A DNA stretch of 64,000 bases from Chloropicon primus. Lineage: Eukaryota > Chlorophyta > Chloropicophyceae > Chloropicales > Chloropicaceae. Below the pieces are notes generated by a model. That model did not search any database and was not told the DNA's origin. It worked only from the letters and a program-made list of their open reading frames with translations. This document shows positions 1-64,000 of the stretch, piece by piece. The position numbers and the translations under genes are program-made. The DNA is taken from positions 1,426,001 through 1,490,000 of the forward strand of contig CP060755.1 of assembly GCA_023205875.1 (NCBI GenBank). Direction: 5' to 3'. Every line of letters begins with the position of its first letter. The first letter of the stretch is position 1.

Positions 1-52
1 TCGCTCGAGAAGAAGAGCAGCAACGCTGACCGCCTCTCCCTCCCTCGCGCAG

Positions 53-1111
53 TACGATTGGTCGAGGCAGCCGCTCCAGAACGTGACGAACGGTGACAAG
101 AGGAGCAGCTCCACCAGAGGCACCGAGAGAAGCACCCTGTCCCGCCTGCTGGACCAGAGGAGCAAGCAGGCCAACGATGGCCTCACTGACATCGACAGCA
201 TGGATAAGGGCAACCCACAGGCCGTCGCCGAGTACGCTTGCGATATCTACAACTACTACAAGGAGGTGGAGGGAGTGTACCACCCGCAAGACTACATGGG
301 ATCTCAGACCGACATCAACGAGAAGATGCGCTCGATCCTCATGGACTGGCTCATTGAGGTTCACATCAAGTTCAAGGTAAGGGAAGAGGAGAAGAGCTTT
401 TCCGGGCGTGCCGGGCGTGCGACGCGTGTTTCTTTTTGCTTTTTGTTTTGAGCTTCCGTACTGAAAGTTGGCCGACTCCTTCCTTGACCCCTCCTCTCGC
501 AGTTGATGCCGGAGACCCTGTACCTCACCATTCAGCTCATCGACCGCTTCCTGGCGAAGAAGCAGACGAACAGGAAGAACTTGCAACTCGTCGGTATCAC
601 CGCGATGCTTTTGGCTTCCAAGTACGAGGAGATTTGGTCTCCTGAGGTGAAGGACTTCGTTTTCATTAGCGACAAAGCCTACACGAAGCAGCAGCTCTTG
701 CAGATGGAGAGGGTAATGCTCAACACCCTCAAGTACAGACTCACTGTTCCGACGCACTACCACTTCTTGCTCAGGTACCTCAAGGCCGTGAAAGCTGACA
801 AGAAGTGCGAGAACTACGCCTTCTTCTTGATGGAGCTCGGCCTTGTGAACTACAAGTGCATCAAATACCCATCGTCGCTTATTGCGACCGCGTCTGTCTA
901 TGCCGCTCTCAGGACACTCAACAAGAACGCTTGGCCAAGGGCCCTCCAGCAGCACAGTGGATACTCCGAGAGCGAAGTTCGCGACTGCGCGACTTTCTTG
1001 GTAGGCCTTCACAAGGCGTCCGGGTCTTCTTCCTTGAGGGCTGTGGTGAAGAAGTATTCGAGCAGCAAACTGGGTCAGGTTGCGAGGATGACTCCTTACG
1101 AGTTCAACTAA
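53..1111 (+). CDS. Mitotic cyclin B, 5' partial
   Basis: B-type cyclin, the regulatory subunit that activates mitotic CDK. Two exons are visible (53-376 and 503-1111) with a GT-AG intron between them; bases 1-52 look like the end of another intron (pyrimidine tract, then AG at 51-52), so the N-terminus lies outside the window. The visible part starts YDWSRQPLQNVTN, like the segment near the N-terminus of many A/B cyclins. The cyclin box carries MRSILMDWLIEVH (the MRAIL region), LYLTIQLIDRFL and LVGITAMLLASKYEE, followed by a C-terminal cyclin fold. RSTLSRLLD could be a degraded destruction box, but the usual D-box region is probably upstream. TGTAA at 1171-1175 is a likely poly(A) signal. Family assignment is very secure; B rather than A rests on the overall fold sequence. 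Confidence 0.93.
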
Positions 1112-1170
1112 AAAAAAAATGTGCTCCGTCTCTTTGAAAGAGAGAACGGGTTGTTTCTTTTATGATGACA

Positions 1171-1175
1171 TGTAA
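1171..1175 (+). terminator. Likely poly(A) signal TGTAA of cyclin B
   Basis: TGTAA 60 bp after the cyclin B stop. The same motif follows SEY1 (15601), the C2-lipase (26156), PPCS-HMG (34302), and on the minus strand the K+ channel (8437), secreted lipase, DRC3 (22427), DRC5 (34323) and TRF4 (36549). This is the chlorophyte-type signal. Confidence 0.55.
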
Positions 1176-1267
1176 TTGACGACAAACGCTATAAAATCAA
1201 CTTATATTTTACAAATGACATGTTGGAACGACTTCCAGTGCCCTCTTTCTTCCTTTTTATTGCGCGC

Positions 1268-2558
1268 TCACCGAGCAACCTCCTCCTCCTCGAGATTCCT
1301 CTTCAGGGCCTGCATCTGCGACTTCAAGTCTTTCAGGAAACCACGAAGCTTGGAAGCGGGGTGAAATCAAAAGTCAGCGCAATCGACCTGGAAAAGGAAA
1401 GAATTCCGCTTGATATCTACCTTGTCGCTCTCCACGCTGGTCTCTGGTACGAGCTGCTGCTGCCTCGTTGGGACGGGCCTCGCTCCCTTTTTCTTGTAGT
1501 GCAAAGTGTATCTCTTGATGATCTCCCCCAAGTTTTTCGTGTAGGTGTCCTTCAACGCTTGAATCTGCAATTGAGATCGCTTCGGCGTCAGCACGTCGTG
1601 CGAGAGCGTCGTTCCCAGGAGCCCGGGCCGGCCTTACCTTGTGCTTGTACTTCTTCACGTCCTTGTCGTGGGCCTTCCTCGCGAGGACGAGCCTCCTTTC
1701 CAGTTGCGCGATCTGGTCATTCTTGCTGTTCACCTGCATTTCCAGCTCCAGGCACCTTTCCCTGCTGGCCCCGAGCTGTATCTCCGCGTCATAGCGGAAG
1801 CCGCTGGCGTTGTCGATGGAGGACAAGGCGCTCCTGGACACGTTGTGCTCGTGCAGGACGTCCACCGCTGCCGAGGCGATGTTCACGATGTCCTCCTGCG
1901 CGTTGTGCCGGGCAGGCTTCCTCAGCTCGGGTTTGAAGGCGGTCTTCTGACGCTGAGAGACGCCGCCGCTGCTGAAGGGTCTCAGGTAGCTCGGGAGCGT
2001 CTTCAGGGGCCCCTCCTCCGGGCGCTTGTTGAACGGGAACTCCAGCTTGCCCCTCTCCAGCATATCCAGCAGGAGCGTCGCGTAGTGGTTCCTGTTCTTC
2101 TTCCAGTCGTAGTTGCTCGTCTTTTGGGGGAGGAGAACCAAAGGCGGGGGGAGGTTGGCAAGCGTGAGTTGATGAGCTTTGCTAGGATCAGGCCTCTTAC
2201 AGAACGCCTCTTACCTGCTGACACAATTTCCTGAGCCAGCACTCTATCCTGTGCTTGACGGTCTTGCTGCACTTGACAGAGAGCTTTTCGATCTTCTCGG
2301 CCAGCTGATCGGCGGAACGGCGTGTAAGCGTGCGTGGCGGCCGGGGGGAGCGGACAAGAGGCAGAAGGAACTTTCGGTCGTCAGCACAGCTCGAGTCGTC
2401 GAGGTCTTTTCCGTCGAACCTCGCAGACTGACCTTGAAGAAGGTGGCGTCGGACGAGGTGGACGTGTACAGCTCCCTCAGCGTCTTGTCCGTTGGGACCC
2501 CAAAGTACTTTCTGAGGATCACGTCGCCCTCCTCCTCCACAGCCTCGTGGTGCGCCAT
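1268..2558 (-). CDS. CEP112-like DUF4485 coiled-coil protein
   Basis: Five exons on the minus strand (2558-2433, 2304-2215, 2120-1638, 1564-1421, 1348-1268), each a multiple of three, so all introns are phase 0. The product is about 307 residues. The N-terminal third matches DUF4485 as found in centrosomal CEP112: IECWLRKLCQQ is followed by KKNRNHYATLLLDMLE, then KRPEEGPLKTLPSYL. The C-terminal half is Lys/Glu-rich coiled coil ending LKRNLEEEEVAR. CEP112 is a centrosome/basal-body component, which agrees with the ciliary genes elsewhere in the window, but a role here is inference. An in-frame ATG lies further upstream at 2648; 2558 is preferred because the DUF-like sequence follows it. The gene is convergent with cyclin B (156 bp apart). 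Confidence 0.75.
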
Positions 2559-3394
2559 GGTGGAGGAGGAGCGGACAGCTGAAGGAGATGACATTGCGCT
2601 GCCCCAGGAGGGAGGACAGCTCGAGAGGGGGAGTTCGAATGAATGCAATTGCGGGGAAAAGTTCGATGTGCACGTGCTGTGCGTGCGTCGCTTTTACCTA
2701 GGATTGGACATATGAGATCTTCGCTTTTGGTTATATCATTAGGGTGTACGAGGGTGATTCTTCGCCACGTCAAACAACGTCTTCAAAAAGCATGAGAGCA
2801 AGAGAGAGAGGGCGAGGGCGAGGGAGGATTCGCTCGCTCTGGCTCCCGTCGTCGTCGTGGACTCGTTCGCCCCTTCGTCTGGAGCGCGGGAATCCCAGAA
2901 GGGGGATTTCTACTCTCCGGCTTCTTTTTGGGCCTGGAAGAGGAAAACATGAATCGAATCTTATCGAAATCCCTTCGTGTAGAAAACGGCTTGGTGGGCC
3001 TAAAGGTCTTTTCGAGACGACCCCATCGTCAGAAGAGGAAAAGGAAAAAGAAGATGAAGATGAAGAAGGCGCCTGGGAGGGGTGTCTTGCCTGGGTGAGA
3101 CGACGACGACGACGACGAGGAAGGGCTGACCTACTGGGGGTGAGGGGACGAGGAAGGGACACGGACCAGGGACGGAGACCTGGGGAGCTGGTTTTGGGAG
3201 CCGAGTCAAGGCACGTCGTGGAGGGTCGGGTCGCGAGGGGAAGGGGTTGGGCTGGGCCAGCGGGGGGGAGAGAGGAGGCAGGGGCGTGCAGAGGGGGGCC
3301 GAGGGAAAGGGAAAGGGAAGGGGCTTGTGTGCGGAGGGGGGAGACGCGCATTTTGTCCGATTCTGTAGGATAGGGTTTTCGGAGGAGCGTCGAG
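2559..3394. other. Divergent intergenic spacer
   Basis: 836 bp between the CEP112-like gene and the bZIP gene, which point away from each other. It holds GA- and CT-rich stretches (for example 2795-2830) and a short GAC triplet run near 3100. Open frames on both strands are low-complexity Arg/Ser/Pro and look like GC-rich shadows. I see no gene. Confidence 0.5.
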
Positions 3395-4617
3395 ATGGAG
3401 CGTGCGTGGAGCGTGGAGGACCTCGTGGGCGGCTTGTGGCGCATGGGGGAGCGGACGACGAGCGACCAGGTTCGTGAACCTTTCTGAATTCTCACTTCCT
3501 TCGCCCTCCCGCCTGCTTTCGCTCTTTGCTCTTGTCCTGACGCCGAATTCTCTCTCTCCCTCTCTCTCTCTCTGTGTGCGTGTGTGTGTTCGCGCGCGCG
3601 CCACAGCAACTCCAGGACTACTTGAGGAGGGTTCCCTCGGGGAGCTGGCCCGCGGCCTCGCCCGGGCAGCAGCCCTCGCCGGAGCAGTTCCAGCAGGCCC
3701 AGGTACAGGCCGCGGCGCTGGCCGCGGTGCCGCACGCCCAGGCGCAGGCCCAGGCGGCGTACGCCGCCCAAGCCGCGGGCATGCAGCAGGCCATGCAGGC
3801 CATGGCCGCTGGGAAGGCAGGAGAGTTGGTGCAAGGCCAGGCCCGCGCCGGCGGGCAGAACATGCAGAGGGTGGCGTCGCTCGACATGCTGAGGGCCCTC
3901 GTGATGCAAGGGCCTCAGGGGGTGGTGCAGAGCATGCCCCCTCCGGGATCCGGCATGAACGCCCCCCCCGCGAGAGGCGCGAGGCCGGGGACCACCAACA
4001 CGGCCCAGCAGGCCGGAGCGGGCTCCTCCGCAGGCGTGGGAGTGAAGGCCGAGGGCGTGGCCGGCCCGGTGATAGACAAGAACATGGACAAGAGCGAAAT
4101 CCGAAGGGTGCGGAGGATGCTCTCCAATAGAGAAAGTGCGAGGAGGTCGCGACGGAGGAAGCAGGAGCATCTTCAGACCCTCGAGGACAAGATCAGGGTG
4201 TCAGAGCAGGCGAAGATTGAAATGGAGGAGAAGGTGAAGGACCTCGACAACGAGAACAAAATGCTGAAGAGCTTGGTGGACAGGCTGCAGGCCGAGAACC
4301 AGCGCCTGAGGCAGAACGCGGGCGAGGCCGAAAGCAAGGAGGGCGAAGTCAAAGTGGAGGAGGGCGGAGAGGAGGAGGCTCCTCCGAAGACGGACTCCGC
4401 GGAAACCAAAAGTCGAACCACGGAAGGGGGAGACAAGTCGGAGAAGGAGGGCCGGGGAGAGAAGAGGACGGCAGCGGAGACCATGAAGAGGAAGGCCTCC
4501 TTCGAGGAACTCTCGAAACGACTTAAGAGTGAAAACGACCCGGGCGCGTGCAACACGCTGCAGAACGCCCACCGCGAGAGCTGGCAGGACCTTTCCGCTG
4601 CAGAGCAAGTACATTAA
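3395..4617 (+). CDS. bZIP transcription factor
   Basis: Basic leucine zipper DNA-binding protein of 361 residues. Exon 1 is 3395-3469 and exon 2 is 3607-4617, phase 0; the intron has a CT tract and ends in CACAG. The short first exon encodes WSVEDLVGGLWRMG, an acidic/aromatic N-terminal motif like those of plant and algal bZIPs, joining directly to QLQDYLRRV. A Gln/Ala-rich segment follows. The basic region RRMLSNRESARRSRRRKQ has the diagnostic N-x7-R spacing, followed by leucine-zipper heptads. The C-terminal tail is Glu/Lys-rich. It ends only 67 bp from the convergent MED17 gene. Target genes cannot be read from sequence. Confidence 0.93.
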
Positions 4618-4684
4618 CATTAGCGCAAGGGGAAAAAATAACGCACATTCTTTGTTAGATATTTCCGCCTCATTCGAACCTTTA

Positions 4685-5959
4685 CTACGAGTCCACAAAG
4701 GACTGGGCCAAAGCCTTTGCAATCCTGTCGAGCCTGCTGAAGCTGCAAGACACCTTGTCCCCGTCGGCAAGGTCGGCGAGGTCGAGCCCACAGCTCTCCG
4801 CCTCAATCTTGTCGCCAAGAACGGAGACGGTAAGGGACTTTGGCGTGCCCCTCTTCTCCACGACTAGGGTGCAGCGCGTCTGGGCGCTCGTGTACCGCAG
4901 GCAGGAGCAGAAGGTCGGCATGTTTCCTTGCACTAGGTCCAAGACCCTCGCCTTGAGCTCCTCGTGCTGGAAGATCGCAGAAACTGCCTCCAGCACTGCA
5001 GAGAAGTTGTTCTTGTTTCGTCCGAACATCTCCAAAAACTCGCCGTGCAACTTGAGCTGCAACGCCCTCTCCCTCGGCTCCGCTTCCTCGGGAGATTTGC
5101 TCATGAGGTCCAAGAAGGGGGAGAAACCCGATTGGACAATGATCGGACTGCTCCTCAGCGAGGAGCAATTCATCTTCCTGTAGATGGCTTGGCTGAAGAG
5201 GTCCGCCAGGGCCTTGGACTGCAGCTTGCGGAGGAGTTGGTCCACTTCGGCCGCGCCCACCGCCTTCAACTTTGTGCTCTCCCTGCCGAGGCCATCCGCT
5301 ACCACGTAAAGCTCTCCCGACTCTTCCTTGTATATCTCGATCGGGCTGTGCTTCAGGTCAAGCTGGCGGAAGGAAAGGTCGAAGCAGAAACCGGTCTGAG
5401 TGTTCCTTGCCGATTCCTTCACTTTCCACTTGCGCTGCAACCTCCTCAAGTCCGCGTAGAAGATCTTGCTCGCTTCCACTTTGGATGAAAGGGAGGCATG
5501 AGCCTCCCTGAACACCTCCGAGATCGCGGCGAGCTGACGCTGCTTGCGATCCGCCGCGAGGATGGGCCACTCCTGAGACTTCGCCCTCGACTTCTCCACA
5601 CTCCCAATGGTCAGGGAGTTCCCCCTCTCCAACTCGCCCAGCGTGTCGAGTATCACCTCCAGCTCCTGCCTCGCCGCGGCCATCTTCTCGAACATGACTC
5701 GGATCGATCGGTCCCTCGTCCGCCCCTCCTCCTCGTCCCGCCCCTCGCCCTCCCCCTTGCTGCCACTCCCCTGCCTCGCTGCCTCGGGTCCTGTCCCAAA
5801 ACCTCGCGACTGGTGCAAGTCACGATCGCTCGTGCTCGCGTGGAGCGCTGCCCTCGCATCTTCCGACCACGGCGGACGCACCCCGTCCACCACCTCCGCA
5901 CCTTCCGGTGTGTACAGCTTGGGCCTCTTCCTCAGCCCACCATCCCCGTCGCTCACCAT
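4685..5959 (-). CDS. MED17: Mediator complex subunit 17 (MED17)
   Basis: Single-exon gene, about 424 residues. MED17 is a scaffold of the Mediator head module, linking activators to RNA polymerase II. The central part contains ADLRRLQRKWKVKES followed by FCFDLSFRQLD, matching the MED17 signature of an Arg/Lys-Trp motif before the first beta strand; a helical region upstream and the length fit small MED17 proteins. The N-terminus (RKRPKLYTPEGAE) and an acidic Glu/Asp/Arg linker are variable. Start chosen at the ATG giving MVSDGDGG; the open frame continues upstream but without family-like sequence. Similarity is moderate, so a divergent head-module protein is the main alternative. Confidence 0.75.
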   Translation of the reverse strand: MVSDGDGGLRKRPKLYTPEGAEVVDGVRPPWSEDARAALHASTSDRDLHQSRGFGTGPEAARQGSGSKGEGEGRDEEEGRTRDRSIRVMFEKMAAARQELEVILDTLGELERGNSLTIGSVEKSRAKSQEWPILAADRKQRQLAAISEVFREAHASLSSKVEASKIFYADLRRLQRKWKVKESARNTQTGFCFDLSFRQLDLKHSPIEIYKEESGELYVVADGLGRESTKLKAVGAAEVDQLLRKLQSKALADLFSQAIYRKMNCSSLRSSPIIVQSGFSPFLDLMSKSPEEAEPRERALQLKLHGEFLEMFGRNKNNFSAVLEAVSAIFQHEELKARVLDLVQGNMPTFCSCLRYTSAQTRCTLVVEKRGTPKSLTVSVLGDKIEAESCGLDLADLADGDKVSCSFSRLDRIAKALAQSFVDS

Positions 5960-6153
5960 TTTTTTCTGGAGGAGCCGGAGCCATGCATGAGGGCCTGTGG
6001 TGAGGTGAAGGGGAGCGAGGGAGCGAGGGGGACCACGACGACGGTGGTCAGGTGGCAAGAAATAAGGTAAGACGAAAGCAATTATGATCTTCTTATTCAC
6101 AAAAAACAAGCCGTTTGTTTTCATTGGCATCGGGGCAGAGGTTGACCACTTCT

Positions 6154-7068
6154 TCAGGTGTAGTATTCCTGTGACCGCCGGATAATGAGGTGACCCAAAG
6201 TGACCAACTCTTGGAAATACCCCGGCTTCATATTCGCAATGTCGTTGTTGTTGATCTGGCACAACGTTTGCCTCACCCGGAGGACGGTCTCCATAGGCAA
6301 GAGCTCAGGCAGGTTGGTGCTGGTGCTCCCGCCCCCGCTGCTCGGGGCCACCGCGCTGGTGTTCCGAACCGAGGGTAAAGAAGAGCTCCCGGAGAGGAAC
6401 TGGTTTGTTTCGTGGACGGAGACAACACAGAGGAGAGAGGGAGAGTCTCGTCGGTCAGCATGTTTGAATCCTGATTTTTGCTGCCTGTCTCAAACTCGTG
6501 AAAAGCTTTACCTCTTGGGTGCTTGTTTGTCTTTCTTCGTTCCGCAAGTGAGCCAGAGCGGCGAACGGGTCGGCGTTCCTCGCCGGTTCCGAGGCGTGCT
6601 CGATGTTTGCGGCTGCGATGGAAGACGACGGATCCACGTTAGAGTTCTCGCAGGTGTCGTCCCAGAGCTTGTTCCGGTACCTGCGGAGGAGGAGGAGGAG
6701 GAGGAGGAGGAATCACAAGAAAAGAAAACAAGCGTTTCCAAAACTTTCAGAAAGAGTTCGAAAGGAATTGAGGCCGAACAGGATACTCTCGAACAAGGAA
6801 CTCACTTTTCCCACAAGTCCAGAACCTGTTTCTTCTTCAAAGGCGACGGCTTTCTCGACAGAGCGACGTCCTCTATTTCTCTCCTCACGACCCTCCCCCC
6901 TGTTGGCGTGTCCAAACCCAAACCCAAGCCGTCTTGCCCCAGCTGCATGGGCTCCAGCGCCCTTCCACCAAACAGCTTGCCTGCCGAAGGTGATGGAGAC
7001 GGCAAATTCGACCCCCCCCCTCCACTCCTCCCCCTCCTCCCCCTCCCCGGTGAAGCCTCCCCTCCCAT
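6154..7068 (-). CDS. Unrecognised three-exon gene
   Basis: Three exons (7068-6806, 6680-6512, 6399-6154) join in frame through GT-AG introns to give about 225 residues. The first junction is phase 2 and creates LWEKYRNKLWDD across the intron; the second is phase 0. The middle exon has an IAAANIEHASEPARNADPF segment; the C-terminus is helical and ends IIRRSQEYYT. No domain is recognised and no signal peptide or membrane segment is seen; the composition suggests a soluble nuclear or cytosolic protein. The start is uncertain: 7068 follows an AT-rich stretch, and an internal ATG at 6948 is the alternative. It is divergent from clpP. Confidence 0.5.
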
Positions 7069-7451
7069 AAAATAAAATAAATCCCACCCCTTTCTCTCTC
7101 TCTTGCTCCTCTCTGCACCCTCCGCGACCGTTCCGGAAACGTTCTGGGTTCTGGGTTCGTCTTCCTCGTCGAAAGTCCTCACCGTCTCCGACGATTGAGT
7201 GGGTCTGCTCCTTCCCCAAACCCCAAAGGTGTCCCCAAGCCCAAGAGTCAATCCATCGATCGAGCACAAACCAAAAACGAGCCAGGACCTCCCCCCCCAC
7301 GCTAACTAACGTTCTCCGTCGAAACCTCCTTACCTTATCAACAATCTCTGCTCTGCTCTCAGAAGGGGAGAACGGCGGAGAGAGAGAGAGAGGGTTGTCG
7401 TCGAGGTCGTCGTCGTCTGTTGCTGCTTTGGTTTGGTGGTTGGTAGGAGTG
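7069..7451. other. Divergent spacer upstream of clpP
   Basis: 383 bp between the start of the three-exon unknown and the clpP start. It contains a short AT-rich tract (7068-7085) and GA repeats (7378-7392). No gene is seen; it must serve as promoter for one or both genes. Confidence 0.45.
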
Positions 7452-8345
7452 ATGAGTGCGATAATGAGGACCAAGGTGAGAGGGGTGCATGGAGGGAAGA
7501 AAGAGACTGTGGCGAAGGGAGGGGTGAGGAGCAGGGCTTCGGCGGGGAGGAGCTTGGGCGGAAGCGGAATGACGTCGCGTCGCAAGGAGGAGGGGAGGAG
7601 CTTGGGGGACTTGCAGGTGGTGCACGGGGGGGCGAACCCTGCCATGGCGCCGCGGTCTCAGGAGCTCGGAGGGGATCCTTTTGCCCTGCTCCTGAAGCAA
7701 CGCATCGTGTTCTTGGGCGGAGAGGTGAACGACTTTTCGGCGGACGCGGTTATCTCGCAGATTCTTCTCCTCGACAGCATGGATCCGGAGAAGGACATCA
7801 AGCTGTTTATTAACTCCCCGGGTGGCTCCGTCACCGCGGGCTTGGGAATCTACGATGCGATGAACATGGCGCGAGCCGACGTGTCGACGGTCTGCTTCGG
7901 CCTCGCGGCGTCCATGGGTGCTTTCTTGCTGGGAGCGGGCGCGAAGGGAAAGAGAATGAGCATGCCAAACGCACGAATTATGATCCACCAGCCTCTCGGA
8001 GGAGCCCAGGGCGCGGCGGTCGACCTCGAGATCCAGGCCAAGGAGATCATGTACCACAAGGTCAACCTCAACAGAATCATGGCCGAGTGCACAGGGAAGA
8101 CGGTGCGCGAGATCGACTTGGACACGGACAGGGACAGGTACATGTCGCCTATCGAGGCCAAGGAGTACGGCATTATTGACGAGATCATTGGAGGCGACGA
8201 GGCCGTGTCCAAGGTCCAGGGGGACACCAAGTACTTCCCCAAGACCAAGGAGGAGTACATCAACTGGTGGAGAGAGGCGGAGGCTGACGCCGGAAAGAGG
8301 AGCTCTCAGTTTACCGACAAGCCGGTCGAACCATTCTCAAAGTAG
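7452..8345 (+). CDS. clpP: ATP-dependent Clp protease proteolytic subunit, plastid-targeted
   Basis: Nuclear-encoded ClpP serine protease, 297 residues, no intron. The peptidase domain starts near residue 75 ([16 protein letters not shown]). The catalytic triad is complete: Ser154 in GLAASMGA, His179 in MIHQPLGG and Asp228 in DRDRYMS. The oxyanion-loop region [11 protein letters not shown] is present. Roughly 70 residues rich in Arg, Ser, Gly and Lys precede the domain and resemble a transit peptide, so plastid import is likely (mitochondrial import not excluded). It would form the proteolytic barrel that works with a ClpC-type unfoldase. The frame is open upstream of 7452 only through a TTG, so the ATG at 7452 is the start. 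Confidence 0.96.
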
Positions 8346-8491
8346 CTTGCTTGCTTTCACTTGTGATATAGTAATATCGGTCCACACACACACATGCACG
8401 CACGCATGCAATTCAGTTGAAAAATGATTTTGTTACACTGTACTCGAGAAAGAACGAACCTTCTCAAGATTTCTTAAAACGAGGAAGAAAC

Positions 8492-11400
8492 TTACAAGGA
8501 GTATCTTCTGGCTTCGTACTTGTAGTCATCCTGCAGGAGCAGGCACTTCAAAGGCCCCCCCTTTTCTTTGAAGCTGGCCATTCTGTCCTTTATCTTTGAG
8601 TCCATGTCCGTCGTGTACGTCAAGGTCGCCACCCTGTTGACAATGGTTGTGAGAAGGGCGTCGATGTCCAAGTTGTTCTTCGTGAGGTGAAACTTTCGAA
8701 GGATCGCCTTGAAGCTGTTTCCCGGTATCGAAAAAACTTTCAGCGTTGACGCCGCCCTCACGGTTGCCGTCGTTGGCACCTTGAACAACATGGAAACTTC
8801 ACCAAAGTGGTTTCCTCTGTACAATTGGTTGATCTGCCGCTGCTGCACCAAGACGTCCACACAGCCCATCTCAATGAAAAACAAGTGAGTCCCCACTTCC
8901 CCTTCGCCGAGGACGATCTCTCCTTCTTCGAACTGCTGGTTTTTGATGTAAGGAGCGATCTGGGAAATCGCAAAATCGTCCCAATCCACGAAGAATGGAA
9001 TCGACTTAAGCTGCTTTCCGTATGTGTGGGACAGGCACTTCTTCCTCAAGGAGTACGGCATGTCAATCAACAAGATCTCCTCGTCGAACGCGTACAAGTT
9101 CCTCAAGTAGTACCCATAGTAGTCTTTGACCTTCTTGTGCAGTGAGCTGTCAATGTCCTTCTCCCTCAGGAACATGTCTAGGTCGTCGATCTTTTGCTTC
9201 ACTCTCCTTGCTGTGGCGTTCAAGGAAGTCACAACAACTGCCATGCTTCCCACGACGTAGGCAAACATGGTGACACCAAATATCATACTGATCACAGCCA
9301 TGACTGCCTCAGAATCACTGCCCGGAACGATGTCTCCATAACCAACGGTGGTCATGGTCGTATACGCCCAATAAAGACTCGCAAGATATATCTGTATTTT
9401 TGATTCTCCCGAGACGTTTTCCCTTTCGAGGACCGACCAATTGCAGTAGTGAGGATTGTACAATCCTTCTCCTATCGATTCCCGCGTGCAAGTTGTTTGA
9501 CCTTTTATGGAAACGTAGTACCAAGCACACGCCAAAAAGTGGGCGGAGAAGGACACCTGCAACAAGAGCTTACTGGCTTGCATCAGGGTAGGGTTCTCGT
9601 CCTCGAGATCTTCCAAGTAAGCACTCTTCTTGAACAACTTCATCAGCCTCGTTAACCTCAACATTCTGATCAGCCGCAGAGACTTGAATCTAGTTGCCGA
9701 GCTGAAGTATAGTTTGAGAATTCTGTCGAACGGAATACTCGAGAAGAAATCGATAACGAACCACTTGCTCTTCAGATAGTGCTCTGCGATGCGCAAGTGA
9801 TTCCTCACTCGCATCTTCCCCAGGCCTCCGACATGGTAGTAGGACGTAAAGAAGTTCAGCACCAGATCAGTCACGAAGAAGGTGTCCACAAATATCTCCA
9901 AGAACCAAAAGAAGGAACCGAATTTCACCTCGTCGTCGAAAGACAGGAGGTATGGTACAGTGATTGCAGAGTAGAGAATCAAAATGCACAAGACCATCTC
10001 CCAGCGCACTTTAAATTGACCCTCGTGATTGATTACGTAAGGCGAAGCGTTCATAGCCTCGGACAAGGACTTGTTCTCATGTTGCAGGCGACTAGTGTAG
10101 GGTTGGATGTCTGGGTTGGATCCTCCCCTCCGGGTCCTCCCACGCCTGGACTCAGAAATGCCGCTGGCACTGGGAGCCACAACGTTCGACTTCTTCACTA
10201 TTGATGGCCTGAAACCCTTGAATTGGTCCGTAACACGCTCAAACACACTCCTTTTCGTTGTCCTCCTTCTGCCTCCCGGATTATTTGATTCTATTGTCTG
10301 ATATCCGCTGTTGTTGAGATCCACGTAACTTTTCACGACGTCGTTCACCAAGACTTCCTGACTCATTTTCACAATGTTGATCTCGCCCTCAACCGAAAAA
10401 CTCATGAGCTGGTAGTTCAGGTGCAGCAATTCAGTGAGCTTTTGATTCCTTCTCTCACCCTTTTCTGCCCGCTCCTGTATGGATTCTCTGGTCTCGTGCA
10501 AAAGCTCGAGGTACCTGGACTTCTCCAGGATGTAGCAATCACAGAAGGATGCAGCCTTCGTCGTGAACTCTTGCATCGTTAGTTTCCCCCCGATCAGATC
10601 TTCAAAGAGCAAGGAACCATCCGTAAAAATTCCGACGACGGTACCTTCATCGAGATGATCAACGATTCTCTTGTCCACCGGCATCTTCCTTGCATTCTCG
10701 TACCGCTCTTGCGTAGTCAGAGTGCGCTCGTACCCCTTCAGAGCGCCAAAAAAATCCGTATCACCACCGCTCCCTGATGACCAGGCCGCGTTTCCAACAT
10801 AGTGAATAATTCCCTCTGTGAGAAAATGGATTTCTGATATCGTGTCACCCACCGACGTGATTTCATCCCCAGGATAATACGCCACCGGAAGCATCGAACT
10901 GACACAGCCCATCAGAAACTCGGGACCGTTGTCTATGAAGATTGGGAATCTGTACCTCAGCTCGTAGAACGTCTGCAAGACAATCTCCTTGTACAGTGAC
11001 GAGGACAGAGCAGAAAGGGCGTGCTCAACTTCGAAGATCTCCTTCTTCTCGCAGAGGTGCCGGAAGTGGCGCTTGATCTCTAGTTTCAGCTCTTTTGGAA
11101 ATTCCATCTGACGCACGTAGTGTTTCACCTGATTCATTTTTCTCCTCCTGTACGACGCGCGCACGTTAATGCTGTCCAGTATGGTGTTAATGTTTCCCAA
11201 CAGGAAACCAAAGATGCTGGCGCCCATGATCTGCACGAAGATCGCATAGACCCTCTCGTTTACGCTGGTTGGAATGATGTCTCCATAGCCAACTCCCGTC
11301 ATCGTTGCTATGGACCAGTTCAAACTCATGAGATACCTTGACGCCGTGCTCGAACCCTCGAGGCCGATGAACGCAAAAATTCCACCATCGCTGACCGTGG

Positions 11401-12190
11401 TGGAGATGTAGTGCCACCCGCAAGCCACAAAGTGGGACATGAACAACACCTTGGCAAGCAACCTCAGGAGCTCGAAGACGGTCGGGTGTATTCCAGTCAT
11501 TTCCTCGAGATTGCTCACTGCTGCGCCTAACTTTCGCAGCCTGCCAAGCTTGAGGAGCCTGAAGAACCTGATGAGCTTCAGGGCTTTCAAGCCCGACCCG
11601 CTCCGCCCTGACGCTAATTCGACGATGACGTTGAAAGGCACCGTGGCCCCCATATCAATCCAGAACCACTTCTTCAGGTACCGCTTTGCAATCTGTTTGT
11701 GGCTCGTGATCAAGACCATGTTGGGGTCATAAAAGCCCGTGAAGAAGTTGGTGATGATATCAAGGGCAAACAACGAGTCAATCGTGTAGTCTATGATGGC
11801 GTCGTTCCCCGTGATGCCGATTTCCAAGTCAAATCCTATCCTTGTCGTCACCGTAATCACGGAGTACACAATGAGCGCGCACAGGAACACGTCCCAACCG
11901 AGCTTGTAATTCGAGTTCGGCAGGAAGACGCTGTCTTCGAAGATCTTGCTCGTTGCCTCGGGTCTTGCGCCGATGTTCCCTTCCTGGCCCCGAAGAAATT
12001 TGGCCAAGGACTTTCTCAGGCCAAAAGAAGCTCTCTGTGCGAAGCCGACTTTTGCACTCGGGGCTTGGTCACCGCCGGCACCGTGCTCCTCTGAGATCGG
12101 AGCTATTCTCATCTTGCGGTGCGAACGTGACTCCGTGTGGGGCACGTTCGCCATGGACCTCCGCACATTGTGCGCGACGACGATAGGCAT
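8492..12190 (-). CDS. Tandem two-repeat CNBD/EAG-type potassium channel
   Basis: One uninterrupted 1232-residue frame encoding two consecutive six-helix channel units. Unit 1 has a voltage sensor (S4-like LKLIRFFRLLKLGRLRK, residues 205-220), pore filter GVGYGD (299-304) and a degenerate C-terminal nucleotide-binding-like domain. A linker rich in Arg/Ser/Gly follows. Unit 2 has S4-like LRLIRMLRLTRLMK, filter TVGYGD (948-953) and a well-formed C-linker and CNBD with GNHFGEVSML. In that CNBD the Arg expected before the TA(S/T)VRA motif is Thr (VPTTATVRA), so cyclic-nucleotide binding is doubtful. Both filters predict K+ selectivity; two subunits would make a four-pore-loop channel. TGTAA at 8437-8433 (minus) follows the stop. 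A second in-frame Met at residue 13 is an alternative start. Confidence 0.95.
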   Translation of the reverse strand: MPIVVAHNVRRSMANVPHTESRSHRKMRIAPISEEHGAGGDQAPSAKVGFAQRASFGLRKSLAKFLRGQEGNIGARPEATSKIFEDSVFLPNSNYKLGWDVFLCALIVYSVITVTTRIGFDLEIGITGNDAIIDYTIDSLFALDIITNFFTGFYDPNMVLITSHKQIAKRYLKKWFWIDMGATVPFNVIVELASGRSGSGLKALKLIRFFRLLKLGRLRKLGAAVSNLEEMTGIHPTVFELLRLLAKVLFMSHFVACGWHYISTTVSDGGIFAFIGLEGSSTASRYLMSLNWSIATMTGVGYGDIIPTSVNERVYAIFVQIMGASIFGFLLGNINTILDSINVRASYRRRKMNQVKHYVRQMEFPKELKLEIKRHFRHLCEKKEIFEVEHALSALSSSLYKEIVLQTFYELRYRFPIFIDNGPEFLMGCVSSMLPVAYYPGDEITSVGDTISEIHFLTEGIIHYVGNAAWSSGSGGDTDFFGALKGYERTLTTQERYENARKMPVDKRIVDHLDEGTVVGIFTDGSLLFEDLIGGKLTMQEFTTKAASFCDCYILEKSRYLELLHETRESIQERAEKGERRNQKLTELLHLNYQLMSFSVEGEINIVKMSQEVLVNDVVKSYVDLNNSGYQTIESNNPGGRRRTTKRSVFERVTDQFKGFRPSIVKKSNVVAPSASGISESRRGRTRRGGSNPDIQPYTSRLQHENKSLSEAMNASPYVINHEGQFKVRWEMVLCILILYSAITVPYLLSFDDEVKFGSFFWFLEIFVDTFFVTDLVLNFFTSYYHVGGLGKMRVRNHLRIAEHYLKSKWFVIDFFSSIPFDRILKLYFSSATRFKSLRLIRMLRLTRLMKLFKKSAYLEDLEDENPTLMQASKLLLQVSFSAHFLACAWYYVSIKGQTTCTRESIGEGLYNPHYCNWSVLERENVSGESKIQIYLASLYWAYTTMTTVGYGDIVPGSDSEAVMAVISMIFGVTMFAYVVGSMAVVVTSLNATARRVKQKIDDLDMFLREKDIDSSLHKKVKDYYGYYLRNLYAFDEEILLIDMPYSLRKKCLSHTYGKQLKSIPFFVDWDDFAISQIAPYIKNQQFEEGEIVLGEGEVGTHLFFIEMGCVDVLVQQRQINQLYRGNHFGEVSMLFKVPTTATVRAASTLKVFSIPGNSFKAILRKFHLTKNNLDIDALLTTIVNRVATLTYTTDMDSKIKDRMASFKEKGGPLKCLLLQDDYKYEARRYSL

Positions 12191-13063
12191 GATGAGAAGT
12201 TTGAGTCACACACGAGCCTAATTCACCGTCCTAAATCTCGAGTTCCCATTGCTCCCCTTGACTGTATGAGTGAAAGGCAAAACTTTTCTCCTCTCTGTGA
12301 CAAATCACCTTGACTGAGACGCGTCAAAGTCCTTCCATCCCTGCCCTAGACCTTCAGAACTGCCCGTAATCGTGTCATATCATTCTCTGTTGGATTCTCT
12401 GTTGGCTCACTCTCGCATTCCCACAAGAATTCTTGTACACACTTTTACATCCTAAAGGTTCGACCACAACCTCCACGGACTTCGGCTCCCGCTCGGCCCA
12501 CCTCGTCCCTCGAGCGCGCCACTGTTCGTTTCGGAGAGGGTACAGGCCAGTCCCGTCCCACGCACCTCTTCTTCCTCCCTTGCAACGTCTCACCTTGCTG
12601 AAACACGCAGCACGGCCTCCCAAGAGTGTTGCGTTCGGACACAAGCTCGAAAACCTCTCAGACCTGTGCCCGTCCTCGACAACCAGGGCCTCGTTCCCTA
12701 CCCCCACTCGTCTGGTCCCGTCCTCCCTTTGGTCCACCACGGACTTCGTTCCTTTGGTCCCTCGTCTCCACCCCCTTGTGCCCCTTCTGGTCCTTGGACT
12801 GCAGTTGGATGAAAGAATCATTCCAAGGAGAGAAGATGAAGCTCTCTCCTCAAGCCAAGCTCTCTCCCCTCCTCTCCAAACCAAATAGCGTAATACTTTC
12901 TAAGAAACGTCCTCTCCTCCTCCTCGCGCCTTGGCCGGAGAATCATCATTTTGATCGAAAATCCGTCTGTCAAGGGGGGAGAGGGAGGTGTGAGGGGGCG
13001 AGTCGAGGGGCTGGAAAGAAGGGAAGCGTGTGACGTGTTTGTGGTGACGAGGGAGAACAGAAC
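12191..13063. other. Divergent spacer between the K+ channel and SEY1
   Basis: 873 bp, the longest gap in the window. Open frames on both strands (about 12375-12888) overlap each other, have no recognisable domain and look compositional. It may hold both 5' leaders and promoters. I cannot rule out a small or noncoding gene, but see no support for one. Confidence 0.4.
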
Positions 13064-15579
13064 ATGTCGGCGGTTCAGATAGTGAACGGCGAAGGGAGCC
13101 TGGACCGGTCGGGTTTGACGTCTCTCCTGGAATCATGCGGAGTGGAGGGTGCTGGGCTCGAGTACTCTCTCATTGCGATCATGGGGCCTCAGTCGAGTGG
13201 GAAGAGCACGCTGCTGAACCACGTCTTTGGGACCTCTTTCCGCGAGATGGACGCGAGATCTGGGCGGTCGCAGACCACGCAGGTGGGTGGCGCCCAAGTT
13301 TTGGCGAGACGCGACGTCGAAAGAACCCCGTGAGAAGAAGGACGGGAGGTTTCTGTCTCCTCCTGAAGCTTCCCCCTTCGGCTCGCGCTGCGCTTTACTT
13401 ACACTCTTGCCTTTTCCGGTTCCTCCTTTCTCTTCCTACCTTGCAGGGTATTTGGTTGGCAGCCTCGCCCAAGCTGAGCGACGACAAGACGTTGGTGTTG
13501 GACTTGGAGGGGACGGACGGTCGCGAGAGGGGCGAGGATGACACGAACTTCGAGAGGCAGAGCGCCCTCTTCGCCCTCGCCGTGTCTGACGTGCTTCTGA
13601 TCAACTTGTGGCACCACGACGTTGGAAGGGAGCACGGCTCTGGAAAGCCTTTGCTGAAAACGATTCTGCAGGAGAACCTCAAACTTTTCGACAGCGGGAA
13701 GAAGAAGACTCTGGTGTTCGTTATCAGGGACCGCTCGTTGAAGACGCCGCTGGAAGCCCTGGCAAAGACGCTGAGGGAGGACCTGGAGAAGATTTGGAAC
13801 GGCCTGTCCAAGCCAGAGAACGAGGGGCGGGATGATGGCAAGGCCTGGGAGCTTGACGGCCACTTCGACCTCATCTTCACTTCTCTGCCAAACTACGAGG
13901 AGAAGGAAGAAGAGTTCGAGGCCGAGGCGACTCTGCTTCGATCCAAGTTCAAGAAATCGAACGAGGAAAACTACTTGCCATCCGAGAAGTCAGTTCCGGG
14001 GAGCGCTCTCTCGATGAGCATGGACCAAATCTGGAGCACCATCAAGGAGAACAAAAACCTCGATCTGCCCGCGCACAGGGTGATGGTAGCGACAGTGCGC
14101 TGCGATCAGTCCATATTGGAGTTGAGCCACGACTTTTCTGAGAACGCGGAGGTGAAGGCACTTGAGGACGAGGCGTCAGCAAGCTTGTTGGGTGATTACG
14201 GATCAAGGTGCAAGGGTGTCGTTGAAACGTACCTCTCAAGATTTGATGATCTTGTGGAGTTCTTTGAGGACTCGGTCATCGCGTCAAAGAGGCTCGAGTT
14301 GACTGAAAAGTTGGGGCAAATCATGTCAGGGGCAACCTCTGCGCAGAACGACTTTTGCAGGATGGATGCGCTCTCGTTCTACGGGAAAGAGGTCGGTGCA
14401 CTGGACAAGGACAAGTTCGCTGAAAGGGCCGCCAAGGTCAAGTCCGAATCGCTGGAGATGTTCGATACCAGCGTCATGAACGTCTCCATCACAGACGAAA
14501 CCCCTAAAGAGGTGGAAGATTTGCGGGTACGCCTTGAGGGAGAGATTCTGGCCATCTACAACGCAAGGATCAAGGATCTCAAGTCTCTCATCATGGAGTC
14601 CATGAAGAAGGTCCTTTCCAAGGCATTGTACATGCCATTCACAAACACCTTCGAGGATCTACCGGAGGACACCTGGGGAACCCTTCGCTCCGTGAAGACC
14701 AAGGTGATGAAAGAGCAGTGCCAGAGCATCGAGGAGGAGCTGGGAGGTCTGGGGCTGGACGCAGACAACCTCGAGGGTTGCAGGGAGGAGCTGACTTCTT
14801 TCGGGAAGGAGAGGTACACAAGTCTCATCGAGGAGTCCGTGAAGTCAGCACCCAAGATCCTCAAAGACAAGTTCGTCAAGTCTTTCTGTTACGACGGGAA
14901 GGGCACGCCACGAGTCTGGGGACCAAAAGTGGATGTCGGGGCGATAAATCTTGATGCCAAGAAAGAGGCCGCAAAGGCGCTCTGCTTGCTGACAGTCTCA
15001 CAAATAGAAAAGGAGCAGAAGGAGTTGACCAAGGTCGAGGAAGCCCTGGACACCCTGACCTCCTCGGAGGGGTCTGATCTCTCGCCCGTGTTTGCATCAG
15101 ATTCGTGGCCCGGGGTAGAAAAGGAATGCGTCTTGCTCGACCCCATGGAGTGCCGTTCCGTTTGGAGGCAGATGGAATCCGAGGTTTCCTACACGATTAG
15201 CCAGGCAGTTACTGCTCACGAAGCGGCGAAGCAGGCCAGCAATCGCGGTCCGCCCCTCTGGACTATCATTGCAATGGTGCTGCTCGGATGGAACGAGATC
15301 ATGTCCGTGCTCTACAACCCCCTCCTTCTCATTTTTCTCGTCTTGCTCTTCGTCTTCGGGAGGGCTGTATGGCTGAGGATCGACATCGGGTCCGAGCTGG
15401 AGAAGGGCTTTATCCCAGCATTGGTCTCCATCTCGCTGAAGATCACCCCCATCCTGATCGAGGTGTGCCAACAGTTTGCGTGGCAGGTCAAGGAAGCCAT
15501 CGAGAAGAACGCTGAGGCTGGGAAGCCAAAGGAGAAGGTAGCGACAAACGCAACCCCTACAAGCAAAAAGGACGATTGA
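13064..15579 (+). CDS. SEY1: Sey1/RHD3/atlastin-like ER-fusion GTPase
   Basis: Dynamin-like GTPase that fuses ER tubules and keeps the reticular network. Two exons, 13064-13282 and 13447-15579, phase 0, give 783 residues, the usual size for Sey1/RHD3. The P-loop GPQSSGKST is at residues 41-49, SGRSQTTQ spans the intron region, switch-II DLEGTDGRERG follows, and VIRDRS carries the G4 RD motif. A long helical bundle precedes two hydrophobic hairpin segments (around MVLLGWNEIMSVLYNPLLLIFLV, split by polar residues) that anchor it in the ER membrane, then an amphipathic tail and Lys-rich end. Homologues across plants and fungi share this layout. TGTAA lies 22 bp after the stop. Confidence 0.96.
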
Positions 15580-15906
15580 TTGGTTGATTGACTATCGACT
15601 TGTAAAAAGAGGTTCACAATCCCCTTCCCTGTCGTTCCCTCTCTCTGGTCACAAGCCGAGCGTTACCCTCGTGGCCTTAGCCACGGAGTCACAGCACTTG
15701 AAATTCCTCGGAACTCCTTGGTCGATCTCGAGAGGAGAGGAGAGTCCTCGGGAGAGACGGGGACGGGGGTTGCGCAAGGCGAGAGACGAGGACAGGGAGG
15801 GAACCTCCTCCTGTCCTGTTGAGGAGATTCCTGCCTGGTTTCGAGAAAGAGGAGTGATTTGGTCGATAGAAACGACGATCGACGTTGGGAGTGAGGATTG
15901 CAAAAG
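15580..15906. other. Spacer between SEY1 and a downstream unknown
   Basis: 327 bp between two genes on the plus strand. It contains the SEY1 TGTAA signal at 15601-15605 and a purine-rich leader from about 15730. No gene or RNA is recognised. Confidence 0.4.
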
Positions 15907-16593
15907 ATGGCAGCAGCGATCCCTCGCCGGCGATGGAAGGAGGGGCCAAGGAGTGACGAGGAAGGGGATGAACAGCCAGAGCAGTCGAAAGCCTCCGGGA
16001 AGACCTCGCGCGACCAGGGGAGTTTGGACGAAATCTCGAACTGCTTGCTGCTCTCTCCAAACGGCATGAAAGTGCCGCAGACTGCGGGGAGGAAGTTCTC
16101 GGTTCGAGGCATGGTTCAGAGCAAGACCATAAGGAAGAGGGCAAGGCTTCGACTGTCCCTCAAGAGGGGATTCAGGGCGAGGCTGAGTTCTCCGGTGGCC
16201 GCAAGGGATAACTCGGTCAGGGACTGCACTGCGTTGGAAGCTCGAAGCTCGTCTGTCAAGGCGCAGCAGCCCGTTTCGAACCCGGTATCGTTCCAGTCGC
16301 CGATCAGGGCGAAGGAGGCCCCGGATGCCTCCCAATCCATTGTTGGGGCGGCCCTTGCTGAAGCCGAGAAAACGCCTTTTGAGTTCGGGAAAAGTGAAAT
16401 GAAAAAGGAGACTGCCCCGGTCCTCAGCTCTGCCGCACCGCTCGCATCAGGGCTGACTCTGCCCATCGGCATCCCAAGCTATGGGTCAACCTCGACTCCC
16501 GTCTTCTCGGCTAGTGGATTTAGCGTTGGGAGTGGGGGCACCGTGGTGTCTGCGTCATCTTCGCAAAGAAGGAAAGGTAGAAGAAAGCGTTGA
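15907..16593 (+). CDS. Hypothetical basic protein
   Basis: Single-exon frame of 228 residues with no recognised domain. It is strongly basic at two places: KTIRKRARLRLSLKRGFRARL in the middle (nuclear-localisation-like) and the C-terminus SSQRRKGRRKR. The last third is Ser/Gly/Val-rich with a single FG (FEFGKSE) and a GFSVGSGG stretch, which loosely resembles tails of nuclear-basket nucleoporins; that is a weak hint only. No signal peptide or membrane segment. The start is the ATG two codons after a TTG. It converges with the CPA2 antiporter gene. Confidence 0.6.
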   Translation: MAAAIPRRRWKEGPRSDEEGDEQPEQSKASGKTSRDQGSLDEISNCLLLSPNGMKVPQTAGRKFSVRGMVQSKTIRKRARLRLSLKRGFRARLSSPVAARDNSVRDCTALEARSSSVKAQQPVSNPVSFQSPIRAKEAPDASQSIVGAALAEAEKTPFEFGKSEMKKETAPVLSSAAPLASGLTLPIGIPSYGSTSTPVFSASGFSVGSGGTVVSASSSQRRKGRRKR

Positions 16594-16709
16594 AGATGGT
16601 TCTTCGTTGTTCCTAATTATAAGTTTAAAACCGTACATTATATCCCTTGTATCCCTTATTTTGTCGAAGACCACCTACGCATGGGCTCCGCTCTTGGTAT
16701 ATGGTACAC

Positions 16710-17966
16710 TTAGACTTTTGTTTCGCCCAACGCTGTCAGTGCAGCTTTGTACATCGTGGGCCCCGTGACTTGATTCATGAGGATGATACAGACTAGAAAG
16801 GTGAAGAAAGGCCCGGCCCACTCCGGGAACTGCAAGAGCACTGATTTCGACAACCCCATCGCGATTCCAGCCTGAGTCACGTAGGCCATCCAACCAATCT
16901 CTTTGTGCTCTTCAGCCGACCCGCCCAGCTTGCTCCCGATCTTGGTTCCCGCGTACAGGGACAAAAGCCTGGCAGAATACACGAAAAAAGCCGGCTGGAA
17001 GAAGTGGGGAAGCGTGTCAATGTGGACACTGGCGCCTGCTAGAGCAAAGAATGCCATGTATATGGTCGGCATCACGTCGTGCAAAACCGATACGAAGTCC
17101 TTCTTCGTTGGATTGGGCTCCAGGTTCACTTTGGTTGCCCCCAGGACCAGGCAGGCCAGCAGGGGCTCTGCACCAAAGAGCTCAGAGGTGTAGAAGACGA
17201 ATGCGGCGGAGGCGACAAGGTAAAGGCACCCGATTTTCCTCTGGCTTCGTTCCCCGCCGATCTTCATCGAGAACAATTTCCTCTGCACGAAGGCCCCGAA
17301 GACGCCCAGGGCCGCGGCCACGTTAATCTTGAAAAGTGTGGTAAGCGCGTGGGTGATTATCGCGCTCTCCTCCTCCCTGTGGAAAGACAGGCGAGCTGTC
17401 GCAAGATTCAGCGAGAAGAGGACGATCACGATCACGTCTTTCACTATGATGACAGCGAGAGACACCGTGGCAAAAGGACCTTTTGCCTCAAGCTCCTTAA
17501 GAACAGCCACAGCAGAGGCTGGTGACCTCGCCAACATGATCGTTGCCACGATGCTGGACAGGATTGGGATCTTGTCCGAGCTCACAATGCTTGCCAGCGT
17601 GGTTTTTGGCAGGAGCACCATCGTGCTCGAGAAAACAATCACCCACGTCGCCACGCATATGGATAAGACGAGCCACAGAATCTGCTTCCCAACGTTCCCA
17701 AGCTCCTTGAGGCGAAGCTCCGAGCCAGCGGATATCCCAATGAGGCCCAGGCACACCTTCTCGATCAACTCCAGGTCTCTCAAGGCGTCGCTCGTAAGAA
17801 AACCAAGGCAACTAGGGCCGCACAGCACGCCACTTACGAAGAATCCTGTAATGAGGGCCAGCTTAAGGTGTCTCTGACAAAGCTGACCCACAGCAGAGGC
17901 CGTCGGAAGCAGCAGCGCCGCCGAAAGATAGTGCCGAGCAACCCGACTCAGCTCGAGCACACCCAT
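16710..17966 (-). CDS. CPA2-family monovalent cation/proton antiporter
   Basis: Membrane protein of 418 residues, no intron, built of about twelve hydrophobic segments. Family features are LKLALITGFFVSGVLCGP near residue 35, LGLIGISAGSELRLKEL (unwound TM4 region), MLARSPASAVAVLKEL (ion-binding helix region with conserved Ser/Pro-Ala) and VIIVKDVIVIVLF. These mark the CPA2/KefB-KEA type of Na+/H+ or K+/H+ exchanger. The usual C-terminal RCK/TrkA-N domain of KEA proteins is absent, so it is a core transporter only. The membrane location (plastid, vacuole, plasma membrane) cannot be read. Convergent with the basic unknown. Confidence 0.92.
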   Translation of the reverse strand: MGVLELSRVARHYLSAALLLPTASAVGQLCQRHLKLALITGFFVSGVLCGPSCLGFLTSDALRDLELIEKVCLGLIGISAGSELRLKELGNVGKQILWLVLSICVATWVIVFSSTMVLLPKTTLASIVSSDKIPILSSIVATIMLARSPASAVAVLKELEAKGPFATVSLAVIIVKDVIVIVLFSLNLATARLSFHREEESAIITHALTTLFKINVAAALGVFGAFVQRKLFSMKIGGERSQRKIGCLYLVASAAFVFYTSELFGAEPLLACLVLGATKVNLEPNPTKKDFVSVLHDVMPTIYMAFFALAGASVHIDTLPHFFQPAFFVYSARLLSLYAGTKIGSKLGGSAEEHKEIGWMAYVTQAGIAMGLSKSVLLQFPEWAGPFFTFLVCIILMNQVTGPTMYKAALTALGETKV

Positions 17967-18342
17967 GCTTCTCTAAACCCGTCCGTCCCCGCCCCTAGCC
18001 TCTCTAAAGACCCCGTGTCATGATCAAAGGTTGCTGCGCTCGACCAACCACCACCCTGCTGACCGTGGGGATTCTCTAAGATATGAATCCCCCGGAGGAG
18101 ATCTGCAGTTCACCTGCGCGGCCTTCGACGAGGGGGGGGGCTTCGAGGAGGAGGAGGGTGCCTCGCCTGCCCTTTTTGGATTGGGTTGGATTGGGTCGGA
18201 TGAGATTGGATTGGGTCCCACCCCTCTCGCATCCAGCTCGGTCGATTACAAAAAGTTGGAGAGTTGGCGCGCGGCCCGACGAAGGCGGCCCACTCCCCAG
18301 GCAAGCGAAAAACAGGTTTATAAGAGGGCACCTCGGGGCGAC
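17967..18342. other. Spacer with a GGATTGGGT-type repeat
   Basis: 376 bp between two minus-strand genes. Bases 18176-18220 hold imperfect tandem copies of GGATTGGGT. The rest has no gene I can support; open frames over it are the out-of-frame read-through of the neighbouring small gene. Confidence 0.45.
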
Positions 18343-18748
18343 TCACAGGCACTCCGCAACAGAGGTGCACAGAGTTCCCCAAGGGTTCTCTGTCACTCCG
18401 CCGATGATAATCTCTTTCTTCGTGTCCTGATCCACCGAAAACATCTCGGGCCAACCTTGCCTGTCCAAGTCTGCAAGGAAGAACGGAGCGGCGTTCGAAG
18501 ACAGAGGAGTGAGTAAAACGTGGCAGACTGATCAATCGATGGCCGAGCGTGACCGGGCCAGAAGAGTCGGCCTTACCTGCTAGACGGAACCACTCCAACT
18601 TCTTCTCCCTGGTGAAACTGGACTGCAGGGTCCTCCGCCTGAGTGGCCCATGACTTTCTCCCGAGGAACCGCCCGGGAGCATCGCAATGAGGGCGGCCAG
18701 GAGGGCGAGCGCCGCCAGCTCCCTCGCCCTCGCATGGAATCGCGACAT
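18343..18748 (-). CDS. Small secreted or membrane-anchored protein
   Basis: Two exons (18748-18577 and 18470-18343) joined at a phase-1 GT-AG intron give 99 residues. The N-terminus MSRFHARARELAALALLAALIAMLP is a clear signal peptide or signal anchor. The remainder, EKKLEWFRLADLDRQGWPE then EIIIGGVTENPWGTLCTSV, is short and contains two cysteines. I do not recognise the family; the size and layout fit a small secreted inhibitor or lumenal protein. Without splicing the frame runs into Pro/Arg low-complexity sequence, which supports the intron. Confidence 0.5.
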
Positions 18749-19327
18749 GGTGAAGAGCGACTTCTTCTTACGCCTGAACCACGACCAGCCAAGCCACCTC
18801 TCCGCTCCTTAAACTGGCGGGTTTGAAGCGAGAGAGAAAGGAAGGTCAAGGAATATCGGGCACCCGCGTCGACACGAAGACGCACAGGCTTGAACCCCCT
18901 CAATTGAGACTACGCCGTGCCGCGAGACGCACGCGCAATTGCCCCGTCCGCCCCGTCTCCCCTTCGTCCCCGATGTGAATCCAAGAAAAATTTTTTCCCA
19001 TTCCTCATGGAGAGACGGGACGGGGCAAAATTCCCCTTTGTTGGGAGTGGATAAATGGTGGCGGGCGAGGAAAGCGAGCAAAAAGCGAGCATCTGGAGTA
19101 ATAAACAACGCTCCACGTCTTTGAAAATGGACGCAACCTTAAGCGAAAGGGGCAGCGCTGGGATGGATGCCTCGGGCTTCATTTGCGACGATGTGTTGGT
19201 CGCAATATCCCGTACACGTGGAGCGCAAAAAGTCTTTTCTCGTCTTTCCTGCTGCCCTCTCTCCGCTTCTTCCTCACGCACGCCCAGGGTGTCCAGTCCC
19301 CGTTGCTCTGTCTGTCGCGAACATGGT
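18749..19327. other. Spacer, nothing recognised
   Basis: 579 bp between two minus-strand genes. Short overlapping frames on both strands show no domain. It presumably holds the promoter of the small secreted gene and the 3' end of the next gene. Confidence 0.4.
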
Positions 19328-20608
19328 TCAAGAATTTTCTTCGCTCACAAGGGCAGGGGGATTCCCCGGGCCCGCCCCGGAATCCCGCGATTCGCGGCAG
19401 TCCTCTTCCCCTTGAGATTCGCTTTTGTTGCCCCTTCCTCGAATTTGGGGCACCTCCGATGATTGGGCACCTCGGCTTTGCGCACTGCCGCTCGTCCCCA
19501 CGTCCAGCGGCGCTTTCGATTTCTTCCATCTCTTCCACGTCTGCAATGCAGTGGATTGCAGGAGCCTGTCCTTCTCAGCGACCCTGGTACCCGCCACGTT
19601 CTTCCGCTTGCCTCCAACGGAAAGAGACAAGAGCGGCCCGCCTAACGCGCCCTCTTGGTCCTGGCAGCAACTGCTTGTGAAGAAACGACCGTCTGCCATC
19701 AAATCGTCAGAGACTTTTCCGTGGTCGTGCGGCCCGTGGGGAAGGACTTCTCCCAGTGATGGAGAGAGGTGGAAGAAAGTGTGGTCGCTTGCATGCAGCT
19801 CAAACCACTCCTTCAGGTGTCCACAGAGGCTCACCACTCCCTCCATGCTGCGGAACTTTGTGTCACTCAAGAGCAGACCAAGACATGCGAGGTCGCACAC
19901 GCCCAGTTGGTGTTTATGCTCCATCATGCTTCTGCCTGAATTCGCGTGCATGTTCACTGCGCTGGGGTCGAAGCCGGAAGCCTCCAGGAAGGAAGACAGC
20001 AGCTTCTTGTCTCGCCCCCCCTTCCCTTTCAACGCTTTGTCACGCCTCGCTTTGTCGCCGCTGCTTGGTGCTTTTGAGACCTCGTTGCTGGCCTTTGGCT
20101 CTGACCGCGCGAGGCCCGGGCGACCACAGAAGTAGGCGTCTTCATCACGCAGCGAGCCGAACTTCTGCACCGGCTTCACTGATCTTTCGCTTCTTCTTAC
20201 CGAAGTATCGTGAGGCCTTGGGAACGCTCGGTCGTCTGCCTGACTGAGCGTGCCTTCTCCGGGAGACTGCCCGTCCAGAGCAGGCGCTTTGGCCGCACGG
20301 AACTTGACGGTAGGGTTCAACACAGCGTCAAGCTGGTCGTCCGCGGAGGGTCCTCCAGAGATCGGAACTAGCTTGCCGACCCCAACGCCCTCCGTAGAGT
20401 CGGACGCCGCCTGGACGGAGGGGGACGCAAAGCCGACCCCCTTCTTCAGAACTTGGGAGGGCATATTCGCGTACAACTCCGCCTCGGTATCGACTCTCGG
20501 AACCGACCTCGAGAGTTGCATCGACCGTCCCAAGTCCCCCTCAGCGCCCGCGCCCCCCGTCGTGGTGGTGGTCGTGGTGGTCGTCAAGTCAGTCTCCTCC
20601 ACCTCCAT
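19328..20608 (-). CDS. Hypothetical protein, mostly disordered
   Basis: Single-exon frame of 426 residues. It opens with MEVEETDLT and a nine-Thr run, then Ser/Gly/Asp-rich disordered sequence with RSERSVKPVQKFGSLRDEDAYF near residue 140. A more ordered part (about 205-300) contains KLLSSFLEASGFDPSAVN, DLACLGLLLSDTKF and SLCGHLKEWFELH. The C-terminal quarter is again disordered and basic. No known domain is recognised. Sustained length, an ordered hydrophobic core between disordered flanks and the compatible strand layout support a real gene. Confidence 0.65.
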   Translation of the reverse strand: MEVEETDLTTTTTTTTTGGAGAEGDLGRSMQLSRSVPRVDTEAELYANMPSQVLKKGVGFASPSVQAASDSTEGVGVGKLVPISGGPSADDQLDAVLNPTVKFRAAKAPALDGQSPGEGTLSQADDRAFPRPHDTSVRRSERSVKPVQKFGSLRDEDAYFCGRPGLARSEPKASNEVSKAPSSGDKARRDKALKGKGGRDKKLLSSFLEASGFDPSAVNMHANSGRSMMEHKHQLGVCDLACLGLLLSDTKFRSMEGVVSLCGHLKEWFELHASDHTFFHLSPSLGEVLPHGPHDHGKVSDDLMADGRFFTSSCCQDQEGALGGPLLSLSVGGKRKNVAGTRVAEKDRLLQSTALQTWKRWKKSKAPLDVGTSGSAQSRGAQSSEVPQIRGRGNKSESQGEEDCRESRDSGAGPGNPPALVSEENS

Positions 20609-20852
20609 CCTTTGTCAGCCGCCGAGCGTTACCCCACCACTTTCTCCTCTCTCACCAAAAAAGAAAAAGCTTGCCTCTGCCTCTCTAGAGAGATAGAGAG
20701 AGAGGGGCTCACGCACAGGAAGAAGACCGCCTGTGGCTCTCGCGAGGCGTTAGTTCACTCGATGGCGAAGCTTTTGCTCCAAGTATATTACACTGCTCGA
20801 GTTCACGGACTCGCTCTTACATCATGGGAGGGGCGGCAAGCTCTCCCCCCGG

Positions 20853-21926
20853 TCAACAGCCCAACTTACAAAACTTGTCATCCGACATGGTCTTGTAGTA
20901 TCCCACGTGCATGTGGATGCAGGAGGGCGTGAGGCAGATGCTCTGACTGGCGGAGCACTCGTCGTCCTCGTTGTAAAAGCAAGTCGCGCTGAACCTGCAC
21001 TCCTCGTAGGGCAACACGTTGTTGCACTGGACGAAGCTGTAACCGTTGAGCCAGATCTCGATCCCGACGTGGTGGTAGCCCCTCATAAACGTCACCCCCG
21101 TGTAAGGAATGTGGGGCACGGGGTCCCTCTCATTGACGACTCTGAACGTCCTGCCCTTGAGGTTCAGCATCTCGTTGTAGAAGAATGCCCAGCCGAGGTT
21201 CCCCACCCTGGGAGCTCCGAAGGTGTACACCCTCTCCACCGGCAGACCGTTGTAGTTGAGGTCCGCGGCGGCTAGGGAGGCCAACGCCCCCCCGAGAGAG
21301 TGGCCGGTCACGATGAACGTCGCGTCGGGGTGCTTCGCCAGCAGCTTCGTCACGTAGTCCCAAGCGGCCTGCCTCAGCTCCTCCCACGCGTACATGAAGC
21401 CGTCCTCCAAGCGGATCGAGATGTCCATCTCATCCGGGGCCGTCGGCCAGGCCCACTCCATCGGCGGCTCGCTCATGGCGAACATGAAGTCGTCCACCCA
21501 GTCCCCCAGGGAGTCCCCTTGCGTGCCCTGGAAGCTCAGGACGACCGTGTCGTTCTTCGGGTAGTAAAGAACGAAAAACAATATCGGAGCCTTCTCCATG
21601 TTCCACAGGAGGGGCACGGTCGTGTTATAAGCCACCACGTCTGTCACATTGGGGTGCTCGATGACTTTCCGCCCCGAGTCCCACGAGTCTATGTTCGACA
21701 CGTTGCAGTAGGCCGCAGTGGCAAAGTAATAAATGTCCTTCGCGCGGTAGTACTCGAAGGTCAGGTTGCCCGCATCAGTGTTGTTGTTGAATTTCGACTG
21801 CGCGTGCCTCTCATCCCTCCCCCAGAACGCCGCGGGGGTGAGCCTCACGCCCCCGCTGCACCACACCAAGCCCAACAGGCACGACAGGAGCAACGCCTGC
21901 ACCCTCGTACTCCACCACGTTCTCAT
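20853..21926 (-). CDS. Secreted class-3 lipase
   Basis: Fungal-lipase-like (class 3) triacylglycerol lipase, 357 residues, no intron. The signal peptide is evident: VQALLLSCLLGLVWCSGGV. The nucleophile elbow is TGHSLGGALASLAAADL, with the upstream oxyanion segment VVLSFQGTQGDSLGDWVDDF; APRVGN and ERDPVPHIP carry the region of the catalytic Asp, and the His is probably in YHHVG. Several N-x-T/S sites and a Cys-rich C-terminus fit passage through the secretory pathway. Start chosen at MRTWWST just before the signal peptide; the open frame upstream is an Arg/Glu repeat. A minus-strand TGTAA lies about 65 bp after the stop. Confidence 0.93.
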   Translation of the reverse strand: MRTWWSTRVQALLLSCLLGLVWCSGGVRLTPAAFWGRDERHAQSKFNNNTDAGNLTFEYYRAKDIYYFATAAYCNVSNIDSWDSGRKVIEHPNVTDVVAYNTTVPLLWNMEKAPILFFVLYYPKNDTVVLSFQGTQGDSLGDWVDDFMFAMSEPPMEWAWPTAPDEMDISIRLEDGFMYAWEELRQAAWDYVTKLLAKHPDATFIVTGHSLGGALASLAAADLNYNGLPVERVYTFGAPRVGNLGWAFFYNEMLNLKGRTFRVVNERDPVPHIPYTGVTFMRGYHHVGIEIWLNGYSFVQCNNVLPYEECRFSATCFYNEDDECSASQSICLTPSCIHMHVGYYKTMSDDKFCKLGC

Positions 21927-22494
21927 AACACTCCTCACTCTCCAACCAAAAATAAGCCTATCCCAATCCACCGCTGCGCCACACCACACCCTCCGAGAAG
22001 TCCTCCCCCCTCTCCCTCGTCTCTCCCTCGTCGTCTCTCCCTCGTCGTCTCTCCCTCGTCGTCTCTCTCCCTCGCTCGCCCTTTCGCGTTTCGCTTCTCC
22101 TCCCTCTCCCACGAGCATCTTTTTTGAAGATTAGGAGATGAGGATCTTGGACACGTAGGACAATCCCCCTTTTTCGCCCTCGTTGAAAGATGCTGGGGTA
22201 ACTGAAACCGCTCCCACTTCTTCTTCTTCTCCACTCGTTTGCCCTCGTAGCCCACGGTTGCTTGTTTTTGTGGGCAGTGGCAAAAAGCATCTGAGGCTTG
22301 CGAGACATGCCGCTCGCGAGCGAGGGTGAGAAACCCTCCCTCCCTCCCCTCAGGCTCGGTGAGAAGAGAAGAAGCGAACGGAATAACTAATGAATGGTTT
22401 TTGTTATGTTATTGCACAATTGTTACAAATAAAGGGGGGGTTACGTTCCCGCGGGGTGTTCGGAATCCCCCCCCTCTCTCTCTGGTTGTTCTGG
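21927..22494. other. Spacer with a CTCTCCCTCGTCGT tandem repeat
   Basis: 568 bp between the secreted lipase and DRC3, both on the minus strand. About 22008-22080 is a tandem array of CTCTCCCTCGTCGT units. The DRC3 poly(A) signal TGTAA is at 22427-22423 on the minus strand. No gene is seen. Confidence 0.5.
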
Positions 22495-24042
22495 TTAGTT
22501 GATGAGAGAGTCGTCAATGGCGATGGCCTCCTCGACCTCGGTCTTCTGGCGCTCGCACAAGTTGCTTATCTCGTTGATCCTCTCCCTGTTCTGCTGCCGA
22601 ATCCACTCCTCGATCTTCATCATCATGTCCGTGGAGTTCTTCACCTCGTTTGTCACCAGCTTGTCCTCCAGCGAGTCTATCTTCGTCGTGTGGGCGTCGT
22701 GACTGGACTGGATGCTGTTCAGGAGCATCTCCTTGTCCTGCAGAAGGGTTCTCGTGTCGCTTTCGAGGTCCTCGAGCTCTCCCGCCTGGTACTGCTCGAG
22801 GTGCTGCATGGCTTGACCCGTGACGGCCTCGAACCAGGCGTTCTCCAAGTCTCTCAGCTGCGTGAAGTACGTGTTGTAGTTGATCTTGTTCTGCTCGACC
22901 AGAGCCACGTAGTTGTTGTCGAAGTCCTTGTAAAGCTGCTCGAGGGCCTCCACGATGTCCAGCTCCAAGTCCATGAGCTTGTCCTTCAGCTCCAGGTTGC
23001 TCTGCCTGAGCGGCGCGGTCTTCGTCTCCGCGTTCGATGGATCGTCCCTGAGCTCCCTGAAAGTGCGCTTCTTGATGCGCTTGAACTCCAAAATCAGGTA
23101 CCTGGCCTGCTCGTCCTTCTCCCCGGTGTACTCCTTCACAACGGCGTCCCATTCCGCCCTCTCCCCAACCTTCTTCTCGTGCTGGTCCAGCACCTGCTGC
23201 ACAAACTCGTCAGTAGCGGACTGCCACTTCGTGTGGAAGTCAGCAAGCGGGCTGAGCAAGTCCGGCACCTTCTTCAGGGTGTTGTACTCGGGATCCTCCC
23301 GAAGCATGTCCTCGAAGAGCGTCGTGACCCCCTCCAAGTTCGCCCTGCTCATGAGGGCCGCCTTCTCCGCCTTGGTCACGGCCTCCTTATCCTCCATCTC
23401 CGCCTTGGTCTCGTTCTCCTCGATCTCTAACAGCTCGTCCTGGTAGTGCTCCTTGGCGGCGTTCACAGCCTGCTCGCTCACCATGCGGTAGTCGAGGTAC
23501 TTCAAGTTCTTTACGTGGGAGATGACGTAAGGGCGGTACTCCGTGTCGTTGCATATCGGGTTCCCCGCCAAGTTTATCAGCCTCAAGTGACGGAACCTGC
23601 GCAGGTACAGCACGTTCTCAATTTTCGTGATGTTGTTGTTGCCCATGGACAAGATGCTCAAGTTCGTGAGGTTGCCCAAGTTCTCTATCGTTTCTATGTT
23701 GTTGTTGAAAAGAGACAAGTCCTTGAGCTTGTGCAACGTGTCGAACCCCTCTATCTTCGAAATGTTGTTGAACGAAAGGTCAAGCCACTCCAGGTTCGTC
23801 AAGTGCTCCAAGTTCTGGATCTTGGAGATCACATTGTTGTCCAGCTGAAGCTTCACGAGGTTCTCCAGGCCCATCAAGTTGTCAATCTTCAGAATATTTC
23901 TGAAGCTGCAGATGAGAGTGTCGACCTCGCGAAGGGCTATCTGCTTTGACTTGTCCTCCTTCGCTTCTATGGGGCCAGATATTTTCACGCATGACCTAAT
24001 CAAGTCCTCCTCGATGACGCACGGCTCAATAGTCTCCACCAT
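22495..24042 (-). CDS. DRC3: Dynein regulatory complex subunit 3 (LRRC48/FAP134)
   Basis: Axonemal protein of the nexin-dynein regulatory complex, which links outer doublets and controls dynein. 515 residues, no intron. Order: short N-terminus with EPCVIEEDLIRSCV, typical of DRC3; SDS22-like leucine-rich repeats from about residue 40 (LVKLQLDNNVISKIQNLEHL, LEWLDLSFNNISKIEGF, LSLFNNNIETIENL); the LRR cap YRPYVISHVKNLKYLDYRMV; then a long coiled coil to the end. The internal ATG (MVETIEPC) is preferred over one 19 codons upstream in Gly/Glu/Arg low complexity. Its presence means the lineage builds or recently built motile cilia. Confidence 0.95.
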   Translation of the reverse strand: MVETIEPCVIEEDLIRSCVKISGPIEAKEDKSKQIALREVDTLICSFRNILKIDNLMGLENLVKLQLDNNVISKIQNLEHLTNLEWLDLSFNNISKIEGFDTLHKLKDLSLFNNNIETIENLGNLTNLSILSMGNNNITKIENVLYLRRFRHLRLINLAGNPICNDTEYRPYVISHVKNLKYLDYRMVSEQAVNAAKEHYQDELLEIEENETKAEMEDKEAVTKAEKAALMSRANLEGVTTLFEDMLREDPEYNTLKKVPDLLSPLADFHTKWQSATDEFVQQVLDQHEKKVGERAEWDAVVKEYTGEKDEQARYLILEFKRIKKRTFRELRDDPSNAETKTAPLRQSNLELKDKLMDLELDIVEALEQLYKDFDNNYVALVEQNKINYNTYFTQLRDLENAWFEAVTGQAMQHLEQYQAGELEDLESDTRTLLQDKEMLLNSIQSSHDAHTTKIDSLEDKLVTNEVKNSTDMMMKIEEWIRQQNRERINEISNLCERQKTEVEEAIAIDDSLIN

Positions 24043-24594
24043 ACTTTCTCTTCCTTCTCCTCCCTCTCTCGCTCTTCCTTCTCCTCCCTCGTTCTCCACG
24101 AGACTCTCTCTCTCTCTCTCTCTCTCTCTGAGCCGCCTAAGGCTAAGGTCTCCTCCTTGTAGTCCCCTGGTGTTGCGTCGTCTCCTGCACCTTCACCTTC
24201 ACCTTCGCCTCTTGATGCCCTTCACCTTGCTCCCGTCGCCATGGACAGAACGCCTCAACGACAACGACTTTCTTGGAACCACCACCACAACACACAATCA
24301 ATCGGTCAACTGGCAAGCGTGAATTCCAGAACATTTCCGGAAACGTTGTCGGAGCGAGGAACGAGGAGGTGAACGAGGGAAGGAGAGCGAGGAGGACCTT
24401 CGTCCGTTCATCCGTTCGTTCGTTCGTTCGCGTGGGACCCGGGGGCGTTGAAGGCGGTTGGGGGTGGGAGGGTACTACGACGTCAAAATCATAATCGTAT
24501 CCCCATCCCCCCCGTTCGTTCGGTCAACTCCGTTCGAGTGTTTGGTGTCCCTCGAATTTGTGGATTGCGAGGAGGTTTGGAGTGCGTGGAGAGG
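24043..24594. other. Divergent spacer between DRC3 and a C2-lipase
   Basis: 552 bp containing a CT dinucleotide run at about 24102-24130 and GTTC repeats near 24412-24430. The two genes point away from it. No gene is recognised. Confidence 0.45.
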
Positions 24595-26148
24595 ATGTTG
24601 GGGACGAGGAGTGTGTTCCCGGCGGGCACACTCGTCGGGGGGGCCGTCACGGCACACCCTCGGAGGGGAAGAGGGAGTCTTCGGGGCCAACGGGGGAGGC
24701 GCGCGAGGTCTCTGGCCGGGGAAGGGCCCACGACATCAGAAGCAGCTTCAGCAGAGTTAGATCCGGCGCTTGCCTTGGCGCTGGCGGGTCACGCCTTCTT
24801 CGCGTACAAGGAGCCGTCCCAGCACGTGTTGAAGGATAGGGTCGGGACGGATGATTCGCAGACCGACTTGATCTTTCTGGACAAGAACTACGTGCTGCGA
24901 GGATTCGCCGGGAAGCTCAAGGTCACGTCGCTCGCAGCGCACCTTCCGGGTGCCGAGAGGAAGAGCGAAATCTTCTTCGCGCTGTCCATTGGTGGTGACG
25001 TTCACAGCACGGCGTCCTGCAAAAAGTTGAGGGGAGGGGAGATGCACGGCTGGGACGAGGAGCACGAGTTCCTGCTCAAGTCCACTGGGGACAACAAGCT
25101 TCAGGTGCGAGTCTGGAAAAAGAGATTTCTCCGGCCAGATGAACTTTTGGGCGTCGCCATCGTCACGCCCGAAGCGTTTGCGGAGGGGGCGAGCTTGGAC
25201 CTCCCCCTGAGGGGTGGTTCGATCGAGGGCTCTGTGCTCGTCGAAACGGAATACACGAGTTTCGATGTCCTCGAGGACGTGCAAGAGCACAGTTCTCAGA
25301 TGATTCTGGATTTGATCGGAATCGAGCAAGCCCCTCTCCTCCACATGAACTTCAAGCCCGCTTGCTTTTGTACCAACGAGGTTACTGACACGCAGGCGTG
25401 GATATGGTGGAACGAACCTGCAAAGGAAGTCCTGGTGTCCTTCAGAGGGACGGAGCAAACTCAGTGGAAGGACTTGCTGACGGACGTGAAGGTGCTGCCG
25501 ACTTCCGTGAACCTGGAGGGAGTAAAAAACGTTCACATCTTTGCGAATTCGAGCGAAGTGATGGTGCACAACGGGTTCCTCACGGCGTACCTGTCTATCA
25601 GAAACTCGATCCTGTCGCAGCTCAGAACGCTCATTACTCCGGCCGGGAAGGAAGAGGAATGGACAATCTTCATCACCGGCCACTCGCTGGGAGGGGCCCT
25701 GGCCACCATTCTTGCCTACGAGTGCGCCGAGGCCGATCTTGGGAAGATCGTGGTGTACACTTACGGCTCCCCTCGTGTGGGCAACGAGGCCTTCGTGAGC
25801 GACTTCCACAACTTAGTTGATTCGTCCTGGCGGTTCTCAAACGTTTCGGACATCATTCCGACCGTCCCCCGGTTTTTGGGTTACAAGCACGTGGACAACT
25901 CGGTGAGAATCTGCGAGGACGGCACCGTGCAGGTCCTTGACGACGAGAAGGATGTGATCGGCGAGACTCACTTCACAGAGATTTTGGGCGTCGAGGATCT
26001 CCCCGAGGTGGAAGAGCTCCTGCAGAAAGAGCTAACGCTGCTGTCGACTCTGATCGACGGCACGGCGCTCCAGGAGCACATGGAGGACAACTACCTGAAG
26101 AATCTGCTGCTGCTGGCGGCGGCGTTACGGAGTTCAAGTGATTTGTAA
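24595..26148 (+). CDS. C2-domain class-3 lipase, probably plastid-targeted
   Basis: 517-residue class-3 lipase, no intron. The first about 50 residues are Arg/Gly/Ala/Ser-rich with no acids until late, like a chloroplast transit peptide. A C2-like domain follows (LKVTSLAAHLP, then FALSIGGDVHSTASCK and LQVRVWKKRFLRPDELLG). The lipase domain carries VLVSFRGTEQTQWKDLLTD, the nucleophile elbow FITGHSLGGALATILA, YGSPRVGN, and SNVSDIIPTVPRF with the likely catalytic Asp; YKHVDN probably supplies the His. Galactolipid or triacylglycerol hydrolysis in the plastid is inferred from plant relatives. The stop lies within a TGTAA and another TGTAA follows at 26156-26160. Confidence 0.9.
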   Translation: MLGTRSVFPAGTLVGGAVTAHPRRGRGSLRGQRGRRARSLAGEGPTTSEAASAELDPALALALAGHAFFAYKEPSQHVLKDRVGTDDSQTDLIFLDKNYVLRGFAGKLKVTSLAAHLPGAERKSEIFFALSIGGDVHSTASCKKLRGGEMHGWDEEHEFLLKSTGDNKLQVRVWKKRFLRPDELLGVAIVTPEAFAEGASLDLPLRGGSIEGSVLVETEYTSFDVLEDVQEHSSQMILDLIGIEQAPLLHMNFKPACFCTNEVTDTQAWIWWNEPAKEVLVSFRGTEQTQWKDLLTDVKVLPTSVNLEGVKNVHIFANSSEVMVHNGFLTAYLSIRNSILSQLRTLITPAGKEEEWTIFITGHSLGGALATILAYECAEADLGKIVVYTYGSPRVGNEAFVSDFHNLVDSSWRFSNVSDIIPTVPRFLGYKHVDNSVRICEDGTVQVLDDEKDVIGETHFTEILGVEDLPEVEELLQKELTLLSTLIDGTALQEHMEDNYLKNLLLLAAALRSSSDL

Positions 26149-26172
26149 TAATACGTGTAAATTTTGATCGCT

Positions 26173-26427
26173 TCACAGCGATCCTTCCACCGAAACATCG
26201 ATGACTTCGGCAGCAGCCAGACTGAACAGCTCCACCGTTAGAAACTCCAAGTTGTGCTTCAATGCCTCCTTTCCATCAGTGAAGGGGTGCTCGGACGAAA
26301 GAAGCTTCCTCGATTGGATCGAAAACCCAGCGATCGCGCGCACTTCCGTCCATGCACCGTACAGAGCCACCATGAGGATGCTTATGCTTATCACCGTCAG
26401 AAGCGTAACGACTCTCAGTGCTGCCAT
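26173..26427 (-). CDS. Short single-span membrane protein
   Basis: 84-residue frame starting MAALRVVTLLTVISISILMV, a strong signal anchor or single transmembrane helix, followed by a soluble tail with KEALKHNLEFLTVELFSLAAAEVIDV. No family is recognised. In-frame ATGs upstream (26553, 26667) would add an Arg/Gly-rich extension reaching the start of the divergent LYR gene; the internal start is favoured because the hydrophobic segment then sits at the N-terminus. It ends 24 bp from the stop of the convergent C2-lipase. Confidence 0.45.
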   Translation of the reverse strand: MAALRVVTLLTVISISILMVALYGAWTEVRAIAGFSIQSRKLLSSEHPFTDGKEALKHNLEFLTVELFSLAAAEVIDVSVEGSL

Positions 26428-26657
26428 CACGTCTCCCCTCCCTCCCGCACCCGATTCCCTCCCCCCGTGCCAGGGTCTTGGGTCGCTCAGGGCCTTGTCA
26501 GTTGCGAGCCGACGGACGAACAAGACCGCTACCTCCTCACCCCTGTGCGCCATCCTTTTTGCCTTCTCCCCTCCCGACCCGATCGTTCCGCACGCTGCTG
26601 GAAGATCGATCGGCGATCTGCCAAAGAATTTCAAGCTGAGAGAGGGGGGGAGGCACG

Positions 26658-26754
26658 ATGGACCCAAGCGTAATCAAAGCCGTGAGCGTGCTGAAGTTGT
26701 ACAGGGACTCACTGAGGCTTGCGCAGCACCTCGGGTCCAAGGTAAGTCGTGACG

Positions 26755-26805
<51 letters not shown>

Positions 26806-27187
26806 CCTTCTCCTCTTGTGCTCGCGGAAAACGTCGAGAAAAAGGGCTGGACCCAACCCAACCATGGGAACACGAGACGCGACAGAGCGACGACATCGAC
26901 TGACATCTTTCCCTCTCGCTTCGAATTGCGCAGTCAGGGAACACGGACGCTTTGAAGAATGAAGTGAGGAGGACCTTCAGGGCGAATATGCACGAAAAGG
27001 ATCCGGAGAAAATACAGACCATGAAGGAGGCCGCATTCAGGTGAGTTTATTCCGACTGTGTGCGTGCGCACTGGTGATCAGAGTCCGAGAACTGACCTTG
27101 CACGTTCCCAGGGGCTTGGGCAACTACATCTTTGTGGAGGCGCAGAAAATGGCAGGAAACGAGGAGGACCCTTCCGCGACGTCTTGA
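26658..27187 (+). CDS. LYR-motif (complex 1 LYR) protein
   Basis: 88-residue LYR protein in three exons: 26658-26741, 26934-27040 and 27112-27187, phases 0 and 2. The LYR motif is in VLKLYRDSLRLAQHL; the second exon gives NEVRRTFRANMHEKDPEKI and the third AEAFRGLGNY-type sequence across the junction (AAFRGLGNYIFVEAQKM). LYR proteins bind mitochondrial acyl-carrier protein and help assemble Fe-S clusters or respiratory complexes. The size and sequence resemble the plant LYRM9-like group. Intron 1 contains a long CT repeat (26759-26800). Confidence 0.9.
26759..26802. repeat. CT dinucleotide microsatellite in an intron
   Basis: About twenty uninterrupted CT units within intron 1 of the LYR gene, likely serving also as an unusually strong polypyrimidine region though far from the acceptor. 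Confidence 0.85.
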
Positions 27188-27623
27188 GCTCTGTGGTGTC
27201 GGACTACACACCGTGGTTGTCGATATTTGTTGTGGGGGTCCTCGCCGAAGCAGAGGCAGCGAACGGGCTCGAAGCAGTTCTCCATCAGCGTTTCTGTTGC
27301 TCGGAGTTAAGGACCAGAGGTTTTATTGTATGATAAATTTGTTACACGGCGCGTGCACCACCACCTGCCTGAGGCAGCTGGGTGATCCCTCTCCCCCCCA
27401 CCACGCAACTCGTTCCGAGTACTCCCGAAGAAGATCTGGCCCGTCCAAAGGCATTGCACTGCTCTTTCCCTGGTCTTTCCACGAGCCACGCCGAGTCAGT
27501 CTGGTCGTCATTCATGAGCGCCCTCCCCTGCCGCAGATCTGTCTGCCAGCCAGCTCAAGCCACTCGAGACAGGAGGACGAAGGGGGCGCGAAGGGGAGAG
27601 AGCGTGAAGGCGGACACAAAAAC
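27188..27623. other. Spacer between LYR and PH1 genes
   Basis: 436 bp between two plus-strand genes. No recognisable gene; open frames crossing it are read-through of the neighbours. It should hold the LYR poly(A) site and the PH1 promoter. Confidence 0.4.
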
Positions 27624-28546
27624 ATGGCACAGCTGTTGAACAGGCTGAGGGCGGAGGAGAGGATAGCCGGGGTGGAGTTCTGGCACTCCCCGGAACGCTG
27701 CGGGTGGCTGATGAAGCAAGGTAAGGAGCGGGCGACGGAAGGAAGACACGCTGCACTGTACAAGAGCTACTGCTTTCTCTCGCGCGCGCGTACACTCCGA
27801 GGGGTTCGTGGGGAGGGGGAAGGGGGCGGAAGTGCGGTGCGGCTTGCCTGCGTCCTCCGCGCGGTTCCGGGCTTTGCTGACAAGTTTCCTTTCGCTTCAA
27901 CAGGAGAGTACATCAAGACGTGGAGGCGTAGGTGGTTCATACTGAAGCAGGGAAAAATCTTCTGGTTCAAGACGGAAGAAGTCGGACCTGTAAGTGACTC
28001 GCCGCGCGCTTTTGCTGCTGGAGATGTCGTGCGTGCTGACTGTTGCCCTTTTCTGCCCTCCTCTCGCCCTTCTTGCTTTCTGCCCGGGCGCTTTTGCCCA
28101 GAGCTCCATCCCAAGAGGTGTCGTTGACATAAGCAGGTGCCTGTCTATCAAGGGCGCGGAGGACGTGATAAACAGGGCGCACGCCTTCGAGCTGTCGACG
28201 CACACGGAGACAATGTTCTTCATCGCGGATTCTGACAAGGTAGGGCATGCGAACAAGAGTGCACATGACGGAGCCAACTCACCTGTGCTTCAGCGTCGGA
28301 GAAGGCTTTTCTGACCCGGAAGCTTTACTTTCCTGAACGTTTTGGCTTGTTTGCTATCCGCAGGAAAAAGAGGAGTGGATCAGCTCTGTGGGGCGAGCCA
28401 TAGTGAGGCAATCTAAAAGGTGAGTCTTCGTTTGTGTCTTTCTTTCTCCTCAAGTAATTATACACGTTTACTGAAAGGGGCCAACCTTCTTGTCTTCTTT
28501 TTTGTCACTCATAACAAGTATGACGGATGACTATGGCAGCTACTAA
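27624..28546 (+). CDS. PH1: Pleckstrin-homology domain protein, plant PH1 type
   Basis: 134 residues from five exons: 27624-27720, 27904-27989, 28102-28239, 28364-28419 and 28519-28546, all GT-AG with consistent phases. The whole protein is one PH domain: GVEFWHSPERCGWLMKQ, GEYIKTWRRRWFILKQGK, SIPRGVVDISRCLSIKGAED, then FELSTHTETMFFIADSDK and KEEWISSVGRAIV. This is strikingly close to Arabidopsis PH1 in length and sequence and marks the green lineage. The basic KTWRRRW loop is the phosphoinositide-binding site of such domains; PH1 relatives bind phosphoinositides and act in endomembrane traffic. It is the most intron-rich gene here, despite its size, together with the CEP112-like gene. Confidence 0.95.
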
Positions 28547-28626
28547 GTGTAGCTCCTGGGACCATATTTTTATAATTGTACAACTTAGCTCGATTTTGTT
28601 TCACTCCTTTCCTCGCGTCCTTCCAC

Positions 28627-30111
28627 TCAGATTGCGCTGAACTCGATGTCCTCATCGTCTTCGTCGTCCTCCTTTGGGATGTAGCTTTCGCTCAAGACCG
28701 ACCCTTCAATCATGACGTTTCTGATGGTTGCTTTCCCCAGCAGCTGCTTGCGCAGCAAATCCATGATCGTCCCCGAGTCGTCCATGGTAGCTTTGCTATC
28801 CCTCCAGGTCCGGAAGAACACGTTCATCGCTCCGCAGTACCACATGTTGAAGGCCGTGTGGAGGCTCCCAACATCGATCGCAGGCGCGTCAAAGTGCTTG
28901 GCCGAGAGAAGGTCGAGGCCCATGCCCGATATATTCAGCGCAATGGCACAGAAAGGAAACCCGTAGTTTGGGTCCTGCGAGTAGTCAAAAATCGTTTGCA
29001 TCACGTGGAAGCAGTGCTCCACGAAGAACAGTATTTGGCACAGTCCCCACATTCCTGTGCCTCTCAAGTCGGTCGCAGGGTTTTTGCCCTGAAACCCTAT
29101 CTGTTCCCAGTGTTTCCCGTACCTCTTCACGTTCGATGCGTCTTCGCCAAAAATAGTGCAGTAGATCGAAGCCAGCATGCCGTCGTGCTGTGAGTTTTCG
29201 TTCTCAAACTTCTTCTCGGATAAATGAATGATGCAGACCCTCTCCTTCTTCACAAACTCTGGCTGGCTGAAAAGGTTCTTGACGAAAGAGTTGTACGTCA
29301 AGCAACAGCTCGGCTCGTATTCCTCAATCTCATACGACGGGTCCAAAGCAGGCATGAGAGCCTCGATGGCCTCCTCGTATATCAGTGTCTCCTCAAATGT
29401 GTAGGCGTGATGAACAGACTCTTTGTCCTCCTCCTCGTACTGGATGTCAATGATCGCGGACCACTGCTCGGCTGTCATCTCTATGCTCTTCTCCCTCGCT
29501 TGCCGTGTCGGTTCCTCCGCTGCTTCCTCCACTTCTTCCTCTAAAATGATTCCAGCCGAGTCGCCTCGCTTCATAAAGATGTCCTTGGGCGCCTCAGGCG
29601 CGACGTACTCCCGCTTGTGCGTGGTCGCGTCCCTCGGCTTGCCTTCGAAGGCGTAGTCGAACTCATCGTCCGCCCCCGCCCCCGGCTTCGCCTCTTCATA
29701 CTTGCGCAGGACTTTGTCCACGGACTCTCGCCTCGGCTCCCTGCCTGACTTGGCTTCCTTCGCCTTTGCCGCTTTTCTGACTTTGCTCTTCCCGGCCAAC
29801 ATGCCGTCCACAGAGTCTCGCCGAGGCTCTCTCTCGGAGACCTTCTTCTCACTTGCTTCTCCCTTCCCATTGTCCTCGCCGAAGTACTCTATTTCTTCCT
29901 CGCTCGAGTCCTTCCCCAAAGGTGGTATCTTGCCAGCTTTCTCTGGCGTTTTAACTGCCAGAGCAAGGTCGAACGAGGAGCGGGTGAGGTCGGGAATCGC
30001 CAGCTCCTCCCTCAATTTCTTTCCCAGGACCTTGTCCACCGAGTCCCTCCTCGGCTCTCTCGCCTCCACCGCCTTCACCACCTTCCTGGACCTCCTATTC
30101 CCTTTGGGCAT
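28627..30111 (-). CDS. ELMO-domain protein with N-terminal phosphosite repeats
   Basis: 494 residues, no intron. The ELMO domain covers about residues 240-440, with YGKHWEQIGFQGKNPATDLRG and GMWGLCQILFFVE as signature. ELMOD proteins act as GAPs for ARL/ARF GTPases; the Arg in ATDLRG fits the proposed catalytic arginine. The first 140 residues are disordered and contain three near-identical repeats, REPRRDSVDKVL at 18-29, REPRRDSVDGML at 94-105 and REPRRESVDKVL at 124-135, each a basophilic-kinase consensus; MKRGDSAG is a fourth similar site. The C-terminus is acidic (KEDDEDDEDIEF). Confidence 0.93.
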   Translation of the reverse strand: MPKGNRRSRKVVKAVEAREPRRDSVDKVLGKKLREELAIPDLTRSSFDLALAVKTPEKAGKIPPLGKDSSEEEIEYFGEDNGKGEASEKKVSEREPRRDSVDGMLAGKSKVRKAAKAKEAKSGREPRRESVDKVLRKYEEAKPGAGADDEFDYAFEGKPRDATTHKREYVAPEAPKDIFMKRGDSAGIILEEEVEEAAEEPTRQAREKSIEMTAEQWSAIIDIQYEEEDKESVHHAYTFEETLIYEEAIEALMPALDPSYEIEEYEPSCCLTYNSFVKNLFSQPEFVKKERVCIIHLSEKKFENENSQHDGMLASIYCTIFGEDASNVKRYGKHWEQIGFQGKNPATDLRGTGMWGLCQILFFVEHCFHVMQTIFDYSQDPNYGFPFCAIALNISGMGLDLLSAKHFDAPAIDVGSLHTAFNMWYCGAMNVFFRTWRDSKATMDDSGTIMDLLRKQLLGKATIRNVMIEGSVLSESYIPKEDDEDDEDIEFSAI

Positions 30112-30272
30112 CTTTGGTCCCCGGTCTCGTCGTCACTCTCTACCAACGCGCTTCTCAAGGCCGCTTAACTCTTTCGTAACTTCCTGCTCATCAAATCCAC
30201 CCCCGCCGTCTCTTCCTCTCAACCTCCTTCTCCTCGCCGTCTCTTCCCAAGTCACCCAAGTCACCGCGCCCT

Positions 30273-30304
<32 letters not shown>

Positions 30305-30502
30305 AAAACCCCAGACTGTTTTGCGTCGGCAAAAAAAATAAAGAAACCAAGCCCCCCTCCCCCCCGGTCAGAGAGAGAGAGAGGGGAGGGAGAAAATTCG
30401 TTAAGGGTACGTGGAGGTGCTGGTTGCTGCTGCTGCGGGTGGAGGGGACGAAGGAGGGCGCCTCGTTAGTGGTTGATACGACAAGAAGAGGAAGGGGGTA
30501 GA
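30112..30502. other. Divergent spacer with an AACACG tandem repeat
   Basis: 391 bp between ELMO and SAP genes. Bases about 30272-30302 are a five-copy AACACG hexanucleotide repeat; 30322-30345 is A-rich and 30369-30385 a GA run. No gene is recognised. Confidence 0.5.
30272..30302. repeat. AACACG hexanucleotide repeat
   Basis: Five tandem AACACG units in the divergent spacer between the ELMO and SAP genes. Confidence 0.85.
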
Positions 30503-31301
30503 ATGGTAGACCTCGAGGGGCTCACCAGGAGGGAGCTGCAGAGCTTGGCCAAGGAGCACGATGTCAAGGTAAGAGCGGGAAAGATACCGTCTTGCTTAAA
30601 GGCCGCATTCTTTTCGTGGGACAAACCATACTGACGATAATTGATACTTGATAATTGCGTTCACCAAGGCCAATCTGAAGAGCAGCGAGCTCGTCGCGCA
30701 ATTGAAGATCAAGTTGCAGCAGTTTGAGTTGACCCCGTGCGACAGGGAGGGGACGGCCTCTGAGCCCTCGACGCCTGAGCCTGTGCCGTGCTCCTCCTCC
30801 TTCGCACCGCACGATCTGAAGACTCAATCGCAACGAGTCATTTCCGACCTCTGCGACGCGAACGACCAGGACGACTGGCTCGACTCGGCCAAGAAGGAGA
30901 TGGTGCACCTGGATAGCATATGGGAAAAGGTTCTGACAAGTCCGAATCGCAAGTACTTTGGTGTTCCGGAGACTGTGGACTACAAGAAAAAGGCTCTCTC
31001 TCTCAACCGAGCAGGCTTCACCGTTCCACCGTCTCCGTTGCCTCTCAAAAAGTACAGGCAGAGGGACAAGACCCCAACGGTAGCAGGCGAGGGGAAGGCG
31101 GACGGGGAGGAGAAAGAGAACGCGACACTGTGCAGCAAGAAGTTCAGTGGCAAGCGCAAGACCGAGGACGCGGTGAGGAAGTTGAAGTCGACCTCGAAGA
31201 TTGCAAAGCAGTCGAAGGCTCAGGTGACGTCCAAAAGGATGCTTTTGGCGGAGCAAAGATTCAAATCCAGGCTTCTCAAAGCAAAGAGCAGAAACAAGTG
31301 A
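30503..31301 (+). CDS. SAP-domain, NuSAP-like basic protein
   Basis: 232 residues from two exons (30503-30568 and 30669-31301), phase 0. Splicing completes a SAP motif: LEGLTRRELQSLAKEHDVK joined to ANLKSSELVAQL, much like the N-terminus of the spindle protein NuSAP (LQNLAKSLGLRANLRA). The middle has KEMVHLDSIWEKVLTSPNRKYF; the C-terminus is Lys/Arg-rich and coiled (KRMLLAEQRFKSRLLKAKSRNK). Nuclear DNA or microtubule binding is inferred. The alternative is a generic SAP-domain chromatin protein. Confidence 0.75.
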
Positions 31302-31594
31302 TGATTGATTGTGAAGGGAGGCGCACAGGCACGGGCAAGCTCACAAACCTATCGTTGGAAACGTGTAGGAAAGCCTGCGCACTTAGACATAAAAACAATT
31401 CTACTCTTAAAACAATTTTTTAGGCATTTAGTCGATCGATTGACGAGACCTCGTCGTACCTTCAGCGTCTCCTTACAGCGCGCTGGTGCTGCTGCGCTCT
31501 CTCTGTCTCACGAAAAGACGAAGAAGAGTCTCATCTGCCACTTGTCCTACGGTCCGCGCCCTCGAGCAAGTACAAAAATGAATTTTATAGGCTC

Positions 31595-32515
31595 TCACAC
31601 GATCTGCGTGATGGTCTTCTTCAAGGAAACCAGGCCCGAGATGAAGTTGTCGTCCCTGGCCCGCGCCTTGTGCGCGTGCGCAAAGTCGATGAGCTTCAAG
31701 TCGATCCGGAGGTCCCCCACGGTCTTGGCGTTCCCTTCGTACAAGATGAGCAAGGAAGCTGAGTAGAACTGGTAGAGCCTCTGCTTCTCGCACCACCTCG
31801 CCAGTCTCTCTATCTTTGGTACAATGCCCGACGGGCCGAGGCACACATTCTCCGCGGTCAAGCTGCCGCTCGGGTGGCCGAAAAACTGAGCCAGCGACTC
31901 CTTTACGGAGGCGACGTCCAGCGTCTTGCACCACTCCTTGGTCGCCCGCCAGTAGGCGTCGCTTTCGTTGCTGAACACCTGCATGCCGCAGATTTTGAAC
32001 CCGAGCTTGGAGGTCGTGGTCGCCTTGTCCTTCCTCTGGCATTTTGCGATGTGGCTCTCCGTCTCGCTTGGGGCCCAGGTCTGGTAGCCGATCTTTATGT
32101 CAATGATGCACGGGCGCTCGTACCCCTTGGTCACGTCCTCCATCTTCATGTACGTCAGCCCCCCCATCTCCAGCACCCCGAAGAACGTCGGCACGAAGCC
32201 CGAGAGGTCCTGCAGCAGGAGCGCCGTGTCCTCGCAGCTCTCCTCGCAGCTCTCCTCGCAGTCCTTCAGCCGCTCGTAGAACGCCCTCTCCCTCACGCCC
32301 CGCGAGCCCACCTGCAAGGGCTTGTAAAAGTACCCCTCCTCGCACACCAGGGACCCCACCTTTCCGTACTCAAACAAGTGCCCCGCGATCTGGTGAGGCG
32401 CCGCTGTGAACCCCGACGACGTCCACCGCTCCTCCGCGGACGGCCCCGGCGACGTCGTCGTCGCCACGCCCTCCCCTCGCCCTCCCTCCGTCCCCCCACT
32501 CCCCATCATCCCCAT
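31595..32515 (-). CDS. Inositol polyphosphate multikinase (IPK2/IPMK)
   Basis: IPK-superfamily kinase, about 306 residues, no intron. It carries the family signature PCIIDIKIG (PxxxDxKxG), SASLLILYEG (SSLL motif) and DLKLIDFAHAH (catalytic metal-binding IDFA). IPMK phosphorylates inositol 1,4,5-trisphosphate to IP4 and IP5, feeding InsP6 synthesis. The substrate lid contains ATTTSKLGFKICGMQVF. A small in-frame repeat, CEESCEESCED, sits in a variable loop near residue 90. Start at MGMMGSGG; the frame extends upstream through a cysteine-rich non-family stretch, so that part is taken as leader. Confidence 0.9.
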   Translation of the reverse strand: MGMMGSGGTEGGRGEGVATTTSPGPSAEERWTSSGFTAAPHQIAGHLFEYGKVGSLVCEEGYFYKPLQVGSRGVRERAFYERLKDCEESCEESCEDTALLLQDLSGFVPTFFGVLEMGGLTYMKMEDVTKGYERPCIIDIKIGYQTWAPSETESHIAKCQRKDKATTTSKLGFKICGMQVFSNESDAYWRATKEWCKTLDVASVKESLAQFFGHPSGSLTAENVCLGPSGIVPKIERLARWCEKQRLYQFYSASLLILYEGNAKTVGDLRIDLKLIDFAHAHKARARDDNFISGLVSLKKTITQIV

Positions 32516-32911
32516 CCCCTGACACCCACACCCACACACAGACACACGCAGACACACAGTCACAGGCACGCTCACGCGCTCACGCACTCACGCAACGCGT
32601 CCCCCGCCTCCCCACTGCTTCCCAAGGCAGTCGTGGAGGTTCCACCCAAGTGCCACGCGTTTCCAAATGCCTTGCGCAGCAGAACTCCGAACCCCCGTCC
32701 TGATGCTGAGACATCGTGTGGATCCTCGCTTGAGATGCCGCGAGACAGGCGCGAGATGCTTTAGTTTAAGACGTTGGGAAGAAGAGACGAGAGTCCTCTT
32801 TCTTCGGAAAGAGAGACCGGCTTGACCTAGCTTGGTTTTCGTTTGCGTTCGAACGCGGGGTGGCGACAGGCGAGACGCGCGCGCGCGCGGAGAAGAGTTG
32901 CAGTCGTCGCG
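32516..32911. other. Divergent spacer between IPMK and the PPCS-HMG gene
   Basis: 396 bp with ACACAC-type repeats near 32521-32565 and a GCGCGCGC run at 32877-32889 just before the PPCS start. No gene is recognised. Confidence 0.45.
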
Positions 32912-34258
32912 ATGTCGTCGGTCGACTGGATCCGGTTTCAGGGCCACTTCCCTCCTGATTTGCAGGAAGGGAATTTCACGAACAACGCGATGAACCACTT
33001 GCAGGGCTTCTTGAGCAACCGCAAGAAGTCCGCGAACACGAAGTGGGCCTGCGTGACGTCCGGAGGGACGGCAGTTCCCCTCGAGAAGAGGTCGGTGAGG
33101 TTCATCGAGAACATGAGCAAGGGGACCCGGGGGGCACGCTCCACCGAGCAGCTCCTCGACTTGGGGTACAGCGTCATCCTGCTCGTGAGGGACGACGCGG
33201 AGATGCCCTTCGGCTCCCTCCTCGCGAGCAACAAGGCGTGGCACGAGGTGGTGCAGAAGGAGAAGAGCGCGAGGTCCGCGGACACGGACCTGAAATTCAA
33301 GGACAAGTACCAGGACAGGATCTCGGAGAACTTCAAGAGGCAGCAGAAAGCGAAGAAGCAGGAGAAGCTCCTGGTGCTGAAGTACAGAGACGTCTTCGAG
33401 TACATGTGGCTCCTCCACTGCGTGGCCCTGGAGCTCTCGAGCAAGGGGAACAGGGCGCTTTTCTACCTCGCCGCCGCGGTCTCGGACTTTTACATCCCGT
33501 GGCACAAGCTGGCCGAGCACAAGATTCAGTCCCAAGCCGGCACCCTGGCGCTCGAGTTGGAGAACGTCCCGAAGGTGCTCGGCCTCCTGACGCGGGAATG
33601 GGCCCCGCAAGCCTACTGCGTCTCGTTCAAGCTGGAGACGGACCCTGACCTTCTGTTAAGCAAAGCCCGGGGAGCCCTCCAGCAATACGGGGTCCACCTC
33701 GTGGTCGCGAACGAACCTCACAATAAGGCGAGGAAGGTGACGGTTGTGGGAGCAATGGGGGAGCAAGAGGAGATCCAGTTCACGCCTAAAAACAACTGCA
33801 TCGAGGAGCCCCTCGTGGAGCTCGTGGCCCAGAAGCACTCGGTGTTCTTTGGCGAAATCATCAAACCCCAAAGGCCCAACATCAAATTGGATGGGCAGAG
33901 CGAAGGGACGTACGATTACAACAAGAGGAAGGCTGCTGCGGAGATGCTGCCGGAGGATTGCAAGAAGGCCCTGAAGAAGAACAAGAAACCCAAGAGCACG
34001 AGCGATGGAATCACTGTCCCGAAGAGAGCGAAGACGGCTTACCTGTACTTCTGCGAGGAGAGAAGGCCGATCATGAAGAACAGCAATCCTGGTTGGAGCA
34101 TGGTCAATATCACAAAGGAACTCGGGACTGAGTGGCAAGCCTTGCCAGGTGAAGAAAGGAAGAAGTTCGAAGATTTGGCCAAGAACGACCAGCTTCGATA
34201 TGAGATGCAAAACGAGGCCTACCTCGGTCAGCTTAGAACCAAAGCCATGTCCATGTAG
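32912..34258 (+). CDS. Phosphopantothenoylcysteine synthetase fused to an HMG box
   Basis: One continuous 448-residue frame. Residues about 1-320 are eukaryotic-type phosphopantothenate-cysteine ligase (CoA synthesis, step 2): [52 protein letters not shown] and [15 protein letters not shown] Lys-rich linker ([12 protein letters not shown]) leads to an HMG box at about 369-437: [19 protein letters not shown], then [18 protein letters not shown] and [18 protein letters not shown]. The HMG box is a DNA-bending domain. No stop or splice site separates the halves. Whether the protein is nuclear, and whether both halves work, is unknown. TGTAA follows at 34302. Confidence 0.93.
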
Positions 34259-34358
34259 AGGGAGGGGGGTGCGGGAGAGTGTACGAATTAACCAGAGCTT
34301 TTGTAAGTCTTTTTCTTTTTACAATTAGCACGCCTTAGACGAGGTCCTCCTCAATCCA

Positions 34359-35549
34359 CTAGAACGTGAAACGGCTCTTCAACATCTCGCTTATGGCCTT
34401 TTCGTGGTTCTCCCCCACGTTCGACATACGGACGTCGATGCTCTGCAGCGTCTTGTTGGTCTCCAACGCCTCCGAGACGATGGCTCCACCTTCCTCTCCA
34501 AAGTCGTTGCAGGATGCGTCGACGCGGGCCAAAGAAGTGTTCTGTCGAATCAGGTTGCCCAACGCCTTGGTGGAGCTCTCCCCAGCCGCGGTAGCGCTCA
34601 AGTTAAGGGTCGTGAGGCTCTCGTTCTGAGTCGCAGCCTCTATGATTGCCCTGCAGCCCTCGTCTCCAATTCTATTCAGACTCAAATTCAGAGAGAGGAG
34701 AGACTTGTTTGACTTGAGAGCTCTGGCGATAGCCCTCCCCCCCTCCACGTGAATCTGGTTTGACCTCAGGTTTAAAAATACAAGGACGCTCCTCCGATCT
34801 AACAGCGAAGCCAAGGCCTTTACCCCCCTATCTGCAATCTTGTTGTGGCTCAGGTCAAGGTGTGATATCGATTTGTTTTCTGCAATGCCACTGGCAATCA
34901 TCTTCACCCTGTCGTCGTCAAGCAGGTTGCTGGACAGGTTCAGGTACGTCAGGGTCTCCGTCCACTCCAGGGCTCTGGCCAAGCTGACGCAGTCCGAGAG
35001 CTTCATGCCAAAAAGCGACTGCTCGTAATCCATTCCCACGTTGTGCCTGCCGTAAGTGAGCTTCATGAAGAAGAGGTTGCTCAGCAGGGAGGGTGAGAGA
35101 AGTACTTGGAGGTCCATGTGAGAGGGGAGCTGCTTTATGTTCAAGTTGTACACCCACGGCGACGAGAAGGCAAGGAGCCTCTTCAGCTCCTCCAAGTCCT
35201 CGTTCACTGGGTCGAAATTCTCCAGTGTCTGTGCCAAGTTTTTCTCAAAGTAGAGCTGCTTCCAAGAGTCTCCATGGGCGGAGAGCTCGCAATTGCTCCA
35301 CCGGGACTGGGAGCGACGCTTCCAGTACACTTCCTCCTCGATCACGGGGCCTACCAGCTCCAGCGGCAGCTCCAAGCTGAGCAGGTCCACTACCTTTGCC
35401 TTGTTTTCCTTGTCCAAAGACCCGAAACTAGGCTGCAACACGAAGTTCTCAGCCACCACCTTGACGCAAAGATCCTTCAGGGCTGGCACGAAGAGCTCGT
35501 GGCGGTTCAGGTGGTGCGGTATCTCAATTTTCAACGGCTCAACTCCCAT
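34359..35549 (-). CDS. DRC5: Dynein regulatory complex subunit 5 (TCTE1/FAP155)
   Basis: 396-residue leucine-rich protein of the ribonuclease-inhibitor type, no intron. It matches TCTE1/DRC5 along its length: an N-terminal LKDLCVKVVAENF segment, then CELSAHGDSWKQLYFEKNLAQ (human TCTE1 has HGGSWKRMFFERHLQ), GRHNVGMDYEQSLFGMKLSDC, and six LRRs such as ISHLDLSHNKIADRGVKAL and LLSLNLSLNRIGDEG, ending IDVRMSNVGENHE. DRC5 is a nexin-dynein regulatory complex subunit. With DRC3 in the same window this supports a working or recently used flagellum. A minus-strand TGTAA lies at 34323-34319, facing the PPCS-HMG gene's signal. Confidence 0.9.
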   Translation of the reverse strand: MGVEPLKIEIPHHLNRHELFVPALKDLCVKVVAENFVLQPSFGSLDKENKAKVVDLLSLELPLELVGPVIEEEVYWKRRSQSRWSNCELSAHGDSWKQLYFEKNLAQTLENFDPVNEDLEELKRLLAFSSPWVYNLNIKQLPSHMDLQVLLSPSLLSNLFFMKLTYGRHNVGMDYEQSLFGMKLSDCVSLARALEWTETLTYLNLSSNLLDDDRVKMIASGIAENKSISHLDLSHNKIADRGVKALASLLDRRSVLVFLNLRSNQIHVEGGRAIARALKSNKSLLSLNLSLNRIGDEGCRAIIEAATQNESLTTLNLSATAAGESSTKALGNLIRQNTSLARVDASCNDFGEEGGAIVSEALETNKTLQSIDVRMSNVGENHEKAISEMLKSRFTF

Positions 35550-35955
35550 GGTTGCTTCGCTCCAGGCCGACTTCCGCGACTACTACTACCTCCACACAAT
35601 TGTTGAAAGCAAAACAAAGCAGCACACCGCTGCAACTCAACCAGGGCTCTCAGTCCGCGGAGTCGTGTCCCAATGCAAGCTCAAAAGATGCAAAAGGCTT
35701 GCACACACACACACACACTACCTTCCCCCAGTGTCCCGAAGACGGAGGCAACAACCCCAAGGCGCACAGACAGACAGTGCCTTCCTAAGCTAGGGAGAGT
35801 TGTCCTCCATTTAGTCAAAACTGGGTCGAAATTTTCGAGGAGGAAGTTAGAGCTGGAGGTCTGGAGGACGGGCGACGGGAAGGGAAGGTTGGAGTGGAAG
35901 GGAAGGCTTGCTGGGGTCGTTGCTGGAGTCGAAGGGGTCGCGTTGGGAGGCAATC
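35550..35955. other. Divergent spacer between DRC5 and SSU72
   Basis: 406 bp containing an ACAC run (35701-35720) and a GGAAGG-rich leader before SSU72. No gene is recognised. Confidence 0.45.
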
Positions 35956-36528
35956 ATGAGGTTCGCAATGGTCTGCGCTTCCAACATGAACCGTTCCATG
36001 GACGCTCACAACCTGCTCAAGGAGGCAGGGCTCGAGGTGGATAGCTACGGGGTGGGTTCCCAGGTGAAGTTGCCAGGCCCGAGCGCCCACGAGCCGAACG
36101 TGTACCCGTTCGGCACTCCCTACGAGGTGATTTACGACGACTTGAGGGCGAAGGACAGATCCCTGTACGAGAGAAATGGCATGCTGAGGCTGCTCGAGCG
36201 GAATGTGAAAGTGAAGCTGGCACCCGAGAGGTGGCAGGAGAACACGACCAAGTTCTATGACGTCGTGATAACTTTCGACGACGTCGTGTTCGACAAGCTG
36301 ATGGACGACGTGCAGAAGAGGGAGCAGAAACTGATGAAGAGCTTTTTGGTGATCAACATGAAGGTGAAGGACACCCCCGCGGAGGCCGGGAAGGCGAGCC
36401 CACTTGCCCTTCAGTTGTGTAAGAAGATAGACGAGTCCGAGGACTGGGAGGACGACATCGAGGAGATCGTGGAGGACTTTAGCAATGAGACGGGGAGAAA
36501 GCCGTTCTACACCGTGTGTTTCTATTAA
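35956..36528 (+). CDS. SSU72: RNA polymerase II CTD phosphatase SSU72
   Basis: 190 residues, no intron, full family length. The phosphatase loop CASNMNRS (Cys7 and Arg13 of CX5R) starts the protein as in all SSU72 enzymes, followed by MDAHNLLKEAGLEVDSYGVGS and VYPFGTPYEVIYDDL; ITFDDVVFD carries the general-acid region; the C-terminus GRKPFYTVCFY is the conserved end. It removes phosphate from Ser5/Ser7 of the pol II CTD and works with the cleavage and polyadenylation factor. The start is fixed by the catalytic loop seven residues in. Confidence 0.97.
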   Translation: MRFAMVCASNMNRSMDAHNLLKEAGLEVDSYGVGSQVKLPGPSAHEPNVYPFGTPYEVIYDDLRAKDRSLYERNGMLRLLERNVKVKLAPERWQENTTKFYDVVITFDDVVFDKLMDDVQKREQKLMKSFLVINMKVKDTPAEAGKASPLALQLCKKIDESEDWEDDIEEIVEDFSNETGRKPFYTVCFY

Positions 36529-36563
36529 GAGTGTGTTGTGTTTATTACAAATTTGGTCCGACT

Positions 36564-38078
36564 TCACCTTGTGCGGCTCCGCTTGGGGTTCTGCTGCACC
36601 ACCTCGACATCATCCGAATCATCCGAGAGAGCTCCTTCCTCGCTCGAGGAGACGGAGATAGCCACTCCCATGATCCCCATCTTCTCCTTGCGCGTCAATT
36701 TCGGTGTCTCGGCACCCTCGTGCTTTGGCGAGTCGCCCAACCCGGTTTCGCCCGCTGGCTCTCCCGGGGAGGACTCCTCCAACTTGTCGAGCCGCCTGAT
36801 CAAGAGGCCGTCCATGCGGATGATTCTCATCAAGACGAGCTCACCCGCCTGAGTCTCCGGTGCTGTGAGGACCTGGTGGGCGAATTGGAACGCGCTTTTC
36901 ACCTTCTGGATGTTGAACGAGTTCTTCCCTACGTCTTGGTCTCGCTGCAAGGGGTCCTCGATCGAGAGCAGGTAAGGCCTCTCCACGTTGAAAAAGTCGT
37001 ACGACCTCTTGTCGTAGAAGAAACCTCCCTTCCTGCACGAAATGCCCACCCCGAACATGTCCAGGATGTTGCCATAGAGATCGAAGAAGTCTATGAGGAG
37101 AATCCCAAGGTTTTTCTCACCCCCAGTGATCCTTCTCCTCTCCCTTTTGTCTATCCGGCTCTCGTGGGTCATCAGGAACACGGTCACCATGATGATCAAT
37201 CCGTAGGAACCCACTCCGCCCGAGTACACCTCGTTCAGATCCCTCTGCTGCAGAAATATCTTCAAAATGTAGACAAGCGGCCGAATCAGGGGAATCTTCC
37301 GTATCATGTCCTTGATGAACAGGGCGGCCTCCGGGCCTCCGTCCACGTCGAACGAGATGTCAAACTTCAAGTTGGTCTCCACGTCCTCGAACTTCACGAT
37401 GGGTATCCTTGCCTTGGAAAGCACTAGCAGGTTCTTCGCGATCCCCCTCCTCGAGACGTTCCCCGCGATCTTCCTCAGCGCAAAAGGTATGTCGACGCAG
37501 TTCGACTGCAAGATCACCATATCAATATCACTCGTCGGCAGGTACAACCCAGTCTCGTAGGAGCCGAACACCTCAACCCTGGCGTGCGGCCAGAGGGAGT
37601 GGATAGTCTCCTTGACGCGTGCTATGGCATCGTGCCGCATCTTCCTCTCGTCCGGAGTCGGCTGCAAGAACTCGGTGAACTCCATGATCTCCTGGTGCAG
37701 CCTGAGGAGGGGCGAGTATATTTGATGGCAAGACGCCTCCCAGGGGACAGAGAAATCCTTGAGCGATTGGTCGTCCCGCCGGGCCTCTTCCAGCGGCGGT
37801 TCCTCCTCCGCCCCCTCGTCCTTTCCCTCCTCTTTCTTCAGACCCTCCACCAAAGGGATGAACGTCGGCTCAGCCCGCACCTCCTCTGTTGCTGCCGTTG
37901 CCCCCTCCTCCACCCCCTCCGACCCCCCCTCCTCCTTCTCCTCTTTCCTCTCCGGACTCGGTCCCGCTCCTTCGTCCGCATTCTCCACCAAGCCTATCGA
38001 GAAGTCCACCACCCTGTCGTACTCATACTTCTTCTCCTTCTCCACTCTAACCACCTCCACGCCGTGCAACTCCTCCAT
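36564..38078 (-). CDS. Non-canonical poly(A) polymerase, TRF4/5 (TENT4) type
   Basis: 504 residues, no intron. Nucleotidyltransferase domain with VFGSYETGLYLPTSDIDMVI (GS motif and the DxD metal ligands), later KFDISFDVDGGPEAA (third aspartate), and a central domain with RPLVYILKIFLQQRDLNEVYSGGVGSYGL, typical of TRF4/PAPD5. The enzyme tags nuclear RNAs with short oligo(A) tails for exosome decay (TRAMP pathway). The N-terminus is acidic and disordered, the C-terminus holds a Ser/Asp stretch before a KRSRTR basic end. TGTAA 15 bp after the stop. Only 105 bp separate its start from that of divergent ERH. Confidence 0.93.
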   Translation of the reverse strand: MEELHGVEVVRVEKEKKYEYDRVVDFSIGLVENADEGAGPSPERKEEKEEGGSEGVEEGATAATEEVRAEPTFIPLVEGLKKEEGKDEGAEEEPPLEEARRDDQSLKDFSVPWEASCHQIYSPLLRLHQEIMEFTEFLQPTPDERKMRHDAIARVKETIHSLWPHARVEVFGSYETGLYLPTSDIDMVILQSNCVDIPFALRKIAGNVSRRGIAKNLLVLSKARIPIVKFEDVETNLKFDISFDVDGGPEAALFIKDMIRKIPLIRPLVYILKIFLQQRDLNEVYSGGVGSYGLIIMVTVFLMTHESRIDKRERRRITGGEKNLGILLIDFFDLYGNILDMFGVGISCRKGGFFYDKRSYDFFNVERPYLLSIEDPLQRDQDVGKNSFNIQKVKSAFQFAHQVLTAPETQAGELVLMRIIRMDGLLIRRLDKLEESSPGEPAGETGLGDSPKHEGAETPKLTRKEKMGIMGVAISVSSSEEGALSDDSDDVEVVQQNPKRSRTR

Positions 38079-38183
38079 CCCTCCTCCTCGTCGCCGTCGC
38101 CCTCTCAACTCCTCCGACCCCGGGCATTTTCAAGCAAAGAGAGCGAGAGAGAGAGCGAGAGCGAGCGAGCGAGGAGAGAGGCA

Positions 38184-38708
38184 ATGATGGAGAGAAAGCA
38201 CACGATTGTGTTGTTGCAGCCAGCGTCGAATAAGGCGACCAGGACTTACATGGACTTCGAGACGGTGTCCTCTGCGATGGACGGTAAGGAAGCGAGAAGA
38301 GGAGGAGGAATTCGACAACGGAACGCGTGTGAGGTGGACTCCTTTGGGAGTGGTCTCCCCCTGGTGATCTTGGTTTTGGCACTGAGATCTGTCGGCGTGT
38401 TTGTCGACTCTCGCAGCCGAGGCGGTGAGAAGTGGGATCGAATGGTCCAACGGCTGGCTGACACCCTTGTTTCTCCCCCCCTTCTTACTTTACTTGCAGG
38501 AATTTGCAAGATGTTCGAGAAAAAGCTCAAGGAACTCAACCCTACCGTGTCCACCCTTTCGTACGAGATTGAGGACCTGAATCGATACATAGACTCCCTG
38601 CCGCAGCTGGTGGCGCTGGTTCAGGGTCAGAACAACGCGTACACGCCTCAGGACAAGGAATGGATCAAGAAGCGCATCTACGTTCACCTCAGGAACCAAG
38701 CGTCCTAG
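38184..38708 (+). CDS. ERH: Enhancer of rudimentary homologue
   Basis: 102 residues in two exons (38184-38283 and 38500-38708, phase 1). Nearly full-length match to ERH: HTIVLLQPASNKATRTYMDF, then ICKMFEKKLKELNP, LSYEIEDLNRYIDSL and YTPQDKEWIKKRIYVHL. ERH is a small, highly conserved homodimer that partners with RNA-processing and gene-silencing complexes. Splicing after GCGATGGACG restores the family sequence (AMDGICKMFE), confirming the intron. Two adjacent ATGs open the frame. Confidence 0.97.
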   Translation: MMERKHTIVLLQPASNKATRTYMDFETVSSAMDGKEARRGGGIRQRNACEVDSFGSGLPLVILVLALRSVGVFVDSRSRGGEKWDRMVQRLADTLVSPPLLTLLAGICKMFEKKLKELNPTVSTLSYEIEDLNRYIDSLPQLVALVQGQNNAYTPQDKEWIKKRIYVHLRNQAS

Positions 38709-38813
38709 AGTGGTCTGGGTCCAAGTCTCACGTAAGAGCACTCGCTTCGGCCCACCGCGGCACGGATCAGAAAGGTAAAATTATATTGTATTACAAGATA
38801 AAAAAATCACGCT

Positions 38814-40424
38814 TTAGAGCTCGTCGTGGAACTTGCCTTCGGTCAGAAACTTGTAGTCCCTCCTCTTGGCTTCGAGCTCCCCCTCCTCGCAGGCCACTGG
38901 GGTGGTGAAGTCTGCCGAGTACTCGCATACGCTGGGCTCCCCGACCTTGGTGATCTCGTTCTTCGTGCCGCACAGCAAGTTTACCCTGATGCTCCTGTGA
39001 GGACCGTTCCAGCACTTTGCGCCGTTCGAGAACACGAACGTTTTCTGGTCCTCGCTCAAGCCCTGGTAGGTGCCCAAGCTGGTGTGGTCCTGTTTCGCGG
39101 TGCCAAAGGGGCAGACCTCGTAGGTGTACTTCTCTATGACCTTCTTGAAGCACTGGCCGTAAAAGTTCAAGAACTTGTTGTTCTCGCCGAAATCCAACTG
39201 GATGAGGTCTTTCATCTTCTTGAGCTCGGCCTTCATCTTCTTGAGCTCGTCGGTCTGCTTATTCAGCTCGCTCTGGACCTTATCGAACTCGGACTTCTCG
39301 AAGACGCTCTTCACAATGTCAACGCCCTTTTTAAAGATCGAGAGGAAGGAGTTGTCCCCCTTGCCGCTGTCGCTCTCAATGGTCTCGGTCTCCTTCTGAA
39401 AGGTGTCATAGTCGAAGTCGTCCTCCGCGTCGTTGGCCTTGGCGGGAGCCTCCCAAGGCCCGTCCTCCTCCTCGTCCCAGCTTTCTGGCTTTTTGGGCTC
39501 GCTCCCCTCGGTCTCAGGTTCGCTCGCTCGATCCTCCCCGCCAGACCCGTCCTTCTGCGCGGCGTCGGGGTCCCTGGTCCACCGTGAAGCGATCTTCCTC
39601 CCCACGTCCTCGTCCGTCTCCGTCTCCTCGTCCTCCTCGTATTCCTCTTCCTCCTCGTATTCCTTGTCCTCCTCTTCCTCCTCGTCGTAGTCTTCTCCCT
39701 CCTCGCCGATCAGTTCGCCCTCCTTCTCCTGGGCCCTCTTCTTCTCCTCCTCCTCCAGGAGGGCTTCGTTCAGGACCTTGATCTTCGTCTCGAGCTTCTC
39801 GACGAGGATGGAGGTGGCGTTGATCTTCTTCTCCACGAGGGCCACCTTCTTGGCCGTCTCCTCCTTGTCCACGGTGGTTCTCGACATCATGGCGGTCTTC
39901 TCCTTCAGGCCCTGCTCCATGGCGCGGATCTCCTTCTGGAGCTCCTTCCTGAGCTCGCTCCCCTCCTCCGCGCAAGTGTTCTCGCAGCCCCCGCCTCGCT
40001 CGTCCGAACCGTCGCAACAGTCGCACACGCCATCGTCCACGAACATGCTCGACAGGGTCTTCGGCTTGTGGTGGAGGTTCTGGCAGTAGAAGCTCCCATT
40101 CGCGCACGCGGACGTCCCCGGCTCGTCGCTCCCGTCCTTGCAGTCGCAGTAGTCGTCGTTCAAGGCGCTGGCCTTCACCACCTTTGACCCGTCGAAGCAG
40201 GTAAAGGTGTTCCCCAACACCGCCTCCTTGTACCTCTTCCTCTCCGCGGGCGCTATCCCTCGCGTCACCCCCGGCGTCGTCCCCTCGCCCTCCGCCACGC
40301 CCGCGAGCGCGGCGATCACCGCGAGCACGGAAGCCGCGACCACCGCGGCGGGGAGACCACCCCGCCCTCCCTCGATCCACCCCAGCCCTGATCCACTCCT
40401 TCCGTTCCTCTTCCGCGACGACAT
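38814..40424 (-). CDS. Glucosidase II beta subunit (PRKCSH family)
   Basis: 536-residue ER protein, no intron. N-terminal hydrophobic segment (VVAASVLAVIAALAGVAEG) is a signal peptide or anchor. Then two LDL-receptor-A-like cysteine motifs (NDDYCDCKDGSDEPGTSAC at 89-107; DDGVCDCCDGSDE at 130-142), a coiled coil, a long Glu/Asp stretch, another helical region, and a C-terminal MRH lectin domain (FGTAKQDHTSLGTYQG, GAKCWNGPHRSIRVNLLCG). It ends in HDEL, the ER-retrieval signal. The beta subunit retains and assists the catalytic alpha subunit that trims glucose from N-glycans. Start at MSSRKRNG, just before the signal. Confidence 0.96.
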   Translation of the reverse strand: MSSRKRNGRSGSGLGWIEGGRGGLPAAVVAASVLAVIAALAGVAEGEGTTPGVTRGIAPAERKRYKEAVLGNTFTCFDGSKVVKASALNDDYCDCKDGSDEPGTSACANGSFYCQNLHHKPKTLSSMFVDDGVCDCCDGSDERGGGCENTCAEEGSELRKELQKEIRAMEQGLKEKTAMMSRTTVDKEETAKKVALVEKKINATSILVEKLETKIKVLNEALLEEEEKKRAQEKEGELIGEEGEDYDEEEEEDKEYEEEEEYEEDEETETDEDVGRKIASRWTRDPDAAQKDGSGGEDRASEPETEGSEPKKPESWDEEEDGPWEAPAKANDAEDDFDYDTFQKETETIESDSGKGDNSFLSIFKKGVDIVKSVFEKSEFDKVQSELNKQTDELKKMKAELKKMKDLIQLDFGENNKFLNFYGQCFKKVIEKYTYEVCPFGTAKQDHTSLGTYQGLSEDQKTFVFSNGAKCWNGPHRSIRVNLLCGTKNEITKVGEPSVCEYSADFTTPVACEEGELEAKRRDYKFLTEGKFHDEL

Positions 40425-40860
40425 CTCCCCTCGCGAGAAAGCAATCTCAAAAGCGGGCAGCAAAGGTCCCAAAGATCCAAACAACCCAAACCCTGCGAAC
40501 GAAGACGACCTCCTCCGCCAACGACAAGTGTCCCTCCGGGTCCCACTAGCACGAGCGCGCGCGCTTTGGCTCCAAGCTCTCTCTCTCCTTCAATTCAAGT
40601 TCTCTCTTCTTCTCCGAGAGACGATAGGGGCAGAATTCCGAGGAAAGCAGTTATCGGACGTTATCCGAGGAGCGCAGAGACCGGCGGCTCGTGGGTTTTG
40701 CTGGGGCGGAGACGGGTGCAGCAGCGGGGCGATCGAGGGGGAGGTGAGCGACAGGGGGCCGAGTGCGAGCGGCTTTGGCGATCGATCTCGATCGGTGATC
40801 GATCGGAGGGGGTCGGGCGCCCGAAAGACGAGGGGGCGGGGAAAGGAAGGGGGCGACACC
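40425..40860. other. Divergent spacer rich in CGATCGAT palindromes
   Basis: 436 bp between glucosidase II beta and a kinase gene. Bases 40780-40806 hold overlapping GATCGAT/CGATCG palindromes. The frame is open across it from the kinase side, but the sequence upstream of the kinase ATG at 40861 is low-complexity and not family-like. No separate gene. Confidence 0.45.
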
Positions 40861-42192
40861 ATGGGAGGGAGGGGCCTTGGGGAGGGGGGCTGGGAGTGCG
40901 AGGGGGGCGGTCCTCCTCCGCCGGCGAAGGGGCTTCCGGTCGCGGTGGTCGTGGGGGGCGACCTCGAGGCGCTCTGCAGGGAGCTGGAGGGCGAGGATTG
41001 GGTCGGGGGTGCCGCTCGCGCCGAGCCCGAGGACGTGATCGGGAGTCCCATGGGACTGATCGTGGCCGGTCCGGTGGGCAGCAGGAAGAGGAAGAGGGGG
41101 AGCGGCGAGACCTGCGGGACCCCGGAGGGGTCCGTGGAGAGCGAGTACTCCCTCTTCGTGAGGCGGGCGTCCGTGGAGTGCGATCGGAGCCGCAGATCGT
41201 TCGCCTGGTCCGGTGGGTCCTCCGATCGCACGCACAGCGTCACGGAGCCCTTCTTCGACTTCTCGACGGAGGAGAGGGACTACAAGATCCTGCAGAACAT
41301 AGGGGAGGGGACCTTCGCGACCGTCCACCTCTGCGACTACCCGGACAAGAGCCTTTGCGACTTCGCGGCGATCAAGTGCTCCAAGAGCCCAGAGGATAGG
41401 GAGGAGGCGTGGGAGCCGAACAAGGCGGGCTCCACGTACGGAGGGTGCCAGCCGGGGACCGTCACGTACGAGATCCTGGTGTACTTGAAGCTGTGGAGCG
41501 GGGACGACCCTGTTCCCGGCATTCCCAGCATCTTCGACTACGGCGAGCTCGAGGACCAGCACACGTACATCGCGATGCAGCTCCTGGGACCGAGCTGGGA
41601 GCAGATGATCGAGAACGGGACCGCGGGCAAGGGCTTGATCTCTCGCTACCTGGGCCTGCTGGTGAACTCGCTGGAGAAGATTCACGAGAGCGGCATCGTG
41701 CACTGCGACGTGAAGCCCAAGAACATCCTTGCCAAGGACCTCGTGTGCGTCACCGAGCCGTACCTGCTGGACTTCGGCTTGTCCTTTCACCTGGACACGG
41801 CCCAGAGGGGGGACTGCCGCGAGTTCATAGGCACGGCGGACTACAGCTCAGACGACAGGCTGCTGTCGAGGAGGAGCCCTCTCCCCGTGGACGACATGAT
41901 CAGCCTGGGGTACACGGCTCTCCACGCCTGGCTGGGTGATCTGCCCTGGCGCTGCCCCTCCTCCGCTTACGAGGTCGACTCGCTGAACTCCGACAAGTCG
42001 ACGCCGGGCCTCCAAGAGTTTCAGCGCGAGAGGGCGCTGAAGATGGAGGAGGGCCTCGGCCAGTGGGCGCCCTTCTTCAGAGAGTGGTTCGGGTACTGCG
42101 ACGGTGTCGCGAAGGGCAAAGGCGGCATCTCCTACGGCGAGCTCAGAGACATCATCAGGAGGAACGAGAACAGTCTCGCTCAGAGCGCATGA
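40861..42192 (+). CDS. CK1/VRK-like protein kinase
   Basis: 443 residues, no intron. Kinase domain from about residue 140: Gly-loop IGEGTFATVHL (147-157), ATP-binding Lys172 in AAIKCSK, catalytic loop HCDVKPKN (281-288), DFG at 304-306, and GTADYSSDD in place of the usual APE, which together place it near the CK1/VRK/TTBK group. A 130-residue Gly/Pro/acidic N-terminal extension includes GSRKRKRGSGE, a possible nuclear signal. All catalytic residues are present, so it should be active. Substrate and pathway are not evident. Confidence 0.88.
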   Translation: MGGRGLGEGGWECEGGGPPPPAKGLPVAVVVGGDLEALCRELEGEDWVGGAARAEPEDVIGSPMGLIVAGPVGSRKRKRGSGETCGTPEGSVESEYSLFVRRASVECDRSRRSFAWSGGSSDRTHSVTEPFFDFSTEERDYKILQNIGEGTFATVHLCDYPDKSLCDFAAIKCSKSPEDREEAWEPNKAGSTYGGCQPGTVTYEILVYLKLWSGDDPVPGIPSIFDYGELEDQHTYIAMQLLGPSWEQMIENGTAGKGLISRYLGLLVNSLEKIHESGIVHCDVKPKNILAKDLVCVTEPYLLDFGLSFHLDTAQRGDCREFIGTADYSSDDRLLSRRSPLPVDDMISLGYTALHAWLGDLPWRCPSSAYEVDSLNSDKSTPGLQEFQRERALKMEEGLGQWAPFFREWFGYCDGVAKGKGGISYGELRDIIRRNENSLAQSA

Positions 42193-42233
42193 GACCCTCC
42201 TCCGATTCGGGTGGATTAAAAATTCTTATAATT

Positions 42234-44303
42234 CTATATTCTCTCCAGGGGCTCCATCCCGAGGATCGCAAAGCACTTCCTCATGACCTTGAGGGTGGCC
42301 TCGCACATCAGAATCCTGCTGGCTTCTTCCTCGCTCCCGATCACTTTGCACTCGCTGTAAAAGTCAGTGAACTTCGACGTCAAGCCGTAGAGGTAGTCGC
42401 AAAGTCGGTTGGGAGCGAGATCCTCCACGGTGCTCTCGACGGCCTCTGGGAACTGGCAGATGGTGCTCAAAAGCGCCCTCTCCGGCTCGCAAGTGACTCT
42501 GATCTTGCTGGCGTCCCCCGCGTCAGATCCCGGATTCGCGACTCTGGCCTTGGAGAGGATCGAGCAAACCCTTGCATGGGCGTACTGAAGGTAGACGGCC
42601 GTGTTCCCCTTGAGATCGAGCATCCGATCAAAGGAGAACTCGTAGTTGGACGACTTGTTCTGTTTCAGGTCGGCGTACTTGATGGCAGAGTATCCCATCT
42701 GCTGGGCGATCTCCTCGAGCTTCTCCTCGTCCTCCGCAAACTCGTACTCCCTTTGAACGAGCTGCTCCTTGCACCTGCTCACCGCCTCGTCCAACAGGTC
42801 CGCTAGCTTGATCACGTCCCCCGACCTCGTCCTCAGCCTCTTCCCGTCCTCCCCAAGGACCAGGCCGAATCCCACGTGGTCCACCTTTGGGTACGACGAG
42901 GCCTCGTCCGTGATCCAGCCGCACTTCCTTGCGGCGGAGAAGACCCCCTTGAAGTGCTGGGACTGCCCACTGTCCGTCACGTAAATGATCCAGTCGGCGC
43001 TCTCGTCCGTGAGCCTCTGCCTCAGCGCGGCCAAGTCCGTCGTGGCGTACCCGAAACCTCCGTCAGACTTCTGGATGATCAGGGGGGGGGCCTCGCTGCC
43101 CCCCACAAAGATGCAGATGGCCCCGTCCGACAGCTCGGCAACTCCGCTCCCCCTCAGCTCCTCCACGAGATCCTTGAGGAGCGGGTTATAGAAAGACTCC
43201 CCCCTCTCCTCGATCTCGATGTCCAACCTGTCGTAGATCTTGTTGAACTCCTTCCTGCTCGCGTCGCAGATCTTGCCCCATCTTCCCAGGCTCTCCTCAG
43301 ACCCGCTCTGAAGCTTCACGACAGCCTGCTGCGCCCTCTTCTTGAAGTCCCCCTCCGCGTCGAACCTGGCCTTGGAGTCCTTGTAGAGCTGCTGCAGGTC
43401 GCCCACAGACGCGTCGAAAGGGACCCCCTCCTCCTCCATGTGCTGGATGAGCATCCCGAACTGCGTGCCCCAGTCCCCCACGTGGTTCAGCCTCTTCACC
43501 TCCACCCCCGTGAACTCCAAGGCCCTCGCGAGGGTGTCCCCGATGATCGTGGACCTCAAGTGGCCCACGTGCATCTCCTTGGCCACGTTTGGGGACGAGA
43601 AGTCGAGGACCGCCCGGGCGCAGCACGGCTCGGGGGCCCACGCGTCCACCGCCGCCTCGCCGGCAAAGAGGGTGCCCACCCTCCTCTCGAGGAAAGCATC
43701 CTTCAGCCGAAGGTTGAGGAAGCCGGGTCCCGCCACGCTGACGTCCTCCAGGATCTCGTTCGGGGGGATCGAGGCCATGATGGCCTCCGCCACGGCCCGA
43801 GGATTCCCAGGGCCCCCCTCCCTCCCCTTCACCTTGGCGAAGAGGGGCATCGCATTGTTGCACTGGTAGTCGCAAGCGAACTTCGGGTTCGCCGTGGGGG
43901 CCACGAGGACGTCCCGGCCCCACTGCGCCTCGTCGCCCTCGCTCGGGAACGCTGCCGCGAGGGCCGACGCCAGGAGGCTCTCCAGCTCCTTCTTCGCCCC
44001 CAGCACCCTCTCCGTGCCCCCATCGGTCGCGGACGACGCCAGCCGCGACGACGTCACGGCGAAGGCCCGAAGATCTCCCCCTCGAAGCCTCCCCAGCAGG
44101 AAGCTCCTCTCCCAGGGCAGCAGCCCTGCAGCAGCAGCAGCTCGAGGCCCTCGAGGACTCAAAGTCGCCTGCCTCACCAGAGTCTTCCTCGGCCTCGTTC
44201 CCGTCGTCGTCGCAGTCCCGCACATGCTCCTCGTCACCCTCCTCCCCATCTCCCCCCCGAAGAGGCTCGTGAACCTCCGCGGACAAGTGAACCTCCTCTC
44301 CAT
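42234..44303 (-). CDS. Arginyl-tRNA synthetase, organelle or dual-targeted
   Basis: Class-I aminoacyl-tRNA synthetase charging tRNA-Arg; 689 residues, no intron. About 110 N-terminal residues are Arg/Ser/Thr/Ala-rich and lack the tRNA-binding domain, as expected of a transit peptide. Then the ArgRS-specific N-terminal domain (YQCNNAMPLFAKVKG), the HIGH-equivalent HVGH in NVAKEMHVGHLRSTIIGD, LNHVGDWGTQFGMLI, the KMSKS-region GEDGKRLRTRSGDVI, and the anticodon-binding domain with YLQYAHARVCSI. It ends MEPLERI where most ArgRS end in a Met-rich variant of this tail. Plant ArgRS are typically shared by cytosol, plastid and mitochondrion; start choice affects targeting. Confidence 0.97.
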   Translation of the reverse strand: MERRFTCPRRFTSLFGGEMGRRVTRSMCGTATTTGTRPRKTLVRQATLSPRGPRAAAAAGLLPWERSFLLGRLRGGDLRAFAVTSSRLASSATDGGTERVLGAKKELESLLASALAAAFPSEGDEAQWGRDVLVAPTANPKFACDYQCNNAMPLFAKVKGREGGPGNPRAVAEAIMASIPPNEILEDVSVAGPGFLNLRLKDAFLERRVGTLFAGEAAVDAWAPEPCCARAVLDFSSPNVAKEMHVGHLRSTIIGDTLARALEFTGVEVKRLNHVGDWGTQFGMLIQHMEEEGVPFDASVGDLQQLYKDSKARFDAEGDFKKRAQQAVVKLQSGSEESLGRWGKICDASRKEFNKIYDRLDIEIEERGESFYNPLLKDLVEELRGSGVAELSDGAICIFVGGSEAPPLIIQKSDGGFGYATTDLAALRQRLTDESADWIIYVTDSGQSQHFKGVFSAARKCGWITDEASSYPKVDHVGFGLVLGEDGKRLRTRSGDVIKLADLLDEAVSRCKEQLVQREYEFAEDEEKLEEIAQQMGYSAIKYADLKQNKSSNYEFSFDRMLDLKGNTAVYLQYAHARVCSILSKARVANPGSDAGDASKIRVTCEPERALLSTICQFPEAVESTVEDLAPNRLCDYLYGLTSKFTDFYSECKVIGSEEEASRILMCEATLKVMRKCFAILGMEPLERI

Positions 44304-44716
44304 CTCTCCCCCCACGCCAAACGCAGAGAGAGCACGCGAAACGAAACGAGTGCAGCAGGCCGCAGTCACAAGGCTTCGAAACGCAATGGGGCGATGAGGT
44401 GAGCGTCCGATGCGCACGCAACCCGTATCGAAGGCGCACCCCTTGCCCCCGGACAAGGAATACAACAACACCCCCACCAACAACCTATCCCTCCTGCTCT
44501 TATCTCTTTCGCCTCCCTTTTTTCCATTCTAAGTGCATGGAGGTTTTCGGTTTTGGTGTAACGGTTTTAGCCAATGAGGTCCAAGCGCAAAAAATCCAAA
44601 TTGACGGAGGGGAGAGAGAGAAGAGAGCTCGAGGTTTTGTTTTGTTCGAACGCGACAACGACACCTTACCCGAGAGACCTGAGAGGTGACGTGAGGATAG
44701 AACAACGGAGGAGACC
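44304..44716. other. Divergent spacer between ArgRS and CURT1
   Basis: 413 bp; AT-richer from about 44515 to 44600 than its surroundings, probably the core promoter for CURT1. No gene is recognised. Confidence 0.45.
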
Positions 44717-45416
44717 ATGGCGTACAGCATGAAGATCGTGAGCAACAAGGCGAGCGCGTCGGCGGTGACCGTCGCCAGGAGGGCTGGATTGGCGAAGAGG
44801 ACTGCCGCGGTGTCCTCGAGATCGAACCAGGTCGCTGGACTCAGGAGGCTCAACAAGGTAGGTTACGGGTTGGCGGGGTCCCTGGGGCGCGCGCGCGCGG
44901 GGCCCCTGGTCCGATGGGGCGGGCGTCGCCTCGGATCGCCCTCCGCGGAGTCCCGCGAGCTCCCGCCGCGCTCCCCAGGGAACTTTGAGAACTTTGAGAT
45001 CATCGGATGAAACGCAGTAGAGACCGAGGGAGACATTTCGCGCGCACGTTTCACACGCTTGGCTGACTTTGCTCTCTTCTTGTTCCCAGGAGCCTGCCCG
45101 CCCCACCAGCGTCGTCGCTCGCTCCGGAATCGACACCGACGAGATCTTGTCCACCGTGACCGAGAAGTGGGAGTCCGTTGACAACAAGCCTCAGGCCGTT
45201 CTGTACGCCGGAGGTGCCGTCGTGGCCCTCGTCGTCGTGAACTCCATCGTCGGGGCTGTCAACGGCTTGCCTCTCTTGCCAAAGGCCTTCGAGCTCGTGG
45301 GACTGGGGTACTCTGCCTGGTTCACCTACAAGTACCTTCTCTTCAAGGATAGCCGCGCCGAGTTGGCCGCCGATATCGACGAGCTCAAGTCCAAGGTCAC
45401 CGGAGGAAGCGAGTAA
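44717..45416 (+). CDS. CURT1/CAAD thylakoid membrane-curvature protein
   Basis: 155 residues, two exons (44717-44857 and 45090-45416, phase 0). Exon 1 encodes a typical plastid transit peptide rich in Ala, Ser, Lys and Arg with no acids. Exon 2 carries the CAAD domain: DEILSTVTEKWESVDNKPQ, two transmembrane helices (AVLYAGGAVVALVVVNSIV and the FELVGLGYSAWFTYKYLL segment) and the amphipathic tail DSRAELAADIDELKSKV. CURT1 proteins oligomerise to bend grana margins. The gene confirms a photosynthetic host. The intron starts GTAGGT, slightly unusual, and ends in a TTGTTCCCAG acceptor. Confidence 0.94.
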
Positions 45417-45665
45417 ATCAAATCGCCGCTTGCGACGAACCCAACCAAGAACTCTATAGAACCTTTTTTTTAATTGATAGTAACTTGTCTTTCAGGAAAA
45501 ACCTGGATTACACACGCGCAATGCGGTGGGAGTCCCACAACAGCGTAGCGTTGGGGTCAGCCCGTGCGCGAAGAGAACCGATTCGTCCGATATATACGTA
45601 TACATACAATCCAACAAGTCTCTTTGGAACAAAGGACTGCTGGAACTCTCTCTCCCTCTTTCTCG

Positions 45666-48371
45666 TCAGAGAACTTCGATTTTGGGCAAGACTTTGTTGT
45701 ACATCTGCTCGAGCTCGTGGAGACCCTGCGCGGCCAATATCCGGCACTCTTCATCCGAGTCGTGCTTCGCGAGGGATATCAGCACGTCGTGCAACCTCTC
45801 GTAGTTCAAGGCGCTCCCGTCGTCGTAGGTCCCGATGAGGAAGCTCGGAACACTGCTGAGAACGCCCCTGACGGCCTGCACGGCACTCTTCCTCACAAAG
45901 GCCTCCCTGTGGTACAACACCCGGGTGCCCTCCACGAACTCAAAGAGCAGGAACCCGAGCTCGATGGCTTGCTGCGTCGCCCCAGCGCAAGCTAGGAAGG
46001 TGTACGAGGTCTGCAAAATCTTCCCAAGCAAAACAAAATCTCTTTCCACCATATCGAGCCCCTCCCCCTTGTGGTCGTACTTGCTGAGGAGAGGGAGCAT
46101 GAAGGCGTGCGCGACCTGCGCAAACTCGTTGCCAACCAGCGCATACTGGGGGCTCTCCTTCCTCGAAAGGCTGATTGGGGCAAAGATTCTGGTCTTGCCG
46201 CCCGTCTCCTCGGAGAGCCCGGGTGCTTTCTCTTCGATTGAATCGGCGCGAGGTGAGCTTCGCGAGGACCCTTCGGCGGGCCCCGAACCGGATAACTGGA
46301 GGGCGCTCTCTTTGAGGGCGTCCAAAATCATCAATCTCTGGCTCACCCCCAGGTGGACCGAGTAAAAGTTGTTGATGAGAATCCCGGACGTCTCCACCGG
46401 GGCCTTCACGAGAAGGGCGATGATTCCTTTGAGCTTGCACTCCAGGGGAGTCAGGCCTTCTCTGACATCCTCCTTCATAAACTCTTCAGGTATGTTTGCG
46501 TACAACAAAGCATTCGTCAAGTCGTTCAAGTACGAGGTGACGCTGCTGTCCAGCTGGGAGATCAACCTTTCACAATGCATGAGCACAAACTCAAAGCGCT
46601 CGTGATCATCAGACTTGCGCAGAGCCTTGATGAAGGACCCCAGAGTGCTGGGCAGCTTTGCGTTGACGTCCACGTCGTCGTCCGACATATCGTACGCCTC
46701 CAAGGAGGACTCATCGTCGCTGTCACTCTCCGAGGAGCTCTCATCGGACAGCGCCAGAACCTCGCACTCCTCAATGAGGCACACTGTCCCATACGACACA
46801 GCCGCGTTGATGTCTTTGGTGTGGCTCTCGCCTTCAATCTTGTCCGTGTACTTCTCAACCACCTCGTCGGCCCCCTTGGACGATTCGTGTTTTGTGGCTC
46901 GTGCCAAGTCCTCTCTCAAGGACTGCTCAAAGTCCACACTGGAATCAAATTCCAGTGGTCTGTTCGGGTCCAAAGTGAAGGAGAGCGCCTTTGCTACTGC
47001 CATACCATGGCTTCGAATCGACACGTTTACGTTCGAAAGCCGAGAGCTGATTCCCTTGAGGATCTCGGGAACGGAGGGGTATTCCCCCTCCAACTTGTCT
47101 TTGTCCGTGAGCTTGAGGCCTTCAATGATAATCGTGCTCAAGCTCGCTTGGTGACCGAGAGGGAGGACCCCGCTGGATTCCTCCTTGGACCACATCACAG
47201 ATGTTCTGTAGATCAGTTCTTCTACGGAAAGGTGTCCTATTCCGCCTCGCTTTTCGGTATCCGAGGCCCCTTGGCTCAGGAATCCGAGGACAAGCCTGAG
47301 GTATCCCAGGGGCAGGGCCCGCTTCAGCAAAATTCTGTCCAACAAAACGATCTTCAGATCAGAGGACGCCCCCAAGCTATTGCCGAAGCAGAGTCTCAAG
47401 GTCCTTGGCGTTTCCCGAGCCTTTGTATCCCCCTCGCTCTCCAGGAGCAGTAACGAATGAAAGAGGTGCTCCATGGCGTACAAATCTTTCATGTGAGGCA
47501 TGGACTTGTCCCACAGGATCGTTGCAACGTACTTTTGACTCAGATCCCCCTGTTCCAGACGACTGGCGTAAGCGTGAGCGGCTTGAGCGACCATGTGCGC
47601 AAATCCACGCCTGCAGAATCCTTTGATGAGGGTCGCAAGATAAACGAAAACAGTCTCCTCGTTCCTTTCAGCGTCTCTCACGACTCGTTTGCTCGACGCT
47701 CGCAGCGTTTTTGAGAGGAGAGTCGCCACACACTGCTCCTGGGCATCCGTCCTGTCTGGTATGGACGCGACCAGGGCTGCCACCTCCTTGGCGTCCTTCC
47801 TCGCACAACAGTCAAGCTCCGCCAGAAGGATCTCAACCCCATCACCGTGCACGAACAGCCTTTCCAAGATTGACTTGGCGGCCTCCCTTGATATCTTGAC
47901 GACCTCGTGCGCCAGCTCCCCGCTCCTTGACTCGGCTTGCTCGCTTGGACCCCTGGTCGACTTGCCCACGAGGAACTTGAGTAGCTGGACTTTCGGCCCG
48001 CTGTCAAAGTAGCTGTAAAACAGCTCCTCCTTCTCTTCCGTAGAAAAGAGGGCCAGCCAGTTCGGTCCAACGAAACTCAGGAGGACTTCTCCCAGACACA
48101 GGTACAACCCGAGCCTCTTCCTCATGAACGCCGCATGCCAGGAGTCGCCCCCACCAGGCAACTCCCTCGTCGCTTCATCCAAGTCTGGCCAGTCCTGCAA
48201 ATCGGGATCCTCGGGGCGCAGTCTCCCAGAGTTCAAGCGCCGGGCGATCCGCAAGAGTTCCTTGAGCCTCGCCACGTTGCGACAACTCAACACCTCCTTC
48301 CCAAGCAGATGCACCAGTCGAGCTACCTTGTGCTCGACCATGGCAGCAGGGATGTCCTCCACCATGGTCAC
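45666..48371 (-). CDS. TEL2/TELO2, TTT-complex subunit
   Basis: 901 residues, no intron, all-helical. The C-terminal domain has LHDVLISLAKHDSDEECRILAAQGLHELE and FVEGTRVLYHREAFVRKSAVQAVRGVL, matching the TEL2 C-terminal module; the whole length fits TELO2. TEL2, with TTI1 and TTI2, helps HSP90 and the R2TP complex mature PIKK kinases (TOR, ATM, ATR). An acidic linker contains DSDDE (residues 550-554), the CK2-type site through which human TEL2 docks on PIH1D1 of R2TP, plus YDMSDDDVD. The gene converges with CURT1 (249 bp). Confidence 0.92.
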   Translation of the reverse strand: MTMVEDIPAAMVEHKVARLVHLLGKEVLSCRNVARLKELLRIARRLNSGRLRPEDPDLQDWPDLDEATRELPGGGDSWHAAFMRKRLGLYLCLGEVLLSFVGPNWLALFSTEEKEELFYSYFDSGPKVQLLKFLVGKSTRGPSEQAESRSGELAHEVVKISREAAKSILERLFVHGDGVEILLAELDCCARKDAKEVAALVASIPDRTDAQEQCVATLLSKTLRASSKRVVRDAERNEETVFVYLATLIKGFCRRGFAHMVAQAAHAYASRLEQGDLSQKYVATILWDKSMPHMKDLYAMEHLFHSLLLLESEGDTKARETPRTLRLCFGNSLGASSDLKIVLLDRILLKRALPLGYLRLVLGFLSQGASDTEKRGGIGHLSVEELIYRTSVMWSKEESSGVLPLGHQASLSTIIIEGLKLTDKDKLEGEYPSVPEILKGISSRLSNVNVSIRSHGMAVAKALSFTLDPNRPLEFDSSVDFEQSLREDLARATKHESSKGADEVVEKYTDKIEGESHTKDINAAVSYGTVCLIEECEVLALSDESSSESDSDDESSLEAYDMSDDDVDVNAKLPSTLGSFIKALRKSDDHERFEFVLMHCERLISQLDSSVTSYLNDLTNALLYANIPEEFMKEDVREGLTPLECKLKGIIALLVKAPVETSGILINNFYSVHLGVSQRLMILDALKESALQLSGSGPAEGSSRSSPRADSIEEKAPGLSEETGGKTRIFAPISLSRKESPQYALVGNEFAQVAHAFMLPLLSKYDHKGEGLDMVERDFVLLGKILQTSYTFLACAGATQQAIELGFLLFEFVEGTRVLYHREAFVRKSAVQAVRGVLSSVPSFLIGTYDDGSALNYERLHDVLISLAKHDSDEECRILAAQGLHELEQMYNKVLPKIEVL

Positions 48372-48775
48372 CGTCCCTCTACACGGATCGGTCAGCCTCG
48401 CGCCACCGAGTCACAAAGCACACGAACTAACTGCGTCGCCTCGTCTTCCCTCGCCTTCCCCCCGTCAACTCAACTCTCGTCCATCTCTGTCCTTTCCCGC
48501 CATCGCCCCGATCGGCATGGAGCTGAAGCTCAGAGCTTTCTGTCGGGTCTGATACGGAATCAATGGAGCTTCGCGGGAGTTGGGAGTCGGGCGGAGGCTG
48601 TGGACGTGCCTCGCGTGGTTGGTAGCTGGTCCCTCCGTGTGCGTGGCGCGGTCCTCGCGAAGCGAAACAATATGACGACGGACCTGAGCGTCGTCGAAAG
48701 TCTTCCGGGGACGACGGTGCCCGAGGAGTAGAGCAGCGTTGGTTGGTGTGTGCGGGGCAGGGGGAGGGTTGGGTG
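48372..48775. promoter_or_regulatory. Divergent spacer with a short upstream ORF
   Basis: 404 bp between TEL2 and CNOT11. A 19-codon upstream ORF (48672-48731, starting MTTDLSVVES) ends 44 bp before the CNOT11 ATG, in another frame. If it lies in the CNOT11 leader it could reduce translation of the main frame; the transcript start is unknown. Confidence 0.35.
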
Positions 48776-50085
48776 ATGCAAGCAGGGTTGCTAAAGCCCG
48801 TGGAGGGCGACAGGCTCCTGAATGACGTTCTGGGGGGAAGGTCCACGGAGGCCGCCTTGCGTGACACTGCAGGTGCGTTCCTGGCCTGCTTCCCAAGGCA
48901 GGACAGGTTCAGAGCCTGCAACGCCCTGTCACTCCTCCTTCGCGACGATCTGGCTGGCCTCCTTGGTGGTCCACAGAGAGTTGCGGCCTATTTCATACTG
49001 AGCATCGTGCACTGCGAGAACAAACAGCCAGAGACTTCGTATTTGTACCATAACCCGTTTTACCGTCTTCTGGCAAAGCTGGTTTTGAGCAAGGACACGC
49101 CTGCGGTTGAGAGGGCGGCTATACATAGAATTCTGGTGTCGGGCTACACCAACGAGATTCAGAGCGCCACGCCCGTCGCATTGCTGGATTACTCCGCACG
49201 CTCCGCACCTGCAATAACAGCGTGCGATCCCGCCAAGCTGAGCAGCAGCATAACCTTTGAGCCGGAACCCGGTGTGCGATTCTGGAGAGACATCGGGAAC
49301 AAAGGAGCCAAGAGGGCGGGGAACTTCTCGAACGCATCCTCCCAGCACGCAAGGAGCGCTCCTGGCGGACGCAGCTTGGAGGCACCGGGGGGAAGAGAGG
49401 TCCCGTGGAATCTTTCCTCGGAAACGATCGAGGAAGCCCTGAGGGCCCCCCTCCTTCCCTCGCGACAGCAAGATCTCATCTCGAGGATCAAGGCTCAGCC
49501 GCACTCCGACCCCCAATTCACAAGGGAGTTGTGTGGCTTTGATTCGACTTGCCTGCCTCTGCTGGTGGAGAACAATCCTCCCGTCGCCGTGGAACTTCTC
49601 AGGAAGGTTCTGGGCGCTGGCCAGCTCCAGGACCTCATGCTCGAGTACTTTGCAGCACTCGTGGGCATGGAAATGAGCGTCCACGCGATGGAGGTCTTCA
49701 AGGCGCTCATATGTGACTCAAGCATTCCCACGGATATCACAAACTTGTACATCACAAACTGTATCGCTAAATGCCATGGTGTCAAGGTAAGTCTTCCGCC
49801 GGCGTCGGGCTTTCCAGGTTTGACTGACTTTTTTCGCATCCGTTTCCCGTTTCGCCCGCTGTGAACCCGGCCACGCCTTGGCCTGAACCACCAAACCCGT
49901 AGGACACGTATATGCAAAACAGATTGGTCAGGCTCCTCAGCGTGTTCCTGCAGAGCCTGGTGCGCTCGAAGAGTGCCCAGCTAAGGGACATGGTGATCGA
50001 AATCCAATCCTTCTGCATCGAGTTCTCCCGGGTGAAAGAGGCAGCTACCTTGTTCCGAATGCTCAAGACGATAGAGCAGGCGTAG
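48776..50085 (+). CDS. CNOT11: CCR4-NOT complex subunit 11
   Basis: 397 residues from exons 48776-49786 and 49903-50085, phase 0. The C-terminal DUF2363 region matches CNOT11 closely: [49 protein letters not shown] joined by splicing to [19 protein letters not shown], then [20 protein letters not shown]. The N-terminal half is also alpha-helical ([21 protein letters not shown] and [13 protein letters not shown]). CNOT11 with CNOT10 forms a module of the CCR4-NOT deadenylase, which shortens mRNA poly(A) tails. Start is the first ATG (MQAGLLKP); upstream codons are only GTG/TTG. Confidence 0.95.
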
Positions 50086-50191
50086 AACGCCCGAGGGGGG
50101 AGGACGAGGCGAAAGAAAAGTATATATATCTTTATATTAAAACTGATACATGCAACTCCCCCAAAACAAAAGCAAGGCCGCCCTTCTTCGT

Positions 50192-50641
50192 CTAGCAGCA
50201 GACCTTGTACTTCTCTGACGTTTGTGGTACAACAAGTGGAAATAGCTTGCAGTTCCCGCACTTGCCGTTACAGAGAGACCAAGAGCCAGGCCGTCCGGAC
50301 TCTTGGGTCGTGCTGCACTGGAGGCACAAGAAGTTCCTCACGTGGTCCACGCACGCGTCCGTGAGCGGCTCGTTCCTGTCCTGCCGCAACTTGACCAAGC
50401 TCTTGAACTGCTGCTCCAGCAGCGAGTACTTTTGCTCCGTGCACTTGTTCTCAAACGGGGTGGTCCCGTTGGTGTTCTGCTCGTAGGCCTCCCTCAACAT
50501 CTTCTCACTGCAAAACCCCTCCTCGCCCCTCACCCCTCCGACGAAGAGACAGGACAAAGCAAGGAGGAGGCATACCCCCGCCAGACCCAGTACCCCGTCA
50601 CGCCTCCGCTTCCCCTTCCGCCCGAAGAACACCTCACCCAT
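50192..50641 (-). CDS. Secreted cysteine-rich protein
   Basis: 149 residues, no intron. A basic start (GRKGKRRR) precedes a strong signal sequence (VLGLAGVCLLLALSCLFVGGVRG). The mature part has ten cysteines in a spaced pattern (FCSEK, NKCTEQ, DACVDHV, FLCLQCS, LCNGKCGNCK, VCC) and one N-glycosylation site (NGT), so a disulfide-bonded lumenal or extracellular domain is expected. I do not recognise the family. Start at MGEVFFGR; the ATG 36 codons upstream adds non-signal sequence. Convergent with CNOT11 (106 bp). Confidence 0.6.
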   Translation of the reverse strand: MGEVFFGRKGKRRRDGVLGLAGVCLLLALSCLFVGGVRGEEGFCSEKMLREAYEQNTNGTTPFENKCTEQKYSLLEQQFKSLVKLRQDRNEPLTDACVDHVRNFLCLQCSTTQESGRPGSWSLCNGKCGNCKLFPLVVPQTSEKYKVCC

Positions 50642-50827
50642 CCTCCTTCCAACTCCTTCCAACTCCTCCAGCTCCTCCAACTCCAAAGGCCAAAGGAAAG
50701 GCTCCGCCTTCCCAAGGCCGCGTCTTTGGCACAAGATGGAAATTTCCATTCGTTGTCAATCGGGCCCGGGCCGCCGTTTGGGAGGCACTAACTCGGAGGC
50801 GGACGAACTTAGACACGAGAGAGAACC

Positions 50828-51218
50828 ATGCTTTACGACCCAAACAGGTAAGGTGGAGGATGAGGGGCGCAGGACGCGTCCTTGATCGTGTTGCTCCCTC
50901 CCTCGGTTTGCGCAACTCCTTTTTTGCTGACCTCAACGTTTGATTCGTTCCGTCTGCCTCAGCTACTTTTTCAAGTCCTTCCTGTCCTATGGAAGTGCCA
51001 CCACCGCCAAGTAAGTGGGAGGGGAGGCGTTGATGGCGCCCCTTGCCGGCGCGAGGGTGCGCCCTCGCTTGGACTGGGTGGTTCGCGGAAGCCTGACCTA
51101 TTCGTTTCTCTTCTCTCACCCACTCTCTGTCTGTGTGTCTCTTGCAATCCAAAAAAAAAAAAGGGCGAAGAAGGCGCTAGAGGAGAAGGCCAAGGAGGAT
51201 GAGAAGGAGAGCAAGTAG
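50828..51218 (+). CDS. 40-residue microprotein in three exons
   Basis: Three tiny exons, 50828-50847, 50963-51010 and 51164-51218, join with consistent phases (2, 2) into 40 residues: MLYDPNSYFFKSFLSYGSAT followed by a Lys/Glu-rich helix TAKAKKALEEKAKEDEKESK. Donors are GTAAGG and GTAAGT. The second acceptor is odd, an 11-A run ending AAAG rather than a pyrimidine tract. A hydrophobic/aromatic start with a charged tail recalls small mitochondrial respiratory subunits, but I recognise no family. It lies where a plus-strand gene is expected from the alternating order. Confidence 0.5.
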
Positions 51219-51432
51219 GGCGACGCCTGACCCAGACGAGGGGGTCGTGAAGGGAGGCAGACTGCAGCGATGTTCGCTTCTAACTGTTGAGCAACAGGTT
51301 GTTGTTTTGTTGTTTTCAATTTACAGACTCGCTACTGTGGTATAGTCTTAGGAGAAGCTTCTTGTGTATCATCGGGCTTTTTGGTTCTTTTACAACGTTT
51401 GTTACAGAGAGGGGCAAACGTACAGACTCGCG

Positions 51433-53482
51433 TCACCTCATGCCAAGTTTCTTCTTCAACCGGTCCCTCACCCCGTTGGCTTTCTTCACCTTCTTCGTGG
51501 CTCCCAGGCCGCACGGAGAGGACAGGGTGCTGGAGTTGAGCTTCTTCACCAAGGGGGTCACCTTCTCCTTGCAATGGCCGCTCCCTGCGCCACCACCCGT
51601 GGGCACGAACTGGGGCTCCTCGAGCTTCGAGGTGCCGTAGTCAACTTCGTACAGGGTCCCGTGGCAGTTGAGGAGGCCGGAAACTTCCAAGAGGCCCTCG
51701 AGGTCGCCCAGCAGCTCCTGTGGCGAGGGGAGGTCCACGGGCACGCAAGCCTGCGCCTCGCTCCCGTCTTGGATCCAGTTCTTGAGTACCGACAGGAGTA
51801 TCCTCAGGCAGTTGCTCGGGTTGTGTGACAGCAAGAGCTTCACTGCCAGTCTCCTCCCTTGATCTGCCCTCGGACTGAGGGGCAGTCTCACTCTCAGTCC
51901 GTTCACCTCGCTGGTCCCGTTCGACACCGGCTTGACCTTGAGCTTGAGCACGGGGAACGCTGACTTGCTCGCGCAGTCGCTGCCGCTGGCCGTCCCGGGG
52001 TCCGTTTCCTGCCTCGGCAGTCGCACAGCGAACTGGAGGGGCCTTTCCGCCTGGGCCGGGGGGCTCCCTCCCCTCCCCAGCCTCGCGATGCTCTTTGCCG
52101 CGTACCACATCAGGGACTTGAAGGCCGGGAAGCGGCAGCTCATGGGGACCCCTAATGCGTTCTCGAGCCTCCAGACCTCCAGCTGCAGGCTCAGGTTGAA
52201 CGGGTGCAGGAAGTTTCCGCCGACCGCGATGGAGTCGCTCGGGGTGTACACCGCATGGGGCCAACCACCCGGAATGATCATGGTGTCCCCCGCCTTGAGC
52301 TCGTACAGCACCGGGTCCTTGAGGTAGACGAGGAGGTTCACCTTCTCCTGCTGGGGCGAGTTGGCCCACGCCGCGAAGGACTTGAGGTTGTGCTCCGTGG
52401 GCGGGGCAAGGGCAAAGTACTTCTTGCCCCTCACGACGTTGTACCAGACCGAGGACCCTCCGAAGTCCACGTGCCAGTCCGTGTAGCACTTTGCCGGGCT
52501 CATAAGACCGTATAGTTCCGCCTTGGGCTTGTGGACGGCCTGGTCTTTGGGCCAGAACAGCCTCACGAGGTCGCTCTGCTGGACGATGTCCGGGGCCTGG
52601 AGCTCCTCCTCCAGGGGCGAGTTCGCCAGGGAGAGGCTCACGACGTTCAGGGACCTCTTGCCGTGCCTCGGCTGCTGCCTCGCCTCAGGGGCGTCCACCA
52701 GCATGCCGACCTCCCCGAAATCGTCCTCCTGAGCCCGGCTCTCCCCCGTCTTGTACCTCCAGTATTCGCACCACTCGTCCAGGGTCAGCCTCGGCCCGTC
52801 CTTCTGCGTCTTCACGTCAATCGTTCGGACCTCCCTACCCCCGCCGACCTTGTCCCGAATGTACCCGACGTCGTTCAGCTTTTGGTAAGTTCGCAGCTTT
52901 TCACCGCTGTAGCCCACGAGCCGGTACGGCTTGTTGAACTGCCCCGAGGCCAGCCAGTCCATGGTCGCGTCCTCCTCGTTCACGCTCGCCGGGCACACGG
53001 ACACGTACCCCGGGAAGCGGAGCATGTCCTCCCCCTTGTACCTGGGCGCGGCCCCGCTGCTGCGCGGATCGGAGCGTTGGAATCAGAGAGAGAGAGAGAG
53101 AGAGTCAGTCAGTCACGTGTCTCCCGCGCGTGCCGTCGGTGATTTTTTTTTTTTCTTCTTCTTTTTTTGGGATTGGTGACGCGGATGACAGGATCACCTT
53201 CGTCCGAGGCACGAAGAGAGAAAGAGTCACCCACCTGAGTCTCCTCCTCGTCGATTCGTATTCGATGCCTAGACCATCTATTTCGTCCGCCGAGTACCTC
53301 TTGTTCCTCAGCCTCAACGATGCGGACCTCACGGGTCGTTTTTCTTCTTGCTTGAGCTCAAATTCCAAACTCTCCCTCTTTTCTTTCCTCTCCTGCGTCG
53401 TCGTCAGCGAAATGCTTTGCGTCGTCGTCCCCCCCGCCGCACACGGCCAGGGCGACTCCTCCACCACCTCGTCCTCCTTCAT
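51433..53482 (-). CDS. JmjC-domain oxygenase, KDM2/PHF8-like
   Basis: 624 residues from exons 53482-53235 and 53059-51433. Fe(II)/2-oxoglutarate oxygenase of the JHDM1 type: LYGLMSPAKCYTDWHVDFGG carries the HxD iron ligands, SVWYNVVRGKKYF the 2-oxoglutarate Lys region, and IIPGGWPHAVYTPSDSIAVGGNFLH the distal His. Such enzymes demethylate histone H3 lysines. No PHD, CXXC or F-box is visible; the C-terminus is basic and disordered (KKVKKANGVRDRLKKKLG). The intron ends GCAGCAG, a NAGNAG tandem acceptor that would add or drop one Ser. Exon 1 is charged and disordered. Confidence 0.9.
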
Positions 53483-53908
53483 TGCCCTCCAACTCCTCGC
53501 GTCGCGACAAACCACAACAAACCAACAAACCCAACACAAAACTCAAACCGTTTGGCTTCCCCGCTGGTTTGGATATACGCGATCGATCTGCTACAGCAAC
53601 AACCGCAAAAAGGTGTAAAGCAACTGAATTTTGGAGAAGCAGGTTTGGAGTCGGAGCGTGGTGGCTCGTGGGGCATGCCAAGCGCGAGGCCTTCGATGGA
53701 TTGTGGGGTCGACTGGACTGGACTGGATTCGACTCGACTCGACTCGACTCGACTCGACTCGCTGCGAGGGAAAGCAAATTTTCCAGGGGAGCTGATGGTG
53801 TTGGTGTTGTTGATGATATGATGACTATGTTGATTATGAGGGTGAAGTTGATGTTGTGGATGGTAGGGCCTTCGGTGGTCGGTTGAGCGCGTCGCCCTCG
53901 GTCGCCCA
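53483..53908. repeat. Divergent spacer with a GACTC pentanucleotide repeat
   Basis: 426 bp between JmjC and METTL16. About 53711-53760 is a microsatellite that changes unit midway, from GGACT copies to GACTC copies. A run of ATG-containing triplets (53815-53870) follows. No gene is recognised. Confidence 0.6.
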
Positions 53909-55095
53909 ATGCAAGCTTGCCGCGAGGTGTACAGGGACAAGTGCCACGACTTCGCCAAGCTCGCGGAGCTGCAGCCTTCGCTGGCCTCGCACCTCGTCTG
54001 GCTTCCGCCCCGGGACGAGTCCGCGTCGCCCTCCTCCGCCGGGGCCCGGAGGGCCACCATCGACTTCGCAAGGGAGGAGTCCGTGGAGGAGCTCACGAGG
54101 TGCATCCTGCGGCAGGACTTCGGGATCTCGTGGGAGCGGCCGCCCCGGAGCCTCATCCCCCCGGTGCCCAACCGGCTCACCTACCTGCTTTGGCTCAGGG
54201 ACCTGGTCCTGTCCACCAAGCCCAGCGACGGCGAGGGGGGCGTCCGAGGCGTGGACGTGGGGACGGGGGGCACGCTCATCTACCCGCTCCTGGGCGCGTC
54301 GGCCTTCGGCTGGACCTTCCTGGCCACGGAGAGCTGCGAGTACTCGCTGGGGTGGGCGGAGCGGAACCGGGCGAGCAACGCCGGGGTCAAGGACCTCATC
54401 ACGGTTCGGGACAGCAAGGGCGGCGTCCTCCTTGGCGTCGTGGACGAGGGCGCCAGGTACGACTTCTGCATGTGCAACCCGCCCTTCTTCGACGTGACCG
54501 AGGAGAGGAGCCTGCACAAGCCCGGGCACGGGGGGCTCGAGAACGAGCTCAGGTGCCCGGGGGGGGAGGCGGGGTTCGTGGGGAGGATGATCAGCGACTC
54601 CTTGGTCATGAAGGGCCAAGTGCTGTGGTACACCACGATGATCGGCAGGAAGAAGACCTTGAAGGCTCTGCTAGCGAGGCTCAGGGGGGAGAAGGACGTC
54701 AAGGGCATTCGCACCACGACCTTCGTGTGCGGCAGAACCACCCGGTGGGGGCTGGCGTGGACGCTCACTTCGGGTAGGTCGAACCCCGCGCTGAATCCGG
54801 AGACCCTCTCGCGCGGGCCTAACTTTTGCCTTTCCTCTCTCTCTCTCTCTCTCCGTTCTTTCTTTTGGAAGTGTCCGTGGACTTGGAGCGCGTGAAGAGG
54901 AGGAAAACGAGGGACGCCATCGCGGCCGACGGGGAGGAGAGCGACGAGGTCAGGGCGAACAAAGCCAGGAGGAAGCAGGCGAAGCTCGAGAGGAGGAAGA
55001 AGGCGAGGGAAAGCGAGGAGAGGGCGAGGCTGGCTGAGGAGGAAAGCGCGGACCAGGACTTGATGAGGGCCATGGGCTTCGATGGGTTTGCTTAA
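53909..55095 (+). CDS. METTL16-type RNA N6-adenosine methyltransferase
   Basis: 362 residues from exons 53909-54773 and 54872-55095, phase 1. The catalytic motif NPPF is at 190-193 within FCMCNPPFFDVTEER; the SAM-binding loop is GVDVGTGGTLIYPLLG (114-129). The N-terminal CHDFAKLAELQPSL and the RLTYLLWLRDLV helix match METTL16/YbiN. METTL16 methylates U6 snRNA and structured RNAs. The second exon gives a highly charged helix (KARRKQAKLERRKKARESEE) in place of the animal VCR domains, as in other short METTL16 proteins. The GC-rich spacer upstream has other ATGs, but 53909 starts family sequence. Confidence 0.93.
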
Positions 55096-55264
55096 CATCT
55101 TCATCTTAAAAAATCCGAAAAAGTAACGCTCGTGCTCGCCCTCGCGCCCTCGTGCTCGGCCGTTATGACTCCGACTCCTCAGCGGAAGGGAGAAATCCAC
55201 CAGAAGAGAAAGAAGGGGGGTCGCGTCAAGAGGGAGAGAGAACAGAGAGAGGAGAGGAGAGAAG

Positions 55265-56045
55265 ATGAGGGACCGACCCGAGCCGCCGAAGTACCACCAC
55301 TACCGCCCGCTGGAAGGTGACGCGAAGGTAAGACCGCTTTCCTACTCCGCCCCGGGTTTCGTTTTCCTTGTTCCGATCGCTGACGCAAGCACACGCACAG
55401 ATTCTCGCGCAGGCGAGGCCGTGCCTGAAGTGCATGGTGTGCCTGTCCCCTTGCAGGTGCGACGTGGAGGCCGAGGGGCGGCAGAGGAGGAAGGCTGAGG
55501 CCGACCGCTTCGCGAGCAAGGCTTCGGGGTCCCGGAGCTGGCGGAAGTCCGTGTCCAAGTACTCGTGGGAGGACGGGAGGCACGCCGACCGTCCCGACGA
55601 CCACGTGCACGTGTTCATCAGCAGGGAAGATCTCGGTGCGGTCGAGCTCAAGAGGCACGACGTCGTGGTCGAGTTCACGCCCACCTCCGTGGCCATGGAG
55701 ATCCGCCTCCCAGGAGACAGGGTCTGGGAATATAGGAGGGAACCTCTGTACGACGAGATCGATCCCGGTGCGAGCACGTTCTACATCACCGCAAAGCGCG
55801 TGGTGCTGAAGCTCGCCAAGGTCGACAAGAAGAAGAAGTGGGCAGGCCTCACACCCGTGTTCGCCATGGTGGAGCACCAGCAGAAGGACGCCCTCGACTT
55901 CGGGCTCGCGGCGATGACGGGCAGCACCAGCCACAACACACGCAAGCCGAGGGAGTCGCAGATCATCACGAGCACCAAGCGGGAGTACTGGGACGGTCCG
56001 CCAAAGTACACTTGGGACAAGTACGACAGAGCTTACCAGAACTGA
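55265..56045 (+). CDS. CS-domain (p23-like) protein
   Basis: 235 residues from exons 55265-55327 and 55401-56045, phase 0. N-terminus is basic and aromatic (PPKYHHYRPLEGDAK), then a cysteine cluster CLKCMVCLSPCRC, then a CS/p23 beta-sandwich: DDHVHVFISREDLGAVEL, DVVVEFTPTSVAMEIRLPG, VWEYRREPLYDEIDP and ITAKRVVLKLAK. The CS fold binds HSP90 or related partners (as in SGT1 and CHORD proteins). The C-terminus DNA-free tail is WDGPPKYTWDKYDRAYQN. The four-cysteine cluster might bind zinc. It follows METTL16 by 169 bp on the same strand. Confidence 0.85.
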
Positions 56046-56134
56046 GTGCTGGGCCGATCCGACGCGGTGTTCAGAGTGAGGGGTGCATTTCTTTACTAGT
56101 GTTTAATAATATACATAAAATACATAAAGCATAT

Positions 56135-57752
56135 TCAATCAGCGAGCTCGAATTCCTTTGGCGTCTTCTCAAACAGCAAGGCGACCAAGAGGGCAGGAGC
56201 CAAGAGGCAAGCCATAGCCGCCAGCCACCGCCCCCTCAGCGCGAAGAAGAGGCCCGAAGCTGCTCCGAGGGCGTAACCCCCGAGCTGGTATCGTTTGCAG
56301 TTCCTCTCCACTCGGCGGAGGATTTCACTGTAAGTGAACTCCGCGTTCATAACTTCCAAGAAGGGCGGCCTGTAGATGAGACCGAAGCTGACCTTGGAGA
56401 TCAGGAACTGTGCGATGAACTTGAGTTGGAAGAGCAGGGCCAGGTACTTGTACTGCTTGTACTGAAGCGGGTGACTGACTTGCATCAGTCTGACCAAACT
56501 CTTGACGTCCGGGCGGCGGTTCCGCTCAAAGTCCGGAAGGGCGTTCGCGAGATCGTGCCCGTGCCTCCTCAGGGATTCCCTTAGCTTCATGATGTCCTCC
56601 AGCCCGGCGTTGACCCCTTGGCCGAGATCTGGCGGAAAGGCGTGCAGGGCATCCCCCACCAGGACCACGCCGCACTCATTGCCCTGGAGAACGTCCACGA
56701 ATCGCTCGCTATACTGAGGGGGAGGAAAGCGGGCCCCCTCGCTCTCAGCGAACCGATGAGCCTCTGCGGAGCTCAGAATGGAGCGCACAGGAAGCTGTGG
56801 GAGGGCGCCCTCGAGGAAGTCCAAGAGACTCTCCCCATCCTTGATTCTCCAAATCTCGTTTTCCTCCGCGGCAGAGATAAAGTTCGCGGTTCTGCTCGCG
56901 TTCTCGTCCGCGGTGGGCAGCATACCCAACCGAAGCCTGGAATTGAATCTGTTTGAAGCTCCGATCAGCACGTAACTTTCGGAATGCACCGCGGTCGGGG
57001 TCCCCGCTTCCTCCTGAGCTTTGGGGGGAAGGGGGAAGTTCGGAGGGAACGACAGCACTTTGTACCTCAGGCCAGCGCTCAGGGACGGGTGCTTTCGCAT
57101 CGCAAACTCGCTCTCCTCCCCGTGCCACTCCAATAGCGCCTGCCTCACTCTCGACCTGACGCGGTCCGCGCCGACGAGCAAGCTGGCCTCAAACTCGCCC
57201 GAGGAGGAGGTGACCCGTATCTTCTCCGAGGCCCCCCTCGGACTTGTGGATCCCCGTGACTTCGCTCCCAAAGTGAACCGCGATGCGGTCGCTGTGCGTC
57301 CGTTCCACTTCCTCGTAAAGCATGGAGTTGAAGTCTTGCCTTGAGATCCAGAAGCTCTCCACCGGGCTCATGCTCGGCAGCTTGGTCCTCTTCACCTTGC
57401 CGCTCGGGTACAAGAGCGACGTCGCCATCTGTCGCGAGCCCACGCCCCTCCCCCTCAAGGCGTCCATCGCACCCACGTGATCCAACAGCGCCTGGCCCCT
57501 CTCGTTGGCGTTGAAGACGAAGGCAAGGTTAGGCTCGAAGAAATCGACGGACTCCCTCCTCTCGATGACGTCGACCTTCTCGTAGCCCTCCTTGGCCAGC
57601 ACGATCGCAGCAGCTAAACCGCAGGGCCCACCGCCCACAACCACGGCCGTCTTCCCCTCCAGGGTGTTCGAGCAGCAGCTCGTGGTCGTTCCCCCCCTCC
57701 GGGCAACCCACCCAACACGGCCCGTCCTCGCCCTCAAGCACGCACCCTTCAT
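56135..57752 (-). CDS. FAD-dependent monooxygenase with a one-base frame break
   Basis: Flavoprotein monooxygenase of the KMO/UbiH-like group, about 530 residues in two overlapping frames. The N-terminal frame has a transit-like start and the FAD-binding GGGPCGLAAAIVLAKEG; the C-terminal frame has VGDALHAFPPDLGQGVNAGLED (GD motif) and a membrane anchor near the end. The frames meet at a run of six G on the minus strand (six C at 57232-57237); one G fewer would join them without a gap. No splice sites fit. It is either a sequencing slip or a genuine recent frameshift; codon quality is good on both sides. Substrate unknown. A TTG lies upstream, so the ATG at 57752 is used. Confidence 0.72.
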
Positions 57753-58110
57753 CCTGCACCACCCTCTGGTACAATCCAACCAGGTTCAACCCAAGCCAAG
57801 CCCATCGGTTGCGCCCTGGCTGACCAGGACCGAAGGGAGTTGCGTAGACTTCCTCGATGCCAAGACGCTTGCGACTCGCCACGATCCCGACCCCAGGGTT
57901 GGTTTCGCATCGTCTCGTCCTCCTTAAAGGAGGGGCATCTCCCCTGCAGCCTCCTGGCCTCAACTTCGGTCTTCAAGTTACCCCCCAATGGGATAGCGAG
58001 CCCACCTCGATTTTCTTTTCGTTGAGGAGAGGGTCGGGGTCGGGCGAGAGGAGAGGAGAGGGTTTGAGCACAAGGGTGTGTCGGAGAAGGCAGAGGAGAA
58101 GCAGGGGAAG
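57753..58110. other. Divergent spacer upstream of HYOU1
   Basis: 358 bp between the monooxygenase and HYOU1. The frames crossing it on both strands are compositional. I did not find a clear heat-shock or UPR element by eye. Confidence 0.4.
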
Positions 58111-60816
58111 ATGAAAGGATTGAGGGTGGTGCTGGTGGGGCTCTTGGCCGTGATGGCCATGGTTGGGGTCGCCCAGGCCAAGCTCCTTGCTTTCGATATG
58201 GGGAGCGACACGACGAAGATCGCCTTGGTGAAACCTGGGAGGAGTCCCGTGAGCCTGGTGACGAACGAGATGTCGAAGAGGAAGACGCCGACGAAGCTGG
58301 CTTTCAACAAGGGGGCGAGGCTCTTCGGGGAGGCCGCTGCCGCGATTGAGCAGCGGTACCCGCAAAACGTTTTCTCCCGGGTTCGAGACGCCCTTGGGCA
58401 GACGGGCGAAAGAAAGTCCGTGTACGAGGGCACTTACAGGCCATACAAGCTGACGGAGGAGAAGGGCGAGGTCCTTTTCGAGGTCGAGAACGGAGACAAG
58501 TATTCGTCCGAGGAACTCACGGGAATGCTTCTCGAGTACTTTGCGGGACTTGGATCCGACTTTGCGGAGAGCAAGGACCGTTTGAAGGACGTCGCCATCG
58601 TGATTCCCTCCTACTTCGGGCTGAAGGAGAGGATCGCCCTCGTGAACGCCGGTAAGATTGCCGGGATCAACGTCCTCGGCTTCATCAACACCGCGTCTGC
58701 TGCGGCCCTGCACTACGCGAAGGACAAGGATTTCGAGGAGAACTCGGAGGAAATCATTTTCTTCAACATGGGCGCGGGGTACACGGAGGCCGCCCTCGTC
58801 AAGTTCTCGTCCGTCAAGGAGACGAGGACCTCCACTTTGATCACGAAGGTCGAGGTCTTGGAGCAAGCTTACAACGCCGACGTTGGCTCGGAGGCGTTTG
58901 ACCTGAGGCTCACCGACTACTTTGCGGACAAGTACATGGAGGAGAAGAACGTGGATTTGAGGAAGTTCCACAAGTCCATGTCCAAGCTCAAGTCGGCCTG
59001 CAAGAAGACCAAGGAAGTGCTGAGTGCGAACACGGCCACGCCAGTGAATGTGGAGTCCATCTTCGAGGACGACGACTTGAGGGAGAAGATCACGAGAGAG
59101 AAGTTTGAGGAGTTGGTCAGCGGCGAGATTGAGAAGGCGACTAGGCCTCTGCAAGACTTGTTGGACAAGACAGGGGTCAAGGTGGACAGCCTTAAAGCCG
59201 TGGAGCTGATCGGCGGTGGCGTCAGGGTTCCAGCTGTGCAGAAGAAGCTGTCTGAAATTCTTGATGGCAGGAAATTGGACAGGCACCTTGACGGTGACGA
59301 AGCGGCCGTTATGGGCGCGGCCCTCTTTGCGGCAAACTACAGCAAGTCCTTTGTTCTCAAGAAGATGCAGCTCTACGAAAAGTTTCCATATAAGCTCGAG
59401 GCGGAGGTGGAGAAGAAGCATATGTTCTCTACTGAGACTGTCAAGCTTCCGGATCTCTTGCAGTTCCCCAGCCTCCCTGCTACTGTGCCCATCAAGGTCA
59501 ACAACCCGAAGAAGGAGGACTTCAAGTTGAACATCAAGTATTCTAGCGAGGATCCCTTGCCTCCAGGAACCAAGCAGCACTTTCTGTCCTCTTACGAGAT
59601 CACGGGGGCTGGCAAGACAGACAAGGAGAAGTACAACGTGACGGATGTCACGACAGCTTACTTGACGCTTGACGTCCATGGTTTCCTCGCGATGGAGTCC
59701 CCCGTGGCTACTGGCGACTACTGGGAGTATTTCAACAAGACTATCCAGGTCCCTGTCAAGGGTCTTTCTGGTGCAGAGGAAGAAGATAAGGACGCTACGG
59801 ATGAGATCGAGAGTGCCACGGTAGAGGACGACAAGGGCGAGAGCAAGGACGCTGACTCCTCTGAGGAGACCAAGGCAGACCCCGAATCCTCGGAGGAGGC
59901 AGAGGCAGAAGCAGAGGCAGAAGCAGAGGCGGCAGAGGCAGCGGCGGAGATAAAGTTCAAGGACAAGGTCGTGAGAAAGCGCAAGAGGAGAAAGGAGGTG
60001 TTCAACCTGCAATCGAAGTGGCTCAATCCAGAGGATTTCCAGGTCGAGAAGGCCTACATCAGATTCAGAGCCGAGCGTTTGAGGAACCTCACCAAGGCCG
60101 ATGACTTGAGGCTTGTCACCGAGGAAGCCAAGAACAAGTTGGAAAGCTTCATATTGATGACGATGTCCCAGTGCAACGACGAGGAGGTCGAGGCAGTGAG
60201 CACGGAGCCAGAGAGGGAGAAGATCAAGAGCGAATGCATGGAGGCGGAAGACTGGCTTTACTCCGATGGAGAGAACGCTGACTTGAAAGAGCTGAGAGCG
60301 AAGTACGCGGAGCTCGACACTTTGTACGAACCTGTTGCCACGAGGCTGTACGAGAAGGAGGAGAGGCCAGAGGCCATCAAGAATGCTCAGGCGAAGCTCC
60401 AGGACTACAAGAAGGGCTTGAGGGAGTGGGAGGATAAGAAACCATGGATTCCGTTTGAGCAGCTTATGAACGTTACTTCCAAGTGCGACGATATGCTTGA
60501 CTGGCTCGACGAGAAGATGCAAGCGCAGTCCGGTCTCAAGGACTACGAGGACCCAGTTTTGAAGAGCACTGACATCGAAGCGAAACTGAAGGCAATCACT
60601 AAGGAGATCAAGAAGCTTCAGAAGATTCAGAAACCCAAGTCTCATGCTGCGAAGCTCGAGCCCGAAGCCTCCGCTGACGCCGAAAAGGAACCAAAGGCTG
60701 AAGAAGAGGCCAAGGGCGAGGAGGCCAAGGGTGAGGAGGCCAAGGGTGAGGAGGCTAAGAGCGGGGGTGAGGGCGACGCCCCATCCGAAGTCGAGTCCTC
60801 TCACGAAGAGCTATGA
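58111..60816 (+). CDS. ER HSP70 co-chaperone HYOU1/GRP170/LHS1
   Basis: 901 residues, no intron. Signal peptide MKGLRVVLVGLLAVMAMVGV then the HSP70 nucleotide-binding domain (LLAFDMGSDTTKIALV, AVELIGGGVRVPAVQKKL), a substrate-binding domain interrupted by a long acidic loop (GESKDADSSEETKADPESSEE and repeated Ala-Glu), and an extended helical lid. The last 50 residues have four GEEAK-like repeats and end SSHEEL, an ER-retrieval signal. GRP170 proteins are exchange factors for BiP and holdases in ER folding. Start at the ATG just before the signal; a GTG lies 11 codons upstream. The stop overlaps the end of the convergent glycosyltransferase gene. Confidence 0.95.
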   Translation: MKGLRVVLVGLLAVMAMVGVAQAKLLAFDMGSDTTKIALVKPGRSPVSLVTNEMSKRKTPTKLAFNKGARLFGEAAAAIEQRYPQNVFSRVRDALGQTGERKSVYEGTYRPYKLTEEKGEVLFEVENGDKYSSEELTGMLLEYFAGLGSDFAESKDRLKDVAIVIPSYFGLKERIALVNAGKIAGINVLGFINTASAAALHYAKDKDFEENSEEIIFFNMGAGYTEAALVKFSSVKETRTSTLITKVEVLEQAYNADVGSEAFDLRLTDYFADKYMEEKNVDLRKFHKSMSKLKSACKKTKEVLSANTATPVNVESIFEDDDLREKITREKFEELVSGEIEKATRPLQDLLDKTGVKVDSLKAVELIGGGVRVPAVQKKLSEILDGRKLDRHLDGDEAAVMGAALFAANYSKSFVLKKMQLYEKFPYKLEAEVEKKHMFSTETVKLPDLLQFPSLPATVPIKVNNPKKEDFKLNIKYSSEDPLPPGTKQHFLSSYEITGAGKTDKEKYNVTDVTTAYLTLDVHGFLAMESPVATGDYWEYFNKTIQVPVKGLSGAEEEDKDATDEIESATVEDDKGESKDADSSEETKADPESSEEAEAEAEAEAEAAEAAAEIKFKDKVVRKRKRRKEVFNLQSKWLNPEDFQVEKAYIRFRAERLRNLTKADDLRLVTEEAKNKLESFILMTMSQCNDEEVEAVSTEPEREKIKSECMEAEDWLYSDGENADLKELRAKYAELDTLYEPVATRLYEKEERPEAIKNAQAKLQDYKKGLREWEDKKPWIPFEQLMNVTSKCDDMLDWLDEKMQAQSGLKDYEDPVLKSTDIEAKLKAITKEIKKLQKIQKPKSHAAKLEPEASADAEKEPKAEEEAKGEEAKGEEAKGEEAKSGGEGDAPSEVESSHEEL

Positions 60817-61945
60817 TGAGGCGCTGGGAGCACCATCTTTACACGGAGCAGGTTTTCTCTTACGGTAGTAGATTTGCTTCAAGGCCTCAGGTGGAATGCC
60901 CAAGTGCCATGACAGGATAATGACCTGGTTCACCAGGAACACTGGAATGATTCCATTTTCCTTCCACCTGCGGCCGGAAGTTGTAACTTTTGCGTTTAAG
61001 AGCAAGGGTTTGATCCCTTTCCTCTTTTGCCTGTGAACCATGTCGTAGTCCTGGGGTCCACATATAAAGCAAAGCAAGGTAGTGACAGAGAAGGCGAAAA
61101 TAAAGAATTCCAAAAGAAATCAGTCTCAGCTGGATCCTACCTACTACGTGGAAGTCAGGCACACGCGCGCGCACACACACAGAAACAAAAACAACTTATC
61201 TTATTTTTTTTATATATATAAGTGAGCAAAAACTATCTTCTTCGCTCCCCAACAAACTCACCTCCATGAATGGTATGTGCTTGTAGCCCCCGCTCTCCTG
61301 GTACGCCTTCCTATGGAAGAAGTGGCACTGGTCTCCGTACGGCATGCCCAGGTACTTGGTCCTCTGCTTCACCCCGAACTCGACGCACCTCAACAAAGGC
61401 CCCTTGGACTAGTTGAACAAAGGGAGGAGCCGCTGCATGTCAGCGAGTTTCCAAGGCTTGGGTCAAGGCGCGAATGCCTGTCGAGATTCACTTACTCTGA
61501 TTCCTAATTCCCCGAATGCACCCCAAATGTGCTTGGCATCCCTGTGCCTTGAAGCGTTCCAGAACACCTCGTGAATCATCGAGTCATACCTCCTCGGTAG
61601 CTCAGTGTCGGCGTGGAGAAACAGCAGCAAGTTCCCCGTTGCCGCTTTCGACCCCATATCCTGCTGGAGACCGCGCCCCCTCCCCGACCTCACGATCTTC
61701 GCACCCAGACTCCTGGCCCTCTTCACCGTGGCGTCCTCGCTCCCGCCATCCACAACGATGACTTCCACTTGGGCCCCCCTCGTCGTCCTCCTCGCCGACC
61801 TTATGGCCTTCTCCACCGATCCCGCTTCATTCAGGGTCGGCACGATGACCGATATCTTCTCCCTCTTCCTCCTCCTCGCCGACCTTATGCCCTTCTCCCT
61901 CTTCTCCCCCCCTCCCCCTCGCCACCAGGAGGCGTTCCAAAACAT
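60811..61945 (-). CDS. TIGR04283-type family 2 glycosyltransferase
   Basis: 278 residues from exons 61945-61496, 61408-61262 and 61050-60811, all phase 0. GT-A fold with ISVIVPTLNEAGSVEKAI, VIVVDGGSEDATVKRA, GRGLQQDMGSKAATGNLLLFLHADTELP, MPYGDQCHFFHRKAY and PFMEDYDMVHRQKRKG (joined by splicing), then VTTSGRRWKENG and LGIPPEALKQIYY. This is the full signature of the bacterial TIGR04283 family, annotated as rSAM/selenodomain-associated or arsenosugar-biosynthesis glycosyltransferase. The N-terminus carries a 29-bp in-frame duplication (KGIRSARR and KAIRSARR). Its last 6 bp overlap HYOU1. Confidence 0.85.
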
Positions 61946-62044
61946 CCCCACAGCGCCTTTGGCGTTGGGGAGCTCCCCCCAAATGCCAAGCCCTCGGGGA
62001 GCGAGTGAGGGAGTGAGGGAGTGGAAGAGGGAGGGAGGCAGAGA

Positions 62045-63562
62045 ATGACGCCGAGCACGTCGTCCTTTGGGGGCGGGGGGGAAGGGGGTGGTAGCAGGAA
62101 GGTCAAGGATGCGGCGGAGGTCCTGCATAGGAACGAGGCGTACCTCGCGGAGCTCCTTTCGTACAGCTTGGACCGGCTGAACAAAGAGCCCGAATTGTTG
62201 AGGGACGACCGGGAAAGGATACAGAGGGAGCTCGAGGAGACGGCGTTCAAGAACTACAAGGCGTTCGTGGCGGCCGCGGAGTGCATCGAGAAAGTGGGGA
62301 ATGGTCTGGAGCAAATTGGGAACGACCTTTCGTCGATTCAGGGCAGGGTTCCGGTGATCGAGCAGCAGAGCTCCGAGTACGAGGCCACGCTTGCGGGACA
62401 CCTTCGGGAGCAGAAGCAGACCAAGCTCCTGGCCTCGAACGCCGCGCAGGTCCAGGAGATACTGGACGTGACCCAGCTGATGGAGACTTGCATAAAGCAC
62501 GGGAGCTACGACGAGACTCTGGACTTGGAAGCCTTCGTGAACAAGCTGACGGTGCTCCACCCGAACGTCGGGATTGTGAGGTCCCTGGAGAGGGAAGCCA
62601 AGGACCTCTCGAAGAGGATGCAGTCGCAGCTCTTCTCCCGCCTCAAGGCCAACTTGCAGCTGCCGGAGTGCCTGAGGATCGTTGGTTACCTGAGGCGCAT
62701 GGGAAACTTCACGGAGCACGGTTTGAGAGAGGAGTACCTCGAGTGCAGAGACTTTTGGTTCCAGCAGCTCGTGGACGACCTGCCGAGGCACGATCACTAC
62801 GCCTTCATCAAGCGGCTGACAGACTTCCACAGGGTCCACCTGTTCGACATCATCATGCAGTACAGGGCGATCTTCTCCTCCAAGGACTCCGCGGGCGGTG
62901 GCAGGAAGGGCGCGGGGGGAGCGACGCAGGAGGAGAACTACAGGTACGCCGACCTCCTCCACGTGTGGTCGGCGAGAAGGGTCGACTCGTACCTGAAGCT
63001 GCTCGCCAAGAGCTTGCCGTTCATCCACGAGGGCGCGAACCTGAGCTCTGTCCTCGAGCACTGCATGTATTGCGGGTTGAGCCTGGGAAGGATCGGCCTC
63101 GACTTCCGGTGCCTCCTGGTGCCCATCTTTCAGGAAGCGGTGCGGAGCCTCTTCAGGGGCTCGGTCAAGAGGGCCGTGAAGACGTTCGAGCTGATGCTCG
63201 CGAGTTACAAGTGGCCCAAGGGGAGTCAGGTGGCTGTGTCGTCCGGGCAGGGGAAGGCCGACGAAGCGGGGGGCCCTCCTTACGAACTCATGCAGCACCC
63301 CCCGCTGGCGGTGCTGACCAACGGCTTCCTGGCCTCCTTCAACGAGCTGAGGCACTGCGTCCCAAAGGCCATGTCGGGGGACCTGACGGAGGACCTGAAC
63401 GGGCAACTGAGGGAGGTGGGTCTGGCCCTCAAGTGGTACGGCGTGGTCTCCGACCTCCAGGACGGGGAGAGGCAAAGCTTCCGGAGCCTGTGCGACCAGT
63501 ACAGCAACTGCGTGATCCCTTACCTGAGGCGGAGCTTTGAGGGAATGATGATGAACGAATGA
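62045..63562 (+). CDS. COG8: Conserved oligomeric Golgi complex subunit 8
   Basis: 505 residues, no intron. Dor1/COG8 family: RNEAYLAELLSYSLDRLNKEPELL at the N-terminus, LEETAFKNYKAFVAAAECIEKV, then LFSRLKANLQLPECLRIVGYLRRM, LREEYLECRDFWFQ and VDSYLKLLAKSLPFIHEGANLSSVLEHCMYCGLSLGRIG-type sequence (split here by short gaps in quotation). COG8 sits in the lobe-B half of the COG tether that returns Golgi enzymes in retrograde vesicles. Start at MTPSTSS, the first ATG; a GTG 8 codons upstream is not needed. Its start is 99 bp from that of the divergent glycosyltransferase. Confidence 0.93.
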   Translation: MTPSTSSFGGGGEGGGSRKVKDAAEVLHRNEAYLAELLSYSLDRLNKEPELLRDDRERIQRELEETAFKNYKAFVAAAECIEKVGNGLEQIGNDLSSIQGRVPVIEQQSSEYEATLAGHLREQKQTKLLASNAAQVQEILDVTQLMETCIKHGSYDETLDLEAFVNKLTVLHPNVGIVRSLEREAKDLSKRMQSQLFSRLKANLQLPECLRIVGYLRRMGNFTEHGLREEYLECRDFWFQQLVDDLPRHDHYAFIKRLTDFHRVHLFDIIMQYRAIFSSKDSAGGGRKGAGGATQEENYRYADLLHVWSARRVDSYLKLLAKSLPFIHEGANLSSVLEHCMYCGLSLGRIGLDFRCLLVPIFQEAVRSLFRGSVKRAVKTFELMLASYKWPKGSQVAVSSGQGKADEAGGPPYELMQHPPLAVLTNGFLASFNELRHCVPKAMSGDLTEDLNGQLREVGLALKWYGVVSDLQDGERQSFRSLCDQYSNCVIPYLRRSFEGMMMNE

Positions 63563-63877
63563 ATGAATGAATGATTGAGGGCAAAGCGCGTTGAGGGAAG
63601 GAGGGCATGCGGTGCAAATGCAACTAAAATAATAATACGAGTTTTAACCAACAACCAACCTCCTAGAGGGAGACGGAACAGGAAGCGTTGTTTTACTTTG
63701 TTTTGTTTGTTTGCGTCACCGGTGCGGGTCAGCACGATCGTTCCATCCCCATCCTAGCTAGGGTTTCAGGATCGAAGCAAGGATCGTGGGAACGAGGGAG
63801 CGCGCGCACGACACAAGGGGGGGAGAGCGGAGAGACAACGGGAGCTCGAGCATGCGCGTGTGTGCGCGTGTGAGAGG
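63563..63877. other. Spacer after COG8
   Basis: 315 bp starting with a GAAT tetranucleotide repeat at the COG8 stop. The part at 63625-63720 is AT-richer than its surroundings. No RNA gene or protein gene is recognised. Confidence 0.4.
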
Positions 63878-64000
63878 ATGAGGCGCGGGACGAGCATCTT
63901 GCGTGAGAAGACAACAACAACAACGAAAAAAAGCAAGGGTGGCTTGAACACCCAGACTCTACCAAAGAAGGGGGGTGCCGAGGATGCGCAAGCGCATGCA
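63878..64000 (+). CDS. Possible N-terminus of a gene running out of the window
   Basis: A frame opening MRRGTSILREKTTTTTKKSK is still open at the last base (41 codons). Its Arg/Lys/Thr-rich start would suit a targeting or disordered N-terminus. A Thr run from ACA repeats may be only low complexity. Too short to identify. Confidence 0.25.
   Translation, partial: MRRGTSILREKTTTTTKKSKGGLNTQTLPKKGGAEDAQAHA

Follow-up and report, generated by a model that had tools for sequence, protein, structure and literature searches.

Chloropicon primus, a minute marine green alga, very probably carries a genuine gene fusion, in which a Lys-rich linker connects the only phosphopantothenate-cysteine ligase (PPCS) detected in its genome (17,584,162 bases in 20 contigs) in frame to an HMG box of HMGB-like type; the box probably arose as a copy from another HMG gene of its subfamily. 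The gene is located in the window analysed here, a 64,000-nucleotide stretch of contig C2 (C2:1426001-1490000), and coordinates without a contig name refer to this window. Our best view is that the PPCS is genuine and probably works, and that its HMG tail is intact. Each half is ordinary, while the pair is, to our knowledge, undescribed: no relevant report pairing phosphopantothenate with an HMG box was found in the open PMC literature, where PMC4788957 uses both words in unrelated contexts in its available text, and within that literature the first-pass annotation, which knew of no described protein with this pair, was right. The gene is composed of the following features:

32912..34258, plus strand: whole fusion ORF of 448 aa (PPCS, Lys-rich linker and HMG box), supported by translation without an internal stop, Pfam and the coding score
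32912..33040, plus strand: N-terminal 43 residues, located 5' of the first conserved PPCS motif and outside the phmmer match
33041..33856, plus strand: PPCS catalytic domain, residues 44-315, matching human PPCS (7edz/1p9o) and yeast Cab2 in phmmer
33857..34018, plus strand: linker, residues 316-369 (54 aa, 13 of them K or R), with neither a GTRAG donor nor a pyrimidine-rich AG acceptor
33923..33979, plus strand: stretch resembling a bipartite nuclear localisation signal (NLS), residues 338-356; weak, as its pattern also occurs in linker shuffles
34019..34222, plus strand: HMG box, residues 370-437, with HMGB1 and NHP6A as nearest relatives; supported by Pfam, genome scan, AF2 and Foldseek
34223..34255, plus strand: C-terminal tail of 11 residues, inside the gap-free alignment with a paralogue at C2:1257 kb
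34302..34306, plus strand: TGTAA, putative polyadenylation signal found by motif search, 44 nt 3' of the stop

Translation of the frame gives 448 codons and a stop with no internal stops, and the first-pass annotation, which had read both domains, PPCS and HMG box, as complete in a single frame at exactly these coordinates, is borne out by translation, Pfam and phmmer. In the ORF list the frame stays open upstream to a TTG at 32843, corresponding to 471 aa; the ATG at 32912 is assumed to be the start. An open frame of 448 codons was found in none of 5000 first-order Markov sequences built from the window. The 133 codons 3' of the PPCS domain stay open in 110 of these 5000 sequences, so that the evidence for this last part is its domain match and not its openness. 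A coding score trained on the six ORFs next to the gene gives this frame, in bits per codon, 0.32 for the N-terminus, 0.37 for the PPCS domain, 0.41 for the linker, 0.29 for the box and -0.01 for the 11-codon tail; the true frame outscores the other frames (best of six) in all five segments and is positive in four, and the lack of coding bias in the tail codons counts against our best explanation. Third-position GC passes from 0.89 in the PPCS part to 0.69 in the HMG part, the six neighbouring ORFs spanning 0.68-0.90. A misassembly or a repeat copy is rejected as far as possible, since a DNA search finds the fusion gene in a single copy in the genome and the assembly is telomere-to-telomere according to the available text of its authors (PMC12301720).

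The homology of the fusion to eukaryotic PPCS extends across the whole catalytic domain. In phmmer searches against PDB sequences, residues 44-315 match human PPCS (7edz, 2.1e-50; 1p9o, 5.7e-50), and yeast Cab2 is matched in two stretches (7.7e-45); the Pfam DFP family (PF04127) is found above its cut-off at 1.5e-17. The PPCS segment shares 38-39% identity with the monofunctional human (1p9o/7edz) and yeast Cab2 (6ai8) enzymes and retains four of their motif blocks, including TSGGTxVPLE, a block starting with VRFxx, and SFKLETD. Among the 115 aligned columns that are identical between human and yeast PPCS, 78 are kept in the fusion and 37 are changed; the changes include D66E and F68M, which adjoin the conserved Asn and count against our best explanation. 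A search of the open PMC literature returned no paper dealing with the active site of the human enzyme; bacterial CoaB is treated in PMC7794376. In contrast to the human and yeast enzymes, the fusion possesses 133 additional C-terminal residues, including the HMG box. It is not joined to a decarboxylase: the sole flavoprotein match of the genome, a PPCDC-type gene, sits on C13, and the NCBIfam CoaBC model reaches only 58.2 bits on the fusion against a cut-off of 219.7. A full-length single-sequence AF2 model had a pLDDT of 38 and was left unused. On the strength of the sequence, the PPCS part is probably a ligase-active enzyme.

CoA is essential. Genome-wide, PF04127 matches two stretches at E values up to 1, both within the fusion gene, and no second PPCS was found in the C. 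primus genome by protein and DNA searches, of which the six-frame search can miss intron-split or divergent copies. As the sole PPCS locus found, the fusion must supply the CoA of the cell, unless a divergent copy was missed, and since CoA is indispensable it should be catalytically active, provided that no divergent or intron-split PPCS escaped detection. The remaining pathway comprises one PANK gene, which is fused to an ARMT1-like domain, CoaE, present as two stretches of one locus, and four stretches matching CTP_transf_like, of which C10:126231, judging by its motif, looks like a short PPAT-like cytidylyltransferase. The domain scan covered the PPCDC frame (236 aa) and, for the PANK frame, 906 of 935 residues without finding an HMG box, and none of the HMG matches in the genome falls on the four other CoA-pathway loci.

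A search with the whole fusion protein of viral and genome contig collections, both without eukaryotes, returned no relatives. A three-sequence PPCS alignment had no match in the viral contig collection and two partial planctomycete-labelled loci, with 34-35% identity, in the genome contig collection. These MAG contigs (L043 and L044), with their partial relatives of eukaryotic-type PPCS, could represent bacterial homologues or mis-binned DNA. According to PMC12301720, published genomes exist for two strains of C. primus and three of C. roscoffensis.

The C-terminal part belongs to the HMG-box superfamily, based on a Pfam HMG_box match (PF00505, residues 370-437) of 8.2e-17 and 61.8 bits, well above the curated cut-off of 25.4, and on the predicted three-helix fold of the AF2 model for residues 357-448 (mean pLDDT 90.6), which was built from an alignment of this segment with 13 further boxes of the same genome. 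The box ranks fifth of the 24 HMG matches in the genome scan, with 66.8 bits. Using the model, Foldseek returned a single match at E values up to 0.001, NHP6A (8.3e-4, 40% identity), and the phmmer search with the fusion matched HMGB1 at 4.2e-15. The solved relatives of the box itself are HMGB1 (1.2e-17), NHP6A (9.5e-14), TFAM (6.6e-10) and, as the best SOX protein, a match at 5.5e-5; this distance between the best SOX and HMGB1 led us to reject a sequence-specific SOX-type box. With HMGB1 and NHP6A rather than SOX as its nearest relatives, the box would be expected to bind DNA without sequence preference. It resembles HMGB1 box B and yeast NHP6A in both sequence and predicted fold, and Tyr377 and Met397 are hydrophobic residues at the two DNA-wedge positions, as in HMGB/NHP6. 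The net charge of +2 is the joint lowest among 18 C. primus boxes, the highest of which reaches +10, and compares with +4 for HMGB1 box B and +7 for box A, residues 350-448 of the fusion carrying +9; the low charge of the box mildly weakens the case for strong DNA binding. HMGB-type proteins are small chromatin proteins consisting of one or more boxes and an acidic tail. The box of the fusion is HMGB-like, but the fusion protein is not an HMGB protein: it is linked to a metabolic enzyme, and its 11-residue tail is without an acidic residue.

The closest paralogue of the box is box A of a gene that combines an Agenet-like domain with two HMG boxes (C2:1257 kb, L034), which lies on the same chromosome at a distance of about 200 kb. 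The match has 46% identity over 82 gap-free residues and reaches the last residue of the fusion, the similarity thus spanning the tail as well. In the paralogous gene no enzyme domain was found, and its Agenet match lies under the Pfam cut-off. In the multiple alignment the paralogue is 42% identical to the fusion box, and the other 12 rows are 16-29% identical. The in-genome box tree, constructed with 18 of the 24 genome matches (excluding two partial C4 stretches, the second box of C2:1257, C2:93423, C5:10978 and the second box of C13:207), also pairs the fusion with this paralogue at weak support (83/36); as nine of its 13 inner branches are open, only the pairwise match is relied on. The simplest route to the fusion would be the copying of a segment of such an HMG gene onto the 3' end of the PPCS gene, and 46% identity suggests that this event, or the split of both lineages, is not recent.

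Among the five HMG fusions whose partner domains were scanned, most other listed HMG loci having been inspected as translations alone, PPCS is the only metabolic-enzyme partner; the four others all have chromatin- or nucleus-type partners. One of them, a further unusual HMG fusion, is a 1205-aa frame on C9 (C9:335432-339049; L032 933-4550) that encodes four HMG boxes, three of which are identical across the 78 residues compared, and after them a WD40 domain; among PDB entries this domain is closest to telomerase Cajal body protein 1 (TCAB1; 1.8e-64). On C20 (L033 222-2912), the dimerisation domain of the CAF-1 large subunit (CAF1A) and an HMG box share one frame, and on the minus strand of C4 at 994 kb (L026) a single 347-aa frame combines BAH, PHD and an HMG box.

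The upstream neighbour of the gene, an IPK ORF, is divergent, and the downstream ORF is convergent, ending 100 bp past the fusion stop, so that the whole frame is probably under a single promoter region. Four of eight control gene ends (two of the eight being ORFs without a Pfam match) have TGTAA, the polyadenylation signal of green algae, at a distance of up to 120 nt, against 4.5% expected; its absence from the fusion ORF is unremarkable alone, about 0.5 occurrences being expected. Elsewhere in the window, two class 3 lipase ORFs are found within 6 kb (20853-22118, minus strand, and 24448-26148, plus strand), and a frame of 943 aa that runs antisense to an HSP70 gene (57973-60804, minus strand, and 58078-60816, plus strand) shows a Pfam NAD-GH match of 1.4e-15, probably the HSP70-antisense artefact for which that family is known.

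A splice or a stop between the two domains, which the first-pass annotation had named as the outcome that would undo the fusion, has left no signature in the linker: a scan of the linker for a stop, a GTRAG donor, a pyrimidine-rich acceptor and TGTAA found none of them, and its single YAG is without a pyrimidine tract, whereas an intron of this genome deduced from the two exons of CoaE reads GTGAGT ... TTTTTTTTTCCCGCAG. The locus might still give two products through splicing, early polyadenylation or an internal start at Met345, with the fusion as the minor form. Met345 lies within the linker and has a purine at -3, the PPCS part carries two GTRAG donors (codons 62 and 92), and introns are found in 36-37% of C. 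primus genes (PMC12301720, Table 1). We consider two products very unlikely, given the linker just described, the absence of an in-frame stop, a coding frame that the coding score finds unbroken, and the fact that a separate HMG promoter would need to sit inside the PPCS coding sequence.

The NLS-like stretch of the linker was considered as positive evidence for a nuclear location and rejected, since shuffled sequences match as well: the bipartite pattern appears in 373 of 2000 linker shuffles and in 717 of 2000 shuffles of the whole protein. It also occurs in three of six control proteins from the window (ELMO-, lipase- and ion-channel-type), and it was found neither in the PPCS part alone nor in the PPCDC and PANK frames.

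What the box does for the enzyme is a separate matter, and two accounts of it are compatible with a real fusion. The product of PPCS, 4'-phosphopantothenoyl-cysteine, is three enzymatic steps short of CoA and small enough to diffuse, so that tethering the enzyme gains nothing obvious; together with the weak charge of the box and an NLS-like motif no better than shuffles, this is what would be expected of a neutral accident, in which the tail is tolerated without a selected role and the protein is mostly cytosolic. PPCS can tolerate a C-terminal addition, as Ppc1 of Schizosaccharomyces pombe, tagged C-terminally with GFP and expressed from its native promoter, runs as one band and is seen throughout the cell (PMC3472395, section 3.12). 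The box nevertheless scores fifth of 24 in spite of only 46% identity to its closest paralogue, and if the box is as old as we assume, it would be expected to decay when unselected; a neutral accident, the other option named by the first-pass annotation, is possible, though we hold it to be rather unlikely.

The other account, a selected chromatin function in which a chromatin-held PPCS supplies or senses the nuclear CoA pathway, seems improbable to us. It draws on the temperature-sensitive S. pombe mutant ppc1-537, in which histones H3/H4 are poorly acetylated and the DNA is fragile (PMC3472395), on mammalian PanK1alpha and human PanK2, which are found in the nucleus and for which a role in sensing CoA there, not in making it, was proposed (PMC3496714), and on the chromatin- or nucleus-type partners of the four other scanned HMG fusions. 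The effect in S. pombe needs no tether, however, Ppc1 being distributed over the whole cell (PMC3472395). The two kinases are like the proposed chromatin-held PPCS in being CoA-pathway enzymes with a nuclear presence, but they reach the nucleus through a short NLS, not a DNA-binding domain, and act at a different step of the pathway; the enzyme activities downstream of PanK are cytoplasmic according to the same authors (PMC3496714). The other CoA loci have no HMG match, and the charge and NLS evidence is weak. Local CoA production on chromatin is less likely because three more enzymes have to act on the PPCS product, which can diffuse, and because the downstream activities are cytoplasmic. The idea in the first-pass annotation that the fusion places a CoA-making step on chromatin, near acetyl-CoA users, thus finds no support: the product is diffusible and three steps from CoA, no other CoA locus has an HMG match, shuffles reproduce the NLS-like motif and the box carries a charge of only +2.

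For the genuine fusion that we favour, the PPCS part would make 4'-phosphopantothenoyl-cysteine for the entire cell, and the HMG part would probably bind and bend DNA without sequence preference. The fusion protein may reside partially in the nucleus, and as DNA binding by the box would not be sequence-specific, the share of the enzyme entering the nucleus would sit only loosely on chromatin. That the only PPCS of C. primus, and with it the cysteine-adding step of the CoA pathway, is held on chromatin by the enzyme's own HMG box, acting there as a supplier or as a sensor and tying the state of chromatin to CoA status, is distinctly doubtful. If true, it would represent a physical link between CoA and chromatin where other eukaryotes show a merely metabolic one. 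An organism whose one PPCS has an HMG box attached would in any case offer a natural test of whether chromatin is affected by where a CoA-pathway enzyme is located. Should the box be neutral, the gene would still show clearly how an HMG box can end up on a housekeeping enzyme of a compact genome.
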